Positions 1-64,000 of a stretch of DNA of 64,000 nucleotides are shown in pieces. The position numbers and the translations under genes are program-made. Position 1 is the stretch's first letter; the number at the start of each line of letters is the position of its first letter. Below the pieces are notes generated by a model. That model did no database searches, was not told the origin of the DNA, and was given only the letters and a program-made list of their open reading frames with translations. Source of the stretch: an uncultured Phascolarctobacterium sp. (lineage in GTDB: Bacteria; Bacillota; Negativicutes; Acidaminococcales; Acidaminococcaceae); assembly GCA_949299135.1 (NCBI GenBank), contig CASFZG010000014.1, positions 1 to 64,000 of the forward strand, in the 5' to 3' direction.

Positions 1-95
1 GCGAGTGGCAGATCGAGGAACGCCTTTTAGGCGTAGCTAGTAGAATAGCCTTTAAGGCGGTAAATGACAAACCACCGGCTACGCCGGTGGTTTTG
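1..95. repeat. Hairpin-rich end resembling an IS200/IS605 terminus
   Basis: Three short hairpins follow one another: ACGCC/GGCGT near 24-38, GCC/GGC with a TTTAA loop near 49-59, and a 9-bp stem ACCACCGGC/GCCGGTGGT at 71-91 followed by TTTT. Read on the minus strand, the order (a strong hairpin, then GGTTTG, then two smaller hairpins) matches the hairpin series at the end of the IS200-type element near 41.14-41.22 kb. I infer a terminus of a related element that continues outside the window. The 71-95 hairpin could also end a plus-strand transcript. No coding frame is convincing here. Confidence 0.4.
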
Positions 96-112
96 ATTTA
101 TCTGTTCAGTTG

Positions 113-352
113 TTACTGCATTTGCTTAATTATCTGCATAATTTCTTCAACGCCAAGCACATTGCCGCCTGCCACAACCTTGCCGTCAATAACCAGCGCC
201 GGCAGTGCCATCGCACCGTAAGCCATAATGCGGCGCAGCTCGCTGACGTGTTCAAATTTGGCATGGCACTTCAGCTTTTTGGCCGCCACGGCAGTGTTCT
301 GAAACAGCAGCTCCACCTGCTTCGTCATCGGCCCTAAAACCTTAATTTGCAT
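113..352 (-). CDS. Small thioredoxin-fold protein lacking the CxxC motif
   Basis: This 79-aa protein resembles the small archaeal/bacterial thioredoxin-like redox proteins (MTH895/TM0996 type). It has an N-terminal MQIKVLGP strand, a cis-Pro region (ALPALVIDGKVV, about residues 50-61) and a C-terminal helix. Family members carry a CxxC pair directly after the first strand (G-x-x-C-x-x-C), but here that site reads GPMTKQ, with no cysteine. The only cysteine is at residue 29. A classical dithiol-disulfide role is therefore unlikely; binding or a structural role is possible. The ATG is preceded by AAGGTGAGATGAT, an adequate ribosome binding site. Fold assignment is fairly sure, function unknown. 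Confidence 0.7.
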   Translation of the reverse strand: MQIKVLGPMTKQVELLFQNTAVAAKKLKCHAKFEHVSELRRIMAYGAMALPALVIDGKVVAGGNVLGVEEIMQIIKQMQ

Positions 353-390
353 ATCATCTCACCTTCGTTTCTATCTTTGCTGCACCTTTA

Positions 391-714
391 TCATACCAAA
401 AGGCTTTGGCTAAAGTTTATCCAAACGGTGAAGTTTTTGCAAATTTTATCTTTCCAATACCACCATTTTAGTTTTTCCGGCTCTAAAACTTCATTTTCAA
501 CAAAATAAACCGCTGCACGGAAAACATATAACTGGCACCTGTCTTCCACTCTGCCCTTAAACTCACAATCACGCCGGTAAAGTTCTTCCGGGTTCTGTCC
601 TTTTAAATCTGCCATGCAGGTAATGCCAATGTTCAATAAATCCTGTTCAATATTCTTACCAACGCCCGGTATTTTTCGTAAATCGTTTTCAGGTTTATTC
701 ATATTCTCGCCCAT
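391..714 (-). CDS. Helix-hairpin-helix protein, Cdd1/pathogenicity-locus type
   Basis: This 107-aa protein has a helix-hairpin-helix signature near the N-terminus (KIPGVGKNIEQDLLNIGI, about residues 14-31), followed by a conserved MADLKGQNPEELY-like stretch. That pattern is typical of the Cdd1/pathogenicity-locus family, whose members probably bind nucleic acid but have no firm function. It overlaps the stop of the upstream nucleotidyltransferase gene, suggesting translational coupling. A second in-frame ATG lies four codons downstream (702). Neither start has an ideal Shine-Dalgarno, so the start is uncertain. The C-terminal tail after residue 85 is poorly conserved in character. Confidence 0.65.
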   Translation of the reverse strand: MGENMNKPENDLRKIPGVGKNIEQDLLNIGITCMADLKGQNPEELYRRDCEFKGRVEDRCQLYVFRAAVYFVENEVLEPEKLKWWYWKDKICKNFTVWINFSQSLLV

Positions 715-1357
715 ATTCCTTAATCAACCCGCCGCTCCAGTTAAACAACAGCCTTACAGCGTCCTCTAAATCATACTGTGGCAATGCCATACCGGCGGCT
801 AACACCTCATAATCCGAGCCGCTCAATTTTGCCAGCAAATCCTTTTTGCGGCTGATGTATGCGCCATGTTCCACATAATACTTCGCCTGCAAGGCAAACG
901 CCGCAGCTTTGTACAAACCTTTCAACAGTTCCGCACTGCGTTCATGCACAAAATCATGCGCGCAGGCGTGATAAATATCGCACGCCGCATGATGCACTGC
1001 CCGTTTTACATCGGCTTCCGTAATCAGCGGCGCTAAAAAATCCAAATCGCCGTAAATGGCTTTAGTATCGTGATAAAACTGGAACAAATCCGCTCTGTCC
1101 CACGCTTTTAATTCTTCGATGCCGCCGACAAAGCCGCACAGCAAATGCCGCTGCGGCAAATTGGCAATCGCCTCGCGGTAAAGCTTTAAATCTTCAACGG
1201 TCACTTTATCAAACAGCAGTACCACGTCAATATCGCTGCCCTCGTGCTGTTCGCCGCGTGCATAGCTGCCCTGCAAACCGATAAATTCAATACGCGCACC
1301 GAAAGCAGCGTCCACCGCGCTTATATATTCATCAAGCCAGTGCTGTAAATCAAACAT
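695..1357 (-). CDS. Nucleotidyltransferase-domain protein
   Basis: This 220-aa protein has a nucleotidyltransferase-fold N-terminus with the motif GSYARGEQHEGSDIDVVL (about residues 30-47). This is the G-S-x-A-R-G ... S-D-x-D pattern in which the two aspartates bind the catalytic metal. The remainder is helical and includes a HEPN-like stretch (AVHHAACDIYHACAHD and LLKGLYKAAAFALQAKYYVEHG, about residues 117-170), as in MNT-HEPN or aminoglycoside-type nucleotidyltransferases. The substrate cannot be told from sequence; small-molecule or protein/RNA nucleotidylation are both possible. It overlaps the preceding GNAT fragment by 8 nt and the following HHH gene by 20 nt, so the genes probably share a transcript. 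Confidence 0.72.
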   Translation of the reverse strand: MFDLQHWLDEYISAVDAAFGARIEFIGLQGSYARGEQHEGSDIDVVLLFDKVTVEDLKLYREAIANLPQRHLLCGFVGGIEELKAWDRADLFQFYHDTKAIYGDLDFLAPLITEADVKRAVHHAACDIYHACAHDFVHERSAELLKGLYKAAAFALQAKYYVEHGAYISRKKDLLAKLSGSDYEVLAAGMALPQYDLEDAVRLLFNWSGGLIKEYGREYE

Positions 1358-1670
1358 GCCCGTCCTCCTTCGCTAAAGCGTAAATTAAATGCGGCATGGC
1401 TTTACCTTTGTATGTTTTTACAAAACTATCACGCACTGTCATGCCTAATCGTTCCGCCACATGGCGGGATTTTTTATTTTCAGGGCGTATTTCTGCAATC
1501 ACTTCATCCGCGCCAAGCGTATTAAAAGCGTAATCCATGCAGGCAGCAGCCGCTTCTGCCGCATAGCCGTTACCCCAGTACGCTTTGGCAAAAATATACG
1601 CCACGCCCATGTACCGCACGCCGTTAATAGTTTCAATAAGCAGTCCGCACACGCCGATAAACACACCGTC
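1350..1670 (-). pseudogene. C-terminal half of a GNAT acetyltransferase, cut off by an in-frame stop
   Basis: This stretch continues in the same reading frame directly after the TAA stop of the Nudix gene (1671-1673). It encodes the acetyl-CoA-binding half of a RimJ/RimL-type GNAT domain, with KAYWGNGYAAEA as the Q/R-x-x-G-x-G/A loop and then SRHVAERLGM. The N-terminal half of the same GNAT domain sits at the end of the upstream ORF, so the two pieces were one Nudix-GNAT fusion. A GTG at 1662-1664 could restart translation, but no Shine-Dalgarno precedes it and the product would lack half the fold. I therefore treat it as a remnant unless read-through occurs. Confidence 0.7.
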
Positions 1671-2249
1671 TTATTTGCGTTCCACTGACCAAAAACTAAA
1701 ACCATCCGTTTTATAACGCCGCAAATTTTCCGCCAGCCAGTTTTCTGCTTCACTGTCCGCAAAAGGCGCTTCCCACGCGTACATAACATCCGCATCCTGC
1801 AAAATGGGGCGCAAATTGTCAATATCGCTCGCCGTTAATTCACGCAGCTCAAGCCTTTCCGTCTGTAATTTTACGCCGCTCGCCAGCTTCTCCACTATCA
1901 CTTTATCCGCCGGGCAAAAGTCGTAGGCGGTTACGTCCTGCGGCTGCACCCATTTTAGCGCGACGTGTTCCAGCTGCTGCGGCTCGCCCTGTGCCGTGCA
2001 GTTAAACAGCGTTAAATGTATCGTTATATCGGGGTAGGTATGCGTCACCTCGCAGAACACGCTGCCGGGAACAACCTCAAACGCCAGTTCCTCACGGCAC
2101 TCGCGCACCAGCGCCTGCTGTTTTGTTTCGCCCTCTTCCACTTTGCCGCCGGGGAATTCCCACAACAGCGCCCGCGCCTTATCCGCCGGACGCCTGCAAA
2201 TAAGTATTTTACCATCGCGCCAGACCAGCGCCGCCACAACTTCAACCAT
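1671..2249 (-). CDS. Nudix (MutT-like) hydrolase with truncated GNAT tail
   Basis: The first ~130 residues form a MutT-type Nudix hydrolase. The complete Nudix box GGKVEEGETKQQALVRECREEL starts near residue 33 and supplies the metal-binding REEL glutamates. Such enzymes hydrolyse nucleoside diphosphates linked to another group, for example 8-oxo-dGTP. From about residue 128 a GNAT acetyltransferase begins (LQTERLELRELTASDI), but the frame ends at TAA (1671) in mid-domain. I start the gene at ATG 2249 because GAGGTG lies six bases upstream; a GTG at 2258 is in frame but overlaps that ribosome binding site. The Nudix part should be functional; the acetyltransferase part is not complete. Confidence 0.75.
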   Translation of the reverse strand: MVEVVAALVWRDGKILICRRPADKARALLWEFPGGKVEEGETKQQALVRECREELAFEVVPGSVFCEVTHTYPDITIHLTLFNCTAQGEPQQLEHVALKWVQPQDVTAYDFCPADKVIVEKLASGVKLQTERLELRELTASDIDNLRPILQDADVMYAWEAPFADSEAENWLAENLRRYKTDGFSFWSVERK

Positions 2250-2325
2250 TGCCGTCACCTCAAAATATTATCAGCTTCATCTTAACACAAACGCGCGCGT
2301 CTTGCAAAAATCCGCGTAAGCGCAG

Positions 2326-2363
2326 ATAAAAAAGAACCTAACCGCATGGCAGTTAAGTTCTTT
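2326..2363 (-). terminator. Intrinsic terminator of the ANTAR regulator operon
   Basis: A 15-bp imperfect stem (2331-2345 with 2349-2363, loop ATG) is followed on the minus strand by a run of T. It lies just after the stop codon of the response regulator. Confidence 0.8.
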
Positions 2364-2367
2364 GTTG

Positions 2368-2949
2368 TTATTTCTTCTTTTCCGCACTGGCGATGACGGC
2401 TTCAGCCAGTTCTTTTAAGGTTATGCGGCGGTTCATGCTGTACTGGCGCATTTTGCTGTATGCTTCGTCCTCCGTCAGCCCGTGCGCCGCCATTAAAATA
2501 CCCTTGGCGCGGTCCAGCAACTTGCGTGTTTCCAAACTTTCGCGCAAATCTGCCAGTTCGCTGTCCATTTTCCGGTATTCCTTAAAGCGCGCCATTGCCA
2601 CCTGCATGCTGGCAAAAAGCTGTTCCTCGCGCACCGGTTTTACAAGGTACGCCATTACGCCGCTGCTGTTGGCTTTTTCCACCACGTCCTGCTGGCTGTA
2701 CGCCGTTAAAAGCAGCACCGGCGCGATGTGCCGCTCCGTAATAATCCCCGCTGCCGTTATGCCGTCCAGCTTCGGCATTTTCACATCCATAATCACCAAA
2801 TCGGGCTTTAAGCGCTGCGCCAGCTCCACGGTTTCTTCGCCGTCCGCCGCCTCGCCCAGCACGGTGTGCCCCGCGTCCGTCAGCATTTCGCGCAAATCCA
2901 GCCGGATTAACGCTTCATCATCGGCAATAACAATTTTTAACCCTTCCAT
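2368..2949 (-). CDS. ANTAR-domain response regulator (EutV-like)
   Basis: This 193-aa protein has a receiver domain (residues ~1-120) with acidic D10/D11, phospho-acceptor D55 in VIMDVKMP, T82 and K104 (LVKP). A coiled linker and a C-terminal ANTAR domain follow (about 135-190, with DRAKGILMAAHGLTEDEAYSKMRQYSM). ANTAR proteins bind paired hexaloop hairpins in mRNA leaders and prevent transcription termination. It is encoded 2 nt after the histidine kinase gene, so the two are a cognate pair. In related bacteria such pairs control ethanolamine or nitrogen genes; I see no such target beside it, so the regulon is unknown. Its 193 aa is the normal size for the family. Confidence 0.9.
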   Translation of the reverse strand: MEGLKIVIADDEALIRLDLREMLTDAGHTVLGEAADGEETVELAQRLKPDLVIMDVKMPKLDGITAAGIITERHIAPVLLLTAYSQQDVVEKANSSGVMAYLVKPVREEQLFASMQVAMARFKEYRKMDSELADLRESLETRKLLDRAKGILMAAHGLTEDEAYSKMRQYSMNRRITLKELAEAVIASAEKKK

Positions 2950-2951
2950 TT

Positions 2952-4325
2952 TTATCCCCCCAAAGGCAATGCAACTTCGGCGCAGGTCCCTCCCTGCGGC
3001 CTGCTTTCTATTTTAAAAGTGCCGTGCAAATCAGCTTCGGCCATTGTTTTTATAATGCGCAGCCCCAAACTGTTCTGCGGCAGGCCGTCAAAATCAGGCG
3101 GCAGCCCCACGCCGTCGTCCGTCACCGTCAGGCGGCAGCCGCCCTGCGTTTTTTGCAGGCTTACGCTGATTGCGCCCTGCGTGCGCCCAATAAAAGCATG
3201 GTCAAAGCAGTTTTGCAGCATTTCGTTCAGCACCAGCGCGATGCTCGTCGCTTTTTCGGACGGCACCTCGATGTTATCGGCGCTGAACTCTGTTTTTAAG
3301 TCCAGCTCCGGCGCGGCCATGCCGCTTAAAATGGCTTTGTAAATGCCTTGCGCCACCGCCGCCATATCCACCGCGCCGCTGCCCTGCTGCGATAAAAATT
3401 CGTGCACCACGGCAATGCTGTTTACGCGGCTGATGCAGTCGCGCAGCACTTCTTTGGTTTCATCCGCCTTGGCGCGGCGCATTTGCAGGCGCAGCAGGCT
3501 GGCAATGGTCTGCAAATTATTTTTTACGCGGTGGTGGATTTCCTTAATGACCGCCGCTTTAACAAGCAGCTCCTCGTCGCGCTTTTTCAGTTCGGTAATG
3601 TCGCGCAGCACCACAACGGCGTAGCGTGCTTCCGTCATGCCGCCCACGGGCACCACGCGCATGGCAAGCAGCATCCCGCGCAGGCGAATTTCCTTGCCTT
3701 CCGCCGTGCCGGTTTTCAGCACCATGCCGACCAGCGGCCAGTTAATCTGCACGCTGTTGGTGCGCAGCCCGACAAGGCTTGTTACGCCGACGACCTGAAA
3801 AATATGCCGCGCGGTGGAGTTGGCGGCGATGATTTTTTTGTCAGCGTCCACCACCATCAGCCCGTCGCCCGGTGCCAGCCGCTCGTAAAATTCGCTTGCG
3901 CCCTCCTGCCGTGCCGGCGTTTTTAAAAATTCAAACGCTACGTTGATGAACACGTCCTCCACGCCGCTTAAATCGAACACCACGGCTGCAAAGCACTTGC
4001 CGCGCCTGTCCTGCACGGGGTAAACGCGCACGCCCGCAAATTTGCCGAGGCTCAGTTCGCGCTTGCCTTCCAGCGGCACGTTGCGCTGCAAACAGCGCAC
4101 AACCAGCGGTTCTTCGCCGCTGCGGACCTCACGCCCGGGCGCCAGCTCCGCCTGCTGCAAGAACTGTGTTTTCGGCATCGACTGATGATAAACGCGCAAA
4201 AAACGTTTGTCGTCCGACGCGATATACACTGTAATGCAGGCGTGAGCAATATCGGCGGCAAAGTCCATGCCCTGCCTGATGGAAGCCAGTATATTCTTCT
4301 GTTCACTGTTAAGATTCTTTAACAT
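2952..4325 (-). CDS. Soluble sensor histidine kinase (HisKA_2 / EutW-like)
   Basis: This 457-aa cytosolic sensor has no membrane segment. Residues ~1-130 look like the GAF-type input domain found in EutW-like kinases, and ~145-245 form a PAS domain. The HisKA_2 motif KEIHHRVKNNLQTIASLLRLQ at 261 supplies the phospho-histidine (H264/H265). A HATPase region follows (NEMLQN near 368, DDGVGLP, LGLRII). It passes phosphate to the ANTAR regulator encoded 2 nt downstream. The ATG has no Shine-Dalgarno; instead a palindrome GTGTTAACAC (4326-4335) directly abuts it, which is odd. The upstream spacer holds a DnaA-box cluster. The ligand is unknown. Confidence 0.88.
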   Translation of the reverse strand: MLKNLNSEQKNILASIRQGMDFAADIAHACITVYIASDDKRFLRVYHQSMPKTQFLQQAELAPGREVRSGEEPLVVRCLQRNVPLEGKRELSLGKFAGVRVYPVQDRRGKCFAAVVFDLSGVEDVFINVAFEFLKTPARQEGASEFYERLAPGDGLMVVDADKKIIAANSTARHIFQVVGVTSLVGLRTNSVQINWPLVGMVLKTGTAEGKEIRLRGMLLAMRVVPVGGMTEARYAVVVLRDITELKKRDEELLVKAAVIKEIHHRVKNNLQTIASLLRLQMRRAKADETKEVLRDCISRVNSIAVVHEFLSQQGSGAVDMAAVAQGIYKAILSGMAAPELDLKTEFSADNIEVPSEKATSIALVLNEMLQNCFDHAFIGRTQGAISVSLQKTQGGCRLTVTDDGVGLPPDFDGLPQNSLGLRIIKTMAEADLHGTFKIESRPQGGTCAEVALPLGG

Positions 4326-4387
4326 GTGTTAACACCAAGTTTTCAAAAAATTTACAACGCCTGTGTTTTACACCTTAATTCACAATG

Positions 4388-4469
4388 TTTTCCACATTAT
4401 GCACAGAGTTTTCCGCAATTAAACCTGTCGTTTTTATGCTTTTTCACATACTTATGCACGTTATCCACA
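4388..4469. promoter_or_regulatory. Cluster of DnaA-box-like sites
   Basis: Two head-to-tail pairs of 9-mers lie between tsaD and the kinase gene: TTTTCCACA (4388-4396) abutting TTATGCACA (4397-4405), and TTATGCACG (4452-4460) abutting TTATCCACA (4461-4469). The last is the exact DnaA consensus. A weaker TTTTCCGCA lies at 4409-4417. The spacer is AT-rich. No dnaA, dnaN or rpmH is nearby, so a DnaA-responsive promoter or titration site is more likely than oriC. Confidence 0.6.
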
Positions 4470-4495
4470 GTTTGTGACAAGATAATAGACAGTGT

Positions 4496-5509
4496 TTATC
4501 CCAATTTTAACGAAGGCACGGCATTCAAATCAAGCGGGCTTTTTTCGCCGTTGACGTACATAAAGTAACCGCGGCAGGCAATCATCACCGCGTTGTCCGT
4601 GCAGAGTATCGGCGTGGGGTGAACGAGCCGCGCACCGGCACGCTCCGCCGCTTTGGCCAGAGTTTCCTGCAAGGTTTTGTTGGCAGATACGCCGCCTGCC
4701 AGCACTATTTCCTTCAGGCCGGTCTGTTTAATGGCGTGTACGCTTTTCTGCACCAGCGCGTCCACTATGGCATGCTGGAACGACGCCGCCACATCGGCGC
4801 GGCTTACTTCTTCGCCCGCCTGCTGTTTGTTGTGCAGGTAGTTGATAACTGCCGACTTCAAACCGCTGAAGCTGAATTCAAAATTATCGCCAAGTTTCGC
4901 ACGGGGGAAGTCTATCGCCAATGGGTTGCCCTCCAGCGCCAGTTTTTCCACCTCCGGCCCGCCGGGATACGGCAAGCCCAGAACGCGCGCCACTTTATCG
5001 AAGGCTTCACCCGCAGCGTCGTCGCGGGTCTGCCCCAAAAGTTCAAAGCTGTTGTAATCCTTCACGACCAGCAGTGCCGTGTGCCCGCCGCTGACGACGA
5101 GTGCCAGAAACGGCGGCTTTAAGTCCGCATCATTTAAAAAGTTGGCAAAAACATGCCCTTCCAGATGGTTCACGCCAATCAGCGGTTTATCCGCCGCCCA
5201 GGCGAGCGCTTTGGCTGCGGACAGCCCGACCAGCAGCGCGCCGACCAGCCCCGGGCCGTAGGTAACTGCCACGGCATCAATCTGTTCCAGTGGCACTCCG
5301 GCTTTGGCCAAAGCTTCATCTATTACCGGCAGCACGTTGCGGATATGGTTGCGCGAGGCGATTTCCGGCACGACGCCGCCGTATTTGCGGTGAATGGGCA
5401 CCTGCGAGGCGATGATGTTGCTTAAAACCTCGCGCCCGTTTTTAACAACGGCCGCCGCAGTTTCGTCGCAGCTCGATTCGATGCCGAGTATGTAAATGTC
5501 TTTATTCAT
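4496..5509 (-). CDS. tsaD: tRNA N6-adenosine threonylcarbamoyltransferase TsaD
   Basis: TsaD transfers the threonylcarbamoyl group from TC-AMP to A37 of ANN-decoding tRNAs, working with TsaB and TsaE. The 337-aa length is typical. The N-terminus [16 protein letters not shown] is the ASKHA phosphate-binding start, the metal-binding HLEGH motif is at residues 115-119, VVSGGHTAL follows, and a C-terminal CTDNAVMIA motif is present. It overlaps the upstream rimI-like gene by 8 nt and ends the cluster tsaE-tsaB-rimI-tsaD, a common Firmicutes order. The protein looks intact and this is a housekeeping function. Confidence 0.97.
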
Positions 5510-5975
5510 GCGTTTCAGCCTCCCTGTACAGCCACATAATCACTGCGTCTTCGTGGTTGTCGGCGTAATAATTGGGTCGCACGCCCTCGGCGCGGAAGCC
5601 GCAGGTCAGGTACATTTTCTGCGCGGCGGCATTACCCTTGCGCACTTCCAACGTGATGGCATCGGCGTTTGCCTGCCACGCGCGGTTAATCAGCGCCGCC
5701 GTAAGCTTGGTGCCCAGCCCGCGGTCGCGTTCGTCGCGCACAACCGCCACGCGCGTAATCTGCGCTTCGCCAGCCACCAGCCAGTAACCGGCGTAACCAA
5801 TAACTTTGCCGTTTTCTTCCAGCACAATGTAAGTCGTCAGGCTGTTGTTCAGTTCGTCCAGCCACATGCTTTCGTTCCAGGCGTCAAAAAAAGTGTCGCT
5901 TTCTATTTTGGCGGCGTCGATAATATCGCCGAAGGACATGTCACGGATTACTGTTTCCCGTGCTTCTGTTCCCAT
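5502..5975 (-). CDS. rimI: Ribosomal protein S18 alanine N-acetyltransferase RimI
   Basis: This 157-aa GNAT acetyltransferase has an N-terminal [20 protein letters not shown], a central [18 protein letters not shown] stretch that forms the acetyl-CoA pyrophosphate loop (R/Q-x-x-G-x-G/A), and the [19 protein letters not shown] motif typical of RimI. RimI acetylates the N-terminal alanine of S18. The position between tsaB and tsaD is the usual one and supports the name. ATG 5975 is chosen because GGAGGAATT directly precedes it; this start overlaps tsaB by 28 nt. Specificity for S18 is assumed from family and context. Confidence 0.9.
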
Positions 5976-6643
5976 AATTCCTCCGCCTCCGATTTTCTGA
6001 TATAGTAAGGCTCAAGGCCGAAAATGCCGTTTTGTTCCTGCGGGTTGTAGGCTTTAAGCGCTGCCAGTGCCGTACCGGCGGCCTGCGGCAGACGCAGATA
6101 ATCCGGCGCAATGCTGCACCATGCGGGCAGGTCCACGCTTTCCAGCTTATTGCATTCGCCAAGGATGACGGCCGGTTTACCCTGCGCCGCCAGATTTTCC
6201 AGCAGCTGCTGTTTATTGACAACCTGCACGCCCTGCAATTCCTTCACTTCGCCGTCCTGCCATTCGTACAGCGCCTGATAGTAATTGCCCTTCTGCGCGT
6301 CCAGCACCGGTGAAAGCACAATGCCCTGTACCGGCAGGTTGTACGCCAGTGCCAGCGGCGTCGCCACGCCCTGCAAAGGCTTCTGCCACGCGTAAGCCAG
6401 CGCTTCTGCCGTGGCAAGCCCTATGCGCAGACCGGTAAAGCTGCCCGGCCCCATGCTGACGGCGATTAAATCAATATCGCCCTTCTGCAAGCCGGTACGC
6501 TGCAAAAGCTGTTCCAGCTGCGGCATCAAGCCTTCGGAATGGGTCATGCCCATGTTGATTTTATATTCTGCCAGAATTTTGCCGTCGCGGCATAAGCCGA
6601 CGGCGCAGGCCTTGGTTGCCGTGTCAATTGCCAGTACCAGCAT
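5948..6643 (-). CDS. tsaB: tRNA threonylcarbamoyl adenosine modification protein TsaB
   Basis: TsaB is the non-catalytic ASKHA-fold partner of TsaD and is required for t6A37 synthesis. The start MLVLAIDTATKACAVGL is typical, followed by SEGLMPQLEQLL and the family signature SMGPGSFTGLRIGLATAEALA. The frame is open 26 codons further upstream, but the ATG at 6643 is the family start; the extra residues are unlike TsaB and would lie within tsaE. The gene overlaps tsaE by 20 nt and rimI by 28 nt, so it is translated within a tightly packed operon. Length is 231 aa, as expected. Confidence 0.95.
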   Translation of the reverse strand: MLVLAIDTATKACAVGLCRDGKILAEYKINMGMTHSEGLMPQLEQLLQRTGLQKGDIDLIAVSMGPGSFTGLRIGLATAEALAYAWQKPLQGVATPLALAYNLPVQGIVLSPVLDAQKGNYYQALYEWQDGEVKELQGVQVVNKQQLLENLAAQGKPAVILGECNKLESVDLPAWCSIAPDYLRLPQAAGTALAALKAYNPQEQNGIFGLEPYYIRKSEAEELWEQKHGKQ

Positions 6644-7097
6644 GTTCTTCCACTTCCTTGCAAAGTTTTTCGTAGCGCGCTCCGTGCGGATTAAAAATAA
6701 CCTTACGCCCCGCGCCCGCAATCTCTATCGTAATATGCAGATATTCCTCCGGCAGCTCGTCAATAAAAAGCTCGCCCCATTCCACGACGGTGACGCCGTC
6801 GCCGCCGCAGTATTCGCCGAAGCCGGTGTTATACAGCTCGTCCGCGTCCTTTATGCGGTACAAATCAAAGTGGCGCATTTCCAGCCTGCCGCCGTACACA
6901 TTCATAATGGCAAAGGTGGGGCTGTTTACTTCCGCCACGTCCGCGCCCAGCCCGGCAGCAATGCCGCGGCTTAACAAAGTTTTGCCCGCGCCAAGGCCGC
7001 CCGTCAGGCAGTACACGTCGCCGTCGGCCGCAAGGCTGCCCAAAAGCTGCCCCAGCGCTTCGGTTGCCGCACTGTCACTGCAATAAATTTCCATCAT
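6624..7097 (-). CDS. tsaE: tRNA threonylcarbamoyladenosine biosynthesis ATPase TsaE
   Basis: TsaE is the ATPase that drives turnover of the TsaBD complex in t6A formation. The 157-aa protein has Walker A GGLGAGKT (residues 33-40), VNSPTFAIMNVY, HFDLYRIKDADEL and VVEWGE, all diagnostic. I start at ATG 7097 (second ATG follows immediately) because GGAAGGGA sits 6-7 bases upstream; an in-frame ATG at 7112 would itself overlap that site. It is the first gene of the tsaE-tsaB-rimI-tsaD cluster. Confidence 0.95.
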   Translation of the reverse strand: MMEIYCSDSAATEALGQLLGSLAADGDVYCLTGGLGAGKTLLSRGIAAGLGADVAEVNSPTFAIMNVYGGRLEMRHFDLYRIKDADELYNTGFGEYCGGDGVTVVEWGELFIDELPEEYLHITIEIAGAGRKVIFNPHGARYEKLCKEVEEHAGTGN

Positions 7098-7120
7098 AAA
7101 AATCCCTTCCATGTAATGCC

Positions 7121-7151
7121 AAAAAGCAGTACCGGAACCTGCCGGTACTGC
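7121..7151 (-). terminator. Terminator after the GerM-domain gene
   Basis: A perfect 10-bp stem GCAGTACCGG/CCGGTACTGC (7126-7135 with 7142-7151) is followed on the minus strand by TTTTT. It separates the amidase/GerM operon from tsaE. Confidence 0.85.
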
Positions 7152-7156
7152 CCTTG

Positions 7157-7690
7157 TTATTTTGCTATCATAGTCGTATCGCGCTCAAAGGCGTCCAACA
7201 AATCAATATGCCCTTTTATGCTGGCTTCCTTTTTGCCTTCAATCAAAAAGGTTACTTCCTTGATGTTCGGGAACTCAGTCAGCGTGTTCGTCATGGCCTG
7301 AGTCAGCATCATTTCGGTGTAAGAACCGGCTTCGATGTTGTAAATTTCCTTGCTTAAATCCACAACCGCCACGCCTTTATCCACCGTAAGGCTGCGTATT
7401 TTCAACCCCTGCGGGAAGGCATTAACCAGCTTTTCATCCTGCGGTTTGGTGTTTATCAGAGCTTCCAGCGCCAAAAGCGGCTGCTCGTTGCTGTCGCCTT
7501 CAACAGTCACCTTTTCGGCATACAGCTTTTCCGTCCCGTCCGCAGGCAGGCGGTAAACAGTTACCGTGTGCTTTTCCGTCTGCGTTACCGCAGGTTTATC
7601 CGGCACAACCGGAGTATTTTCCTGCGTGCAGGCTGCCGTCAGCAAAGTCATCAGTACCACGCAGAGTACCGCAAAAAATTTTTTCAGCAT
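7157..7690 (-). CDS. GerM-domain lipoprotein
   Basis: This 177-aa secreted lipoprotein has an N-terminal MLKKFFAVLCVVLMTLLTAAC signal with an LTAAC lipobox, a short linker, then a GerM domain (about residues 40-165: HTVTVYRLPADGTEKL, LLALEALINTKP, FPQGLKIRSLTVDKGVAVVDLS). GerM domains occur in spore and envelope proteins and are thought to bind peptidoglycan. The gene starts 14 nt after the amidase gene, and its GGAGGG ribosome binding site fixes ATG 7690 rather than the upstream in-frame start. The pairing suggests a role in cell-wall turnover or amidase localisation. Exact function is unknown. Confidence 0.85.
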   Translation of the reverse strand: MLKKFFAVLCVVLMTLLTAACTQENTPVVPDKPAVTQTEKHTVTVYRLPADGTEKLYAEKVTVEGDSNEQPLLALEALINTKPQDEKLVNAFPQGLKIRSLTVDKGVAVVDLSKEIYNIEAGSYTEMMLTQAMTNTLTEFPNIKEVTFLIEGKKEASIKGHIDLLDAFERDTTMIAK

Positions 7691-7704
7691 ATTAGTACCC
7701 TCCG

Positions 7705-8886
7705 TCAATCAAAATAATCTTCAATGCCGTCGGCAATGGATTTTGCCAGCTTGTTGATGTACCAGTTGCTTTTCATCAGCTTTTCTTCCTTGGGGTTGGA
7801 GATAAACGCCAGCTCCAGCAATGTGGAAGGCATGGTGCAGCGTTTATTAACGTAAAAGTTCGCCTTGCGGATGCCAAGGTCGTCCAGCCCGAAGTTTTTA
7901 ACCAGCCTGTCCTGCACGGCCTGTGCCAGACGGGCGTCGTTGCTGGTTTTGGGGTAATAGTAGGACGAGAAGCCGCCCACGTTTTTATTGGTAGAGGAGT
8001 TGATGTGGATGCTGATAAATGCGTCGGCGTCGTTATCCTCCGCCACATCCACACGCGCCTGCAATTCCTGCACGTCGCTGGCGTTAGGACCGTAAACGTC
8101 CTTATCGCCGGTGCGGGTCATGCTTACCTTCGCGCCTTTTTTCTTCAGCAGCTCCTGCACTTTTTTGGTAATTTTTAAAGTTACGTCCTTCTCGCGCGTG
8201 CCGCTTGCGCCGATAGCGCCCGGGTCGCTGCCGCCGTGGCCGGCGTCAAGGGTAATTTTTTTGCCCTTCAGGCCGCCGCTTATTTTATAGCTGCTCTTTG
8301 ACTTGGTAACTTTCTTTTCTTCTTTTTTCTCATCCGTCTTTTTCGGAGTCGTCACCTTCGGCACGGTAGCCTTGGGTGCAGTTGCCTTGGGTGTTTCTGC
8401 CTTCGGTGCGGTTACCGCCGGTTTGGCAGCTTCGGTTTTGGCGGGCGCGGCTTTTGGTATTACCACGCTCGGCGTCGCCGTTTTATCCGCCGTAATATCC
8501 ACAACCAAACGGTTCGGGCGTTTGGTTACAGGGTCGTTCTTTAAGGTAAAGGCTTTATAATCCTGCGTGCCGATAGTACGCGTCAGCGGCAGCTTCAGCA
8601 CCGTTTTGCCGGGGCTGGTTGTAACCGTCATCGTCGGCGCAAGCGTGCTGCGCATTTTAAAACTGCGCGCAACCTTGCTGTTTAAATCGGCGTTAAGCGT
8701 TACCAGCATCGTCTGCCCCTGAAAGCTTACGTTGTAGCCCGGCGCGGAATCCAAATCAACAACGAGGCGAAGCACGTTATACCTGTCAAGCCCCCAGCGC
8801 ACGTCCGTAACCTCGGCCGCGTACGCGCTGACGGTGGCAAAAATACTTATTAAAAACATAAGGCAGCAAATTATTTTTTTGTGCAA
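7705..8886 (-). CDS. N-acetylmuramoyl-L-alanine amidase (AMIN + Amidase_3)
   Basis: This 393-aa exported cell-wall hydrolase cleaves the amide bond between N-acetylmuramate and the stem peptide. It has a signal peptide (1-24), an AMIN domain (about 25-130) that targets peptidoglycan or septum, a low-complexity Ala/Pro/Thr/Lys linker (about 145-200), and a C-terminal zinc Amidase_3 domain. Catalytic residues visible are H in TLDAGHGGSDPGA, E in REKDVTL, H in ISIHINSS, and E in LLELAFISN. It is the first gene of a two-gene operon with the GerM lipoprotein. AmiC/CwlD-like assignments are both possible. Confidence 0.93.
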   Translation of the reverse strand: MHKKIICCLMFLISIFATVSAYAAEVTDVRWGLDRYNVLRLVVDLDSAPGYNVSFQGQTMLVTLNADLNSKVARSFKMRSTLAPTMTVTTSPGKTVLKLPLTRTIGTQDYKAFTLKNDPVTKRPNRLVVDITADKTATPSVVIPKAAPAKTEAAKPAVTAPKAETPKATAPKATVPKVTTPKKTDEKKEEKKVTKSKSSYKISGGLKGKKITLDAGHGGSDPGAIGASGTREKDVTLKITKKVQELLKKKGAKVSMTRTGDKDVYGPNASDVQELQARVDVAEDNDADAFISIHINSSTNKNVGGFSSYYYPKTSNDARLAQAVQDRLVKNFGLDDLGIRKANFYVNKRCTMPSTLLELAFISNPKEEKLMKSNWYINKLAKSIADGIEDYFD

Positions 8887-8981
8887 GCCCCGTCACTCCT
8901 TTGTCGCAATTTAACTAAATAATTTTATCATGTTTACAAAGTTATGTAAATAAATTACAGCCTGCCCGCGGCAGATTTCAC

Positions 8982-10538
8982 TTAAATTTCGCCGTTTTCC
9001 ACCATGCGGCGTGCTTCCGGCACCAAAGCCGCAAGTTCACCGGCCGCAAGGCCGATACAGCCATCGGCGGCAAGCTCGCCCGCCAGCCCGTGCAGATAAA
9101 CACCGCAGACAGCGGCAGCTTCCGCTTCCACACCCTGCGCGCACAGCCCCGCGATAATGCCGGTCAGCACATCGCCGCAGCCGCCAGTCGCCATAGCGCT
9201 GGTGCCCGTGGTGTTAACGTAAACCGTGCCGTCCGGGCAGCCGATAACCGTCGGCGCGCCTTTCAGCACCAGCACACAGTTCCATTCTCTGGCGTATTTT
9301 TCTGCCAGCTCCACGCGGCGCACGTCAACTTCGCCCGCAGTCAAACCGCACAAACGCGCCATCTCACCCGGGTGGGGCGTTAAAATTTTGCTGCATTTAA
9401 GCTGCGACAGCACATCAACGCTGCGGCTTAAAGCAGTCAGCGCGTCGGCGTCGATAACCGCCGTGCCCTCATAACCTTGCAGAATGTTCATAATCACTTC
9501 GCCGGTTGCTTCGCTCGTGCCCAGCCCCGGCCCGATTGCCAGCACGTCCGCCTTACCCGCAGCGCCCAGCACTTCATTGGCAGCGCCGCCGCCCAAAATG
9601 CCCGGCATGCGCTCAATCAAACCTTTAACCATAACTTCCGTCAGCTTAACGGCCAAAACCTCACGCGAACACAGCGGCGTGTACAGGCTTACCAGCCCCG
9701 CGCCCGCCTTAACGGCAGCATTGGCACACAGCGCCGCCGCACCGGTGTAACCCGGCGAACCCGCCGTTACCACTACGCGACCGGCTTCGCCCTTGTGGCA
9801 GTTGCCGCTGCGGATGGGCAAAAAGTCGCGCACAATTTCGCTGTCCAGAAGGTACTTGCTGCCCTCCGCCTGTTCCGTCAGCGCCTCCGGCATACCGATA
9901 GGCGCAACAATCAATTTGCCTGCAAGCTCCGCAGCGGGGTACAGGTAAAGCCCCACCTTCGGCAGCTGCATCGTCACCGTCACCGCTGCCTGCACCGCGC
10001 TTTCATCCGCAAGCCCGGTGTCCGCTTCCGCACCGCTCGGCACATCAACCGCCAGCACATCAGCACGCGCGCCGTTCATCAGTTCGCACGCGCGTTTGTA
10101 ACTACCGGTCAGTTCGCCCTTAAAGCCCGTGCCCAAAAGCGCATCAATCAGTAAATCCGCATGGGCGGCGGCAATTTCCGCCACATGCCAGTCCGTTTCA
10201 TCGTTCAGTAAGTTTATTGCCAGTCCGCTTTTGGCGCAAACTTTAAGCTGCATCGCCGCTGCGCCCGTAAAATCCGCCACAGGCGTTGCTAAAAAAATTT
10301 TTACCCGCGCCCCTTCGGCACTGAGCCAGCGCGCAGCCACCAAACCGTCGCCGCCATTGTTGCCCTTACCGGCAAAAATTACCACGCTTTTGGCGTAAAC
10401 ATCGCCGTCCAAAAGCTCTGCGGCAGCCTCCGCCACCGCACGCCCCGCGTTTTCCATCAGTACGGCGGTTGGCAGGTAAAACTCCTCCGCCGCCTTTTTA
10501 TCCAGCGCGCCCATTTCACGCGCGTAAACAAGCTTCAT
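8982..10538 (-). CDS. nnr: Bifunctional NAD(P)H-hydrate epimerase/dehydratase
   Basis: This 518-aa fusion repairs damaged NAD(P)HX. The N-terminal half is the NnrE epimerase (YjeF_N: VVIFAGKGNNGGDGLVAARWL near residues 51-71, DALLGTGFKG). The C-terminal half is the NnrD ADP-dependent dehydratase, a ribokinase-like fold with GRVVVTAGSPGYTGAAALCA, DADALTAL, LTPHPGEMARL and the GxGD signature TGGCGDVLTGIIAGL. It is encoded 2 nt after acpS in the same direction, a frequent neighbour pair in Firmicutes. All hallmark motifs are present. Confidence 0.95.
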   Translation of the reverse strand: MKLVYAREMGALDKKAAEEFYLPTAVLMENAGRAVAEAAAELLDGDVYAKSVVIFAGKGNNGGDGLVAARWLSAEGARVKIFLATPVADFTGAAAMQLKVCAKSGLAINLLNDETDWHVAEIAAAHADLLIDALLGTGFKGELTGSYKRACELMNGARADVLAVDVPSGAEADTGLADESAVQAAVTVTMQLPKVGLYLYPAAELAGKLIVAPIGMPEALTEQAEGSKYLLDSEIVRDFLPIRSGNCHKGEAGRVVVTAGSPGYTGAAALCANAAVKAGAGLVSLYTPLCSREVLAVKLTEVMVKGLIERMPGILGGGAANEVLGAAGKADVLAIGPGLGTSEATGEVIMNILQGYEGTAVIDADALTALSRSVDVLSQLKCSKILTPHPGEMARLCGLTAGEVDVRRVELAEKYAREWNCVLVLKGAPTVIGCPDGTVYVNTTGTSAMATGGCGDVLTGIIAGLCAQGVEAEAAAVCGVYLHGLAGELAADGCIGLAAGELAALVPEARRMVENGEI

Positions 10539-10540
10539 TA

Positions 10541-10912
10541 TTATCCCTCCAAAATAACCTGCGCTATTGCCAGCTCCTTCGTGTGGCTCAGCGTTAAATG
10601 CAAACGCTCCGCGCCAAGCCCGGCGGCAAAATCCTTAAAATAACCATGCAGGGCAAGCTGCGGCCTGCCCATATCGTCGTTAACAACTTCAATCTCCGTC
10701 AAGCGCCCGCCGCGCAGCCCCGTGCCGATAGCCTTTAAAAAGGCTTCCTTGGCGGCAAAACGTGCGGAATAGCTTTGCACCGACTGCACGCCGCGGCTGT
10801 TGCAATAATCCTGCTCGCGCTGCGTAAAAACGCGCGCAGCAAAACCTGCCTGCCCCAGCGCCTTTTGTATGCGGTTTACCTCTGCCAAATCGCAGCCAAT
10901 ACCGATAATCAT
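10541..10912 (-). CDS. acpS: Holo-[acyl-carrier-protein] synthase
   Basis: AcpS attaches 4'-phosphopantetheine from CoA to apo-ACP for fatty-acid synthesis. The 123-aa protein has the start MIIGIGCDLAEVNRI with metal-binding D8 and the ARFAAKEAFLKAIGTGL motif containing the catalytic glutamate. A C-terminal LTLSHTKELAIAQVI completes the fold. It is followed closely by nnr. Confidence 0.95.
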   Translation of the reverse strand: MIIGIGCDLAEVNRIQKALGQAGFAARVFTQREQDYCNSRGVQSVQSYSARFAAKEAFLKAIGTGLRGGRLTEIEVVNDDMGRPQLALHGYFKDFAAGLGAERLHLTLSHTKELAIAQVILEG

Positions 10913-11043
10913 ATAAGCTCCTTTAACTCATCGCGCCGGTTGGCGCAAACTAATCCATATTTGTTTTATTTCACTTTTTACCTGTAAAATCCTGCCCCTA
11001 AAAGTGAACTTTATGCAAAAACAGCGCGCCCGCGCGGATGTAC

Positions 11044-11072
11044 TTGGCGCACGCCGCATTTTGCGGTATAAT
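11044..11072 (+). promoter_or_regulatory. Predicted sigma-A promoter of the TSCPD gene
   Basis: TTGGCG (11044-11049), a 17-bp spacer and TATAAT (11067-11072) lie 32 bp before the TTG start of the TSCPD gene. Confidence 0.7.
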
Positions 11073-11104
11073 CAAAGGGCAGTAAATTTTAAGGAGGAAG
11101 CACT

Positions 11105-11347
11105 TTGTTATATAAAACGCACGGAACCTGCTCCACCGCTATCAATGTGGAAGTTGAAGGCGGCATCGTCAAACAGGTAAAATTTATTAACGGCTGCCCC
11201 GGCAATACCCGCGGCATTGAACTTTTGGTGCAGGGCATGCCCGCGCAGGAAGTAATCCGCCGCCTGAAAGGCGTAACCTGCGGGCACAAACCTACCAGCT
11301 GCCCCGACCAGCTCGCCAGAGCGCTGGAAGCAGCGATTGCGGAATGA
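11105..11347 (+). CDS. TSCPD-domain protein, TIGR03905 family
   Basis: This 80-aa protein has the TSCPD fold also found at the C-terminus of class II ribonucleotide reductases. It shows conserved cysteines in HGTCS, NGCPGN, GVTCGHKPTSCPDQLA, which may bind metal. Stand-alone members occur widely in Firmicutes and have no demonstrated function. Translation starts at TTG 11105, supported by AAGGAGGAAG seven bases upstream; no ATG lies nearby. It is monocistronic, with its own promoter and terminator. Confidence 0.88.
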   Translation: MLYKTHGTCSTAINVEVEGGIVKQVKFINGCPGNTRGIELLVQGMPAQEVIRRLKGVTCGHKPTSCPDQLARALEAAIAE

Positions 11348-11370
11348 AGCTGAACAGAACAGTATAAGCT

Positions 11371-11410
11371 AAAACGCTCCCCGCGTGTTGTGGGGAGCGT
11401 TTTGTATTTT
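11371..11410 (+). terminator. Terminator of the TSCPD gene
   Basis: A 12-bp stem AAAACGCTCCCC/GGGGAGCGTTTT (11371-11382 with 11392-11403) is followed by GTATTTT on the plus strand. Confidence 0.85.
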
Positions 11411-11466
11411 AGGGAACAAATTGTTAATTTTAGGCTCAAAAAGTTCCCTAATTTTAGTTTACACAT

Positions 11467-11496
11467 AAAAAGGCAGCCCCTAAAGGCTGCCTTTTT
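11467..11496. terminator. Bidirectional terminator before ybjQ-like gene
   Basis: AAAAAGGCAGCC (11467-11478) pairs with GGCTGCCTTTTT (11485-11496), giving a T run in both directions. It lies directly downstream of the convergent YbjQ-like gene. Confidence 0.85.
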
Positions 11497-11502
11497 ACCA
11501 CA

Positions 11503-11823
11503 TTATTTTAATTTTACTGCCGTGCCGCTTACGCTGACCATCAGCATACCGTTTTCCTTGCCCAAAACTTCGTAATCAACATCGACACCGACAACGGCGT
11601 CAGCACCTAATCTTTCAGCACGTCCGCACATTTCGTCAATGGCTTTTTCGCGCGCTTCTTCAAGCTCATTCTCGTAAGTGCTGCTGCGCCCGCCAAAAAT
11701 ATCGGTAAGACCGGAAAACATATCCTTAACAAAATTTACGCCGGACACCACTTCACCAAAAACAATGCCCTTATACTCGGCAATCTGCCTGCCTTCAACA
11801 GTCTGTGTAGTCGTAACAATCAT
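11503..11823 (-). CDS. YbjQ/UPF0145 family protein
   Basis: This 106-aa protein matches the YbjQ (DUF74/UPF0145) family: N-terminal [24 protein letters not shown], an acidic helix [31 protein letters not shown], and C-terminal [10 protein letters not shown]. Family members form pentameric rings and have been called heavy-metal-binding, but the function is not settled. GGAGGGCTCCC precedes the ATG. It marks the left boundary of the AT-rich defence island that follows. Confidence 0.9.
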
Positions 11824-11916
11824 GGGGAGCCCTCCTTCGAAAAATTATATATAGTTAATTCTATTGTTCTGTCATCGTCATTTGTATTATTTTTTATAAT
11901 CACAAATAATATTTAT

Positions 11917-13842
11917 TTACTTCATCTTCATTTCGATATATTTGCATATTAGCGAAGTCAAATCTTTTATATTTTGCTTCAAATTATCGGTTGAATTTTT
12001 ATCGTCAAGTAAATCCGATGATGAATGCGCAAGCGGATTAGCATTTCGTAATTTATGTGCTGTTTGTATAATTGATCCACTATTATCAAACCCTGAATAA
12101 AATGAAATAAAAGTGCCTTCTTTATAAAAGCCTTTATAATTTGGTTTCCTTTTTCTAGGATCATAATTATAAACAAAATCTAAATCAGCCGTAACCCTAT
12201 CAAAACAATTCTTAAAATACGCAAATGCTACCATATAATTTTTTCGCTTTATCTCACACAAATACATAAAATACAAGTAGCGTGCTTTTTCATCCATATT
12301 AATTGTATCACATAATTTATTTGTCACTTCTGATGCAAAACATTCAAGAAAGCTGCTCTTGCAATTATAAAAATAATATTTGTAAAGATCATGATGATTC
12401 TGCGAGAGTATTTTCAATAAATCTATATGCTTAAATTCTCTTTGCATCAGATATGAAATTGCAATTGTTGTATCATACGAATTCCATTTTCCTGCTTTAT
12501 TACGTTTAAATAGTTGATTAAGAAAACCTTTTATAGCCCTATCACTTTTAGTTTTCATAATCATTATGGTTAATCGCTTAGGGTCTAAACTAATAAATGA
12601 AATGCTTTGCTCAACTAATCTTACAATTTCAGTTATTACAGAATTTGTTTGCAATTCTGAATCATTTTCATAAATAAAATAATTAAAAACTTCACCAGCG
12701 GTAAACTCAATATCTTCTGCAGAAAAATGTTTATCAATTAATTGATTATATTTTTCTACGTCTATGCTATCATACAACAACTCCTCTGACAATTCTTTCA
12801 GAAAATTATATAATGATCCATTAAACATTTCTTCAATATCATGCTTTTTACCGCTAAAATACTCATCATATAAAGATTTTTTTAATTCATGATTTATCTC
12901 TTTTGTTTCTTTAAAGCAACATTTTTTAGTGTTTAGAGCCAAGCCATATTCTTTAAGAATTGAAGAATATTCATTTCTTATTTCATTATAAGCATCATGC
13001 AAAAATTCAATCGGTTTATTTGATGAAATGAGTATATACATATCATCTACATAACGGATAATCCGAAAATCCGAAAACGCTGACACATTTTTAGTAATAT
13101 AATTATAAAGCTTATTATCAATTTCATCTAAGTATACAATAGTTGCTAAAAAAGATGATGCGACACTATTTTCTATCAAAGGAAATCTACCATTTCCGCA
13201 GTATTTTAATAATTCTTTAAAAAGTTGCAATTGTATTTGTGTGAAAACTAATTTTTTTGAATTACAAACCGCATCAATTTGGACAATCAATTTATCAATA
13301 TTTATATTTGCAAAAAAATTAGTAATATCTGTTTTAATAAAATACTGATACTCATCAATACAAGAATTTAACTCTTTAAAAAAATTATCATAATCCTGTT
13401 TATACTTAGGCCGCATAAATTTGTAATTACCAGCATAATAAGCTAAAACATTATATGGTCTACTAGTTGAATATCGTTCATAAATTTCTTTACCAATAGC
13501 TTGAAGTATTAAATATAGTACAGGCGAAACAAGCGAAGATTCTCGAAAACTACCATCTGCTTTTTGTAAAAAGTTTTCAGATTGGTACATTGCTAATGGA
13601 AAGAAAATAAATGCTGCTGTACTAATATATTTTTCATAAAACTCTTTACTTCGTATAAATTCCTTATCACTATTTGTTAATTTTGAAAAAGGAAACCACT
13701 GTAAATAAGATTTTTTTGATCCTTCTTTCAATGAAAAATACATATTACAGACTGAATCCCAAGTATTATACGATATTACAAACAAAATATCACCGTTTCT
13801 TTGATACTTATTATCTATATATTTTTCGTCTTTATCTTGCAT
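11917..13842 (-). CDS. AbiA-like reverse transcriptase with C-terminal HEPN-like motif
   Basis: This 641-aa protein has a reverse-transcriptase core: FIKTDITNFF (motif A, about 168-177), GNGRFPLIENSVASS (216-230) in the place of motif B, and RYVDDMYIL (motif C, YVDD at 264-267). A long helical region follows, then a C-terminal helical domain containing R599-x6-H606 (RNANPLAH), a HEPN ribonuclease-like motif. This layout matches AbiA-type abortive-infection polymerases, which make untemplated DNA and stop phage growth. It lacks group II intron maturase and retron hallmarks. The gene is very AT-rich, unlike its neighbours, pointing to transfer. Subgroup and activity are inferred. About 200 bp upstream (13843-14040) hold no clear gene. 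Confidence 0.75.
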   Translation of the reverse strand: MQDKDEKYIDNKYQRNGDILFVISYNTWDSVCNMYFSLKEGSKKSYLQWFPFSKLTNSDKEFIRSKEFYEKYISTAAFIFFPLAMYQSENFLQKADGSFRESSLVSPVLYLILQAIGKEIYERYSTSRPYNVLAYYAGNYKFMRPKYKQDYDNFFKELNSCIDEYQYFIKTDITNFFANINIDKLIVQIDAVCNSKKLVFTQIQLQLFKELLKYCGNGRFPLIENSVASSFLATIVYLDEIDNKLYNYITKNVSAFSDFRIIRYVDDMYILISSNKPIEFLHDAYNEIRNEYSSILKEYGLALNTKKCCFKETKEINHELKKSLYDEYFSGKKHDIEEMFNGSLYNFLKELSEELLYDSIDVEKYNQLIDKHFSAEDIEFTAGEVFNYFIYENDSELQTNSVITEIVRLVEQSISFISLDPKRLTIMIMKTKSDRAIKGFLNQLFKRNKAGKWNSYDTTIAISYLMQREFKHIDLLKILSQNHHDLYKYYFYNCKSSFLECFASEVTNKLCDTINMDEKARYLYFMYLCEIKRKNYMVAFAYFKNCFDRVTADLDFVYNYDPRKRKPNYKGFYKEGTFISFYSGFDNSGSIIQTAHKLRNANPLAHSSSDLLDDKNSTDNLKQNIKDLTSLICKYIEMKMK

Positions 13843-14040
13843 TTACAATAACATCTAATCAGCATTTCATTATAGCCGACTATCAAACATTTCCTTGGCT
13901 AAAACTTTGTAATTACATAACCAATGCAAATATTGCCAGCACCGTATCTTTCAGAATGTCATCATATTTAAAATCTGTATTTAACACTCCGCTTAGTCGC
14001 AATAATCACTTGGATGAACTTCTTAATATTTATAAAATTA

Positions 14041-14193
14041 TTATAAACGACGTTTGGTTCTTTGCTCTTTGGCAATTACCGCCATTTGTTTTAACTGCTC
14101 CGGCGTAAGTTCTTGGCAATCGTCATCAAATACAATCGGGCGATTTTCCAACGCATCCAGTTTTTTTCTGCTCTTCCGTAAGCTGTTCGCCAT
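14041..14193 (-). CDS. Small acidic/basic protein of the 'DE-SPE-TPE' type, unknown function
   Basis: A 50-aa ORF (MANSLRKSRKK at the N-terminus, then PIVFDDDCQELTPEQLKQMA, ending KRRL) lies between the large restriction gene and the reverse transcriptase. The central pattern resembles very short Firmicutes proteins with a (I/V)xFDEDxPExTPE core that often occur next to toxin-like genes; I recall this pattern but cannot verify it. There is no good Shine-Dalgarno. The composition is less AT-rich than its neighbours. The next 200 bp towards the reverse transcriptase only holds short fragments. It could be an antitoxin relic. Confidence 0.4.
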   Translation of the reverse strand: MANSLRKSRKKLDALENRPIVFDDDCQELTPEQLKQMAVIAKEQRTKRRL

Positions 14194-14251
14194 TTAAATT
14201 ATGCATACTAATAACATCATATCCATGGTTTCTAAAGAATTATTTTTTATC

Positions 14252-17200
14252 TTAAAGTGAAGTCCCCATAGGTTTTATTTTATTTTCTATAAAACTACAT
14301 TCTTTTTCACTTAAATTATACTTTTTATAAAATTGTTCGTCTATTTTTTCAATAGGTTCATTCCAATCTATATCAGAATTATTTGTAAAATCTTGTATTG
14401 GCACAAATTGATAAACGTTTTGATAAACGTTTTGAGAAACTTTTAAAATTCCAACCATAAATCTAAAAAATTTAGTACTCATATATTTCTGCAAATTTTG
14501 AGCTTCTTCAACGCTATCAAATGGTCCTAACGGTATAAGTGAATCAGTACATACAGATAATGGTTTGCCTACATATGCTTTCCCCAATATAGACACAGCA
14601 CCATCATCTGTTAATATACCAGCACCGCCGTTGCCTTTTGATGTGAAGACTTTATACTTATCTATCAATTCTGTATTTTTAGTAACATTTCCTCTTTTTG
14701 TATATAGTATTTTCTCATAAGCACACCTTACACTAATAGCTCCCTCAAAATATTTTTCTGTTGTGATTTTATTTAATTCAGCAGTTTTACCAACTATGCC
14801 AAAAGCATTTCTTCCATAAGTAATTTTAGTTATTGATTCAAAAGACGAATGGTACCTTACTTTATCTAAAATGCAAATAAGTTCACTCATAGAAATTATT
14901 ATATCTAAACCATTTTCAAATAATGGTCTTGATTTTTCAATCTTTTTATCATCATAACACTCTACAAAATTTACATTTCCATTATATCCATTTTCGTATA
15001 AATAATAATTTACGCCGCCAGCAATTTCTACATTTTTGAATAACAACTTATTATCAGCATAATTAAAAATTTTAGAAAAATGGTTATTATCTTTTATAAA
15101 TTTTCGTAACTTGATAAATGACTTATCTTGCGCATCAGCAGTAAACCACCTTGAAGGTGTAATTAGCGATACATAAGACGCATCAAGTAAAGTTGTAGTT
15201 TTTATAAAATATGGAAATAATTGCTTGGATAAAGAAGCATTTTCGTTTGTACCACTTATATTTTCCTGATAAGGTGGATTACCTACAACTGCATCAAATT
15301 TCATTTTGCTTGCACCATCCTTTTTCCAATAACTAGGTTTAAGCACTTTTTCAACAAAATCATTAGGTTTATTCTCCATTTGATTTATAAGATCATCAAA
15401 ATAATGAGAATTAATTTTTACATTAAAATATCCTGCCAAAGTACGTTGCGTAATCTGTTTAGCCATTGGCGTTTTACAAATTACAAATACATTTTTTTGT
15501 ATTGTTTCATTCCAAATACTTCTTAATTTATCGATAGTTAAATCTTTTTCTGTTAAATTTTTTAGTTTAGAACGATAAATACTATATGTTACGTATAATG
15601 GATATAGTCCTGTTTTAGAATTTATCTCCAAAATTTGAGCAGAGGATTTGTTAAAAATATCTTCGGTGACTTTGCCCTTATTCACAAATCTTGGTTCATC
15701 GATTTGATATTCGTGGTTTTCGTCAAAGAAATCATAACCACCAAATATATCTGACATATGCATATTTACTACTCGCCAAGGAGTTAAAACTGTTTCTTTA
15801 TCCGGATTTTTGAAATTAGAAAATAAAGATGATATCTTTTCTACCCTTTCTGTAGGTTCTAATGTATCTGCTTCTTTTGCAATATTCCTAATTCTGCGTC
15901 CTGCAGCAATAAATATATCTTCATCATAGTATTTTTTAAAATCTTTAAAAATCTCTTTAGTTACACCAGTTGGCATAAATTCATTCCAAGATGAATCATC
16001 TACTTTTTCTATAAAGCGATCTATAGTTATTTCTTCATCATATGGAATATCTGCCCCATAGATCAGCAATGGCATACGTATTGAAATACCACGCAAAATA
16101 GAAATAGCATCATTTCTTACTTTTCTCTTTTCTTTTAACTCCTTTAATCTTGCAATTTCATCAGCTGTAAGCTCTTTTTTAGGTTTCTTTTTTAATCTTT
16201 CCTGTTCCTCATATTCTTCATTCGTAAGTCCTTGATTATTTACTGTAATATCATTCTGTTTAGCAGCAGCTTTAGATGTTCCTATAATTCCTTTTAAATT
16301 ATTGAATTTCTTTATATCTAATTCATTTAATTTAAGTAATTCATCATTGTATAAATTAGTGTCATCAAAACCATTACGCACAACTTTATCAGCATAAGCT
16401 TTTTTCAATTGTTGTAATAATCCATCAACATTATACTCTTTCATTTGTGAGCCAACAATCGAAATTACAGGGCAATAATTCAAAAATTTACCAAGTATTT
16501 TTTTATCATTATCTTTAGTTTTACCCGCTTTTGCAGATACAGAAACAGCTTCTGCTACCATTTTTAATGTACGGTCAGGCGCAAAATCAAAAACGTAAGC
16601 CGTATCTTTAATCATACCGTTTTTATTACATGGGGATTGAACACGAAAAATTGTTTGCAGATAATTGGCCGCAGACGTCGAATATGAACCAGCCAACATA
16701 AGAACAGCAGTCCATTCCTTTATTGTTACACCTGTTGTTAATTTACCACAAGATAATGTAATTGTATACGTATCAAGTTTTTCTGCTTCACTAATAGCAG
16801 TTTTAACACTGTTCAAAGCATTTGCTGCTTCTTCATCATTATTTCCGGCAACATTAATTATATTAAATTGCCCACTACCAAAAACCGGATGTTTGCTCAT
16901 TAATTTTTTTAATGCTTTTGCTTCTTTAACGCCAGGTACCATCCAAAGGGAATGTTTAAATAAATTTCTATATTCTTCTTTTGAATAAGGATAAACACTA
17001 TTTGCATTTTCTTTAGTCATAAGATTGAGAAAAGACAAAATATCTTTTTCATGAACAAAATCTCCGACTTCAGCATTTTCAGGCATGTTTGCATAATCAA
17101 GCTTAAAATCACCTGTCCATGTTCTAAAAAATTCATGAAAATTAAAAGCTTTATCTTCGTAAGTAATATAATTGCTGTTATGCAATAAATCACCAAGATC

Positions 17201-18319
17201 ATATGTATAAATTTGCAACTCAGGAAGCTCATCATATGGATTAGAGTCGCCAAAATGTAGCTTATTCCATTCAGATTTACATTCTTGCTCCATTATATAA
17301 TCCCATGTATAAATAGCTTCATTATCGTATTCATTTATAATATTAAACGGTGTACCTGACAAAGCAAGTAATTTTGTCTTTTTTAGTTCTTCTTTTACAA
17401 CCGCTTTTATTGTTTCATCACCTAACGCTGTTTTTGTTCCTTCATGTGCTTCATCTATAATCACGCAATCCCATACAGTTGTAAATATATCATCGTTCTT
17501 TCCATATTTCCCGCCAACTTTTTCAGAACCACGTAAATCCTGAATGGAAGCAAAATACACAAAATTTTTATCAGTTTTATTTAAATTATCAACTGTTTCG
17601 CCATTTGTTTTAGAAGCATATACATATTTTGTTCCATAAAATATTTTATTAAAATCGTCATACCAACCATCATTCACAACTGGTCTATGTGTTAATATAA
17701 TAGTTTTCTTAAATTTGCAACGTTTTACAACCTCTAAAGTGCTTAAAGTTTTACCAAAACGCATTTTAGCATTCCAAAGCATTCTATCATTCTTTTTAAA
17801 CTGCTTTATCGTTAATTCAATAGCATCTTTCTGTTCTGGTCTAAAAACAATAGGTATCTGTTCACATTTTTGAGTATTACTAAGATTGGAATAATTTTTC
17901 TTTACAGCATTTATTGCTTCGATAACGGTATATTTATCGACTTTATACCATTCACGTCCTGTGCTATCACCAATTTTTACTTTTTTTATTCTGGAATTAT
18001 CCAATACACGATGTACATCATAATCTCTAAAAGCCTTTAATTTAATTACATTATTTTCATGTAATTCTTTTACTGCAAGTTCTGTATACAATAAATTTAC
18101 TGTTATACCAGCCGTATTAGTATAACTTTTTATTCTTTTTAACGCCGCTTGATTTAACTCGCGGCAATTAGGCGTAAGCTTATCAACAGAAGAAGTTGTA
18201 TGTAATGTCGCATCTCCAACTTTAATTAAGCCTCTATGTTCGTTATCATCAATAGCTAAAGCATAAATAACTTTATAATTAAATGTATTTTTGAAATTCA
18301 TTTTTTCTTCTGTTTTCAT
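14252..18319 (-). CDS. Single-chain restriction-modification protein: helicase plus N6-adenine methyltransferase
   Basis: This 1355-aa protein contains, in order: an N-terminal stretch resembling GIY-YIG/T5orf172 nucleases (VIYALA at 17, GLIKVGDAT at 30-38); an SF2 helicase with Walker A RFGKT (187-191), DEAH (289-292), SGTPF (321-325) and a C-terminal lobe with QTIFRVQSP near 555; a charged coiled region (~690-740); a methyltransferase with ILEINSKTGLYPLY at 896 in the motif I position and NPPY at 1014-1017 (motif IV, N6-adenine); and a C-terminal region likely to recognise DNA. Architecture resembles type ISP/IIG enzymes. Its start overlaps the stop of the 315-aa partner by 4 nt. It is strongly AT-rich. 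The nuclease assignment is the weakest part. Confidence 0.8.
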   Translation of the reverse strand: MKTEEKMNFKNTFNYKVIYALAIDDNEHRGLIKVGDATLHTTSSVDKLTPNCRELNQAALKRIKSYTNTAGITVNLLYTELAVKELHENNVIKLKAFRDYDVHRVLDNSRIKKVKIGDSTGREWYKVDKYTVIEAINAVKKNYSNLSNTQKCEQIPIVFRPEQKDAIELTIKQFKKNDRMLWNAKMRFGKTLSTLEVVKRCKFKKTIILTHRPVVNDGWYDDFNKIFYGTKYVYASKTNGETVDNLNKTDKNFVYFASIQDLRGSEKVGGKYGKNDDIFTTVWDCVIIDEAHEGTKTALGDETIKAVVKEELKKTKLLALSGTPFNIINEYDNEAIYTWDYIMEQECKSEWNKLHFGDSNPYDELPELQIYTYDLGDLLHNSNYITYEDKAFNFHEFFRTWTGDFKLDYANMPENAEVGDFVHEKDILSFLNLMTKENANSVYPYSKEEYRNLFKHSLWMVPGVKEAKALKKLMSKHPVFGSGQFNIINVAGNNDEEAANALNSVKTAISEAEKLDTYTITLSCGKLTTGVTIKEWTAVLMLAGSYSTSAANYLQTIFRVQSPCNKNGMIKDTAYVFDFAPDRTLKMVAEAVSVSAKAGKTKDNDKKILGKFLNYCPVISIVGSQMKEYNVDGLLQQLKKAYADKVVRNGFDDTNLYNDELLKLNELDIKKFNNLKGIIGTSKAAAKQNDITVNNQGLTNEEYEEQERLKKKPKKELTADEIARLKELKEKRKVRNDAISILRGISIRMPLLIYGADIPYDEEITIDRFIEKVDDSSWNEFMPTGVTKEIFKDFKKYYDEDIFIAAGRRIRNIAKEADTLEPTERVEKISSLFSNFKNPDKETVLTPWRVVNMHMSDIFGGYDFFDENHEYQIDEPRFVNKGKVTEDIFNKSSAQILEINSKTGLYPLYVTYSIYRSKLKNLTEKDLTIDKLRSIWNETIQKNVFVICKTPMAKQITQRTLAGYFNVKINSHYFDDLINQMENKPNDFVEKVLKPSYWKKDGASKMKFDAVVGNPPYQENISGTNENASLSKQLFPYFIKTTTLLDASYVSLITPSRWFTADAQDKSFIKLRKFIKDNNHFSKIFNYADNKLLFKNVEIAGGVNYYLYENGYNGNVNFVECYDDKKIEKSRPLFENGLDIIISMSELICILDKVRYHSSFESITKITYGRNAFGIVGKTAELNKITTEKYFEGAISVRCAYEKILYTKRGNVTKNTELIDKYKVFTSKGNGGAGILTDDGAVSILGKAYVGKPLSVCTDSLIPLGPFDSVEEAQNLQKYMSTKFFRFMVGILKVSQNVYQNVYQFVPIQDFTNNSDIDWNEPIEKIDEQFYKKYNLSEKECSFIENKIKPMGTSL

Positions 18320-19257
18320 AAATTTAATTCTCCATTCAGCAAACTTTTAAATTCTAAACTGCGTTTAGAACGCCAATCATATATTTTGCATGGTACAGGT
18401 TCTTTATTACTTGTTACTTTTTCTTCAATAAAGTCAAAAATAGTCATTTGTTTATTTTGACTTGGACGTTCACTATAAGGCACGCTCATTGTAATTGCAT
18501 CCATTTGCCAAATATTCCATGAAATAATTTTTGCTATAATCATTAATTGCCTTTCATTAGGTTCATGCCCAAATTTATAATTCATATTTTCAATAAAAGT
18601 ATACAACAAATTTTCTCGTGCAATCAACAAACTGTCACCTTGATATTCGTAACCATAAATACTTTCATATGCTCTTTTGGTCCAAAAAAACCAATCGTTT
18701 TCAGAAACTGTATTTTCGTTTATTACTCGCAGTTTTCTATCTAATAATCCTATTCGTTCTTCAATTGGAATTGCTTTACCAGTAACTGTATCATATCTAC
18801 TAACAAGATACGGAGCTTCACCACAGCTAATTTCTATCCTTTTGGAATCTACATATTTTCTCCATGTTTTATTTTCTGAAAAACAAATAACTTTTTTATT
18901 AGTTATCCATGAATTATTTTTTGACTGATTAAATACATTTTTTCTGCCAAACCAAGCTTCATCAATTAAATTATTTTGTTCATTACATATCCACGAAGGA
19001 GTAAATACTTCACCCTTATCTTTAGTTCTTTTAAGCTGCTCTTTTATATCTTTTGCAATTCTTGGTACAGCTAAATTTTCATTTTCACGCATTATCAAAT
19101 CTTTTTTTATAGGTTCTTGTGGATAATATCCCGGTCCATAACTTATATAATGTTCTGTTGCCCAACAAATATTTTTTCTTGTCGCTCTGTCAAACAATAA
19201 CACATTAAAAAGCTTTTCTGATATATCTATATTACCATGCTTTATGATTCTAATCAT
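18316..19257 (-). CDS. Restriction-modification partner protein (methylase-like, 'subunit M' type)
   Basis: This ~313-aa protein shows KDKGEVFTPSWICNEQNNLID (about 100-120), the G-x-V-F-T-P segment that precedes the SAM-binding motif in N6-adenine methylases, and EISCGEAPYLVSRYD, another segment common in Eco57I-like enzymes. The core D-P-x-x-G-x-G and NPPY motifs are missing, so it cannot methylate alone. It overlaps the large helicase-methylase gene by 4 nt and is probably its obligatory partner, perhaps for specificity or SAM binding. ATG 19257 is preferred because GGAG lies nine bases upstream; ATG 19263 is too close to it. Confidence 0.65.
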   Translation of the reverse strand: MIRIIKHGNIDISEKLFNVLLFDRATRKNICWATEHYISYGPGYYPQEPIKKDLIMRENENLAVPRIAKDIKEQLKRTKDKGEVFTPSWICNEQNNLIDEAWFGRKNVFNQSKNNSWITNKKVICFSENKTWRKYVDSKRIEISCGEAPYLVSRYDTVTGKAIPIEERIGLLDRKLRVINENTVSENDWFFWTKRAYESIYGYEYQGDSLLIARENLLYTFIENMNYKFGHEPNERQLMIIAKIISWNIWQMDAITMSVPYSERPSQNKQMTIFDFIEEKVTSNKEPVPCKIYDWRSKRSLEFKSLLNGELNL

Positions 19258-19365
19258 GATCATGTACTCCTATTTTTAGCAAAGATTTATATTTCACACT
19301 TTACTTTAAACTAAATATAATGTATATGCTAAAAGAAACAATTTCATTATTTTAATCAAAAACAG

Positions 19366-20975
19366 CTACTTCCTTTTAAATATCACATCCTCTAGTTCTC
19401 GATAAACTTTCATACTGTTATTAATACATCCAGCTAAATTTCTTTTAAATTTTTCTGGATTAATACTTATAGTTAATCCACAACAAGATTTAATAGCCCC
19501 TGTTTTATCTTTTAAATTTTCATTATCAATGTCCTGCACTATCTCATCGTATTTTTCTTCATTAAATACTAATTCATTTTTTTGGCAATACTCTCTTAAA
19601 ACTTCCTTATCATATAAATAATTTTCTAATTCAAATCTTTTTAATATTCTATAATTTTCATCTTGATTGTTTAAATATTGTATTCGTGTTTGTTCATTTG
19701 TTAGATTTCCTGATGCTATATCTCTATCTTTTAAAACTAATATTTTTAAATCAGTAAATATTTTGGAAAAAATAGCAATGGCGATATTACTACGTTGGTC
19801 AAGTTCTGTATTTCCTCCACTTGATACAAACATAACCTCAGGATAATATTTTGCAAATATAGTATTATAAACATCTGCATCCAATCCTTGCTCTCTACCA
19901 TCTGGTGTTGGTTCCGCTCTACCTTCACAGTAAATTATAACTTTTGGACAAATTAAGTTTGCTAAATCATCCAAAGCCGTAGAAAAAAGTTTTTGCCATT
20001 CCAAACGACTTAATTGAACTGGTTTCAAAATATATTTTTCAGAAGCCCATTTATTATCGTTTTTAAATTCAATTATTTGTGATTCATTTTTTAATTCCTG
20101 CTGTATTGCCCGTAAAAACCCAATACTATGTGTAGCTATCCATATCTGACAATTATCTGGCACCATTTTGTTAATTTCAAGTAATAGCTTTCTCTGAATA
20201 GCAGTATTTAAATGTAATTCTGGTTCATCTATAATATAAATAGAATCAATATATTTATCTTTTCTCAAATATAAATCAAGTAAGATATCAATTACTTCCT
20301 TTTCTCCTGCCGATAAAACATTATAATCAAAAACTATATCAGAATCACTTTTTTTAAATACAATGTTCCCTTATTTTGATCTATATTTCCTATGCTTACA
20401 ATTTCTAAATCCAAACAGCTGCTTAAAGCATTATTTAATTCACCAATAATATATTTTCTTGCTTCGCTTGGTTTTACATCATTTTCTTCTAAATATTTAT
20501 TATATTTTGCCAATAACCTTCTATAATCCTGTTCAATTCGTTGATCAATGTCAGAAGCCGAAGAAGCTCCATAATCGTTATTAATAATATCTTCCATAGA
20601 AATTATTTGATTAACTTTTAAATTACTATTGTATCTAAAAGAGCTTCTAAAACTAAAAATACTATTTTCTAATCCATTTTTTCTTTTTTCCTCAAAAACA
20701 TCGCTAAATAGTCCACTATCAAATTCTATACTTACATTTTCATAATTGTAATTGGGACTTTGTCTAAGCGAATGATACCGATAATCTCTATAAATATTAT
20801 TTTCTCCTATTCTTCCGTATGCTTTAGCAAAAAACAACATAGCATCAAAGACACTGCTTTTCCCACAACCATTTGGTCCTACTAATGCAATTATCTTTTT
20901 AGGATTATCTCCAAAATCTATTGTTAAATCATAAAATCTCTTATATTCTTTCATGTGAATTTTTTTAATTTTCAT
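19366..20975 (-). pseudogene. AAA ATPase/TOPRIM-like (OLD-family-like) protein split by a -1 frameshift
   Basis: The upstream frame (20334-20975, 213 aa) holds the SMC-like start MKIKKIHMKEYKRFYDL and Walker A LVGPNGCGKSS. It ends at TAG 20334-20336. A -1 shift at a run of seven A (20349-20355) continues into YNVLSAGEKEVIDILL (ABC-type signature), Walker B YIIDEPELHL, ATHS (H-loop) and a C-terminal TOPRIM-like region (VIIYCEGRAE, SSGGNTELDQ, LKDRD). Restored length is about 536 aa, as expected for an OLD-like nuclease/ATPase. The site reads T-TTA-AAA-AAA-G, a classical slippery heptamer, so programmed frameshifting or polymerase slippage is possible. A mutation or sequencing error is the alternative. 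Confidence 0.7.
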
Positions 20976-21010
20976 TATTATTCTACCCCATATCATTGAA
21001 TATATATTTT

Positions 21011-21050
21011 AAATATGGCAGGCAATCTTTAAAAGACAGCCTGCCATATA
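21011..21050 (-). terminator. Terminator-like hairpin downstream of guaA
   Basis: TATGGCAGGC (21014-21023) pairs with GCCTGCCATA (21039-21048). On the minus strand an AT-rich tract TTTAAAATAT follows. It lies between guaA and the defence island. Confidence 0.6.
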
Positions 21051-21080
21051 ACTTTAACTATATAATTTTATTATATCACA

Positions 21081-22634
21081 TCACTCAAACTCTATCGTTG
21101 CGGGCGGTTTGGTTGTGTAGTCAAACAGCACGCGGTTGATGTGTTTTACTTCGTTTACTATTCTGTTGGCTGCGGTGGTGATGGTTTCCGGCGGCAGCAT
21201 GGTTACTTCGGCCGTCATAAAGTCGGTGGTGGTTACGGCACGCAGGGCAATGGCATAATCGTAAGTGCGCTCGTCGCCCATTACGCCGACGCTGCGCATA
21301 TTGGTCAGCGCTGCAAAATACTGGCTGGGGCGCTGCGCCAGCGGCAATTTATCCACTTCTTCGCGGTAAATGTAATCGGCGTCCTGCACAATGGCAACCT
21401 TCTCCGCCGTTACGTCGCCGATAATACGGATAGCAAGGCCCGGTCCCGGGAACGGCTGGCGTGTTACCAGATATTCCGGTAAGCCAAGCTCGCGCCCTGC
21501 CTGGCGTACTTCGTCCTTAAACAGGTCGCGCAAAGGCTCAACAATTTCTTTAAAATCTACAAAGTCGGGCAGGCCGCCTACGTTGTGGTGGCTCTTAATC
21601 GTTGCCGATTCGCCGCCGAGGCCGCTTTCAACAACGTCCGGGTAAATGGTGCCCTGTGCCAGATAATCGACGGCACCGATTTGTTTGGCTACTTCTTCAA
21701 ACACGCGGATAAATTCTTCGCCGATGATTTTACGTTTGCCTTCCGGCGCGGTTACGCCTGCCAGCTTGCCGTAAAAGCGTTCGCGCGCGTCCACGCAGAT
21801 AAAGTTAATATCAAACTGTCCGCCTTCGCCGAACACGCTGCAAACTTCTTCGCGTTCGTTTTTGCGCAGCAGGCCGTGGTCTACAAATACACAGGTAAGC
21901 TGCTTGCCGATGGCTTTGGCCAGCATTGCCGCGCAGACGCTGCTGTCCACGCCGCCGCTTAAAGCGCACAGCACTTTGCCGCTGCCGATTTTCTCTTTCA
22001 GCTCCTGCACCGTTTCTTCAACAAAGCTGTCCATTTTCCACGTTCCGGCGCAGCCGCACACATTATAAACAAAGTTGCTCAGCATTTTGGTGCCGTTGTC
22101 GGTGTGCAGCACTTCGGGGTGGAACTGCACGCAGTACAGCTTGCGCTCTGCGTCTTCCGCCGCCGCTACCGGGCAGTTGGGGGTGTGCGCCGTAATTTTA
22201 AAGCCGGGCGCTGCGGTTTCAATATAATCGTTATGGCTCATCCAGCAAACATTCTGTTCGGGGATGCCCTTAAACAGCAGGCTTTCCGTATCAAAATCAA
22301 CCAGCGTTTTGCCGTATTCGCGCTCCGGCGCTTTGCAGACATGGCCGCCCAGCATGTGCATCATCAGCTGGCTGCCGTAACAGATGCCAAGTACAGGCAC
22401 GCCCAGTTCGTAAATTTCCGCGCTGATAGTGGGCGAATCCTCAAGGTAAGCGCTGTTAGGCCCGCCGGTAAAGATAATGCCTTTGGGGTTTTTGGCTTTT
22501 ATTTTATCAAGGCTCTGCCTGTAAGACATAATTTCGCAGTAAACGCCGCTTTCCCTTACACGGCGCGCAATCAGCTGGTTGTACTGACCGCCGAAGTCAA
22601 TAACTAAAATCATTTCCTGGTTGTCGGTTTTCAT
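21081..22634 (-). CDS. guaA: GMP synthase (glutamine-hydrolysing)
   Basis: GuaA converts XMP to GMP with ATP and glutamine-derived ammonia. The 517-aa protein has a class I amidotransferase domain (catalytic Cys in GICYGSQLM, His/Glu in QFHPEV), an N-type ATP pyrophosphatase domain (P-loop [12 protein letters not shown]), and the C-terminal dimerisation domain ending [17 protein letters not shown] lies eight bases before ATG 22634. It appears intact and monocistronic. It marks the right boundary of the AT-rich island. Confidence 0.97.
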
Positions 22635-22734
22635 ACGGCTCGTCCTCCTGTAAAAAAATTTACGTTTCTTTATCCTTTAATTTTACAATAATAACTGTAA
22701 AAAAGCAAACAAAACGCCCGCTGTGCCGCGCAAA

Positions 22735-23361
22735 TCAGCCCTCTTTGGCAATAACGCGGAAGTTTTCGTCAATACCGCCCGTAATCAGCTTACGCAAAAG
22801 CCCGCACCTGCCAGGGACGACTTCCACCGTACCCTCCAGCACATCAATTAACGGCTGCATTTCTTTTGCCACGGCGTCGATGTCATACACGCCGGTGTCG
22901 ATGATATAAAAATGCTCAAAGCCCTTAAAAATCTGCCGCAGCCAAGCCTCGCCCGCCTCTTTGCCTTTGGCGGCAATCTGCTTTTCAAGATTCAGCTCGC
23001 CCTCTTTCATCGTCGCCCACCAGCTTTCCGTCATAAAAATGCCGTTAGGCGCGCGGTTAATGCTTTTAACATCGTCGCCGCTCAGCAAAAGGTCAAGGCA
23101 GTCGCGCGTTTTTGGTATTACAAGCTCCGCCGCCCGTGCTTTTAATTTGGCAGTACCGCCGCCGCAGCCGCTTACGCAGATTAAAATTCTGTCCACATTA
23201 TCAAAGCTGTCGATGGTGCTCTGCAAATATTCCGCCAGCTCCTTCGGGTCGGCATGAAGCCGCCGCGGCAGAAAATACACCGGCGTATCAAGTTTATGTT
23301 CGCCCAGGATATGCTGAATTTCCTTTTTCAGCGTCGGGCACGATAAAATTACTTCCTTCAT
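22735..23361 (-). CDS. DUF1638 domain protein
   Basis: This 208-aa protein matches the DUF1638 family. It begins KEVILSCPTLKKEI and has conserved FLPRRLHADPKELAEYLQ, ILICVSGCGGGTAKL, IPKTRDCLDLLLSG and a C-terminal FYIIDTGVYDID. Family members often lie near corrinoid or methyltransferase genes, but no such gene is adjacent here. Several conserved cysteines could bind metal. Function is unknown. It is divergent from the deacetylase operon, with about 200 bp between them. Confidence 0.8.
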   Translation of the reverse strand: MKEVILSCPTLKKEIQHILGEHKLDTPVYFLPRRLHADPKELAEYLQSTIDSFDNVDRILICVSGCGGGTAKLKARAAELVIPKTRDCLDLLLSGDDVKSINRAPNGIFMTESWWATMKEGELNLEKQIAAKGKEAGEAWLRQIFKGFEHFYIIDTGVYDIDAVAKEMQPLIDVLEGTVEVVPGRCGLLRKLITGGIDENFRVIAKEG

Positions 23362-23470
23362 TATATGATGTTCCTTTAAAACAGTTTATATAATAAGTAT
23401 AGCACAATGCGCGCGGCGTTGAAATGTATAAAAAAACAGTTTTATTTTTTATAAACAGCCGTATTATAAA

Positions 23471-23499
23471 TTGTTTATTACAGCGCGTTGTGATATAAT
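23471..23499 (+). promoter_or_regulatory. Predicted promoter of the deacetylase-ABC-racemase operon
   Basis: TTGTTT (23471-23476), a 17-bp spacer and TATAAT (23494-23499) lie 66 bp upstream of the first TTG start codon. The rest of 23362-23565 shows nothing else recognisable. Confidence 0.65.
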
Positions 23500-23565
23500 T
23501 TTAGCGTTAATAAAAATACAGCTGCACGGTTTTAAAATGCATGCTGTTACAGGAGGCAACCAAAA

Positions 23566-24386
23566 TTGATCACCTTAAAAAACGGTGACGGTATAAAATG
23601 GCCGCAGGGCAAGCGCATTGCCGTGCTGCTGACCTTTGATTTTGACGCCGAATACCTGCGTTATTCCGTAACAGGGCAAAAAACGCTGGGCTTTTCGGAT
23701 ATCTCGCGCGGGCAGTATGGGCCGCACGAAGGCTTAAAGCGCTGCCTTGACATGCTGGCGCGCCAGAACATTAAAACAACCTTTTTTGTGCCGGGCATTG
23801 TGGCAGAACGCTACCCGGACGAAGTAAAGCAAATCGCCGCTGCGGGTCACGAGCTTGCCTACCACGGCTACGCGCATGACACAACCATCGGCATCCCAGA
23901 AGCGGAGGAAGAAGCCAATATGGCTAAAGCCGAGGCGATACTTGAAGCCATCAGCGGCAAAAAAGTAGTCGGGCACCGCGCCCCGCTGGATGCTTTGCAG
24001 ACCTACGGCGTGGAGCTGATGCAAAAACGCGGTTATTTATACAGCAGCACCTTAAAGGACTGCGACTGGGCTTATATCCACGAGGGCGTGCAGCCTGTGG
24101 TGGAACTGCCGCCGACGCGCACACTATTACGTGCAGCTACCCGGCGGCTTACGTTTACGAATTCTGGAAGGACGCTTTTGACGAACTGGCCAACGAAGGC
24201 GACAAAATTATGTGCCTTAAACTGCACCCGCAGCTGATTGGGCGCTCAAGCCGCATCCGTATGCTGGAACAGCTGGTGCTGTACATGCGGCAAAACGGCG
24301 CGTGGATTGCCAGCTGCGAGGAAGTTGCCCGCTACGTGCTGGCGCAGAACGGAAAGGGGGCGTGCCAAAATGCTGTGGCCGAATAA
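23566..24386 (+). pseudogene. Polysaccharide-deacetylase-fold hydrolase, frameshifted
   Basis: The product is a NodB/PuuE-type metal hydrolase: LLTFDFDAEYL (catalytic and metal Asp), TTFFVPG, HELAYHGYAHD (metal His) and GHRAP. The intact frame runs only to residue ~182; near 24110-24116 one base appears lost, after which the original frame gives junk and stops at 24237. The next frame continues with family sequence (FDELANEGDKIMCLKLHPQLIGR, GAWIASCEEVARYVLAQNG) to TAA 24384-24386, restoring 273 aa, the same length as its downstream paralogue. The start is TTG 23566 with AGGAGG nine bases upstream. It is either a recent pseudogene or a sequence error. Confidence 0.75.
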
Positions 24387-25191
24387 CAAACGCCTGGCGC
24401 TGATGCTGTCGTTTGACATCGACGCCGAAACGCTGTGGCTGACCCGCAACGACATCAACAAGGTACACCCCGCCAATTTAAGCCGCGGGCGTTACTCCGT
24501 CAAACAGGGCGTGCCCCGCATTTTGCGGATGCTGGAAGAAGAAAATTTAAAGGCTACCTTTTTTACAACGGCCTACACGGCGGAAATCCACCCCGAGGTG
24601 ATTAAGTGCATTGCCGCCTGCGGGCATGAAATTGCTTACCACGGATACCTGCACGAGGTTTACGACACCTACGAAAAAGAAAACGCGCTGATGGAAAAGG
24701 TTGAGGGTATTTTTACCAACCTTATCGGCAAACGCCCCATTGGCAACCGCGCGCCGGACGGCTATGTGTATGATTTTCACCTTCAGCTATGGCTGGACAG
24801 GGGCTATATTTATTCCTCTAACTGGCGCGATAACGACGGGCCGTTTTTGCACAAAATTAACGGCAAAACCGTGCCGATTGTGGAGCTGCCAAAGGACGGT
24901 ATTGTGGATGACACCAGCTACGACATGTACACCATTCAGGCGCCGGAACACCACTACCTGCGCAGCGGGCGTGAGATGACCGCCATCTGGATGGAGGAAT
25001 TTGACGGGCTGGCTGACGAAGGGCGCATGATGAACTTTGTAATGCACCCGCAGTTTATCGGGCGCCCGGGTTATGTGCGCGCCCTGCGCGATTTTATCCG
25101 CTACGCGAAGGACAACGGCGCATGGATTTGCACCGACGAACAGGCCGCGCGCTGGTTTCTGGCGCAGAACGGCTTTACGGAATATGCTTAA
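24370..25191 (+). CDS. Polysaccharide-deacetylase-fold hydrolase (PuuE/cyclic-imidase-like)
   Basis: This 273-aa protein is an intact paralogue of the preceding gene. It shows LMLSFDIDAETLW, TTFFTTAYTAEIHP, HEIAYHGYLHEVYD (metal histidines), NRAPDGYVYDF and a C-terminal VMHPQFIGRPGYVRAL. No signal peptide is present, so it acts in the cytoplasm and probably not on cell-wall sugar. PuuE-like allantoinases and cyclic imidases share this form. ATG 24370 is set by AAGGGGG eight bases upstream; it overlaps the restored end of the first copy by 17 nt. Co-transcription with an amino-acid importer and a hydantoin-racemase-like gene suggests hydrolysis of a cyclic amide. The substrate is inferred. Confidence 0.8.
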   Translation: MLWPNNKRLALMLSFDIDAETLWLTRNDINKVHPANLSRGRYSVKQGVPRILRMLEEENLKATFFTTAYTAEIHPEVIKCIAACGHEIAYHGYLHEVYDTYEKENALMEKVEGIFTNLIGKRPIGNRAPDGYVYDFHLQLWLDRGYIYSSNWRDNDGPFLHKINGKTVPIVELPKDGIVDDTSYDMYTIQAPEHHYLRSGREMTAIWMEEFDGLADEGRMMNFVMHPQFIGRPGYVRALRDFIRYAKDNGAWICTDEQAARWFLAQNGFTEYA

Positions 25192-25236
25192 TCAGGCGTA
25201 AGCCTTTTTATAAAAAAGATGAGAGGGGTTTTAATT

Positions 25237-26073
25237 ATGTTTAGCAAAAAACTGACGAAAAAATTATTAGCACTGGGCGCTGCGGCAATACTTTGTTTTG
25301 CGGCCAGCGGCTGCGGCGGCAGCGATAAGGCCGATGCACCGAAAGAAGCGGCAAACGGCAAGCTGACCATCGCCATCAACGCCACCTTCCCGCCGTTTGA
25401 AAGCGTTAAGGAGGGCACGCACGATTATGTAGGCGTCGATATCGACATTGCCCGTTATATCGGACAGAAAATGGGCAAGGAAGTTATCTTTACCGACATG
25501 AAGTTTGCTTCGCTTGTGCCGACGCTGCAAAGCGGCCGCGCCGATATGATTGTTTCGGCAATCAGCCCGACCGACGAGCGCAAGGAAGTGCTTGATTTTA
25601 CCGAACCGTACTACTTCCCGATGAAAGCCATCATCTGCCAGAAGGGCGCAGGCTACGACAGCTTTGATAAACTGAAAGGCCAGAAAGCGGGCGCTTCCAT
25701 GGGCACCACTTATGTGCAGGAGCTGAAAGACGCCGGCGGCATTGACGTTGTGGAACTGGACAACACCCCGCTGGTTGTGCAGGATATTTTGAACGGACGC
25801 CTTGCCGCAGGTTTGTTTGACGCAGCGCAGGCAGCAGTTTTCATCAGCCAGAACGACAAGCTGGAAATGCACACGCTGAACCTGCCGATTATTTACGCCG
25901 ACACTTTTGCCATTGCCCTGCCGAAAGGCTCTAAAGACGTTGCCACCGTGGACGGCATTTTAAAAGAGATGCAGGCTAACGGCGAAATGCACAAAATTTT
26001 GGTTAAGCACCTTGGCGAAACGGCAACCCAGCAGTACGAAGAAGCAGTTGCCAAACTCGAGATTGCAAAATAA
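25237..26073 (+). CDS. Amino-acid ABC transporter substrate-binding lipoprotein
   Basis: This 278-aa family 3 solute-binding protein has a lipoprotein signal with cysteine in FAASGCGGS, then KLTIAINATFPPFES and VGVDIDIARYIGQKMGKEV, the typical first lobe. ATG 25237 is chosen because GAGAGGGG precedes it. It binds an amino acid or amino-acid-like ligand outside the membrane and delivers it to the permease encoded next. A stem-loop separates it from the permease gene, which would allow a higher level of binding protein. Confidence 0.92.
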   Translation: MFSKKLTKKLLALGAAAILCFAASGCGGSDKADAPKEAANGKLTIAINATFPPFESVKEGTHDYVGVDIDIARYIGQKMGKEVIFTDMKFASLVPTLQSGRADMIVSAISPTDERKEVLDFTEPYYFPMKAIICQKGAGYDSFDKLKGQKAGASMGTTYVQELKDAGGIDVVELDNTPLVVQDILNGRLAAGLFDAAQAAVFISQNDKLEMHTLNLPIIYADTFAIALPKGSKDVATVDGILKEMQANGEMHKILVKHLGETATQQYEEAVAKLEIAK

Positions 26074-26079
26074 ACCAGA

Positions 26080-26106
26080 ACCCGGCAGCGGCTACCCCTG
26101 CCGGGC
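26080..26106 (+). terminator. Intercistronic stem-loop between binding protein and permease
   Basis: CCCGGCAG (26081-26088) pairs with CTGCCGGG (26098-26105), followed by CTTTATCTT. It is probably a partial terminator or mRNA stabiliser that gives more binding protein than permease. Confidence 0.65.
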
Positions 26107-26127
26107 TTTATCTTAAAGGAGTAAGTT

Positions 26128-26784
26128 ATGCTTGATTTTTCCGTATTGGACCCATACCTGCCGCTCCTGGCCTCCGCAGTATGGATTACCATTAAATTTA
26201 CGTTTTTCTCCACGCTCATCGGCTTTTTGGGCGGCTTCATCTTAGCGCTCATCACGCTTTCGCACAACAGGCTGTTTTCGTTTCTCGCCAAAGCGTACAT
26301 TTCCGTGTTCCGCGGCACGCCGCTTTTAGTGCAGCTTATGCTGATTTACTTTGCCACGCCGCAGCTGACAGGCTACACCATCAGCGCGCTGGAAGCAGGC
26401 GTACTGTCCTTCGGGCTGAACTCTGCCGCATACATTTCGGAAGCACTGCGCGGCGGTATTTTATCCGTTGACCGCGGCCAGTGGGAAGCGTCGATGTCGC
26501 TGGGCGTACCGACACACCGCTTTATTCTGGACGTTATCCTGCCGCAGGCGATTAAAAACGCCCTGCCCTCACTCGTCAACGAAAGTATTATGCTCTTAAA
26601 GGATTCCAGCCTTGTTTCCGTTATCGGCGTGGCCGACACCCTGCGCTGGGCGGATTTGATTCAGGCTAAAACCTTCCGCGCGTTTGAGGCGTTCATCGTC
26701 GCCGCAGCCGTTTATTATGTGCTGGTAATGCTGCTCAACCTTCTGGGCGCTTACCTTGAAAGGAAGGTGCGCGTAAGTGATTAA
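26128..26784 (+). CDS. Amino-acid ABC transporter permease
   Basis: This 218-aa inner-membrane permease is of the HisMQ type. It has about five membrane helices and the EAA loop GQWEASMSLGVPTHRFILDVILPQAIKNALP (about 112-143), which contacts the ATPase. AAAGGAG precedes the ATG. The gene overlaps the ATPase gene by 8 nt. A single permease gene implies a homodimer in the membrane. Confidence 0.94.
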   Translation: MLDFSVLDPYLPLLASAVWITIKFTFFSTLIGFLGGFILALITLSHNRLFSFLAKAYISVFRGTPLLVQLMLIYFATPQLTGYTISALEAGVLSFGLNSAAYISEALRGGILSVDRGQWEASMSLGVPTHRFILDVILPQAIKNALPSLVNESIMLLKDSSLVSVIGVADTLRWADLIQAKTFRAFEAFIVAAAVYYVLVMLLNLLGAYLERKVRVSD

Positions 26785-27502
26785 GGTTGAACATTTAGCC
26801 AAAAGCTTTGGCAATTTGCAGGTTTTAAAGGATATTTCGCTCACCATCAACAAGGGTGAAGTCGTGACTATTATCGGCCCATCCGGCAGCGGCAAAAGCA
26901 CCCTGCTGCGCTGCTTAAACCTGTTGGAACGTCCCGACAGCGGCAAAATACTGTTTGACGGCACCGACATTTTAAGCGGCAATGTAAAAATTGAAAACAT
27001 CCGCAAAAATGCGTGCATGGTGTTCCAGCATTTTAATTTGTTTGCCAACATGACGGCGCTGCAAAACGTGGCTTACGCGCCGCGCGTAGTAAACGGTTTA
27101 AGCCGCGCCGAAGCCGAAGAAAAAGGCTTGAAGCTGCTTAAAACAGTTGGCCTGGGCGACAAAGCCGACCAGTACCCCAGCCGCCTTTCGGGCGGACAAA
27201 AACAGCGTGTTGCCATTGCCCGTGCCATGGCGATGGAGCCGGAGGTGCTGCTTCTGGACGAACCGACATCGGCGCTGGACCCGGAAATGGTTAAAGAAGT
27301 GCTGGACGTTATCAAAGGGCTGGCCAACACCGGCATTACCATGGTGCTGGTTACGCACGAAATGGGCTTTGCCCGCGACGTATCGGACGTTATCCACTTC
27401 ATGGACGAAGGCTATCTGATTGAAAGCAACTCGCCGAAAGAATTTTTTGCCAACCCGCAGACTGACCGCGCGCGCAAATTCTTATCGACGATTTTATCGT
27501 GA
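26777..27502 (+). CDS. Amino-acid ABC transporter ATP-binding protein
   Basis: This 241-aa GlnQ/HisP-type ATPase has Walker [10 protein letters not shown] (about 34-42), the Q-loop in [12 protein letters not shown], signature [14 protein letters not shown], Walker [13 protein letters not shown] and the H-loop VTHEMGFA. It starts at GTG 26777 inside the end of the permease gene. Together with the binding protein and permease it forms a complete polar-amino-acid importer. Confidence 0.95.
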
Positions 27503-27510
27503 GGCGCATC

Positions 27511-28236
27511 ATGAAAATAATGATTATCAACCCGGACTGCGGCGTTACAGAATCGGCTATGGCTCTGCGCTGCCGCATTCTGGAAGAATATACGGCACCC
27601 GATACGCAGCTTGCCATGGTGTGCCCGCAAAACTCCGGTGTGGAGCTTAACTCTGCCCTTGATGTTGTGCTTGCCGCACCTGAAATTGTGCAGCTTGCGG
27701 CAGACGGGCAGAACGCCGGTTTTGACGCCGTTGTTTTGTACTGCTTCAGCGACCCCGTTATCGACGCCTGCCGCGAAGCATTGCGCATTCCCGTTATCGG
27801 CGGGGCGCAGGCAGCTTGTTTATCGGCGCTTAACGTGTGCCGCAGCTTTGGCGTAATGCTGGCGGACGAGCTGCGCCTGCCGGAGAAAAAACGCTTTTTG
27901 CGCACGCTCGGCGTCGACCCATCGTGCATAACGCAAATTGCCGCTGCCGATATGCGCGGCGTTGACCCGTGGCAGAACCGCAAGCTTACACTGGCGCGTC
28001 TGGCAGAGTGCGGACAGCAAATGGTTGCCGACGGCTCAGAAACCATCGTACTTGGCTGCCTGTCGTTTTTAGGACTGGCACAGCCGCTGGCAGAAGTGCT
28101 GGGCGTGCCCGTTATCGACCCCGCCGTCGCCGCCGTATGCACCGCCGAAAGCATTGTGCGCCAGCGCCTTTTTACCAGCAAAGTAAGCTACCCGCTGCTG
28201 TGCAGCAAAGCACGTGAGATTATAAGGGAAATTTAA
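27511..28236 (+). CDS. Aspartate/glutamate/hydantoin racemase family protein
   Basis: This 241-aa protein is in the Asp/Glu/hydantoin racemase superfamily: N-terminal IMIINPDCGVTES, first catalytic cysteine in VVLYCFSDP (about residue 77), second in IVLGCLSFLGLA (about 184). Two cysteines acting as opposite-face bases allow cofactor-free racemisation. ATG 27511 with GAGG upstream is preferred; a GTG at 27499 overlaps the ATPase stop. As the last gene of the deacetylase-ABC operon it suggests handling of D/L forms of a hydantoin, imide or amino acid. The substrate is unproven. Confidence 0.82.
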   Translation: MKIMIINPDCGVTESAMALRCRILEEYTAPDTQLAMVCPQNSGVELNSALDVVLAAPEIVQLAADGQNAGFDAVVLYCFSDPVIDACREALRIPVIGGAQAACLSALNVCRSFGVMLADELRLPEKKRFLRTLGVDPSCITQIAAADMRGVDPWQNRKLTLARLAECGQQMVADGSETIVLGCLSFLGLAQPLAEVLGVPVIDPAVAAVCTAESIVRQRLFTSKVSYPLLCSKAREIIREI

Positions 28237-28265
28237 AACCTTAAATTAAAACCTCATACACAGCA

Positions 28266-28296
28266 AAAACCCCGCGGTAAAAACCACGGGGTTTTG
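28266..28296 (+). terminator. Terminator of the ABC/racemase operon
   Basis: AAAACCCCGCGGT and ACCACGGGGTTTT form a long stem ending in TTTT, about 30 bp after the racemase stop. Confidence 0.85.
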
Positions 28297-28362
28297 TTGT
28301 AAGGGGAAGTTCTATGAAAAGTTTGAAAGGATGTATTTTAGCTGAAGTTCAGCTAAATATCA

Positions 28363-29988
<1,626 letters not shown>

Positions 29989-30019
29989 TTAAAATGCACT
30001 CCTTTAAATTCTTTATCAA

Positions 30020-30304
30020 TTACAGTACGGCAAGTACGTCGCGTTCGCTCAAAATCAAATATTCTTTGCCGTCCAGTTTAAATTCAGTTCCGGAATATTT
30101 TGCAAAAACAACTTCTTCACCAACTTTAACTTCCGGAGCAACGCGGGTGCCGTTATCAAGCACGCGGCCTGCGCCGACAGCAATTACTTTGCCTGTCTGC
30201 GGGCGTTCTTTGGAAGCAGTATCGGGAAGGTAAATACCGCTGGCAGTTTTTTCTTCTTTAGTAGTAATTTCTACAACAATGTGGTCTGCTAATGGTTTCA
30301 ACAT
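30020..30304 (-). CDS. groES: Co-chaperonin GroES
   Basis: This 94-aa protein forms the heptameric lid of GroEL. It begins [13 protein letters not shown], has the mobile loop [19 protein letters not shown] and ends VLAVL. ATG 30304 is preferred over the in-frame start six codons upstream, because AAAGGGGAATTACAA precedes it and it matches the family N-terminus. It is co-transcribed with groEL. Confidence 0.97.
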
Positions 30305-30357
30305 TTGTAATTCCCCTTTCAATATAGTTACGTTAGTATTAATTTCGCTTTATCTTG

Positions 30358-30423
30358 TTAGCACTCACTTTCTTCGAGTGCTAACTACAATTATTATTAT
30401 ATCCGTTATTTGTAAAAATGCAA
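30358..30423 (-). promoter_or_regulatory. CIRCE element and groESL promoter
   Basis: TTAGCACTC (30358-30366), nine bases, then GAGTGCTAA (30376-30384) is a perfect CIRCE operator, bound by repressor HrcA. Just upstream on the minus strand lie TTGCAT (30418-30423) and TATAAT (30396-30401) with 16-bp spacing. HrcA binding at this site blocks transcription under non-stress conditions. hrcA itself is not in the window. Confidence 0.95.
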
Positions 30424-30480
30424 GTACCTTTTTTGACAAAATAGTGAAAAAAAGAGGTAAAAAGTTTTTTAACCGCCTTT

Positions 30481-30520
30481 ATAAACCAAAACGGAGCATA
30501 ACTTTTCATTATGCCCCGTT
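30481..30520 (-). terminator. Terminator of the AlaX-like gene
   Basis: AACGGAGCATAA (30490-30501) pairs with TTATGCCCCGTT (30509-30520) with one mismatch, followed by TTTTGGTTT on the minus strand. Confidence 0.75.
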
Positions 30521-30538
30521 AATTGCTTTATTTTATTC

Positions 30539-31723
30539 TCACATCAATAAAGTATGTGCTTTTTGCTGCCAGTCCTCCGTGCTGCTGCCGCTGCCCTGCG
30601 CAAAATCAGGCTTGCCGCCGCCGCGCCCGTTAAAAATGGTGTTAGCCTTCTGGCAGTATTCGCGGCAGTCGGCGTTTACGTTGGCGCTGTGCCCAAACAG
30701 GTAGTTTACCCTGCCGTTTGCCTCGTAAAATACGCCCACCAGCAGGTTATCCATAGCAGTTACCTTTTGCAGCAGCAGCTTGGCGTCGGTGGCATTACAT
30801 TCTTCCGGCGTAACAATTACCAGACGGCTGCCATCCGCCAGCACGCGCGCCGTACTTAAAAACTGCGGCAGCTGCGCATCGTACAACGCCATTGTCTTTT
30901 CCTTCACCCGCGCGTTAAGGGCGGTAATTTCATTTTGCAGGCGCGCAACAGCGTCCGGCACCTGCTCAATTTTAACGGAAAGCATCTGCCCCGTTTTACG
31001 CACCACCGCGTTTTTACGGCGCACGTCTTCCAAAGCCCAGCGCCCGCACAAAAAGCTGATGCGCTGACCCTGTTTATGTTTTTCGGCGCTTGTAATATGT
31101 ATAATGCCCACCGCGCCGGTGCGGTTTGGGTGCGTGCCGCAGCAGGTACAGATATCGCCGTCCTGTACGCTCACAAGCCGCAGCGTGCCCGTCAGTTTGG
31201 TGTTCTTTTTGCGCATGGTGTACTTATCCAAATCGGTGTGCGGCACATAGCTTACGCTGATGGGCTTGTCCAGCCAGATTTCCCGGTTGGCAAAATTCTC
31301 CACCTGCGCAAGCTCGTCCGCCGTCAGCTCTTTGTCAAGGTCGATAGTGACAAGCCCTTCGCTCATGTGAAAGCCGATGTTGTTTGCGCCAAACAGCTTC
31401 CATGCCGCGTAGGATAAAATGTGTTCGCCGCAGTGCTGCTGCATATGGTCAAGGCGCACCACACCATCCACTTCGGCCTTAACGGTGCTGCCAACTTCCA
31501 GCGGCTTATCGCAGTAATGCACAATGCGCCCCGCTTCTTCCGCCACATGCGTAACAGCAGCGCCGCCCAGTTTGCCGCGGTCGCTTAACTGCCCGCCGCC
31601 TTCCGGGAAGAACACCGTACGGTCAAGCTCAACGGCATAACCTTTTTTTGCAGGCTCACACGCCGTTACCACAGCATCGCAAACCCATAAATAAGCGTCG
31701 TTTTCAAATAATCTCTCTGTCAT
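30539..31723 (-). CDS. Alanyl-tRNA editing protein, AlaX-L type
   Basis: This 394-aa protein corresponds to the editing and C-terminal parts of alanyl-tRNA synthetase without the synthetase core. It has the N-terminal barrel (FFPEGGGQLSDRG), zinc-binding HMQQHCGEH (H-x3-H) and CTCCGTH (C-x3-H), and a C-terminal DHHA1 domain with RGGGKPDFAQGSG. Such enzymes hydrolyse Ser- or Gly-tRNA(Ala). The full-length form with DHHA1 is AlaX-L. It is monocistronic and divergent from the HAD phosphatase gene. Confidence 0.9.
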   Translation of the reverse strand: MTERLFENDAYLWVCDAVVTACEPAKKGYAVELDRTVFFPEGGGQLSDRGKLGGAAVTHVAEEAGRIVHYCDKPLEVGSTVKAEVDGVVRLDHMQQHCGEHILSYAAWKLFGANNIGFHMSEGLVTIDLDKELTADELAQVENFANREIWLDKPISVSYVPHTDLDKYTMRKKNTKLTGTLRLVSVQDGDICTCCGTHPNRTGAVGIIHITSAEKHKQGQRISFLCGRWALEDVRRKNAVVRKTGQMLSVKIEQVPDAVARLQNEITALNARVKEKTMALYDAQLPQFLSTARVLADGSRLVIVTPEECNATDAKLLLQKVTAMDNLLVGVFYEANGRVNYLFGHSANVNADCREYCQKANTIFNGRGGGKPDFAQGSGSSTEDWQQKAHTLLM

Positions 31724-31737
31724 TTTAAACCCCTCAC

Positions 31738-31767
31738 TTGTAAAACAATCTATGCTTATATTATAAT
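31738..31767 (+). promoter_or_regulatory. Predicted promoter of the HAD phosphatase gene
   Basis: TTGTAA (31738-31743), 18 bp and TATAAT (31762-31767) precede the HAD gene by about 35 bp. Confidence 0.6.
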
Positions 31768-31800
31768 TACTCTTGTAAAAATATTAAAGGAGAAATTTTG

Positions 31801-32454
31801 ATGTATAAATATATTTTGTTCGATTTGGACGGCACGCTCACCGATTCCGCCGAAGGCATTACCAAATGCGTGCAGTACGCGCTTAAAGCACTCGGCGTGG
31901 ATGAGCCCGATTTAAACAACCTGCGCCCCTTCATCGGCCCGCCGCTGGTTGAATGTTTTATGAATCTGTACGGCTTTACGGAGGAGCAGGCAAAATTCGG
32001 CACTGCCAAATACCGCGAGCGTTACAAGGACACCGGCATTTACGAAAACAAAGTTTACCCCGGCGTGCCGGAAATGCTGGCACAGCTGAAGGCAAACGGC
32101 CTGCGCCTTGCCCTTGCCACCAGCAAGCCTTTGGTTTTTGCGCAGCGCGTAACCGATTATTTTAACTTATCGCAGTATTTTGATTACATCTGCGGGCCGG
32201 ACTTAACCGGAAGCCATCTTCCCGCCAAGGCGGATGTAATTGCCGACGCCATGCAAAAGCTTGGCGTTAGCGATAAAAGTGAAGTGCTGATGGTTGGCGA
32301 CCGCAGCCAGGACGTTATTGGCGCGTTAAAATACGGCATTACCTGTGCCGGTGCGCTGTACGGCTATGGCGGACGCAGGGAACTGACCGACGCCGGCTGC
32401 ACCATTTTTGTTGACACGCCGCAGGACATTGTAAAACTTGTATGCGGTAAATAG
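31801..32454 (+). CDS. HAD-family phosphatase (Gph/PpaX-like)
   Basis: This 217-aa phosphatase of the haloacid-dehalogenase superfamily has motif I FDLDGTLTDS with nucleophile Asp, motif II LATSKP, and motif III MVGDRSQDVIGA. The cap between motif I and II is the small helical type seen in phosphoglycolate phosphatase and PpaX. ATG 31801 is preceded by AAAGGAG. The substrate cannot be assigned. The gene is followed immediately by a plus-strand promoter for a small antisense RNA, so its terminator may be shared with that RNA. Confidence 0.9.
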   Translation: MYKYILFDLDGTLTDSAEGITKCVQYALKALGVDEPDLNNLRPFIGPPLVECFMNLYGFTEEQAKFGTAKYRERYKDTGIYENKVYPGVPEMLAQLKANGLRLALATSKPLVFAQRVTDYFNLSQYFDYICGPDLTGSHLPAKADVIADAMQKLGVSDKSEVLMVGDRSQDVIGALKYGITCAGALYGYGGRRELTDAGCTIFVDTPQDIVKLVCGK

Positions 32455-32455
32455 C

Positions 32456-32583
32456 TTGCATTTCTGCCGTTAAAATTGTATAATAAAAGCACGAAAGTAC
32501 CTATGCTTGGCGGTGTCGGTCTTTCCCGGTCAAATTTATAGTTTAAGAGAAAGCCGTTTAACCGCGCGTTAAGCGGTTTTTTT
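32456..32583 (+). ncRNA. Candidate antisense RNA antitoxin with its promoter and terminator
   Basis: A near-consensus promoter, TTGCAT (32456-32461), 17 bp, TATAAT (32479-32484), predicts a start near 32490. A terminator at about 32554-32583 (stem CCGTTTAAC/GTTAAGCGG, then seven T) gives an RNA of about 94 nt. The RNA is complementary over its whole length to the 3' untranslated part of the minus-strand toxin mRNA described next. This is the arrangement of TxpA/RatA-type type I systems. It also forms the 3' end of the HAD transcript if there is read-through. Confidence 0.65.
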
Positions 32584-32590
32584 CGTTACA

Positions 32591-32665
32591 TTATTTATGA
32601 CGAAAAATGGATACTATTAACATAGCAAACATTATCATCAGCGATAACGCTTCATATGTGGTCAT
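32591..32665 (-). CDS. Holin-like type I toxin peptide (Hol-Tox family)
   Basis: This is a 24-aa hydrophobic peptide, beginning MTTYEALSLM and ending with a basic RHK tail. It matches the pattern of putative holin-like toxins (xVYEALSLMI, then a membrane helix, then basic residues), which insert in the membrane. A strong purine-rich ribosome binding site (GGGTGGGGGTGG) precedes the ATG. The promoter is at 32730-32758. The predicted mRNA starts near 32723, and its first 20 nt (32704-32722) are complementary to its far end (32489-32506). Such long-range pairing controls translation in other type I toxins. The ORF is too short for usual gene finders. Confidence 0.75.
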   Translation of the reverse strand: MTTYEALSLMIMFAMLIVSIFRHK

Positions 32666-32729
32666 AGCACCACCCCCACCCATTTAAGAGTGGAAAAACC
32701 GACTGCATAGGTACTTGTCGTGCTTGTCT

Positions 32730-32758
32730 ATTCTAACAGACTTACGTCTAAAAAGCAA
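32730..32758 (-). promoter_or_regulatory. Predicted promoter of the type I toxin
   Basis: On the minus strand TTGCTT (32753-32758), a 17-bp spacer and TAGAAT (32730-32735) predict transcription from about 32723, the outer end of the inverted repeat. Confidence 0.7.
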
Positions 32759-32767
32759 TAATATTAT

Positions 32768-32799
32768 AAAAGCCTGCCCCTTAATTGGGACAGGCTTTT
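32768..32799. terminator. Terminator of the kor operon
   Basis: AAAAGCCTG.CCC and GGGACAGGCTTTT form a stem around 32768-32799 with T runs on both strands, just downstream of the last kor gene. Confidence 0.8.
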
Positions 32800-32808
32800 T
32801 GTTTGGTT

Positions 32809-33336
32809 TTATTTAATCAGGCTCATACCAATTTCAAGCGCTTTACGGTTTTTGTCCTCGGTGCCTTTCGGTACGCGGTTCAAAACTGCTTTTTCAAGGC
32901 TTTCGGCGCTTACAACGCCGGTAAGTTTAACCAGCGCACCCAGTGCGATGATGTTGGCAAACAAAATTTTGCCAAGGCCTTCGCGTGCGCTGTGGGTAAT
33001 CGGCAGTTCGTAAACTTTGCCGCCGAAATCAGGCACCTTACTTACAAACAGGCTGTCGGTAATCAGCACGCTGTCTTTGTCAAGGTCGTGCGAATATTTA
33101 TCGCAGGCATCCTGGCTCATGGCAAGCAGCACGCCTGGTTTGGTTACTTTAGGGAAATGGATTGCTTCGTCAGAGATGATAACCTCCGATTTGGAAGCGC
33201 CGCCACGTGCTTCAGGCCCGTAGGACTGGGACTGGATAGCAAGTTTGCCGTCCAGAAGTGCAGCTTCGGCTAAAATAATACCGGCAAGAATGAGGCCCTG
33301 GCCGCCGGTACCGGATAAACGAAATTCCTGTCTCAT
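32809..33336 (-). CDS. korC: 2-oxoacid:ferredoxin oxidoreductase gamma subunit
   Basis: This 175-aa subunit of a four-subunit 2-oxoacid:ferredoxin oxidoreductase has the family start RLSGTGGQGLILAGIILAEAA and SYGPEARGGASKSEVIISD, which shape the coenzyme A and subunit interface. ATG 33336 is chosen because GGGAGG lies eight bases upstream; the frame is open nine codons further. It ends the operon delta-alpha-beta-gamma. Oxoglutarate is the likely substrate because of the order and the PEARGGAS motif, but pyruvate or branched-chain oxoacids cannot be excluded. Confidence 0.9.
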   Translation of the reverse strand: MRQEFRLSGTGGQGLILAGIILAEAALLDGKLAIQSQSYGPEARGGASKSEVIISDEAIHFPKVTKPGVLLAMSQDACDKYSHDLDKDSVLITDSLFVSKVPDFGGKVYELPITHSAREGLGKILFANIIALGALVKLTGVVSAESLEKAVLNRVPKGTEDKNRKALEIGMSLIK

Positions 33337-33337
33337 A

Positions 33338-34165
33338 TTATTTACCTCCCTGCGCCATGGCAATCAATTCGTCATAAGCTTCAGTATATTCTTTGCGGCC
33401 TTCAACTTCATACAGCACGCCGATGGGGAATTTGCCCTCTTTCTTTTCTTCCGGCAGTTTGTCCCATGCTGCAATGGGCACTGCATGGTCGCGCTGCCAC
33501 ATCATCATCTCGGCAGGGCCGCCCATTTTGTTCTGGCGTCCGAAGGAAATCGGGCACGCGGATACAGCTTCAATCAGGCTGAAGCCTTTGTGCTGGATAC
33601 CTTTAACGATAAGGTCGCTGAGCATCTGCGCATGGAAGGTAGTTGCACGGGCAACGAATGTTGCGCCTGCTGCTCTGGCAAGCTCGGTCAGGTTAAAGTC
33701 AGGCTCAATCATGCCGTAAGGCGCGGTGGTTGCCTTGCTGCCGGTCGGGGTCATCGGGGAATACTGTCCGCCGGTCATGCCGTAAATGCTGTTGTTGTAA
33801 ACCACAACGGTCAGGTCAATGTTGCGGCGGCACGCGTGAATGAAATGGTTGCCGCCGATAGCGGTAGCGTCGCCGTCACCGGTAAGAACGATAACATTCA
33901 GCTTCGGGTCAGCCAGCTTAACGCCCGTTGCAAACGGGATGGCGCGGCCGTGAGCGGAATGCACGGTGTTAAAATCGAGATAGCCGGAAGCGCGGCTGGA
34001 GCAGCCGATGCCGGAAATTACAGCAACGTCGTCTTTCGGTAAATCCAGCTTGGCGATAGCTTTAACCACGCAGCCGGTTACAACGCCATTGCCGCAGCCG
34101 GGGCACCAGATATGCGGCAAACGGCCCGGACGGAAATATTTATTGATCATTTCTTCCATATTCAT
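33338..34165 (-). CDS. korB: 2-oxoacid:ferredoxin oxidoreductase beta subunit (TPP-binding)
   Basis: This 275-aa subunit carries thiamine pyrophosphate and contacts an iron-sulfur centre. It has HIWCPGCGNG, SGIGCSSR, HGRAIPFATGVKLA and the TPP/Mg motif GDGDATAIGGNHFIHACRRN, then NNSIYGMTGGQ. The CPGCG cysteines fit KorB/OorB. One base separates it from the gamma gene. It acts with the alpha subunit in oxidative decarboxylation with ferredoxin reduction. Confidence 0.94.
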   Translation of the reverse strand: MNMEEMINKYFRPGRLPHIWCPGCGNGVVTGCVVKAIAKLDLPKDDVAVISGIGCSSRASGYLDFNTVHSAHGRAIPFATGVKLADPKLNVIVLTGDGDATAIGGNHFIHACRRNIDLTVVVYNNSIYGMTGGQYSPMTPTGSKATTAPYGMIEPDFNLTELARAAGATFVARATTFHAQMLSDLIVKGIQHKGFSLIEAVSACPISFGRQNKMGGPAEMMMWQRDHAVPIAAWDKLPEEKKEGKFPIGVLYEVEGRKEYTEAYDELIAMAQGGK

Positions 34166-34183
34166 AAATAGTTTCTCCTTTCC

Positions 34184-35326
34184 TTACAGGGCCGCCATAG
34201 CTTTTTTAACTTCTTCCAAAAGCTGGGCCGGAGTTGCAGGTTCGTTATCATATTTTGCGTACAGGCTTACGGGCACTTTGCCGTTAACCGCACGTTCAAC
34301 TTCGTGTACATACTGGCCGCAGTTCAGCTCGTGTACCAAAATGCCTTTTACTTTGCCTGCCAGCTCTTTCATCTGTGCTTCGGCAAACGGCCAGATGGTT
34401 ACGGGGCGTACAAGGCCGACTTTCAGGCCTTCCTTACGTGCCATATCCACGGTTTCATAAGCGGTACGTGCGCCGCCGCCAAAGGCGACAACAGCAAATT
34501 CCGCATCTTCCATGCGATAATTTTCAACTTGTACGATGTCGTCAAGATTGTTTTCGATTTTAGCGCGCTGACGGTTGGTTGCTGCCAAAGTAGCTGCCGG
34601 AGTGCCTTTCGGGAAGCCGGTTTCGTCGTGAACAAGGCCGGTTACATGCCAGCGGTAGCCGCTGCCGAACGCCGGCATAGCGGGAACAAGGCTTTCGTCC
34701 GTCGCATAAGCCTTGAAGTCTTCCGGTTTGCAGTCCGGCTGTTTGCGTTCTGCCTGCGGGAACTCGCTGTAATCGTCGGGCAGTTCAATTTTTTCGCGCA
34801 TATGGCCGATAACTTCGTCCATCAAAAGGATTACCGGCACGCGGTATTTTTCGCTCAGCGCATAAGCACGCAGAGTCAGTTCAAAGCATTCGGGAACGCT
34901 GGCCGGAGTCAGGGCAATCAGCCAGTGGTCGCCGTGAGTGCCCCAACGCGCCTGCATTAAATCGCCCTGGGAAGGGCTGGTAGGCTGTCCGGTAGACGGG
35001 CCCACACGCTGTACGTTAACAATTACCAGAGGAATTTCGGCAGCGCAGGCATAACCGATGAGTTCCTGTTTTAAGGAAAAGCCCGGGCCGCTGGTTGCCG
35101 TCATAACCTTTTTGCCGGTTAAAGAAGCGCCGATAACAGCGCCCATGGAGGCAATTTCGTCCTCCATCTGAATGAATTTGCCGCCAACCTGAGGCAGCTT
35201 TTCAGCAAGGGATTCCGCCACTTCCGTGGAAGGAGTAATGGGGTAACCCGCAAAGAATTTAACACCGGCTGCAATTGCGCCTTCAACAACAGCCTGGTTG
35301 CCTTGCAATAATAAAACTCTGGACAT
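34184..35326 (-). CDS. korA: 2-oxoacid:ferredoxin oxidoreductase alpha subunit
   Basis: This 380-aa alpha subunit begins LLQGNQAVVEGAIAAGVKFFAGYPITPSTEVAE, with the YPITPS motif of the pyrimidine domain, then MATSGPGFSLKQE (as MTATSGPGFS) and PTGQPTSPSQGDLMQARWG. The last motif, with GQPT, is typical of 2-oxoglutarate-type enzymes. The start overlaps the ferredoxin subunit stop by one base, so translation is coupled. Confidence 0.94.
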   Translation of the reverse strand: MSRVLLLQGNQAVVEGAIAAGVKFFAGYPITPSTEVAESLAEKLPQVGGKFIQMEDEIASMGAVIGASLTGKKVMTATSGPGFSLKQELIGYACAAEIPLVIVNVQRVGPSTGQPTSPSQGDLMQARWGTHGDHWLIALTPASVPECFELTLRAYALSEKYRVPVILLMDEVIGHMREKIELPDDYSEFPQAERKQPDCKPEDFKAYATDESLVPAMPAFGSGYRWHVTGLVHDETGFPKGTPAATLAATNRQRAKIENNLDDIVQVENYRMEDAEFAVVAFGGGARTAYETVDMARKEGLKVGLVRPVTIWPFAEAQMKELAGKVKGILVHELNCGQYVHEVERAVNGKVPVSLYAKYDNEPATPAQLLEEVKKAMAAL

Positions 35327-35523
35327 TACTTCTCATCTCCTTCTTTATGTACAAAAATGGCGTAATCCGGGCAGCGAAGCTCGCACTGGCCGCACTGAAT
35401 GCAGTTTTCGGGCGCAACGGCTTCAATTTTTTCAAGTTCGTTTACCGCTAAAACCTTTTTAGGGCAAAACGCCGCGCAAATGCCGCAGCCTTTGCAGCGG
35501 TTGGTATAAATTTTTAAGCTCAT
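35326..35523 (-). CDS. korD: Ferredoxin-type delta subunit of the oxidoreductase
   Basis: This 65-aa protein binds two [4Fe-4S] clusters through CKGCGICAAFCP and CIQCGQCELRCP. It is the electron-transfer subunit and the first gene of the operon. ATG 35523 is preceded by AAAGGAGG, so the longer open frame upstream is not used. Confidence 0.93.
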   Translation of the reverse strand: MSLKIYTNRCKGCGICAAFCPKKVLAVNELEKIEAVAPENCIQCGQCELRCPDYAIFVHKEGDEK

Positions 35524-35591
35524 TATTAAACCTCCTTTAGCCTGCCTCTTTTGAAAAATATTTTGTTGCTTTTTGAGCACACTACTTCTAT

Positions 35592-35623
35592 TATCATTAT
35601 AAATGATACAGTTTATTAGTCAA
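35592..35623 (-). promoter_or_regulatory. kor promoter with overlapping palindromic operator candidate
   Basis: TTGACT (35618-35623), 16 bp and TATAAT (35596-35601) form a strong minus-strand promoter. A palindrome TATCATT-ATA-AATGATA (35592-35608) covers the -10 box. ATGATA half-sites recur at 35691-35704 by the promoter of the divergent TetR gene, so TetR binding at both is plausible. Confidence 0.6.
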
Positions 35624-35671
35624 ATTTATTTTTTGAATAAGCTGTAAAAATTTTTTGAATAGCGTATAAAA

Positions 35672-35700
35672 TTGCAAGCCCCCGCAAAAAATGATATAAT
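35672..35700 (+). promoter_or_regulatory. Predicted promoter of the TetR gene
   Basis: TTGCAA (35672-35677), a 17-bp spacer and TATAAT (35695-35700) lie 53 bp before the TetR start. Confidence 0.65.
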
Positions 35701-35753
35701 GATAAAAGTATATAAATATTTTTGAACGACTAATTTATGTTACGGAGGCTGCC

Positions 35754-36476
35754 ATGACCGTCATCGACGCCACCCTGCCGAAAAAAGACCGTATACTGAT
35801 TGCAGCGGAAGACGTGTTCTCGCGCCGCGGCTACACCAAAGCCACGCTTGACGAAATTATCGCCCTGGCCGATACTGGCAAAGGCACGCTGTATAAATAT
35901 TTCGGCAATAAAGACAACCTGTTTTATACCTTAATAGAAGAAAAGCACAACAAGCTGATGGAAGACCTGCACGCCATAACGGCGGAAGCAGACGGCATCC
36001 GCAGCAAATTGCAGGCTTACCTTAACTGCATGCTTGCTTTTTTACGCAGCAACAAAGGCCTGTGGCTGATTGTGTGGTACGAACTGAACGCCGCGCATCA
36101 GGGCATCCACCCCGACTTTGACGAAAACGGCGATTGGGTTTTAACCTCGCTGTACGGCGAAGAAATTGCCAAAGAAGATGAGGCGCGCCTTTTGCGTTAC
36201 TACAAAATTTTGTGGGAAGAAGTTTCCGTGCTTGCCGGCATTTTGCAGGACGGGCAGGATAACGGCTATTTAAAATACACCAACTGCCCGGAAATTAAAA
36301 CCGTTGCCACACCGGCGCATAAGCTGACATCCGAAGCAATTTTCGGCGCGTACCATTTGTTTGCCGGCATCGCCAACGGCGTGTTCCACGTTATCGATAA
36401 CGACATGGACAACGGCGAACTGACCGCCATCATCGTCGATTACTTCTTAAACGGTCACGCGGCACAAAAAGTATAA
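35754..36476 (+). CDS. TetR-family transcriptional regulator
   Basis: This 240-aa regulator has an N-terminal TetR helix-turn-helix: RILIAAEDVFSRRGYTKATLDEIIALADTGKGTLYKYFGNKDNLFY (about 12-57). The remaining helical ligand-binding part has no recognisable match. GGAGG precedes the ATG. It is divergent from korDABC and shares a 230-bp intergenic region with palindromic sites, so control of kor and of itself is likely. The effector is unknown. Confidence 0.9.
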   Translation: MTVIDATLPKKDRILIAAEDVFSRRGYTKATLDEIIALADTGKGTLYKYFGNKDNLFYTLIEEKHNKLMEDLHAITAEADGIRSKLQAYLNCMLAFLRSNKGLWLIVWYELNAAHQGIHPDFDENGDWVLTSLYGEEIAKEDEARLLRYYKILWEEVSVLAGILQDGQDNGYLKYTNCPEIKTVATPAHKLTSEAIFGAYHLFAGIANGVFHVIDNDMDNGELTAIIVDYFLNGHAAQKV

Positions 36477-36487
36477 CTAAAACACAA

Positions 36488-36515
36488 ATACCCCGCATTG
36501 AGCGGGGTATTTTTT
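36488..36515 (+). terminator. Terminator of the TetR gene
   Basis: ATACCCCGC (36488-36496) pairs with GCGGGGTAT (36502-36510), followed by TTTTTAT. It reaches the stop codon of the convergent gene. Confidence 0.85.
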
Positions 36516-38538
36516 ATTGTCCGTATTTTAAATGGCGTTCGGCGTATTCATGAATGATGTAATTAGTAAGCGCGTCGCAGTAACGGTCCTGCTGCGGCTC
36601 GTCCATTTTATCTTCAAAGGCAAAGCCGTCGTTGTAGTAGTATGCCTTGCCGCCAAAGTAGCCCAAAGCATAAGGCAAATCCACATAGCGCAAAAAGTCG
36701 CGCCCCATAAATTCGTCCGGTTTTGTAATGCCTGCCAGTGCCAAAAGCGTCGGCGCCAAATCAATCTGCGAAGCGTACTGTTCTTCATCAAGCAGGGCAA
36801 ACGGCGCTAAATTTTTGCCCACAAAAATCAGCGGTATCGGCGCAATACTGCGGCGCGAACGCTCGTCCGTCACCAGTTCCATGTATTCACCGCCGGAATG
36901 CGGGTTATGGTCGCTGGTAATGACAAACAGCGTACGTTCATCCATCAGCCCGCGGTGTTCTGCTTCCTTAAAGAAGTTTTCAATCGTTAAATTTACCCAG
37001 TACATGCCGCGCACGGTTACGTATTTGTTATCACGCACGCTTTCCGGCATATCGGCGTAAGCCGTGCCGTAGTACGGATAGGGCTGGTGCATGTCCAGCG
37101 TTTTAACCACCAGCAGCATTTTATCGTTTTTGCCTTTTTCCAAAAGGTTCAGCGCTTCTTTATACAGCACGTCGTTGTGGTAGCCCCAGCCGCTTGCGCC
37201 GGTGTAGCCTGCGTCCTCAAGGTATTCCTTGGCGTAGTATTCGCTCATGCCAAACTGCGTGGGGTATTCGTGCAGCTCGTTGTTGTAGTAGTGGCTGCTG
37301 GCGTTCATAAATATGCCGCGCCATCCTGCCTGCTGCACGCTGCGGAAGATGGAAGGCTGACCATTGCCCGGCAAATCGGCGTCGTAAATCAAGTGCGAAC
37401 GGAAGGTTGCGTTAAGCCCCTGTGTCGTCGGCACTGCCGATGAATAATAATGGTCAAGGTGCGGGTTGTTTTCTAAAAGTTTATCAAGGTACGGCGTGGC
37501 TTCCGCCGGAATATTTTCATTATAATAGTGCATGTAATCGCGGTGCACGGATTCCAGCACCAGCATCACGATTCTGTCGTAATGCGCTTTAAGCTGCGGC
37601 TGCTGCTCATCCGGGCGCAGAATGCCAAGTTCCTGCAAAACCTGCTCATCCTTCACCGTCAGCGGGCGCTGCTCAATATGGCTGCGGCTGACAATTTTAT
37701 CTGTATCGAACATCATCTTGCCCAAAAAGTTAACGTTGACCGGCGTCAAAAGCATATCGCGGTAGCTTTCGCGCGTTTTTTCACTTTCAACCTCCGTCCA
37801 CATGCCCATGTATTCCTTCATCACGTAGGCGTTAAGGTGCCCCATAAGCATGTAGCCAAGGTTCAAAATCAGCGAGAACGCCGCCACGCACAGCAGCGAC
37901 CACACAAAGTTCGGTTTCTTTTTGGTAGGCTTGTTAACGCGGAACAGCAATACCAAAGCAAACAGCCCTGCTCCAATCAGCGCCAGCTTGAATGCACCAA
38001 GGCTTGTCAGCACACCCTCAACGGCGTAGATGTTTAAATTGGCAAACAGCACGCTCTGCACGTGCATACTGGTCTGCCAAAAATAAAAGGCGTCAAAAAT
38101 CATTATCACGGCCGATAAAAAATAAACGGCAAAATACACCGTTTTCATCGTCCGCCCCACCCATTTGTGGTAGCACATGGCCGTTACCAGCACCACTAAA
38201 ATGTTGTTGTTCAGCCCGGCCAGTATCGCCAGCGCAGTTACCACGCCGCCATCCAGCCTTAGCTGATTAACCATAAAGCCGGTTACGCCAAGGTACAAAA
38301 CGCCCGACACCACAACTGGGAAGTAGCGCTTCACCCTGTCGCGGATACGCGTGCGGCGCAGATATAACAGCCCTGCCACGCCCAAAAGCAGCAAATCACG
38401 CAAAAAGCTGCTGACAGCCGTGTACCAGAACTCCATTTCCGGAAAGGGCACTATGCTTCTGTAAAACTGCCACGATAAAAAATATTCCGCGGCAAAGGCG
38501 ATGACCGCAAAGGCCAGCAGCCAGTAACGTTTTCTCAT
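36514..38538 (-). CDS. LTA-synthase-like phosphoglycerol transferase (sulfatase fold)
   Basis: This 674-aa membrane enzyme has about five helices in residues 1-215 and a C-terminal sulfatase-fold domain from ~300. The metal-binding VLVLESVH, nucleophile threonine in SSAVPTTQGLNATFR, and SDHNPHSGGEY are as in LtaS, OpgB and related enzymes. These move phosphoglycerol (or phosphoethanolamine) from a lipid to a glycan or lipid acceptor outside the membrane. The upstream operon partners are a lipid kinase and a GtrA protein. Whether it makes a teichoic-acid-like polymer or decorates outer-membrane sugar is not known. Confidence 0.85.
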   Translation of the reverse strand: MRKRYWLLAFAVIAFAAEYFLSWQFYRSIVPFPEMEFWYTAVSSFLRDLLLLGVAGLLYLRRTRIRDRVKRYFPVVVSGVLYLGVTGFMVNQLRLDGGVVTALAILAGLNNNILVVLVTAMCYHKWVGRTMKTVYFAVYFLSAVIMIFDAFYFWQTSMHVQSVLFANLNIYAVEGVLTSLGAFKLALIGAGLFALVLLFRVNKPTKKKPNFVWSLLCVAAFSLILNLGYMLMGHLNAYVMKEYMGMWTEVESEKTRESYRDMLLTPVNVNFLGKMMFDTDKIVSRSHIEQRPLTVKDEQVLQELGILRPDEQQPQLKAHYDRIVMLVLESVHRDYMHYYNENIPAEATPYLDKLLENNPHLDHYYSSAVPTTQGLNATFRSHLIYDADLPGNGQPSIFRSVQQAGWRGIFMNASSHYYNNELHEYPTQFGMSEYYAKEYLEDAGYTGASGWGYHNDVLYKEALNLLEKGKNDKMLLVVKTLDMHQPYPYYGTAYADMPESVRDNKYVTVRGMYWVNLTIENFFKEAEHRGLMDERTLFVITSDHNPHSGGEYMELVTDERSRRSIAPIPLIFVGKNLAPFALLDEEQYASQIDLAPTLLALAGITKPDEFMGRDFLRYVDLPYALGYFGGKAYYYNDGFAFEDKMDEPQQDRYCDALTNYIIHEYAERHLKYGQ

Positions 38539-38550
38539 CTTCGCCCCGCC

Positions 38551-39492
38551 TTACGCCAAAAAGTTTACCGGCTCTGCCTGCATTTCAATCAAAAGCGGCG
38601 TTGCCGTCACCACGTCGCCGTCCAGCTCTGCCGGGAAGCCGTCCACATTGCACTCAATCGTAATGGTATGCGCCTTTTTAACAATAACGCCCGGCTCGCC
38701 TTCCAGCGATTCCATCAAAATCATGGCGGCGTATTTCAAAAAGTCGGCGCGCTTGCTGCCCGTAAACAGCGCCACGTCAAAATAATCGTTGGTAATGGCC
38801 GCGCCCTTAAACAGGCTGTAACGTCCCGCATAATAGCGGCTTTTGCCGATAATTACCGTCGATGCTTCGTACCATTCGGGGTCGCCGTCAAATTTAACGC
38901 GGAACTTATAACGCCAGTTGCTTAATAAAAGCTCCTTGCGTACCAGCTCGCCGCTCTGCACAACGTAGGCAAAGGACGACAAAAAGCGTTTTTCAAGGCT
39001 CGACACGCTGTCAACAACCTTGGAATCAAAACCGATGCCCGTCACCGTCAGAAACGGATGCCCGTTAGCCTTGCCGATGCGCACCGGTTTAACCCTGCCC
39101 CTGCGCACACGCTGCACCCAGCGCTGCGGGTCGGCAGGCAGGTCAAACTCCTTGGCAACAAGGTTTACCGTGCCGCCCGGGAACACACTGATATAAGGCG
39201 TATAACCGTTGCGATTCAGCTCGGCAATCATCGCGCGCAACGTACCGTCACCGCCGGCAACAATCACCCAGTCGTACTTTTCTTCTTTTATTTTATCTGC
39301 CCAGGCGGAAAGCTTTTTAAACTCTCGCAGTTCCGTCAGTTCCACGCGGTTAGGCCCGATAATCGCCGTCAGGCGGCGTTTTAAATCAAGCACGCGCGAA
39401 AGCATGCTGACGAAAATCTGCTTGCCGGAATTAGGATTATAAATGATAACAACTTTTTTAAAATTTTTAATTTCAATGCCGTTGGTTTCCAT
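38551..39492 (-). CDS. Diacylglycerol kinase-family lipid kinase
   Basis: This 313-aa protein is a DagK/YegS-type lipid kinase: VVIIYNPNSGK at the N-terminus, VVAGGDGTLRAMIAEL (the GGDGT nucleotide motif), VFPGGTVNLVAKEF and VTGIGFDSKVV. It probably phosphorylates diacylglycerol, which the LTA-synthase-like enzyme encoded 12 bp downstream would release. This would recycle lipid. The link is inferred from operon structure. Confidence 0.88.
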   Translation of the reverse strand: METNGIEIKNFKKVVIIYNPNSGKQIFVSMLSRVLDLKRRLTAIIGPNRVELTELREFKKLSAWADKIKEEKYDWVIVAGGDGTLRAMIAELNRNGYTPYISVFPGGTVNLVAKEFDLPADPQRWVQRVRRGRVKPVRIGKANGHPFLTVTGIGFDSKVVDSVSSLEKRFLSSFAYVVQSGELVRKELLLSNWRYKFRVKFDGDPEWYEASTVIIGKSRYYAGRYSLFKGAAITNDYFDVALFTGSKRADFLKYAAMILMESLEGEPGVIVKKAHTITIECNVDGFPAELDGDVVTATPLLIEMQAEPVNFLA

Positions 39493-39504
39493 TTTATCCT
39501 CACC

Positions 39505-39918
39505 TTAAAAAATCCATTTTTTGCGCGCCAGGTAGTTCCACACAACGACGATACACGTCGCCGCAATTTTGGATACCAGCCCCGGCATGCCGAACATGCC
39601 AACAAAAAGATACATCAAAAGCAGGTTAAACAAAAGCCCCATGCCGCTGACGAGGAACACCAAACTCAGTTCCTTCGCCCTGCCATAGCGCACCCCGCTT
39701 GTAAAAACAAGGATATTGCACATAAAGTAGTGGTACAGCGTCGATAAAAAATACGCCAGCGCCGTTGCCGCCAGATAGTTGATACCGGCCGCTTCGCTGA
39801 ACGCGTAAAAAAACGCCCATTCAATCAGCGCCGCGCTGCCGCCAACAAACAAATATAAAATTATTTTAACAAACTCGTTGTCGGTATAATCAAAACCAAA
39901 CAAAACCTTTTTGCCCAT
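39505..39918 (-). CDS. GtrA-family membrane protein
   Basis: This 137-aa protein has four predicted membrane helices, with FVGGSAALIEWAFFYAFSEAAGINYLAATALAYFLSTLYHYFMCN and a C-terminal VVWNYLARKKWIF typical of GtrA/DPMS-like proteins. Family members are thought to flip lipid-linked sugars across the membrane. It is the first gene of a three-gene envelope operon with the lipid kinase and LTA-synthase-like gene. Confidence 0.88.
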   Translation of the reverse strand: MGKKVLFGFDYTDNEFVKIILYLFVGGSAALIEWAFFYAFSEAAGINYLAATALAYFLSTLYHYFMCNILVFTSGVRYGRAKELSLVFLVSGMGLLFNLLLMYLFVGMFGMPGLVSKIAATCIVVVWNYLARKKWIF

Positions 39919-39986
39919 TTAACAATCTCCTTGACGTATTATTATAGCATTTTTTATATTTTTGTTAAAGGTGTAATGAAAAAAAT

Positions 39987-40016
39987 AAAACCACCGGCAT
40001 AAAGCCGATGGTTTTA
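39987..40016 (-). terminator. Terminator of uspA
   Basis: AAAACCACCGGC and GCCGATGGTTTT pair around 39987-40014; a T-rich tract follows on the minus strand, just after the UspA stop. Confidence 0.8.
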
Positions 40017-40029
40017 TAAATGTTGACTT

Positions 40030-40464
40030 TTATTTTACAATTACAACCGGTACTTTGGCATAGTGCACAATGTGGTTGCTGACGCTGCCCAGAAGCAGCT
40101 CTTTAATGCCGGACAAACCGCGCGAGCCCATTACAATGGTATCAGCGCCGGATTTTTCGGCAGCAGCCAGAATCATTTCGGGCGGATAGCCAACCTCGTA
40201 TTTGAATTCTGCCTTAATGGCGGGGTCAAGGCGGTCTTTTGCCTGAGCCAGAATCTTATCGCCCAGGTCATCAAGGCCTGCAACCTCAGTTGCCAGCATC
40301 GGATCGTCCATGTCGTACATCGCTAAAAGCGCACCGCTGTCGCTGGGTTTAAGTGCCGAGTAAACAAACAAAGTGCTGTTCATTCCTTTAGCAAGTTCTG
40401 CCGCATAATCCAAAGCTTTCCATGCGTGCTCACTGCCGTCAATTGCAACAAAAATCTTTTTCAT
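40030..40464 (-). CDS. Universal stress protein UspA family
   Basis: This 144-aa single-domain Usp has the N-terminal KIFVAIDGSEHAWKALDYA and the ATP-binding C-terminal GSRGLSGIKELLLGSVSNHIVHYA (G-x2-G-x9-G-S). It is therefore of the ATP-binding subtype. The role is general stress or energy-limitation signalling; no partner is evident. It stands alone with its own terminator. Confidence 0.93.
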   Translation of the reverse strand: MKKIFVAIDGSEHAWKALDYAAELAKGMNSTLFVYSALKPSDSGALLAMYDMDDPMLATEVAGLDDLGDKILAQAKDRLDPAIKAEFKYEVGYPPEMILAAAEKSGADTIVMGSRGLSGIKELLLGSVSNHIVHYAKVPVVIVK

Positions 40465-40639
40465 AACAAACGCCTCCTTTGTTAGCGAAGCCTTTAATCC
40501 CCAAACCGAAGGTTATCGGTTTTCACTTATAATGTACCACTATTTCACATCTTTGTCAAAAAAATGCAGCCTGCTGATCCAACTTGACGTTATTCTAAAA
40601 TTGTATTACAATGTATTACAAAGAAGGGATGTGATTTTT

Positions 40640-40867
40640 ATGGCAGTTTCTGTACGCCTTTCCGAAAAAGAAGATATCCTCATCCGTAATTACGCCCGTT
40701 TAAACAATATCAGCGTGTCTGAACTGTTCCGACGCGCGGTGCTGGAAAAAATTGAAGACGAAATTGATTTAAAGGCTTATGAAAAAGCCATGGCAGAATA
40801 TAAAAAGAATCCTGTAACTTACACTCTTGACGAAGTAGCAAAGGAACTTGGACTGGATGAAGTATAA
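40640..40867 (+). CDS. RelB-type ribbon-helix-helix antitoxin
   Basis: This 75-aa antitoxin begins MAVSVRLSEKEDILIRNYARLNNISVSELFRRAVLEKIED, a ribbon-helix-helix DNA-binding domain. The acidic C-terminus (YTLDEVAKELGLDEV) should wrap the toxin. ATG 40640 follows GAAGGGATGTG; the open frame upstream is not part of the gene. It overlaps the toxin gene by 11 nt and should repress its own operon. Confidence 0.88.
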   Translation: MAVSVRLSEKEDILIRNYARLNNISVSELFRRAVLEKIEDEIDLKAYEKAMAEYKKNPVTYTLDEVAKELGLDEV

Positions 40868-41120
40868 AGTTGTAGTTACCGATACCGCGAAAAAACAGCT
40901 TAAAAAACTGGATAAATTTATAGCCGGTATGATTATCGGCTGGATGAAGAAAAATCTTGAAGGATGCAGCGACCCCCGCCGGCACGGCAAAGCGCTTACA
41001 GCCAACCGCAGCGGACAGTGGCGATACCGCGTCGGCGATTACCGCATTATAGCAGAAATACAGGATGACAAAATTATAATTTTAATTCTCACTATCGGGC
41101 ACAGGCGTGAGATATATTAA
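40857..41120 (+). CDS. relE: RelE/ParE-family toxin
   Basis: This 87-aa toxin has MKYKVVVTDTAKKQLKKLDKFIAGMI, DPRRHGKALTANRSGQWRYRVGDYRIIAEI and a C-terminal ILTIGHRREIY. The R-Y-R-V-G-D-Y-R-I core and GHR-x-x-x-Y end are typical RelE mRNA-interferase features. ATG 40857 sits inside the antitoxin gene, so the two are co-translated. An IS200-type element begins directly downstream. Confidence 0.92.
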   Translation: MKYKVVVTDTAKKQLKKLDKFIAGMIIGWMKKNLEGCSDPRRHGKALTANRSGQWRYRVGDYRIIAEIQDDKIIILILTIGHRREIY

Positions 41121-41129
41121 AAGCTTTGC

Positions 41130-41860
41130 AGGCAAAATCACCACCACCCGTCAAACGGGTGGTTTGACTAAGGGCTATAAGCCCGTGTTACCGGCCAGCG
41201 TCTAAAGGCGCTGGCTTTCACATTTTGTTCAAGCCGCTATGCCCTTGCCTCTTTTGCTGCCCCAAATGGGGCGTTTGTATTACTTGCTACCCTTAAAAGG
41301 GTCCTCGTATTCCTTTACACTTAATTTATCAAGTGCTATATCATGTTTTTCCTGTTCTTCTATATATTTCTTTATTGTTGCTTCGTTTAACCCTACTGAT
41401 GATACAAAGTATCCTTCTGACCAAAAATGCCTGTTGCCAAATTTATACTTTAAATTTGCATGTTTATCAAACATCATTAACGCTGATTTTCCCTTGAGAT
41501 ACCCCATGAAGCTTGATATGGAGATTTTTGGCGGAATACTTACCAGCATATGTACATGGTCTGACATCATATGACCTTCTATTAGTTCAACACCTTTGTA
41601 GTTGCATAGTTGCCTTAAAATTTCGCTCAAATCTTTTCTGTATTGATTATATATAATTTTTCGTCTATACTTAGGTGTGAATACAATATGATATTTTTAG
41701 TTACCATTAACTCATCATTCCTTTCCGTAGCATAGTGACTTGAACACTTACTATTCTACACGGAATGATGAGTTTTTGTATAACATTCGATGCGCAACCG
41801 CATAGCGGGTGGTTCTCTGTGAAACATGATTTTCAATCATGTTTCACCAGCTAAAGCCAT
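41130..41860 (-). mobile_element. IS200/IS605-family element, degenerate
   Basis: A minus-strand tnpA remnant is flanked by hairpins. On the left are CCACCCG/CGGGTGG (41144-41162), GGGCT/AGCCC (41172-41183), CCAGCG/CGCTGG (41195-41214) and GCCCC/GGGGC (41260-41271). On the right is a 13-bp stem GTGAAACATGATT/AATCATGTTTCAC (41819-41847). No tnpB is present. Exact ends cannot be fixed, as this family makes no target duplication. Confidence 0.7.
41280..41696 (-). pseudogene. tnpA: IS200/IS605 TnpA transposase, N-terminal deletion
   Basis: The frame encodes KYHIVFTPKYRRKIIY, then the HUH motif DHVHMLV (H-x-H) and the tyrosine helix TIKKYIEEQEKHD, so both catalytic parts are visible over 138 aa. 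The usual N-terminus (SLxHTKWNC) is missing: ATG GTA ACT AAA upstream is out of frame, and a TAA (41697-41699) directly precedes the first codon. A short deletion between two AAAAT-like tracts would explain it. Initiation at TTG 41630 would lose the conserved strand, so the enzyme is probably dead. Confidence 0.75.
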
Positions 41861-41869
41861 ATAAAACAA

Positions 41870-41899
41870 AAAGCACTTCATTTTTATGAAGTGCTTTGT
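41870..41899 (-). terminator. Probable original terminator of the tRNA-Thr gene
   Basis: AAAGCACTTCAT (41870-41881) pairs with ATGAAGTGCTTT (41886-41897), followed by TTTGTTTT on the minus strand. It lies directly beyond the left att copy, where the tRNA-Thr transcript would have ended before integration. Confidence 0.7.
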
Positions 41900-41905
41900 T
41901 TTTTA

Positions 41906-41953
41906 ATTGGAGCCACAAACAGGACTCGAACCTGCGACCCTCTCATTACGAAT
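41906..41953 (-). repeat. attL: 48-bp copy of the tRNA-Thr 3' half
   Basis: This 48-bp stretch is identical to 47759-47806. It contains the tRNA-Thr 3' half from the anticodon loop to CCA plus two bases. It marks the left end of the integrated element. Confidence 0.93.
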
Positions 41954-42081
41954 TAGCCTATCCGAATATTTACAAACACCCATAAATTCGCTCTTATCGC
42001 CATTACAACGCCTATTTATGCGCTTTTACGCATTAATTCTTTTCTACTTCTTTGCGTATATTTTTAGTTATTTTCACTTTC

Positions 42082-42114
42082 CGTTGTCCCCACGTTGTCC
42101 CCATATTGTCCCCA
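42082..42114. repeat. Left arm-type integrase repeats
   Basis: Three tandem 11-mers: CGTTGTCCCCA (42082-42092), CGTTGTCCCCA (42093-42103) and TATTGTCCCCA (42104-42114). The same repeats lie at the right end beside the integrase gene. The rest of 41954-42269 holds an 8-bp hairpin (AGCGCAGG/CCTGCGCT, 42137-42160) and an imperfect palindrome around 42200-42242, with no gene. Confidence 0.75.
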
Positions 42115-42269
42115 TTCAAATAGTATAACAAAAATAAGCGCAGGCGTAAAAACCTGCGCTATTTATAACAGCCTTATTTTAGCGTTGTTGTATATATAAA
42201 AATAACGTCCGATAATGTACATTATGTAAAATATCGTTATTTTCATTTTGTTTTTGCGCTATTTTATAC

Positions 42270-42521
42270 TTAATTATTTTCCATTTCTTTCATATCTTCA
42301 ATATCAGAAGGCAGGAAAACTATTCTTTGTCCATCCTTATCAGTAAAAGCAATATCTAAATTTAACCCTTCTGCCAGTTTGATTATATCAGCCATAAAGA
42401 AGGAATTACGGTTCAGCTTGTTGTTAAAAGCCTGCGGCGTTATTCCCAAAATCGCCGCCGCTTCTGTATTCTGTTTCCCTCTTAACGCCAAAGCTGCTTT
42501 TACTTTATCTGATATACTCAT
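42270..42521 (-). CDS. XRE-type helix-turn-helix protein
   Basis: This 83-aa protein has a lambda-repressor-like fold: KVKAALALRGKQNTEAAAILGITPQAFNNKLNRNSFFMADIIKLAEGL. The final third (IAFTDKDGQRIVFLPSDIEDM) is acidic. Its own promoter lies at 42547-42575, and a terminator separates it from the preceding gene, so it is expressed independently of the replication operon. It may regulate the left end of the element. Confidence 0.8.
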   Translation of the reverse strand: MSISDKVKAALALRGKQNTEAAAILGITPQAFNNKLNRNSFFMADIIKLAEGLNLDIAFTDKDGQRIVFLPSDIEDMKEMENN

Positions 42522-42546
42522 AATAGAACCGCCTTTCTATACTCAT

Positions 42547-42575
42547 ATTATACTAAACACTATTATATATTTCAA
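42547..42575 (-). promoter_or_regulatory. Predicted promoter of the left-end HTH gene
   Basis: TTGAAA (42570-42575), 17 bp and TATAAT (42547-42552) on the minus strand, 26 bp before the ATG. Confidence 0.7.
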
Positions 42576-42603
42576 GTTATTGAGTAAAAACATAACACAT
42601 AAT

Positions 42604-42640
42604 AAAAGGGGGTCTGCAAAATACAGCCCCCTTTATTTTT
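42604..42640. terminator. Terminator of the element's leftward operon
   Basis: GGGGGTCTG and CAGCCCCC form a stem at 42608-42631 with T-rich tracts on both strands. It follows the terminase-like small gene. Confidence 0.8.
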
Positions 42641-42678
42641 TGACTTTTTGACCTTTTGCTCGCCCGTTCTTATGCTTT

Positions 42679-42864
42679 TTATATGTCAAAATTTATAAAC
42701 CCATTACATTTGCGCCCGTGCCCATCAAACGTGCCCAAATGCTTGCCAATAAGTTCTAACGCTTTTAAACGCTCTGCCGGTTTAACCGTTTCACCATCAG
42801 CAAAGGCAATCTCCGCCAAACCTTCTAAAACTCTTTCTTCCGTGATTGTTTCGTTGTCCTGCAT
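42679..42864 (-). CDS. Small protein resembling the C-terminus of phage terminase small subunit
   Basis: This 61-aa protein reads ITEERVLEGLAEIAFADGETVKPAERLKALELIGKHLGTF. Phage terminase small subunits of the Terminase_2 type commonly end with such a (V)LEELAxIAFAD ... KLKALELLGKHLGMF region. The DNA-binding N-terminal part is absent. It could be a decayed terS or a functional modulator of helper-phage packaging. AAAGGGGAG precedes the ATG. It follows the 79-aa gene closely and is the last gene of the leftward operon. Confidence 0.55.
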   Translation of the reverse strand: MQDNETITEERVLEGLAEIAFADGETVKPAERLKALELIGKHLGTFDGHGRKCNGFINFDI

Positions 42865-42868
42865 AATA

Positions 42869-43108
42869 TTACTCCCCTTTCTGTTTTTCCTGCCGCTTCT
42901 GTAATTGGTTGATTACTATCTGCGCAGCCTGCACCATAAACTTATCAGCCTTGCCGCCATATTTGACCTTTGTTTCACCGTCCGCCACCGTTGCCATTAC
43001 ATAGTCGAAACACTCATCTACCGAACCTTCCACGCCGTACAATAGCGCAGCGTGTTTTCCGTTCTCCACTTCAAACAATGCAATAACGTGTGTAATTTTG
43101 CCTTTCAT
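42869..43108 (-). CDS. Hypothetical small protein of the integrative element
   Basis: This 79-aa protein (MKGKITHVIALFEVENGKHAALLYGVEGSVDECFDYVM...) is not recognised. It looks like a compact alpha/beta protein with a Lys/Gln-rich C-terminal helix. ATG 43108 is preferred to the open frame 13 codons upstream because AAAGG lies before it. It sits between the iterons and the terminase-like gene. Confidence 0.55.
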   Translation of the reverse strand: MKGKITHVIALFEVENGKHAALLYGVEGSVDECFDYVMATVADGETKVKYGGKADKFMVQAAQIVINQLQKRQEKQKGE

Positions 43109-43352
43109 AATTTCACAACCTTTCTTTTTTAGTGTGACATTAGACATTTACGGTTATATATGCTTTTTATATAACTCCGCAAAAACCACATTTTCTTTTT
43201 TGTGTGATTATTTCCGCCTACTGTCCTTTTTTAATAACAGCGAAAAAATACTAAAACTTAACAAACCTTAACAGCTAACTGCCTGCTTTTAGTTTTGGCG
43301 TGCTATGTAGTTACTACTTATTACCCTTGTTAGGATATATCTTATTATTGTA

Positions 43353-43505
43353 GTACCGCTTCCGGAACTCACGATAGCTATATGGTCAGTACCGCTTCCG
43401 GAACTTACGTTTAGAACGCCCTTTTTATGCTGCTCTATCGTCAGTTCCGTTTCCGGTACTCACGGTAAATTATACCTCACGTTAGTACCGCTTCCGGAAC
43501 TCACG
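43353..43505. repeat. Four iterons, candidate replication origin
   Basis: Four direct copies of a 21-bp unit with core CCGCTTCCGGAACTCACG start at 43353, 43389, 43444 and 43485. The third copy has three changes. Each contains the palindrome TTCCGGAA. They lie in a gene-free stretch (43148-43515) next to an AT-rich region, directly after the stop codon of the putative initiator gene. This is the arrangement of satellite and plasmid origins. Confidence 0.75.
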
Positions 43506-43515
43506 GTAAAATTAC

Positions 43516-44328
43516 TTACGCCGGTAGTTCTGATAATGCTTTGCGTTTTAAATAACTGCTCAAATTGTAGCCGCTATCTCCACTTAACAAATTTGCTGCA
43601 TATGCAATTTCATCATCAGCGGCAGGTCTGCCAACTTCTTTTACAAACATTTTCAGCCAATACAGTAATTTATCCTTGCCGGTTTTACTGGACAGCCCAT
43701 TTTCAGCGGCTATCCGGTATATCTTTTCTTTGCGCCGCTCTATAGTCATAGCTGTTTCACTATCACGCTGTATATTCTCACGGCTTTGTCGCGGCTTTAA
43801 TACCGGCGGCGGCGTTTCCTGCCTTACCTTCGACGGTTCTACAAATTCAGCTACTACCACCTGTGGCGTGCTTTCGCTTTCCAGTATTTCATCCGCTGTA
43901 AATTCAGTATCAGTTATAAACGTACCCGGCGTTAATAATACCGCCTTTTGCTCTTGCGTTTCCGGTAAAGCTGTATATATTTCATATACTCGCCGTGTGT
44001 TAGGTACTTTTCTGCCGTCTTGCGTGATTAGTATTTTTTCGCCTTTTCCGTCTTTATCAAGCCGTGCTTTTAACAGCCCATCAGCTTCAAGCCTTTTTAT
44101 CGCCTTCTGCGCTCTGGCACGTTGTCCGCCCATCAGCTTTCTTACACTCTCTATCGTTAAATTAAAGTCAGTACCTGCCAACCCTAATAACGTGTGATAT
44201 AACATAAATTCATAAAACCAGCGTTCCTGCCGGTACTTATTTACTATCCCATTTTGCACTATCATAAACCCTTTGCGCTTACCGTGCTTATCTCGTAAGT
44301 TATCGACTTTAACAATATTGCCGTCCAA
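43516..44328 (-). CDS. Putative replication initiator with winged-helix N-terminus
   Basis: This 270-aa protein has an N-terminal winged-helix region (WFYEFMLYHTLLGLAGTDFNLTIESVRKLMGGQRARAQKAIKRLEADGLLKARLD, about 37-92), a low-complexity acidic/proline middle and a C-terminal helical region (KDKLLYWLKMFVKEVGRPAADDEIAYAANLLSG) reminiscent of replication or DnaD-like proteins. Start is TTG 44328 with GGCGGTGAG upstream. Four iterons follow its stop codon, so replication initiation is the best guess. No helicase or primase domain is present, so host or helper factors would be needed. Confidence 0.5.
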   Translation of the reverse strand: MDGNIVKVDNLRDKHGKRKGFMIVQNGIVNKYRQERWFYEFMLYHTLLGLAGTDFNLTIESVRKLMGGQRARAQKAIKRLEADGLLKARLDKDGKGEKILITQDGRKVPNTRRVYEIYTALPETQEQKAVLLTPGTFITDTEFTADEILESESTPQVVVAEFVEPSKVRQETPPPVLKPRQSRENIQRDSETAMTIERRKEKIYRIAAENGLSSKTGKDKLLYWLKMFVKEVGRPAADDEIAYAANLLSGDSGYNLSSYLKRKALSELPA

Positions 44329-44376
44329 TTTCTCACCGCCTTAAAATAGCCCTGCAATGCTGCAAGGCTATAAAGT

Positions 44377-44547
44377 TTAATGCTTTTCTGTTTTGCTTAC
44401 TAAAAAGCGTTTAACGATAGCTTCAAAACATTGTGGAAGTAATGAAATATCAAGCAGGACTATTTCTGCCGTATCGCTTTCAAAATCCACCATAACGTAA
44501 TTTTTTGCTGTTTCTCCTGCATACGGCTTACGCAGCTTTATAATCAT
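44377..44547 (-). CDS. 56-aa hypothetical protein
   Basis: This small ORF begins MIIKLRKPYAGETAKNYVMVDF and ends KTEKH. It overlaps the stop of the preceding gene as ATGA, and AGGAGG lies seven bases upstream, inside that gene, so translation is well supported. A hairpin (44348-44366) follows before the initiator gene. No family recognised. Confidence 0.6.
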   Translation of the reverse strand: MIIKLRKPYAGETAKNYVMVDFESDTAEIVLLDISLLPQCFEAIVKRFLVSKTEKH

Positions 44548-44939
44548 TGCACACCCTCCTGCTCCATCCGCCGCCGGTTTATGCGCTTAAAGAAATACGC
44601 TGCCGCCTTGTCATATTCTCCGAATGTTCTTAACTGTTCTGCCTTCAAAACGCCCCGGTAAAGCAACTGTTCAAACGGTTGCAGGCAATTATAAAAAGCC
44701 CTCTCGTCCCGGGTATCAAATACAGTAAGCGGCGGCGTGCCGTGGCTATAATCACGCTGTATTTGTGCAAGCCTGCCCAATACCTTCACCCCGTCCATAT
44801 GGCTTATAATGCGGCTTACCAATACTTTGTTATCGTACATCAGCACGCCTATTTCGCCACGTTGCGGCTTCCGTGACGGGTCTGCTATCGCTATATCATA
44901 AGCATTTACTTTAAAAAACATCTTGTTTACGTTACTCAT
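44544..44939 (-). CDS. Hypothetical protein of the integrative element
   Basis: This 131-aa protein is not recognised. It begins MSNVNKMFFKVNAYDIAIADPSRKPQRGEIGVLMYDNKVLVSRII (beta-rich) and has a helical, basic C-terminus (YFFKRINRRRMEQEGVQ). AAAGGAG precedes ATG 44939; the longer open frame upstream is not used. It is co-translated with the 56-aa gene and lies in the leftward replication operon. A regulatory or replication-accessory role is only a guess. Confidence 0.55.
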   Translation of the reverse strand: MSNVNKMFFKVNAYDIAIADPSRKPQRGEIGVLMYDNKVLVSRIISHMDGVKVLGRLAQIQRDYSHGTPPLTVFDTRDERAFYNCLQPFEQLLYRGVLKAEQLRTFGEYDKAAAYFFKRINRRRMEQEGVQ

Positions 44940-45104
44940 TTTTATTTCTCCTTTCGTAACTGTACGAAAAGGCAAAAACCTGTTATAATAACAGTACCGC
45001 AAAAAGCCTGTAGGAAAGTCTTTTCTGCGCCTTGCCGTTGGTGTATTCCAGTACATCAGCGGCTTTTATTTTTGCCCATTTTCGCATTTTGCAAACCTTA
45101 AACA

Positions 45105-45308
45105 TCAACCATTTTTGAAAACTACTAATTCTTCAACAGGCACATTTAATGCTTTAGCAAGTTTTCCTACGGTTAACGTAGTCACATTATTTCCGTGCTT
45201 AATTTTAGTAAGAATAAAACTGGATAAACCTGCTTTTTCAATAGCAGCGGTTGCCGTAATTTCTGCTCTTGCACAAGCAATAAAAAATTTTTGATAATCA
45301 ATTAACAT
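45105..45308 (-). CDS. Cro-like XRE regulator
   Basis: This 67-aa helix-turn-helix protein (MLIDYQKFFIACARAEITATAAIEKAGLSSFILTKIKHGNNVTTLTVGKLAKALNVPVEELV) is divergent from the larger repressor gene across a 313-bp region with operator-like palindromes. It is the first gene of the leftward operon, the usual position of Cro or a satellite str gene. ATG 45308 follows GAAAGGATG. Confidence 0.8.
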   Translation of the reverse strand: MLIDYQKFFIACARAEITATAAIEKAGLSSFILTKIKHGNNVTTLTVGKLAKALNVPVEELVVFKNG

Positions 45309-45353
45309 TTTTTCACATCCTTTCATACTTATTTTACTTCAAGATAATTATTT

Positions 45354-45378
45354 AAAATGACACAATTTGTGTCATTTT
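45354..45378. promoter_or_regulatory. Perfect 25-bp operator palindrome
   Basis: AAAATGACACAA, a central T and TTGTGTCATTTT form a perfect palindrome with 12-bp arms just upstream of the Cro-like gene. It is a likely binding site of one of the two divergent regulators. Two further direct repeats, TAGAATxTCAAGCTATT, start at 45493 and 45537 nearer the repressor gene. Confidence 0.75.
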
Positions 45379-45621
45379 ATAGTGTATTTTGCTCATATTT
45401 TTAGCACTTTTTAGAATAAATGATATTGACTTTTATTTTAATAGCTTATTAATCTATTCTTGAAAGTTATTATCTGCTCGCTAAAGCGTTTTTAGAATTT
45501 CAAGCTATTATATTTCCATTATACGCAAAGTGATATTAGAATGTCAAGCTATTTTTTGCAGCTGTACATTGATTTTTTGTAGTTTTTAAGTTATCATAAA
45601 AAGGTAAAAGGGGTAATAATT

Positions 45622-46068
45622 ATGTCAAAAATAGGCGATATGATAAAACAATGCAGAAAAGAAAAAGGGCTAACACAAGCCGAATTAGGCAAACTGTTAG
45701 GCATTAGTAATTCTGCTGTTCAAAAATATGAAAAAGGCGTTGTAACAAATATTCCTTATACAACGCTCGTTAAATTACAAAGCATATTAAATATGCCCAT
45801 AATTTTATTTGAGAATGCAGAAAATAACATACAAGCGGATATTTTTATAAATTCCTTTTTATCTGCATTGCAAGCTAATTCTCGCACGCCCGTTATAATA
45901 ACACAAAAATATATTCTTGTTGATTTGTGGTATTACAAAGAAAATCCAAACTGCACCGAATATTTAAATTACTTTTTACAGTTAGCAATGAAACTAAATG
46001 ATGAACAGTATAGTCAGATAAAAAGTTATTGCCAGTTTATTTTGAAACAAGCAGATAATTCAAAATAA
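45622..46068 (+). CDS. CI-like repressor, XRE family
   Basis: This 148-aa protein has an N-terminal HTH (IGDMIKQCRKEKGLTQAELGKLLGISNSAVQKYEKGVVTNIPYTTLVKLQSILN, 4-57) and a C-terminal alpha-helical region without peptidase motifs. Loss of repression is therefore unlikely to be by RecA-type autocleavage; a helper-phage anti-repressor or direct ligand is possible. AAAGGGG precedes the ATG. It lies between the operator region and the integrase gene. Confidence 0.85.
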   Translation: MSKIGDMIKQCRKEKGLTQAELGKLLGISNSAVQKYEKGVVTNIPYTTLVKLQSILNMPIILFENAENNIQADIFINSFLSALQANSRTPVIITQKYILVDLWYYKENPNCTEYLNYFLQLAMKLNDEQYSQIKSYCQFILKQADNSK

Positions 46069-46218
46069 CATTTTTCACCATTTCAGACATATTTGTTCAG
46101 CCATTTTGAAATACCCTTGCAAGGGTGTAACTTTACGCTACCCCCTTTTCAAAACTCTATACCGTTTTAGTATTGAGTTTTATGGTTGTCTATTTTATCT
46201 ACTCCGTTTTATAAAACT

Positions 46219-46257
46219 TGCCTGTTACTTAATATAGCTAACAGGTATTATTTTTAA
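46219..46257 (+). terminator. Terminator of the repressor gene
   Basis: CCTGTTA (46221-46227) pairs with TAACAGG (46239-46245), followed by TATTATTTTT. The rest of 46069-46532 (464 bp) contains no supported gene. Confidence 0.6.
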
Positions 46258-46486
46258 CCGTCTTTCTGAACATAAGTTCTTGTTTTGGATTTTATGTTCG
46301 CTTTATTTGTTTTGTTGTGCGCTCACGTTCGTTTTAAAGCATTTTTAACCCCTTGCCCTTATAAAGTTTATGCGGCGTTATAAAAAACGGCTTAAAACGC
46401 AAAAAGCGGCGGCGTATTAAGATTTTAAAGCTACCAGTTTATATGGTATGCGTATACTTTATAACAAAACTGTTAAAAACAAAAAA

Positions 46487-46514
46487 GCAGGCAAGTGTTT
46501 TTACACTTACCTGC
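46487..46514 (+). promoter_or_regulatory. Stem-loop in the integrase leader
   Basis: GCAGGCAAGTGT (46487-46498) pairs with ACACTTACCTGC (46503-46514) with one mismatch and a 4-nt loop. It ends 5 bp before the integrase Shine-Dalgarno (GGAGG). No T run follows, so a translational or RNA-processing role is more likely than termination. Confidence 0.5.
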
Positions 46515-46532
46515 CTGTTATGGAGGTTAACT

Positions 46533-47651
46533 ATGGCAATAAAAAAATCTAAACCAAAAAATTCTAATGGCGATGGGTCTATTGCTTACGAAAAAGAGCG
46601 TAACAAATGGCGTGCCTGTATATATGACCCGGAAGGAAACAGACTGCGCCCTCGTTTTGATACTAAAGAGCAAGCCGAAGAATGGCTAATTGAAAAGAAA
46701 AACGAATTTAATAAAAATACCTATATTGCACCTTCAAACATAACTGTTGGTGAATGGTATCTCGAATATTTACAGACTTTTGTATTTCAGAATGTAGGCG
46801 AAAAAACTCAATCAGATTATTTAAGCATTGCAAGCCATTACTTACCCATTGCCGATATCAGACTGCAAGACTTAACGCCGGTTGATATTCAACGCCTGTA
46901 TAACAGTATTGATTTAGCAGCTAACAGCAAAGTTAAAATACATAGCCTGTTAAAACAAGCCATAGACAAAGCCTTTGCCTTGCGAATGATAAACTTTAAC
47001 CCTATGCTTGCCGTCAACTCTCCATCGGCTGAACGTGTCCCGGTTGAGGTTTATACAGAACAGGAAGTACAGCACATATTAAGCATTGTAAAGTATAGCC
47101 GCCATTATAGCCGGTATTACCCATTTATTCTAACCGCCGTATCTACCGGCGCACGTTTAGGTGAAATACTGGCATTAAAGTATCATAACATTTTGAACAG
47201 GGCTATCAAGATAGAACACACCATCGGCACTATTAACGGCAAAATGGTAGAACGTAAACCAAAAACACCGGCAGGCAGGCGCATTATTACCATAGACAGC
47301 AATTTAGAAAAGCTGCTGCGTGCAACTGCGCTAATCAGCAAAACAATCAGCATAAATGGCTATATATTCCACACCGCCAACGGCACGCCGTTTCAGCCAC
47401 GCAATATGGATAGAACGTGGGCAAGTATTTTAAAAGAGTCTGAAATGCCACACAAAAAGTTCCACGCCCTGCGCCATACCCACGCTTCACATCTCCTGTC
47501 ACACGGCGAACCAATAACGGAAGTCGCCAAAAGATTAGGGCACGCCGACCCATCATACACATTAAAGCTGTACGGGCATTTTATACCCGGCTATGATAAA
47601 CAAATACCGGAAACAATCACTAAAATTTATAACCTTTCCCAATCGGTATAA
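46533..47651 (+). CDS. int: Tyrosine integrase
   Basis: This 372-aa site-specific recombinase has an N-terminal arm-binding domain (NGDGSIAYEKERNKWRACIYDPEG), a SAM-like core-binding domain (~70-165) and a catalytic domain with R in STGARLGEILAL, HALRHTHASHLL (H-x-x-R), and LGHADPSYTLKLYGH with the nucleophilic tyrosine. ATG 46533 follows TGGAGG; the open frame upstream is not used. It lies beside the right att site in tRNA-Thr and should catalyse integration and excision. No clear excisionase gene was found. Confidence 0.93.
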   Translation: MAIKKSKPKNSNGDGSIAYEKERNKWRACIYDPEGNRLRPRFDTKEQAEEWLIEKKNEFNKNTYIAPSNITVGEWYLEYLQTFVFQNVGEKTQSDYLSIASHYLPIADIRLQDLTPVDIQRLYNSIDLAANSKVKIHSLLKQAIDKAFALRMINFNPMLAVNSPSAERVPVEVYTEQEVQHILSIVKYSRHYSRYYPFILTAVSTGARLGEILALKYHNILNRAIKIEHTIGTINGKMVERKPKTPAGRRIITIDSNLEKLLRATALISKTISINGYIFHTANGTPFQPRNMDRTWASILKESEMPHKKFHALRHTHASHLLSHGEPITEVAKRLGHADPSYTLKLYGHFIPGYDKQIPETITKIYNLSQSV

Positions 47652-47656
47652 AGGCA

Positions 47657-47703
47657 CGTTGTCCCCACGTTGTCCCCATTTGACTAAATAATTATTGTCC
47701 CCA
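47657..47703. repeat. Right arm-type integrase repeats
   Basis: CGTTGTCCCCA occurs in tandem at 47657-47667 and 47668-47678, and ATTGTCCCCA at 47694-47703. They are in the same orientation as the left set (42082-42114). They begin just after the integrase stop codon. Confidence 0.75.
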
Positions 47704-47721
47704 TAGCTTAATAAAGCAAAC

Positions 47722-47752
47722 AAAAAAGGCGTGGAATGCTCTCCACGCCTGG
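47722..47752 (-). terminator. Element-supplied terminator for tRNA-Thr
   Basis: GGCGTGGA (47728-47735) pairs with TCCACGCC (47742-47749), followed by six T on the minus strand. It lies inside the element and ends the tRNA transcript. Confidence 0.85.
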
Positions 47753-47758
47753 GTTTTG

Positions 47759-47806
47759 ATTGGAGCCACAAACAGGACTCGAACCTGCGACCCTCTCATT
47801 ACGAAT
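47759..47806 (-). repeat. attR: 48-bp repeat within tRNA-Thr
   Basis: It is identical to 41906-41953 and overlaps the 3' half of the intact tRNA gene. Crossover restores a complete tRNA. Confidence 0.93.
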
Positions 47807-47836
47807 GAGATGCTCTACCAACTGAGCTATTGTGGC
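47761..47836 (-). tRNA. tRNA-Thr (anticodon CGT)
   Basis: A 76-nt minus-strand cloverleaf. The acceptor stem is GCCACAA/TTGTGGC with discriminator T and encoded CCA (47763-47761). The D arm contains AGCTCAGTTGGTAGAGC, the anticodon stem is TCTCA/TGAGA with loop TTCGTAA, and the T arm contains GTTCGAGTC. The CGT anticodon reads ACG threonine codons. It is the integration site of the 5.9-kb element. Confidence 0.95.
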
Positions 47837-47891
47837 TTAACGGCAATATTATAATACAAAAGCAGCCTGTTTGGCAAGTGCCAAATTATTT

Positions 47892-48287
47892 TTATTTGGC
47901 AGCTTTTTCAGCTTCTGCCACTTTTTTGGGTTTGCGGCCGCGGCGTTTCGGTTCGCCTGCATAGCCGTTCTTTTTAACAACTTTGATAAGTTCGGTAATA
48001 AAATGCAGTTCCTGAGCGGTGCAGTCCTGCAGTAAATCTGCCAGTTCGTTCTGGAAGATTTTTTCGCTGCGTTTAATGTTATCGCACAACAATTCGTCCA
48101 CAGATACATCAAGCACATTGGCCAGGTGGATGATGGTCGGCAGGCCCAGTTTGGTGTTGCCGGTTTCAATGTTGCTGATATGAGGGGTGGAAAGGCCTAT
48201 CAGATTGGCAATATAGCCCTGGGTTACGCCTTTACGTGCACGTGCAGTTTTAATTCTTACACCAATCGCTTTGTAGTTAATATCCAT
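47892..48287 (-). CDS. XRE-family transcriptional regulator
   Basis: This 131-aa protein has an N-terminal HTH (IGVRIKTARARKGVTQGYIANLIGLSTPHISNIETGNTKLGLPTIIHLANVLDVSVDELL, 8-67), a helical middle and a basic, alanine/lysine-rich tail (PKRRGRKPKKVAEAEKAAK) with an AT-hook-like RGRKPKK. GGAGTTGG precedes the ATG. It lies outside the integrated element and looks chromosomal. Targets unknown. Confidence 0.88.
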   Translation of the reverse strand: MDINYKAIGVRIKTARARKGVTQGYIANLIGLSTPHISNIETGNTKLGLPTIIHLANVLDVSVDELLCDNIKRSEKIFQNELADLLQDCTAQELHFITELIKVVKKNGYAGEPKRRGRKPKKVAEAEKAAK

Positions 48288-48477
48288 ATTCCCAACTCCT
48301 TTTTAATTATTCCGACACGTACCTGCTGCTTTTAGGATAAACATGTGGTTTAAATTTTGGCAAAACTCCAATTTTTAAAGTTTAATATATTATACCCTAA
48401 TATTTGCCTTTCGGCAATGCTTAAACCAACAATTTTATAAAAAATTTGTTATAAAAATTATTTTGTAACGGCGTTGC

Positions 48478-49359
48478 TTATTTTTTCGGCAGTGAAAGCA
48501 GCATCACTGTGATAATAATGCACGCCATGCCGGCTAAATCTATTAAGGTAAGCGGCGTTTTCAGCCATACCACCACGGCGATGATGGACGCCAGCGGTTC
48601 GGCACAGCTGATGAGGCTTGCTTTGGTAGAGCCTACAACTTTAAGCCCGACCAGAAACAGCGAATAGCTTAATACCGTCGCGCCGATGACGAGATATACA
48701 AACGCGATGAGCGCGCCCATATCCCAGTGCCCGGTCGGTGCAAACGGATTGACAAACATGCACAGCAGCGTGCCAGATAACAGCTGCCCCCAGCCAACGA
48801 CGAGCGTGGTGCTGAATTTTGACAAAAGGCGCATGGGCTGCACCGTGTAAAACGCCAGCGAGATAGCGGAGATAATGCCAATCACCAGCGCCAGCGGCGA
48901 AAGCACGACGTTGTTGATATCGCCATGTGTGGAGATTAAAAACACGCCCACCAGCGCAAAAACGATGCCCAAAAGCTCACGCCCTTCCGGCATGCTGCGG
49001 CTTTTAAAGCTCATCCACAGCATTACAAACACCGGCGATGTGTATTGCAGGACGGTTGCCGTCGCCGCGTTGCACAGCGAAATTGTATAGTAAAAGCCAA
49101 ACTGCGCGCCGAGCAGGCCTAAAAAGCTGAACGCCAGCTGGTCTTTGGCATCGCGCTTATCCGCAAAAATGCGTAAGATGTTTTCACCGCGCAGCAGCAG
49201 ATAACCTAAAAATATCAGCCCGGCCAGAACCTGCCGCACCGCTATCAGCCACGGGGCTGTTACCGCGTGGAACTGGTACAGGTACTGCCCGCACACGCCG
49301 CCAAGCCCCCATGCTGCCGCTGACAGCAAAATTAAAATAACACCGCTTTTAAACGACAA
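48478..49359 (-). CDS. EamA/DMT-family transporter
   Basis: This 293-aa protein has ten predicted membrane helices in two EamA repeats (AAAWGLGGVCGQYLY... and ISAISLAFYTVQPMRLL...), with the typical YTSPVFVMLWMSF and ISCAEPLASIIAVVVWL segments at the end of each half. It probably exports a metabolite or amino acid across the inner membrane. Substrate not predictable. It stands alone. Confidence 0.9.
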   Translation of the reverse strand: MSFKSGVILILLSAAAWGLGGVCGQYLYQFHAVTAPWLIAVRQVLAGLIFLGYLLLRGENILRIFADKRDAKDQLAFSFLGLLGAQFGFYYTISLCNAATATVLQYTSPVFVMLWMSFKSRSMPEGRELLGIVFALVGVFLISTHGDINNVVLSPLALVIGIISAISLAFYTVQPMRLLSKFSTTLVVGWGQLLSGTLLCMFVNPFAPTGHWDMGALIAFVYLVIGATVLSYSLFLVGLKVVGSTKASLISCAEPLASIIAVVVWLKTPLTLIDLAGMACIIITVMLLSLPKK

Positions 49360-49414
49360 AATTAAAACTCCTTAAACTTTCTACTTACATTATATAACAA
49401 ATTTTGCCCAATAG

Positions 49415-49464
49415 CAAAAACTGCACTGCAAAAGTTACGTAAAATAACTTAAACAGTGCAGTTT
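49415..49464 (-). terminator. Terminator of the first nhaD-like gene
   Basis: AACTGCACTG and CAGTGCAGTT (about 49419-49463) enclose a second small stem (AAGTTA/TAACTT); TTTTTG follows on the minus strand. Confidence 0.65.
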
Positions 49465-49487
49465 GTTACGTTTTTAATACTTACGGC

Positions 49488-50906
49488 TTACAAAAGATAC
49501 ATCCAGGTGAGCAGCAGGAAGGTTGGGATTAAGATACAGCCCGACCAAAGCAGGTAGCCAAAGAAGCTGGGCATTTTTAAGCCGCGCTCCTGCACGATGG
49601 AAAGCACCATAAAGTTAGGCGCGTTGCCGATATAGCTGTTAGCGCCCATAAATACCGCGCCCATGGAAATAGCCATCAAGGTTTTGGCGCCTTCGGTCAT
49701 CAGCACCTGAGCTTCGCCGCCCGCCAGGTTAAAGAAGGCAAGGTAGGTCGGCGCGTTATCGAGGAAGCTGGAGAGCGCGCCCGTCATCCAGAAATACATG
49801 GCGTTGTTGGCGCTGCCGTCCAGGTTGGTAACCAGCGCAACCACCGGCGCAAAAGCACCGTCAAGGCCTGCGCGCAGCATTTCAAGCACCGGCACGATGG
49901 TAACGAAAATACCAAAGAACAGCTTGGCAACTTCCAGAATCGGGTCCCAGCCGAACTGGTTGGCTTCGCGCACTTCCTTGCTGGTCAGCTTAAGCGAAAG
50001 GCCCGCAGCAATAAGGAAGATTACGTCGCGCAAAAGTCCTTCGCCGCTTAAATGCACGCCCAGCACGCTTACGCTGACGCCCGTATGCCAGATGCCTGCC
50101 ATTAAAACTGCGCCGACGATGATTGCCAGCAGGATGAAGTTAATTTTGCCGTCGATATGGAACGGAACTTTGGGGTAGTGTTTTTCTTTTTCAAGGAACT
50201 CTGCTTTTTCTTTATTAAAGAGGATGGTATCGGTGATGAAATAAATGGCAAGCAAAAGACCGACAGCCGTCAGCATCGGCAGCAGCACGTGTTCAGTCGT
50301 CCAGAAGAAATGCACGCCGCGCAAAAAGCCGAGGAACAGCGGCGGGTCGCCCAAAGGCGTAAGACTGCCTGCAATATTGGCAACGATAAAGATGAAGAAC
50401 ACAAAGGTGTGCATATCGTAACGCCTGTGCTCGTTGGCAGCAATCAGCGGGCGGATTAACAGCATCGCCGCTCCGGTAGTGCCCATTAAGTTAGCGCAAA
50501 CCGCACCAAGCGCAAGGAACGCCGTGTTGACAATCGGACGCCCGATAAAGCTGGAGCTGATGTGGATACCGCCCGCAACCGTGTACAGCGAACCGACGAA
50601 GATGATGAACGGAATGTAATCGGCAATCAGCGCGTGCGCGATGGAATGAAGCGCAGTACCGCCGCCGTGGACGAAAAACATCGGCACCGCGCAGGCCAGC
50701 GCCCAGAACACGGCAACCTTACCAAAATGATGGTGCCAGAAGTTCGGCACTGCCAGCGGGCAGATTGCTATGCAAAGCAGCACGCCGATAAAGGGTATTG
50801 CCCAGGCAAACGACAGCTCGCCGCCGTTCAAACCCGCAGCGTAAGCAGGCTGGGGCAGCATTGCCGCGCCAAAGGCAGCCAGCGCCGCCAGATTATGTTT
50901 CAACAT
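49488..50906 (-). CDS. nhaD: NhaD-family sodium/proton antiporter (copy 1)
   Basis: This 472-aa membrane protein has about 12-13 helices. It has a cleavable-looking N-terminus (AAFGAAMLPQPAYA), then LSFAWAIPFIGVLLCIAICPLAVPNFWHHHFGKVA, NIAGSLTPLGDPPLFLGFLRG and MTGALSSFLDNAPTYLAFFN, all typical of NhaD in the ion-transporter superfamily. It exchanges sodium for protons. ATG 50906 follows GGGGAGTGG. A close paralogue is at 62365-63789. The conserved GDPP and LDNAPTY residues are intact. Confidence 0.9.
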   Translation of the reverse strand: MLKHNLAALAAFGAAMLPQPAYAAGLNGGELSFAWAIPFIGVLLCIAICPLAVPNFWHHHFGKVAVFWALACAVPMFFVHGGGTALHSIAHALIADYIPFIIFVGSLYTVAGGIHISSSFIGRPIVNTAFLALGAVCANLMGTTGAAMLLIRPLIAANEHRRYDMHTFVFFIFIVANIAGSLTPLGDPPLFLGFLRGVHFFWTTEHVLLPMLTAVGLLLAIYFITDTILFNKEKAEFLEKEKHYPKVPFHIDGKINFILLAIIVGAVLMAGIWHTGVSVSVLGVHLSGEGLLRDVIFLIAAGLSLKLTSKEVREANQFGWDPILEVAKLFFGIFVTIVPVLEMLRAGLDGAFAPVVALVTNLDGSANNAMYFWMTGALSSFLDNAPTYLAFFNLAGGEAQVLMTEGAKTLMAISMGAVFMGANSYIGNAPNFMVLSIVQERGLKMPSFFGYLLWSGCILIPTFLLLTWMYLL

Positions 50907-51008
50907 ATATACCACTCCCCACAAATTTACTATGCTGACTAAATGATACTTTTATATAATTAGACAAAATTTTGTAAAATCCTGCCCATCGGGCGTGTAT
51001 ACAAGCCG

Positions 51009-51806
51009 CTATTTAAGGCTGATCTGCCTGAAGCTGCACCTGTCCATATCAAGCATGTGTTCCGCAATCGCTTTGGCACGTTCAAGCTCTCCCGTAAAGC
51101 AAACATCGGCGTGCCCTATGCCGCGCAGTTTTAACAAACCGGCGCGCTCCAGGTACAAACGGCTTTGCAGCGCCGTTGCTTCGGCAGGGTCCAGCACGGT
51201 AACGCCTTCGCCAAACTCCGCCTCAATCGCCGGGCGGATGAACGGAAAATGCGTGCAGGACAAAAGTACGACATCGACGCCCGCAGCCTTCAGCGGCGCA
51301 GCGTATTCAGCGATTGCTTTGGCAACAGGCTCGCCTTCAAACACGCCGGACTCAACCAGCGGCACAAAAGCCGGGCAGCCCTGCGCAAAAACTTCGGCAG
51401 CGGCGTCAAGCACGTTAACAGCGGCCTTGTGCGCACCGCTTGCGACGGTAAAAGGCGTGGCCATAACGCCGATTTTTTTGTTTTTGGTCGTACCCAGCGC
51501 CAGCTCCGCGCCTTTGCTCATGCCCACAACGTCAAAGCCGTAACCGTTTTTAATGCTTTCCGTGCCCAAAACGGTAATCGTGTTGCAGGCCACAACCAGC
51601 AGCTTAATGCCCGCATTATTAAGGTAATCCGTCATCTCGCGCACAAACGCGCGTATTTCAGCTTCCGTGCGCTGCCCGTAAGGCGTGCGCGCAGTATCAC
51701 CAATGTATAAAAAATCCTCGTGCGGCAGCATTTTTTGCAACACTTTTAAAACGCTCAAACCGCCCACGCCGGAATCAATAACGCCGACCGGCAAATTTTT
51801 ATCCAC
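51009..51806 (-). CDS. murI: Glutamate racemase
   Basis: MurI makes D-glutamate for peptidoglycan. The 265-aa protein has PVGVIDSGVGGLSVLKVL, YIGDTARTPYG, catalytic Cys in LLVVACNTITVLG and second Cys in VVLLSCTHFPFI. All active-site segments are present. It is monocistronic. Confidence 0.96.
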   Translation of the reverse strand: MDKNLPVGVIDSGVGGLSVLKVLQKMLPHEDFLYIGDTARTPYGQRTEAEIRAFVREMTDYLNNAGIKLLVVACNTITVLGTESIKNGYGFDVVGMSKGAELALGTTKNKKIGVMATPFTVASGAHKAAVNVLDAAAEVFAQGCPAFVPLVESGVFEGEPVAKAIAEYAAPLKAAGVDVVLLSCTHFPFIRPAIEAEFGEGVTVLDPAEATALQSRLYLERAGLLKLRGIGHADVCFTGELERAKAIAEHMLDMDRCSFRQISLK

Positions 51807-51960
51807 AGTATCTCCCCCAAAACGAATAAAAGTATAGCTTTATTATAGCCCTTTTGCTTATATTTTTATACAAAAATTTTACATACAAGCCATATTTTAT
51901 AACCGCTGTTTATTTTTGTAATGTTTTTAACAGTTTTGCGTTGAAAGATTTATATAAATA

Positions 51961-51990
51961 AAAACAGGGAGTTTCAACTCCCTGTTTTTT
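51961..51990. terminator. Bidirectional terminator of the M20/M28 operon
   Basis: AAACAGGGAGT pairs with ACTCCCTGTTT (loop TTCA), with T runs on both strands. The remainder of 51807-52096 is AT-rich with no gene seen. Confidence 0.85.
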
Positions 51991-52096
51991 ACATGATACG
52001 ACAGATACAATAAGCATTTCTACCTTTCATGCTTTACAACACTATTTACATAAAACACAAAAACTTAATAACAAATTTTATTTATATGTAGCATAA

Positions 52097-53284
52097 TCAG
52101 CACAGAGCACGTAAAGCATACAATGCAAAAATTTTTGCTGCCTTGGTCAGTTCTTCAATATTAATACATTCTTTATTGGTATGAGCAACGGACATGGAAC
52201 CAGGTCCATAAAATACAGCTGGTATGCCAGCTGTATTTGTCCAGTACGCATCACCAGCAGATAAAACCCCATTAAAAGCAGTCGGCGCGCCAGTAACTTT
52301 TTCAGTAATATCCTTCAGCAGACGCATTTCCCCAAGCTGTTGGTCAACTTCCTGCGGCTCCCGTCTTTCAAAAACTTCAAATTCCATCAATTTTATGTCA
52401 GAGTCTTTAGCAGCAACATCGGCAATAACTTTACGCAACTCAGCTTCAATCTCTTTCGATGTCTGAGGCGCAACATAGCGGTAATCAATAGTCAGCGTAC
52501 ACGAATCGGCTACTACATTTGTTTTTGTACCACCGTTAATTGTACCTAAATTAATTGTATCAATACCCATTAACGGATGTATCATACGTTTCATAGCCAA
52601 AATATCCGGTATCAACTTATTCATTTTTTCAATAGCATTAATTCCCGCCGAAGGATTACCTCCGTGTGCTGATTTACCTCCCAAAGTAATTTTTATCCAC
52701 ATGCGTCCTTTAAAAGCTACACATAATTTCAAATCGGTTGGTTCTCCTAAAATATGAAAAGTAGGAGGTGCCCAACCAAAACTTTGCAGACCTTTCCCAA
52801 TAACATAACGTAGGCCCATGTTACCAGCTGTTTCATCATCTACAGTTGAAAATAAATACAAATCTCCTTTTAGCACAGCACCAGCCTTTTTTAAGGCTTT
52901 AGCCGCAATATACTGCGCAGCTAAAGAACCTTTCATATCAGCCACTCCCCTGCCAATAAGAAAACCGTCACGTATCTCCGGTTTCAGTGGATTTTTGATA
53001 TCCCAACCACTACCAATGGGCACCACATCCATATGCCCACTTAAAAGCAAGATATCATCTTTTTCTCCAGTTCCACGCCAACGTCCACCCACATTCGGTT
53101 TGCCTTCTTCACCCATAAAAATATGTGTTTCCAGTCCAAGCCCTTGGTACAACTCCTGCATCAACTTTGATGATACAGAATAATCAGCAGGCGGGTTCTG
53201 AGTATCAATTTCAACTAAACGTATAGTTAAATTCAAAAGTTCCTGTTGATCAATACTGCTCAAAACTTTTTCTTCCATTCCCAT
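52097..53284 (-). CDS. M20-family peptidase (ArgE/DapE-like)
   Basis: This 395-aa di-zinc hydrolase has LLLSGHMDVVPIG (metal His and catalytic Asp), GRGVADMKGSLAA (bridging Asp), FSTVDDETAGNMGLRYVI (catalytic Glu), ILGEPTDL and a C-terminal SVAHTNKECINIEEL. ArgE/DapE-type enzymes deacylate N-acyl amino acids. ATG 53284 follows AGAGGG; the open frame upstream is not used. It is the last gene of an operon with another M20 protein, an M28-like protein, an SDR and a sodium symporter. Confidence 0.9.
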   Translation of the reverse strand: MGMEEKVLSSIDQQELLNLTIRLVEIDTQNPPADYSVSSKLMQELYQGLGLETHIFMGEEGKPNVGGRWRGTGEKDDILLLSGHMDVVPIGSGWDIKNPLKPEIRDGFLIGRGVADMKGSLAAQYIAAKALKKAGAVLKGDLYLFSTVDDETAGNMGLRYVIGKGLQSFGWAPPTFHILGEPTDLKLCVAFKGRMWIKITLGGKSAHGGNPSAGINAIEKMNKLIPDILAMKRMIHPLMGIDTINLGTINGGTKTNVVADSCTLTIDYRYVAPQTSKEIEAELRKVIADVAAKDSDIKLMEFEVFERREPQEVDQQLGEMRLLKDITEKVTGAPTAFNGVLSAGDAYWTNTAGIPAVFYGPGSMSVAHTNKECINIEELTKAAKIFALYALRALC

Positions 53285-53350
53285 AACTAACCCTCTTTTC
53301 TTAAAAACACCGCCAGCAAACTGCAAGCGGTGTTTAAATTCTATTATAAT

Positions 53351-54460
53351 TTATCCCAAAATTCTACTAATAAGCTTTTCGTGCAGCTGAACACCGTTTT
53401 CCAAATATTTAGGATCAAAATACATTTGCGGATGATGCATGCCAGGCTCAGCACCGACACCTAAACCTACAAAGCCTGATTTGATATTTGGGCGGTTAAC
53501 GGTATATACAAAAAAATCTTCTCCCCCAGATGTTTCAAAAGAAGGAATAACATTTTCAGCGCCAACAATTTCCGCTGCACATTCCGCAATCAACTTCGTC
53601 AATTCCGGATCAGGATTATCTCCCGCAGGTAGATTAGAATAATATTCATATCTTTCAACAGATGCGCCTACTGCAGCTACACCATTTTCAATAGCATTTA
53701 TGGTTTTCTCCTTCAGTCCATCCATAACATTGTTGTTCTGCGCACGCATATCAAATGTAATTTCTGCAAATTCCGGTATTGCATTAAACGCGCCTGCGTC
53801 TGCCTGAAAACGAGTACATTTAACACTAAACGGAACTCGCGGATCCATATGGATAGCATTTACAGCAACAATTGCGTTTATAGCAGCATCTATAGTGTTA
53901 ATACCCAAGTGTGGACGTGCACCATGCGCTGGTGCGCCTTTGATTTTTGCTTTAAAAATGCAGGTTGCCGAATACAACATAGAAGAGATTATTTCTCCAG
54001 CCGCACATTCTTGTTTGGGACGCACATGCATGCCAACAAGGATATCAATATCGTCAATAACCTTACTCTCCAAAATTTTCAATGCACCAGTACCCAGTTC
54101 TTCTGCAGGCTGGAAAATAAATTTAACTCGTCCTTTTTTTACAAGTTTTTTCTGCATAACTTCTTCAGCAGCTGTAAGTAACATAGACATATGCCCGTCG
54201 TGACCGCAACTGTGAATAAATGTTCGTTTTCCATCAATAACATGTGCCAGCGCGTCCATATCAGAACGCAGTCCAAATACCGGTCCTGGTTTGCCGCTGT
54301 CATATTCTGCAACAACGCCTGTTGTACCACCAACATTTCTAGTTACTTTATAGCCTGCCGCTTCCAGTTTTTCTGCCAGATAAGCAGATGTTTTCACTTC
54401 TTCAAAACCATATTCAGGAATAGAATGGAGATATTTGTAATGTTTTATAACCTCTGACAT
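53351..54460 (-). CDS. M20D-family amidohydrolase (AbgB/hippurate hydrolase-like)
   Basis: This 369-aa metal-dependent amidohydrolase shows LHSIPEYGFEEVKTSAYLAEKL, GLRSDMDAL, HSCGHDGHMSMLL, FQPAEELGTGA and TSGGEDFFVYT, as in N-acyl-amino-acid and aminobenzoyl-glutamate hydrolases. Metal ligands C/H in the SCGHDGH segment are intact. No signal peptide, so it is cytoplasmic. AAGGAGAAAT precedes the ATG. Confidence 0.92.
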   Translation of the reverse strand: MSEVIKHYKYLHSIPEYGFEEVKTSAYLAEKLEAAGYKVTRNVGGTTGVVAEYDSGKPGPVFGLRSDMDALAHVIDGKRTFIHSCGHDGHMSMLLTAAEEVMQKKLVKKGRVKFIFQPAEELGTGALKILESKVIDDIDILVGMHVRPKQECAAGEIISSMLYSATCIFKAKIKGAPAHGARPHLGINTIDAAINAIVAVNAIHMDPRVPFSVKCTRFQADAGAFNAIPEFAEITFDMRAQNNNVMDGLKEKTINAIENGVAAVGASVERYEYYSNLPAGDNPDPELTKLIAECAAEIVGAENVIPSFETSGGEDFFVYTVNRPNIKSGFVGLGVGAEPGMHHPQMYFDPKYLENGVQLHEKLISRILG

Positions 54461-54481
54461 TTTATTTCTCCTTTCCGCACT

Positions 54482-56197
54482 TTAGTCAAGATAAGCTGAC
54501 GCCAGTTTCAATGCAGCCTTCAAAGCAAATTCAACTTTATTTAGTCTACGTACGGCAACTACCGTTACCATTTTCCATTCATCGCTGCCATATTCTACGT
54601 TTTTATAATTATCTAATACCGTCAAAACAGGCATATCATTACCCCTTATAGCCAGGTCATGCTCAAAATTATCTCCTTCAACATAGTTTAACGGAACTAA
54701 AATTCTGGACATTTCCATAATATATTCATTATAACGTTCCGAACCTATTTTCACTTTGCGGTCTGCGATTTTTTCCGTTGCTTCCACTAATTTTTCAGCT
54801 CTCATCAGTGAAAGCGTCATATCCAGCTTTCCTCCGCTTTCTGCCGCATAACGTTTAAGGATTTCATAAATATCAGCAGCGGCTTTTTCCTGCTCGATAG
54901 GTAAAAATTCATCACTGCAGGCACGGTAAACAGCCAACAAGTAAATCTTACAGTCACGCGCTAGTTTTGCCGGGTCTATTTTATCAATCGTATCTTCGGA
55001 AGAATGCCACCACCAACCGAAGCCGCCAGTTTTGCCGTTACCCATCAGTTCAGCAAATGATTTTGCTGCCGTCCCTTCGCCAATTGGTTGTTCAGACAGT
55101 CCCATAAACAGTGATGGCGTACCAGTACCCCAAAAAGACTGATCACCTGCCCTACCGTAACGGCAACTATTGTAATCCTGACCAGCAATCGCTTTAATTA
55201 GCGGAGTAGCCAACCCTTTTGTTTCTGCCATAGAATTTGACTCCGTCAAAATATCCGACCCTTTTGCACCTAATGAATCGGCATTAATATGTAGAAAACA
55301 GTTTTCATACAAATCCTCGTAATGAGTATCACAGTACCAAGTTGAGCCAGCATAGCGGCCATGCGAATGTCCGGACCAGAAGCATATTTTAATAGAACGT
55401 TTCAATACATCACTATGAGCATTCAGTGTTTTAACAACATGCATTAAGGCAGCATTAGCCGAACCATTGTCCATTGCACCATAAACCCAACCGTCAACAT
55501 GACTACTAAGCATCAAATATTTTTCCGGCGTTTCTTTGCCCAAAATAGTGCCTACCAAAGTCGGTAATTTACGCCATCTGGTATCAACAACAGTTGTCAT
55601 AACTGCCTTTACCTCACCAGCATTCAGTGCCGTACGGATTTTTTCAGCCGAAAAACTATTAACGCTTAAAAAAGCAATTTTGGGCAAAATACCAAAATCT
55701 TCAACAGAAGGGCTACCCCAAATACGCGATCCAATCATGTTGTGTATATGTTCGTCATTTAAGAAAATTATACCTTTTGCACCATTTTCTTCGGCAGCTT
55801 TCACAGGCACACCCATGCATAAACCTTCAACTACTACAATTTTTCCTTCGGCGTCTATTCCAATATAATCTTCGGGCTTACCCTTACCTGCATAAATAAC
55901 CTCTGCTTCCATATCCGTTACAGATACAGACATGGAATGAGTCAAACATTCATATTCTTCACCGTTAACAGTTAATTTAGCTGATACCGGCAGGCTAATA
56001 TAGCCATCAGAAAACATCAATTCTGTACTGATACCGGCTTTATTTAACTCGCTTTCAATGTATTTAAAAGATTTCAATTCTTCTTCTGTACCGGAATCAC
56101 GGATGAATTTAGCGATACCGTAATTGTACTCCATAAGTTGTTCTTCACTTACTTCATTGATAAGCTTTTTTTCAAAATCAGTTAATAAGCATTCCAT
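54482..56197 (-). CDS. M28-family metallopeptidase-like protein with PA domain
   Basis: This 571-aa protein has a protease-associated segment (~100-200, KIVVVEGLCMGVPVKAAEENGAKGIIFLND) and an M28 zinc-peptidase core with SSHVDGWVYGAMDNGSANAAL (metal H and D). The usual catalytic G-A-E-E segment reads WSGHSHGRYAGSTWY, i.e. histidines where two glutamates are expected. Later WWWHSSEDTIDKID supplies the last His. No signal peptide is seen, unlike most M28 enzymes. It may have changed chemistry or substrate. AGGAGGAATTGTT precedes the ATG. Confidence 0.8.
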   Translation of the reverse strand: MECLLTDFEKKLINEVSEEQLMEYNYGIAKFIRDSGTEEELKSFKYIESELNKAGISTELMFSDGYISLPVSAKLTVNGEEYECLTHSMSVSVTDMEAEVIYAGKGKPEDYIGIDAEGKIVVVEGLCMGVPVKAAEENGAKGIIFLNDEHIHNMIGSRIWGSPSVEDFGILPKIAFLSVNSFSAEKIRTALNAGEVKAVMTTVVDTRWRKLPTLVGTILGKETPEKYLMLSSHVDGWVYGAMDNGSANAALMHVVKTLNAHSDVLKRSIKICFWSGHSHGRYAGSTWYCDTHYEDLYENCFLHINADSLGAKGSDILTESNSMAETKGLATPLIKAIAGQDYNSCRYGRAGDQSFWGTGTPSLFMGLSEQPIGEGTAAKSFAELMGNGKTGGFGWWWHSSEDTIDKIDPAKLARDCKIYLLAVYRACSDEFLPIEQEKAAADIYEILKRYAAESGGKLDMTLSLMRAEKLVEATEKIADRKVKIGSERYNEYIMEMSRILVPLNYVEGDNFEHDLAIRGNDMPVLTVLDNYKNVEYGSDEWKMVTVVAVRRLNKVEFALKAALKLASAYLD

Positions 56198-56209
56198 AAC
56201 AATTCCTCC

Positions 56210-57007
56210 TTATGCCTGTTTGGATTTAAATACACGCCCAGCAGTATAACCACCATCTACAAATAAATTTTGCCCTACTATAAATTCTGCCTTATCGCTT
56301 GCTAAAAACAATACTGCATCGGCAATTTCCGAAGGCAGCCCTGTCCTGGCAATTGGAATCATTGTAATTTTTTCCAGGTGCTCTTTCTGAGCTTCTTCAG
56401 TATTAAGTGAAGCAAGTAACGCTTCCGTTTCAATAAGCCCCGGTCCTACTGCGTTAACGCGGATACCTTTACGGATCCACTCAAGTGCCATACCTTTTGT
56501 AAGCATAACAACTGCCGCTTTAGAAGTAGTGTAAGGAATAGCACCTGGGCGAGCATTTTGCGCTGCACCGGAAGAAATATTTACAATAACACCTTTTTGT
56601 TTTTTGCTTACCCAATAGCGTGCAGCAGCCTGTCCCATAAAAAAGTAACCTTTAACATTTAAATCAAAAATTCTATTCCAGTCATTTTCCTCCAAATCCA
56701 ATAAATATTTGGAAGGATAAATCCCGGCGTTATTGATCAAAACATCAATACCACCAAATTTATCAATAGCATCAGCAACAATATCCTTTCCAACCTCATG
56801 CGCTTGCCGTAAATCAGCTATAAACCCTTTTGCCTTACCGGTAAATCTTTCTGCAAAACAAGCCAGCGTTTTATTCAGTAATTCTTTATTAAAATCCACG
56901 AGCAGTACATTTGCACCATTTTGTAAAAACGCTTCGGCAATATATCTTCCGATACCAGCAGCTGCTCCAGTTACAATTACTGTTTTCCCAGCAAACGTTA
57001 TTTCCAT
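56210..57007 (-). CDS. Short-chain dehydrogenase/reductase
   Basis: This 265-aa classical SDR has the NAD(P) motif VTGAAAGIGRYIAEAF (TGxxxGxG), NNAG in DVLINNAGIYP, the catalytic Ser (VNISSGAAQN), and YTTSK (Y-x-x-x-K). An Asp after the second strand (LLVDFN) favours NAD. ATG 57007 is preceded by AAGGAGG. It lies between the symporter and M28 genes in one operon. Substrate unknown. Confidence 0.92.
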   Translation of the reverse strand: MEITFAGKTVIVTGAAAGIGRYIAEAFLQNGANVLLVDFNKELLNKTLACFAERFTGKAKGFIADLRQAHEVGKDIVADAIDKFGGIDVLINNAGIYPSKYLLDLEENDWNRIFDLNVKGYFFMGQAAARYWVSKKQKGVIVNISSGAAQNARPGAIPYTTSKAAVVMLTKGMALEWIRKGIRVNAVGPGLIETEALLASLNTEEAQKEHLEKITMIPIARTGLPSEIADAVLFLASDKAEFIVGQNLFVDGGYTAGRVFKSKQA

Positions 57008-57037
57008 AACAAGCACCTCCTTATTTAACTATATAAT

Positions 57038-58465
57038 TCATACATCTTTAAAAAACGGTAAAAGTGCTTCGCGCGGAAGCGGCTTAGTAAATTTAGAAAC
57101 AACATAATAAACTATACAAGAGAATACAACTCCTGGTATAACTTCGTGCAATCCCAACGGATTGCCAATTTCACGCCAGATAATTACTGTACAAAAACCA
57201 ACAATCATTGAAGCAATGGCACCAGCCTTCGTTGCTCCTTTCCAGTTAAGCCCGATAGCAACTGCCGGAAAGAAAAAAGCCGCAATCAAAGAACTTTGCA
57301 AAATAATGATAAACTGTACCATATCAAATGGGCGGATAGCAAAAAACATAGGAATAACGCCTGCAATAAGACACCATATTTTATTCATACGCATTTTTTC
57401 TTTATCAGTAGCATTAGGCTTAAGTAATCCATAAATATCATGTGAAATGGCCGACGACGATACAATAATAACCCCGGAAACCGTACTCATAATAGCTGCC
57501 AAAATTGCAACAACCAGCAACGCCCCTACCAGAGGTGGTACGACAGTCGCTGCCAACAGTGAAGATGCAGCATCGCCAGTGTTTAATGTAGGGAATAAAG
57601 AACGCATTACTGTACCACTTAAACTTACCGATAAAGCAACAATCGCTTGAAAAACCATACCGAAACCAATGGCAAGACGTACCGTACGCGGCGATTTAAG
57701 TGTATACATTTTAGCCAGTTCATAAGGCATAACTGCCATTGACACACCAAAAACCATAGCAAAACCAAACAAGTCTTTAACTGAATAATAAAAACCGGTC
57801 AATCGCGGGTCAAGTTCTGTTATAAACGCAGCAATATGTTCCATGCCGCCGGCCTGTATAACCAGAATTGGCACAGCCGCAAAAAAACAACCTGCCATAA
57901 TTAAAGCTTGTACAAAATCGCTGTAAGCAGATGCTTTCATGCCGCCTTTAAAAGTATAAATAATCGTAATGGCAATAGTAATAATACTACCGTATAACAT
58001 CGGAATACCAAATACTGTCTGCAATAAAATACCGCCAGCAACGTATTGGCCTATTAAACTTACTGTTAATGCCACAAAAATAAGTACAGCTGCTATACCC
58101 TTAGCAAGTTTACTGTTATAACGCTGACCGATATAATCGGGTACTGTTAAAGCTCTAAATTTCTGCATTTTAGGAGCAACCCATAGAGCAGAAACCAGCC
58201 ACCCCAACCATAAACCAGGCCAAAACCACTGATAGCTTACACCAGTCATCCAATGTACGCCCATTGAACCCACAAAAGTACCGGCGCTCATTTGCGTTGC
58301 AGCAAGAGCTGCACCACCTACAACTGCACCAATAGAACGCCCTGCAACCAGAAATTCTTCACTATTTTTACTTTTATCTCCACGGCCTGTCCACAAACCA
58401 ATTCCTAAAATAATTACAAAATAACCAATTAAAACATAATAAAAAGTATCGCTAATATTAAACAT
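57038..58465 (-). CDS. Sodium:solute symporter (SSS family)
   Basis: This 475-aa membrane protein has about 13 helices. It shows EEFLVAGRSIGAVVGGAALAATQMSAGTFVGSMGVHWMTG near the N-terminus, and GGMKASAYSDFVQALIMAGC in the middle, typical of SSS transporters such as PanF and PutP. It takes up a solute with sodium. GAGGGGTGA precedes the ATG. A 32-aa membrane peptide is encoded 12 bp upstream and may be its accessory subunit. The substrate probably feeds the hydrolases of the same operon. Confidence 0.92.
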   Translation of the reverse strand: MFNISDTFYYVLIGYFVIILGIGLWTGRGDKSKNSEEFLVAGRSIGAVVGGAALAATQMSAGTFVGSMGVHWMTGVSYQWFWPGLWLGWLVSALWVAPKMQKFRALTVPDYIGQRYNSKLAKGIAAVLIFVALTVSLIGQYVAGGILLQTVFGIPMLYGSIITIAITIIYTFKGGMKASAYSDFVQALIMAGCFFAAVPILVIQAGGMEHIAAFITELDPRLTGFYYSVKDLFGFAMVFGVSMAVMPYELAKMYTLKSPRTVRLAIGFGMVFQAIVALSVSLSGTVMRSLFPTLNTGDAASSLLAATVVPPLVGALLVVAILAAIMSTVSGVIIVSSSAISHDIYGLLKPNATDKEKMRMNKIWCLIAGVIPMFFAIRPFDMVQFIIILQSSLIAAFFFPAVAIGLNWKGATKAGAIASMIVGFCTVIIWREIGNPLGLHEVIPGVVFSCIVYYVVSKFTKPLPREALLPFFKDV

Positions 58466-58477
58466 TTATGTCACCCC

Positions 58478-58576
58478 TCATTCATCTTTGGTATAATAAG
58501 CCCAAATTAAATAACCGCCTATAAAAACTATGGCATAAATAACAAGGCCCCAGTAGACCATTCCTAAATCAAACAT
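58478..58576 (-). CDS. Small symporter-associated membrane peptide
   Basis: This 32-aa peptide begins MFDLGMVYWGLVIYAIVFIG and ends WAYYTKDE. It is a single membrane helix with an acidic end. GGAGG precedes the ATG, and the SSS symporter gene starts 12 bp after its stop. Small accessory peptides are known directly upstream of several SSS symporters, so this is a likely subunit. It is too short for usual gene finders. Confidence 0.7.
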   Translation of the reverse strand: MFDLGMVYWGLVIYAIVFIGGYLIWAYYTKDE

Positions 58577-58593
58577 TTATTATGCCTCCTTTA

Positions 58594-59289
58594 TCAGTTT
58601 TTATCACTGTTAATTTCTGTATAAATCCATTTTGCTATAATGGCAACCAGCGCAAAGAAAACTACATATGATATAACGCTAAACTCGTTGAAAAAACCTT
58701 CTTTTTCTGCACCAAATTCAAATTTAATGTGGCTTGGTATATTAGCCATCGGTATAGTCTCGTGATTACCTTCTTCCATGTGTGGCACTACGGGGAAAGA
58801 ATTGCTATAAATATACATTCCTTCGGGAACGGTAATATTCAAAGTAACAATACTTTCTGCACCCATGCTTGCATAAATGGGTACTAACATTGGTACTTCA
58901 AAACAATCTTTTTTTAAAGCAACCGTATATTCAGCTTCAACATTAGCTTCTTTGACATCATTTTTAAAAGGTACGCTTAATTTGACCAATGCTTTTCCTT
59001 TATTGATGTCTGGCGTTAAAGTTTCACCATTAATTTTAATAACCAAATTTTCCACATCAAGATCATTGATTCTGGAAAGTGTAAATTCAAATTTTTGATT
59101 CTTGATCAAATCCGTATTGGTAACAACAATATGTTCTGTAACTTTGGCAACCTTATTAACATCTTCAACAACATCAATTACTGCTTTTTGCAAAACGGGC
59201 TGCGGTGTTTTAGGCGCTGCCTTTACATAATCCGGCAGCATAAAACAACAAGTAAAAATAATAGATAACAAAAATACAAACTTTTTCAC
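58594..59289 (-). CDS. Secreted, C-terminally anchored protein of unknown function
   Basis: This 231-aa protein has a signal peptide (MKKFVFLLSIIFTCCFMLPDYVKA), a beta-rich extracytoplasmic domain with VTEHIVVTNTDLIKNQKFEFTLSRI, and a C-terminal helix (VISYVVFFALVAIIAKWIY, about 206-224) that would anchor it in the membrane. No family recognised. It is the first gene after the promoter-palindrome and is co-transcribed with the symporter; it may capture or process the substrate outside the membrane. Confidence 0.7.
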   Translation of the reverse strand: MKKFVFLLSIIFTCCFMLPDYVKAAPKTPQPVLQKAVIDVVEDVNKVAKVTEHIVVTNTDLIKNQKFEFTLSRINDLDVENLVIKINGETLTPDINKGKALVKLSVPFKNDVKEANVEAEYTVALKKDCFEVPMLVPIYASMGAESIVTLNITVPEGMYIYSNSFPVVPHMEEGNHETIPMANIPSHIKFEFGAEKEGFFNEFSVISYVVFFALVAIIAKWIYTEINSDKN

Positions 59290-59340
59290 TAAAACCCCTC
59301 CTCTAATATTGTTGTACTATTTTTTATGGTATTCCCACCA

Positions 59341-59413
59341 TAACATAATAATATTATAACGTTATAATATTATTATGTTACTTAAATTTTACTATATTAT
59401 ACATACTTGTCAA
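59341..59413 (-). promoter_or_regulatory. Operon promoter with perfect 40-bp palindrome at the start site
   Basis: TTGACA (59408-59413), 16 bp and TAAAAT (59386-59391) form a minus-strand promoter. Directly after it, at about +1 to +40, lies a perfect palindrome: TAACATAATAATATTATAAC (59341-59360) and its complement (59361-59380). It is a strong candidate operator for the adjacent GntR/UTRA regulator, or a 5' mRNA hairpin. Confidence 0.75.
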
Positions 59414-59418
59414 TATAA

Positions 59419-59463
59419 AATAAGCCATCAGAGACATTTTGTCGTCTCCGATGGCTTATTTTA
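59419..59463. terminator. Terminator of the GntR gene
   Basis: AATAAGCCATCAGAGAC pairs with GTCTCCGATGGCTTATT (one mismatch), with T runs on both strands. It separates the regulator from the operon it probably controls. Confidence 0.85.
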
Positions 59464-59544
59464 TAATTTTTTGTAATATTTAATACAAATTTCACCTGTT
59501 AAATTTTTTATAACAAAACTATCAATTATTCGCTATTCTAAAAA

Positions 59545-60246
59545 TTACTCCCTATATTGTACCCTGTAATGCCATTTTCTTGTCAAAGTATAATAAATCA
59601 TATATTCATACATTTTATTAGTAATATCATAAGCACCTCGTTTAATTTTTAATACTGGTGTTTTATCACTAACCGACATTTTTTCTGCAATCATTTTTGG
59701 TAACGGAACTGCTTCAATCTCTTCTCGCACCGTTTTAAGATAAAGACCATTTTGAGCTAAAAATAATGGCATATCATCAATACTACCAGCTCTTAATACT
59801 TTTTCAACATCTAACCCTTTGATATAATGCAGTAAATATTGATACGCCTGTCCATTAATCTGTCTCATCCTCTCAATACGTACAACACTTTCATCTGGAG
59901 CAGTTTCTAAAAGCTCACTTATTTTTTTATTAGGTATAATCTGCTTAACGCTTAAAACTATACACTCTACCTGCTCAAACTTCTTTAAAAACTCTGAACG
60001 AAATCCACCCAAATTAGCCAGCTTCCAAAATTGCCTGTTAGCAACAAAAGTACCTTTTCCAGATCTTCTTACAATAAGACCTTCATTTTCCAATCGCCCC
60101 AACGCCTGACGCACTGGTGCGCGACTTACACCATAGACATTCTGCAACTGTAATTCTGTTGGCAGTATATCATCTTCTTTGTAAATACCTGTTTCAATTT
60201 TTGCTTTTATATCATTATAAATTCTGGCATTTAGCGAAATTTCCAC
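59545..60246 (-). CDS. GntR-family regulator with UTRA domain
   Basis: This 233-aa HutC-type regulator has an N-terminal winged helix (ARIYNDIKAKIETGIYKEDDILPTELQLQNVYGVSRAPVRQALGRLENEGLIVRRSGKGTFV, ~6-68) and a C-terminal UTRA ligand domain (~90-230). Start is GTG 60246 with AAGAGG nine bases upstream; ATG 60294 lacks a ribosome binding site. It lies upstream of the palindrome-controlled operon and is the likely local repressor. The inducer is presumably the operon's substrate. Confidence 0.9.
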   Translation of the reverse strand: MEISLNARIYNDIKAKIETGIYKEDDILPTELQLQNVYGVSRAPVRQALGRLENEGLIVRRSGKGTFVANRQFWKLANLGGFRSEFLKKFEQVECIVLSVKQIIPNKKISELLETAPDESVVRIERMRQINGQAYQYLLHYIKGLDVEKVLRAGSIDDMPLFLAQNGLYLKTVREEIEAVPLPKMIAEKMSVSDKTPVLKIKRGAYDITNKMYEYMIYYTLTRKWHYRVQYRE

Positions 60247-60287
60247 AAAAATCCTCTTTTCATAAAAAATATATTTAAAAATTTCTT

Positions 60288-60316
60288 TTGACATATACTA
60301 TTATTACATTTATAAA
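60288..60316 (+). promoter_or_regulatory. Predicted promoter for the second DMT transporter operon
   Basis: TTGACA (60288-60293), 17 bp and TATAAA (60311-60316) on the plus strand, 120 bp before the gene. A further TATAAT lies at 60391-60396. Confidence 0.6.
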
Positions 60317-60436
60317 CCATTTTAGCAAGTTAAAAATACTATCCGTAAATTATACCATTTATAACATAGAAACTTAATAGAAAAACATGCTATAATAAAC
60401 CCAGTAAATTAATTTACACAGAAACGAGGCGCAGAC

Positions 60437-61291
60437 ATGCCTACCGGAAGCACAAAAAAATACGAGCTGCTTTTAATAGCCGTTATCGCCGCACGCGCGA
60501 CGAGTTTTATTTTCAGCAAAATGATATTGGAAAGCCTCACGCCATTCAATCTTCTGGCGGTGCGCTTCATCATTGCCTTTATTTTGCTGGCGCTGATTTT
60601 TAACAAAACCGTGCGCAGCCTTACCCGCTGCGACTGGCTGGCAGGGCTTGCCATCGGCACGGCGTTTTTCATCACCATGGCGTGCGAGATGATTGCCTTA
60701 ACGCAGGCAGCGTCGTCGCTGGTATCGCTGTTGGAAAACTGTGCCATTATTTTTGTGCCGCTGTTTGAGCTTTTGCTGTTTAAAAAATTCCCCGCTAAAA
60801 TTACCGTCATCAGCACGGGGCTAGCCATGCTGGGCGTTGTGCTTTTAGCGTTAAGCCAGGGCGGGTTAAGCGGCGGCTTTAGCTGGGGGCTTTTGGCAGG
60901 CGTGTGCTACGCTTGCGCCATCATCATTACGCAGCGGCTGTCGCAAAACAGCAGCGAAACGCTTGGCATCGGCATTGTGCAAATCGGCACTATGGGCGTG
61001 CTTTCGCTGTTTTCCGTGCTCGCGCTGGAACAGCCGCAGCTGCCGCAAACAGGCGCGCAGTGGTTAATGCTGGTGCTGTTAATTATCGTCTGCACCGGCT
61101 TTGGCTTTACCTTGCAGCCCATGGCGCAAAGCCACGTCACCGCCGCCCGCGCGGGATTATTCTGCGCCGTCAGCCCTGCCATAGCAACGCTTTTGGGCGT
61201 AACCGTGCTTAACGAACCCTTCGGCGTGCTGGATGTGTTGGGCCTCTTTTTGATACTCGCCAGCATTGCCCTGCCATATATTAAAAAGTGA
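60437..61291 (+). CDS. EamA/DMT-family transporter
   Basis: This 284-aa protein has ten predicted membrane helices in two EamA repeats (VIAARATSFIFSKMILESLTPFNLLAVRFIIAF and WGLLAGVCYACAIIITQRLS), with ASSLVSLLENCAIIFVPLFELLLF and GLFCAVSPAIATLLGVTVLNEP at the ends of the repeats. It is likely a drug/metabolite exporter of unknown substrate. It is only distantly like the transporter at 48478. The following GNAT gene starts 21 bp later. Confidence 0.9.
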   Translation: MPTGSTKKYELLLIAVIAARATSFIFSKMILESLTPFNLLAVRFIIAFILLALIFNKTVRSLTRCDWLAGLAIGTAFFITMACEMIALTQAASSLVSLLENCAIIFVPLFELLLFKKFPAKITVISTGLAMLGVVLLALSQGGLSGGFSWGLLAGVCYACAIIITQRLSQNSSETLGIGIVQIGTMGVLSLFSVLALEQPQLPQTGAQWLMLVLLIIVCTGFGFTLQPMAQSHVTAARAGLFCAVSPAIATLLGVTVLNEPFGVLDVLGLFLILASIALPYIKK

Positions 61292-61312
61292 GGCTTATTT
61301 ATAGGAGGATTT

Positions 61313-61819
61313 ATGGATTTACAGTTTTTACCGCTTCTGCCGGAGGATGTTCCGCAGTTTAAACTCGATATGCAGGAGGCTTTTCAAAAAGCAGCCGAAG
61401 AGTATTTTAAAGGTCTTAAAGTGCAGGTGCTGCCCGAAAAAGATATTGATAAATCTCTTAACGCAAAAGGCGCTGCTGCCTATAAAGCAGTTAAAAACAG
61501 AGAAATTGTCGGCGGCGCGATTGTGAACATCAATAATGACACGCAGCATAACCAGCTTGACCTGTTATATGTTAAAAACGGCACGCAAAGTAAAGGGCTT
61601 GGCTATGCAATATGGCAGAGTTTGGAAAAACTATACCCAGATACCAAACAGTGGCAAACCTACACACCCTATTTTGAAAAACGCAACATTCATTTTTATA
61701 TTAATACCTGCGACTTCAAAGCAGTAGAATTTTTTAACCAACGCCACCCCGACCCGGAAATTCCGCCGGATATGGTTGGCGGCGATTACTTTTTCCGCTT
61801 TGTAAAAATAATGGAGTAA
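61313..61819 (+). CDS. GNAT-family N-acetyltransferase
   Basis: This 168-aa protein is GNAT-like: it has a central GGAIVNINNDTQHNQLDLLYVKNGTQSKGLGYAIWQSLEKLYP with the Q-S-K-G-L-G acetyl-CoA loop, and a C-terminal NTCDFKAVEFFNQ. Its N-terminus is not conserved. AGGAGG precedes the ATG. Substrate unknown. It is co-oriented with the DMT gene and proX. Confidence 0.85.
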   Translation: MDLQFLPLLPEDVPQFKLDMQEAFQKAAEEYFKGLKVQVLPEKDIDKSLNAKGAAAYKAVKNREIVGGAIVNINNDTQHNQLDLLYVKNGTQSKGLGYAIWQSLEKLYPDTKQWQTYTPYFEKRNIHFYINTCDFKAVEFFNQRHPDPEIPPDMVGGDYFFRFVKIME

Positions 61820-61826
61820 TAAAAAA

Positions 61827-62315
61827 ATGAACAAACAGCAAATTTACGATTTTTTAAATGCGCAGGGCATTGAATACGAAGCCGTTGAGCACAAAGCTGT
61901 GTTCAACATGGCGGAGATGGCGGAAGTGACGCTGCCCTACCCGGAGGCGGACGCCAAAAATTTATTTGTGCGCGACGATAAAAAGCGCAATTACTACCTC
62001 ATCACCGTCAGGGGAACTAAGCGCGTGGATTTAAACGAGTTCCGCCAAAAATACGGTACGCGCCGTTTAAGCTTTGCCAGCGACGCTGATTTACTGGCGT
62101 ACCTTGGCTTAACGCCCGGTTCTGTCACGCCGCTGGGGCTGCTAAACGATGCGGAATGTAAGGTGCATTTCTTTATCGACGAGGAATTTTTGCAGCCGGA
62201 CGCGCTTATCGGCGTACACCCCAACGACAATACGGCAAGCATCTTCCTTAAAGCGGCGGACTTGTTAAACATCATCGCCGCGCACGGCAATAAAATACAA
62301 CCGGTACATATTTAA
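61827..62315 (+). CDS. proX: Prolyl-tRNA(Pro) deacylase, ProX/YbaK type
   Basis: This 162-aa stand-alone editing domain has EYEAVEHKAVFNMAEMAEV, AKNLFVRDDKKRNYYLITVRGTKRVDL (with the catalytic Lys region), GSVTPLGLLND and VHPNDNTASI, characteristic of ProX/PrdX. It hydrolyses Ala-tRNA(Pro). It starts 7 bp after the GNAT gene. Confidence 0.93.
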   Translation: MNKQQIYDFLNAQGIEYEAVEHKAVFNMAEMAEVTLPYPEADAKNLFVRDDKKRNYYLITVRGTKRVDLNEFRQKYGTRRLSFASDADLLAYLGLTPGSVTPLGLLNDAECKVHFFIDEEFLQPDALIGVHPNDNTASIFLKAADLLNIIAAHGNKIQPVHI

Positions 62316-62321
62316 GCATGC

Positions 62322-62358
62322 AAAAAGCGCTGCCCGTTATGAGCAGCGCTGATTTTTT
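62322..62358. terminator. Terminator between convergent proX and nhaD
   Basis: AGCGCTGC (62326-62333) pairs with GCAGCGCT (62343-62350), followed by GATTTTTT on the plus strand and TTTTTG on the minus strand. Confidence 0.85.
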
Positions 62359-62364
62359 GCGGTT

Positions 62365-63789
62365 TTACATTAAATACAGCCAGGTCAGCAGTAAAAAGAT
62401 AGGGATTAAAATGCCCACGCTCCACAGAAGGTAAGCGAAGAAGGCCGGCATTTTCAGCCCGCGGTTCTGCACAATGGCAACAACCATAAAATTCGGCGCA
62501 TTGCCGATGTAGCTGTTAGCGCCCATGAACACAGCGCCCATGGAGATTGCCGTCAGCGTTACAGCGCCTTCGGTCATCAGCATGGCAGCGTCGCCGCCCG
62601 CCATATTAAAGAAGGCGAGATACGTCGGTGCGTTATCGAGGAATCCCGAAAGCGCGCCCGTCATCCAGAAGTACATGGCATTGTTGGCCGTGCCGTCCGG
62701 GTTCGTCACCAGCGCCACTACCGGCGCAAACGCGCCTGCCGCACCTGCTTTTAACATCTCCAGCACCGGCACGATGGTAACAAAAATGCCGAAGAATAAT
62801 TTGCCGACTTCCAGCACCGGCTCCCAGCTGAACTGGTTAGCCTTGCGGATTGCGTCAGGGGTCAGCGCCAGCGAAGCGCCTGCCGCCGCAAGGAAAATCA
62901 AATCGCGCAGCACGCCCTGACCGGTTAAATGCACGCCCAGCAGCGTAAACTCAACGCCGCTGTCCCACACGCCGGCCATCAGCACGGCGGCGATAATTAC
63001 GCCCAGCAGCAAAAAGTTTACCTTGCCTTCCACGCCGAAGCTTTCCTTCGTGCGCATGCTTTCAGCCAGTAAAAACTCGTCCTTTTCCTTATTGAACAGC
63101 ACCGTGTCGGCAATGTAGTAAATCACAAGCAAAAGCCCGACCGCCGTCAGCATCGGCGCAATTAAATGCTCGGTCGTCCAGAAGAACTCAACCCCGCGCA
63201 AAAAGCCCAAAAACAGCGGCGGGTCGCCCAAAGGCGTTAAGCTGCCCGCAATGTTTGCCACGATGAAAATAAAAAATACAAAGGTGTGCATTACATAACG
63301 GCGGCGTTCGTTAGCCGCAATCAGCGGACGGATTAAAAGCATCGCCGCCCCCGTAGTGCCCATAATGTTTGCCAGAACCGCGCCCAGCGCCAGAAAGCCG
63401 GTGTTGGTCAGCGGCGTGCCGGTAAAGCTGCTGCGGATGTGGATGCCGCCTGCCACCGTGTACAGCGAGCCGACGAAAATAATAAACGGGACGTAATCGC
63501 CAATCAGCGCGTGCGCCACACTGCCCACAGCCACACCGCCGCCGTAAATTACAAAAAGCGGCACTGCGGTTGCCAGCGCCCAGAACACCGCCACCTTGCC
63601 GTAGTTGCTGTGCCAGAAATGCGGCACCGCCAGCGGGCACACGGCAATGCACAGCAAAATGCCCGCAAAAGGCAGCACCCAGCCGATGGAAAGCTCCGCG
63701 CCGTTAAGCCCTGCGGCAAACGCCGGCAGCGGTAAAGCCAACGCCGTCATAAAAGCCAGAATCGCCCCCAATACTTTTTGTTTAATCAT
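62365..63789 (-). CDS. nhaD: NhaD-family sodium/proton antiporter (copy 2)
   Basis: This 474-aa protein is a close paralogue of the antiporter at 49488-50906. It shares LSIGWVLPFAGILLCIAVCPLAVPHFWH, NIAGSLTPLGDPPLFLGFLRG and MTGALSGFLDNAPTYLAFFNMAGG. About 12-13 helices. It has its own gene unit with AGGAGG before the ATG. Two copies may serve different sodium or pH ranges. The 211 bp beyond it to the window end (63790-64000) are AT-rich and show no gene. Confidence 0.9.
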   Translation of the reverse strand: MIKQKVLGAILAFMTALALPLPAFAAGLNGAELSIGWVLPFAGILLCIAVCPLAVPHFWHSNYGKVAVFWALATAVPLFVIYGGGVAVGSVAHALIGDYVPFIIFVGSLYTVAGGIHIRSSFTGTPLTNTGFLALGAVLANIMGTTGAAMLLIRPLIAANERRRYVMHTFVFFIFIVANIAGSLTPLGDPPLFLGFLRGVEFFWTTEHLIAPMLTAVGLLLVIYYIADTVLFNKEKDEFLLAESMRTKESFGVEGKVNFLLLGVIIAAVLMAGVWDSGVEFTLLGVHLTGQGVLRDLIFLAAAGASLALTPDAIRKANQFSWEPVLEVGKLFFGIFVTIVPVLEMLKAGAAGAFAPVVALVTNPDGTANNAMYFWMTGALSGFLDNAPTYLAFFNMAGGDAAMLMTEGAVTLTAISMGAVFMGANSYIGNAPNFMVVAIVQNRGLKMPAFFAYLLWSVGILIPIFLLLTWLYLM

Positions 63790-64000
63790 GTCAAAATCCT
63801 CCTGCGTTTAAAATGCGCGCCGGAAAATTAAGTTTCTCTATTTAAAAATCAATCTTAAATAAGCCTGCGCACCATTATTGTACTCGAAGGATTATCGCCG
63901 CGTCAATAAGATTCGGGCAAATTTTCAGAAAAATTTTTTATTGTGCAACTTCCTTCCTATATATAATATACAAAATTCTATCTGCCTTTGGCTGGCGGCA

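Follow-up and report, generated by a model that had tools for sequence, protein, structure and literature searches.

Within a 64,000-nucleotide stretch of contig CASFZG010000014.1 from an uncultured Phascolarctobacterium sp. (hereafter the window, at its full length), an open reading frame (ORF) on the minus strand at 11917..13842 raises the question of what kind of reverse transcriptase (RT) it encodes. An earlier reading of the DNA letters (the original prediction) had proposed a very divergent AbiA-like RT, perhaps of a new subgroup, with a HEPN ribonuclease-like motif near its end and a neighboring stretch that could carry an RNA. The ORF was found to be intact and open for 641 aa (the numbering used for the window protein below, unless stated otherwise), and it contains both predicted RT motifs, TDITNFF at residues 171-177 and YVDD at residues 264-267.

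Assignment to the AbiA family

The encoded protein matches the NCBIfam AbiA model TIGR04499 with 736.4 bits (curated cut-off, 250), the match extending over residues 21-632 and the complete model (positions 1-615 of 615). The PADLOC AbiA model gave 785 bits, compared with ~51 bits for the top non-AbiA RT model. RVT_1 (PF00078) was matched by residues 152-314 (41.4 bits, cut-off 29.6) and the Pfam family HEPN_AbiA_CTD (PF18732) by residues 509-638 (184-189 bits, cut-off 27; 1.4e-54). Comparison with a known AbiA, which had been called for, was provided by the solved Lactococcus lactis enzyme (8oz7), which matches the window protein over its whole length (3e-73). Membership in AbiA (TIGR04499) is marked by a whole-length score above the cut-off, an RT-like domain with an intact YxDD and an AbiA-type HEPN domain at the C-terminus, all of which were found here. 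An AlphaFold2 model built from a two-row alignment had a mean pLDDT of 38 and was left out of fold searches; being too poor for that use, it leaves the fold of the protein to be judged by sequence homology.

By these matches the gene is a full-length, ordinary AbiA, a member of an already described family of anti-phage enzymes and not a new subgroup. The predicted AbiA-like RT with a C-terminal HEPN domain is thus borne out by TIGR04499, PF18732, the PADLOC AbiA model and 8oz7, while the claim of strong divergence is not supported: the score is almost threefold the cut-off curated for AbiA, and relatives within the family are 51-66% identical. On the minus strand of the window, the RT-like domain (fingers and palm) was placed at 12970..13785, with an approximate inner limit, from PF00078, the motifs and the alignment with L. 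lactis AbiA. The HEPN_AbiA_CTD domain was placed at 11929..12318 from PF18732, and it is the dimerization domain in L. lactis AbiA (PMC11077055).

The true start of the gene is probably the TTG at 13785 and not the ATG at 13842, which would shorten the product from 641 to 622 aa and place abiA at 11917..13785 on the minus strand. This start is favored because complete relatives begin with MF[G/D]I[S/T]Y at the equivalent of window residue 20, where the window has a TTG codon followed by the same sequence, and because position 1 of the TIGR04499 model aligns to residue 21. Clear Shine-Dalgarno sequences were identified ahead of the start in two relatives (L002 and L023).

Conserved residues and the role of the HEPN domain

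L. lactis AbiA dimerizes via its HEPN domain and makes DNA without a template (PMC11077055). It primes on Tyr298 or Tyr303, of which only Tyr298 is conserved, and the substitutions D240N and Y298F/Y303F abolish defence (PMC11077055). On alignment, residues D240, Y298, Y27, Y130, Y134, Y363, R581 and H588 of this enzyme were found to be identical in the window protein, which keeps both YVDD aspartates and the four DNA-contact tyrosines; YVDD is also conserved in relatives. The equivalent of Tyr298, in the linker between the RT-like and helical domains, is Tyr325 (Tyr306 counted from the TTG; codon at 12868..12870, minus strand), and this position is a tyrosine in 6/6 sequences covering it. The second primer, Tyr303, is a serine in the window protein, in agreement with the published remark that only Tyr298 is conserved (PMC11077055). 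The two enzymes are also of near-equal length and share the order of RT-like, helical and HEPN domains. What the sequence establishes here is that the protein belongs to the family, has its domain order and keeps the residues that were tested in Lactococcus AbiA.

As those tested residues are kept, the same mechanism is inferred for the window protein, which is almost certainly a stand-alone anti-phage polymerase of the Abi/UG group of RTs, working by homology as Lactococcus AbiA does. Following the published Lactococcus work for polymerization, protein priming, dimerization and defence, the window AbiA would dimerize through its HEPN domain and attach the first nucleotide to its own Tyr325. 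Untemplated extension would then yield a single DNA strand covalently bound to the protein, and this DNA synthesis would be required to block certain phages. In such a mechanism the most likely role of the HEPN domain is a structural one or the binding of nucleic acid. Details may differ, since identity to the one bench-tested AbiA is only 30%; a further point of difference is the serine in place of its Tyr303. AbiK and Abi-P2 are likewise Abi polymerases with RT-like and helical domains, described as untemplated and protein-primed (PMC9508834; PMC11077055), but they have no HEPN domain and assemble as trimers or hexamers instead of dimers (PMC11077055).

The predicted HEPN ribonuclease-like motif, RNANPLAH (R599 and H606, within residues 599-606; 12025..12048, minus strand), is the sole R-x6-H of the 641-aa protein and corresponds to R581 and H588 of L. 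lactis AbiA, where it reads RNSNPVSH. The motif alone is weak evidence, since composition-preserving shuffles yield an R-x6-H by chance, anywhere in 26% of sequences and within the last 50 residues in 2%. The HEPN assignment is real because of the profile match to HEPN_AbiA_CTD, inside which RNANPLAH lies in agreement with the R-x4-6-H pattern of HEPN ribonucleases. Seven AbiA family sequences, two of them partial, were gathered for alignment, and the R and H were found to be identical in all seven. When 19-residue stretches of the window and Lactococcus proteins were compared, those around R-x6-H had 12/19 identical residues, joint best in the protein, against 11/19 at best for the YVDD stretch and for one stretch of the helical domain; the lead over the YVDD stretch is a small margin drawn from few sequences.

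The ribonuclease-like label fits the motif and its place within HEPN_AbiA_CTD, but R581A, H588A and double mutants of L. lactis AbiA kept defence against the phages used in the published study, which detected no RNase activity (PMC11077055). The high conservation of the motif sits oddly with this reported dispensability, which is a mild puzzle; a structural role, or a nuclease with a trigger as yet untried, could each explain it. An active nuclease or nucleotide-handling site switched on only by a further trigger would account for conservation despite the defect-free Lactococcus mutants, and is considered unlikely. It has also been put forward that AbiA acts in two ways (PMC3710099), with a polymerase that senses or handicaps the phage and a HEPN domain that turns into an RNase once the cell is infected, killing or stalling it. 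The invariant R and H and the joint best conserved stretch around them are consistent with this proposal, which is nevertheless unlikely in view of the L. lactis mutants and the absence of RNase activity, tests carried out on enzyme without phage triggering and, for phage resistance, in E. coli as a surrogate host (PMC11077055).

The region upstream of abiA

The original prediction described a gene-poor stretch of 200 bp next to the gene. This gap is in fact larger: 409 bp (13843-14251) separate the ATG from the upstream gene, and 466 bp do so if the TTG is the start. With no intact recognized gene in it, this stretch might be thought to hold the non-coding RNA of an RNA-templated defence RT of the DRT2, DRT3a, DRT9 or DRT10 type, a reading that is very improbable on the evidence from both the DNA and the protein. 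An Rfam search of the gap gave no match at the gathering score, and those that scored lower were insignificant. The fold of the gap was no better than that of shuffled sequences (z-score +0.37), and comparison of the upstream and downstream DNA with that of AbiA relatives revealed no meaningful conservation. In three relatives (L022, L024 and L025) the gap upstream of AbiA is 60-110 bp, and in the window part of the gap is taken up by what is left of a small protein gene. The protein itself matches AbiA models and not RNA-templated RTs. An RNA gene in the gap was rejected as the Rfam search, the folding against shuffles and the comparison with relatives were all negative; the conserved structured RNA beside the RT that distinguishes ncRNA-templated DRT systems is absent from these results.

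The small gene remnant lies at 14044-14205 of the window (NGEQLTEEQKK / LDALENRPIVFDDDCQELTPEQLKQMAVIAKEQRTKRRL) and is broken at an A7 run. Neither a Pfam family nor a second copy in the genome was found for it; the sequence is reminiscent of small antitoxins.

Least probable of all is that an RT from a group II intron or a retron has been mistaken for one of the Abi kind, the placement named beforehand as contrary to an AbiA assignment: a group II intron RT model matches weakly (37.6 bits), as expected for any RT, and the reading is refuted by profile scores of 736-785 bits for AbiA models against ~38-51 for other kinds of RT, together with the C-terminal HEPN_AbiA_CTD.

Genomic context and distribution of AbiA

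The abiA gene is located in an A+T-rich defence island of ~9 kb (11883..21080) with a G+C content of 28%, delimited by its composition and flanked by ybjQ and the 3' end of guaA. The G+C content of abiA is 27%, while that of the sequence flanking the island is near 50-55%. Upstream of abiA, also on the minus strand, is a gene for a fused helicase and Eco57I-type DNA methylase of 1355 aa (14252..18319; PF04851 ResIII and PF07669 Eco57I; PADLOC type IIG, 168 bits), which overlaps by 4 bp with that of a type II DNA methyltransferase of 315 aa (18316..19263, minus strand; PADLOC MTase_II, 354 bits). A further minus-strand gene at 19366..20996 is AAA-plus-TOPRIM-like and resembles PARIS AriAB / OLD. 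It occupies two frames, split at an A7 run near 20355, the split being a true frameshift, a slippage site or an assembly error.

The AbiA reading is supported by this setting, a defence island with restriction-modification genes nearby, as is seen in L022, L024 and L025: LlaJI lies beside Lactococcus AbiA (L022) and a type I specificity subunit is found in L024 and L025. The occurrence of the AbiA C-terminal domain in operons with restriction-modification systems is on record (PMC3710099). Both the Lactococcus gene and that of the window adjoin such genes; the former is on a plasmid, whereas the latter is chromosomal, between guaA and ybjQ.

The guaA and ybjQ flanks were found to be conserved in four congeners (L044, L045, L046 and L047), in which they enclose other restriction/defence genes. 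The gene sets of the interval differ between congeners, except for a core common to L045 and L046; a partial second guaA end is present in L044, and a tyrosine integrase adjoins guaA in L045. The interval is a variable defence-gene hotspot. Just beyond ybjQ in L047 (10513-11511), an unrelated second RT of retron-like size was observed (333 aa; RVT_1, 102 bits).

The nearest relative found, from a Clostridia metagenome genome (L002; JAFUOR010000150.1), is 66% identical to the window AbiA over its whole length. Its neighbors differ from those of the window: downstream lie a DUF5677 protein and a different protein of methylase type; the gene for the former (L002 2450-3265) begins ~30 bp downstream of AbiA on the same strand. 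Two relatives from the same bacterial class as the window (L023 and L024) have 51-54% identity to it, and Lactococcus AbiA, at 30%, belongs to the same family. AbiA is sparse in the phylum and class sampled, with HEPN_AbiA_CTD matches above the cut-off in 2/398 genomes across the phylum and 4/380 in the class, the window genome being counted in each. Three copies are broken: one has its parts separated by transposase-looking ORFs (L026, 7297-12917), one is frame-broken (L025, 6833-8701) and the third is a fragment with stops (G567; L027). A search of plasmids identified one full-length AbiA, in Lactococcus, and no relatives were found in the phage and viral collections searched, nor further members in two other bacterial classes.

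The window adds one intact chromosomal AbiA, 30% identical to the sole AbiA found with a tested mechanism. It offers a useful natural experiment on the importance of individual residues, in particular the conserved HEPN pair reported to be dispensable, and the guaA-ybjQ defence hotspot is worth mining in the genus.
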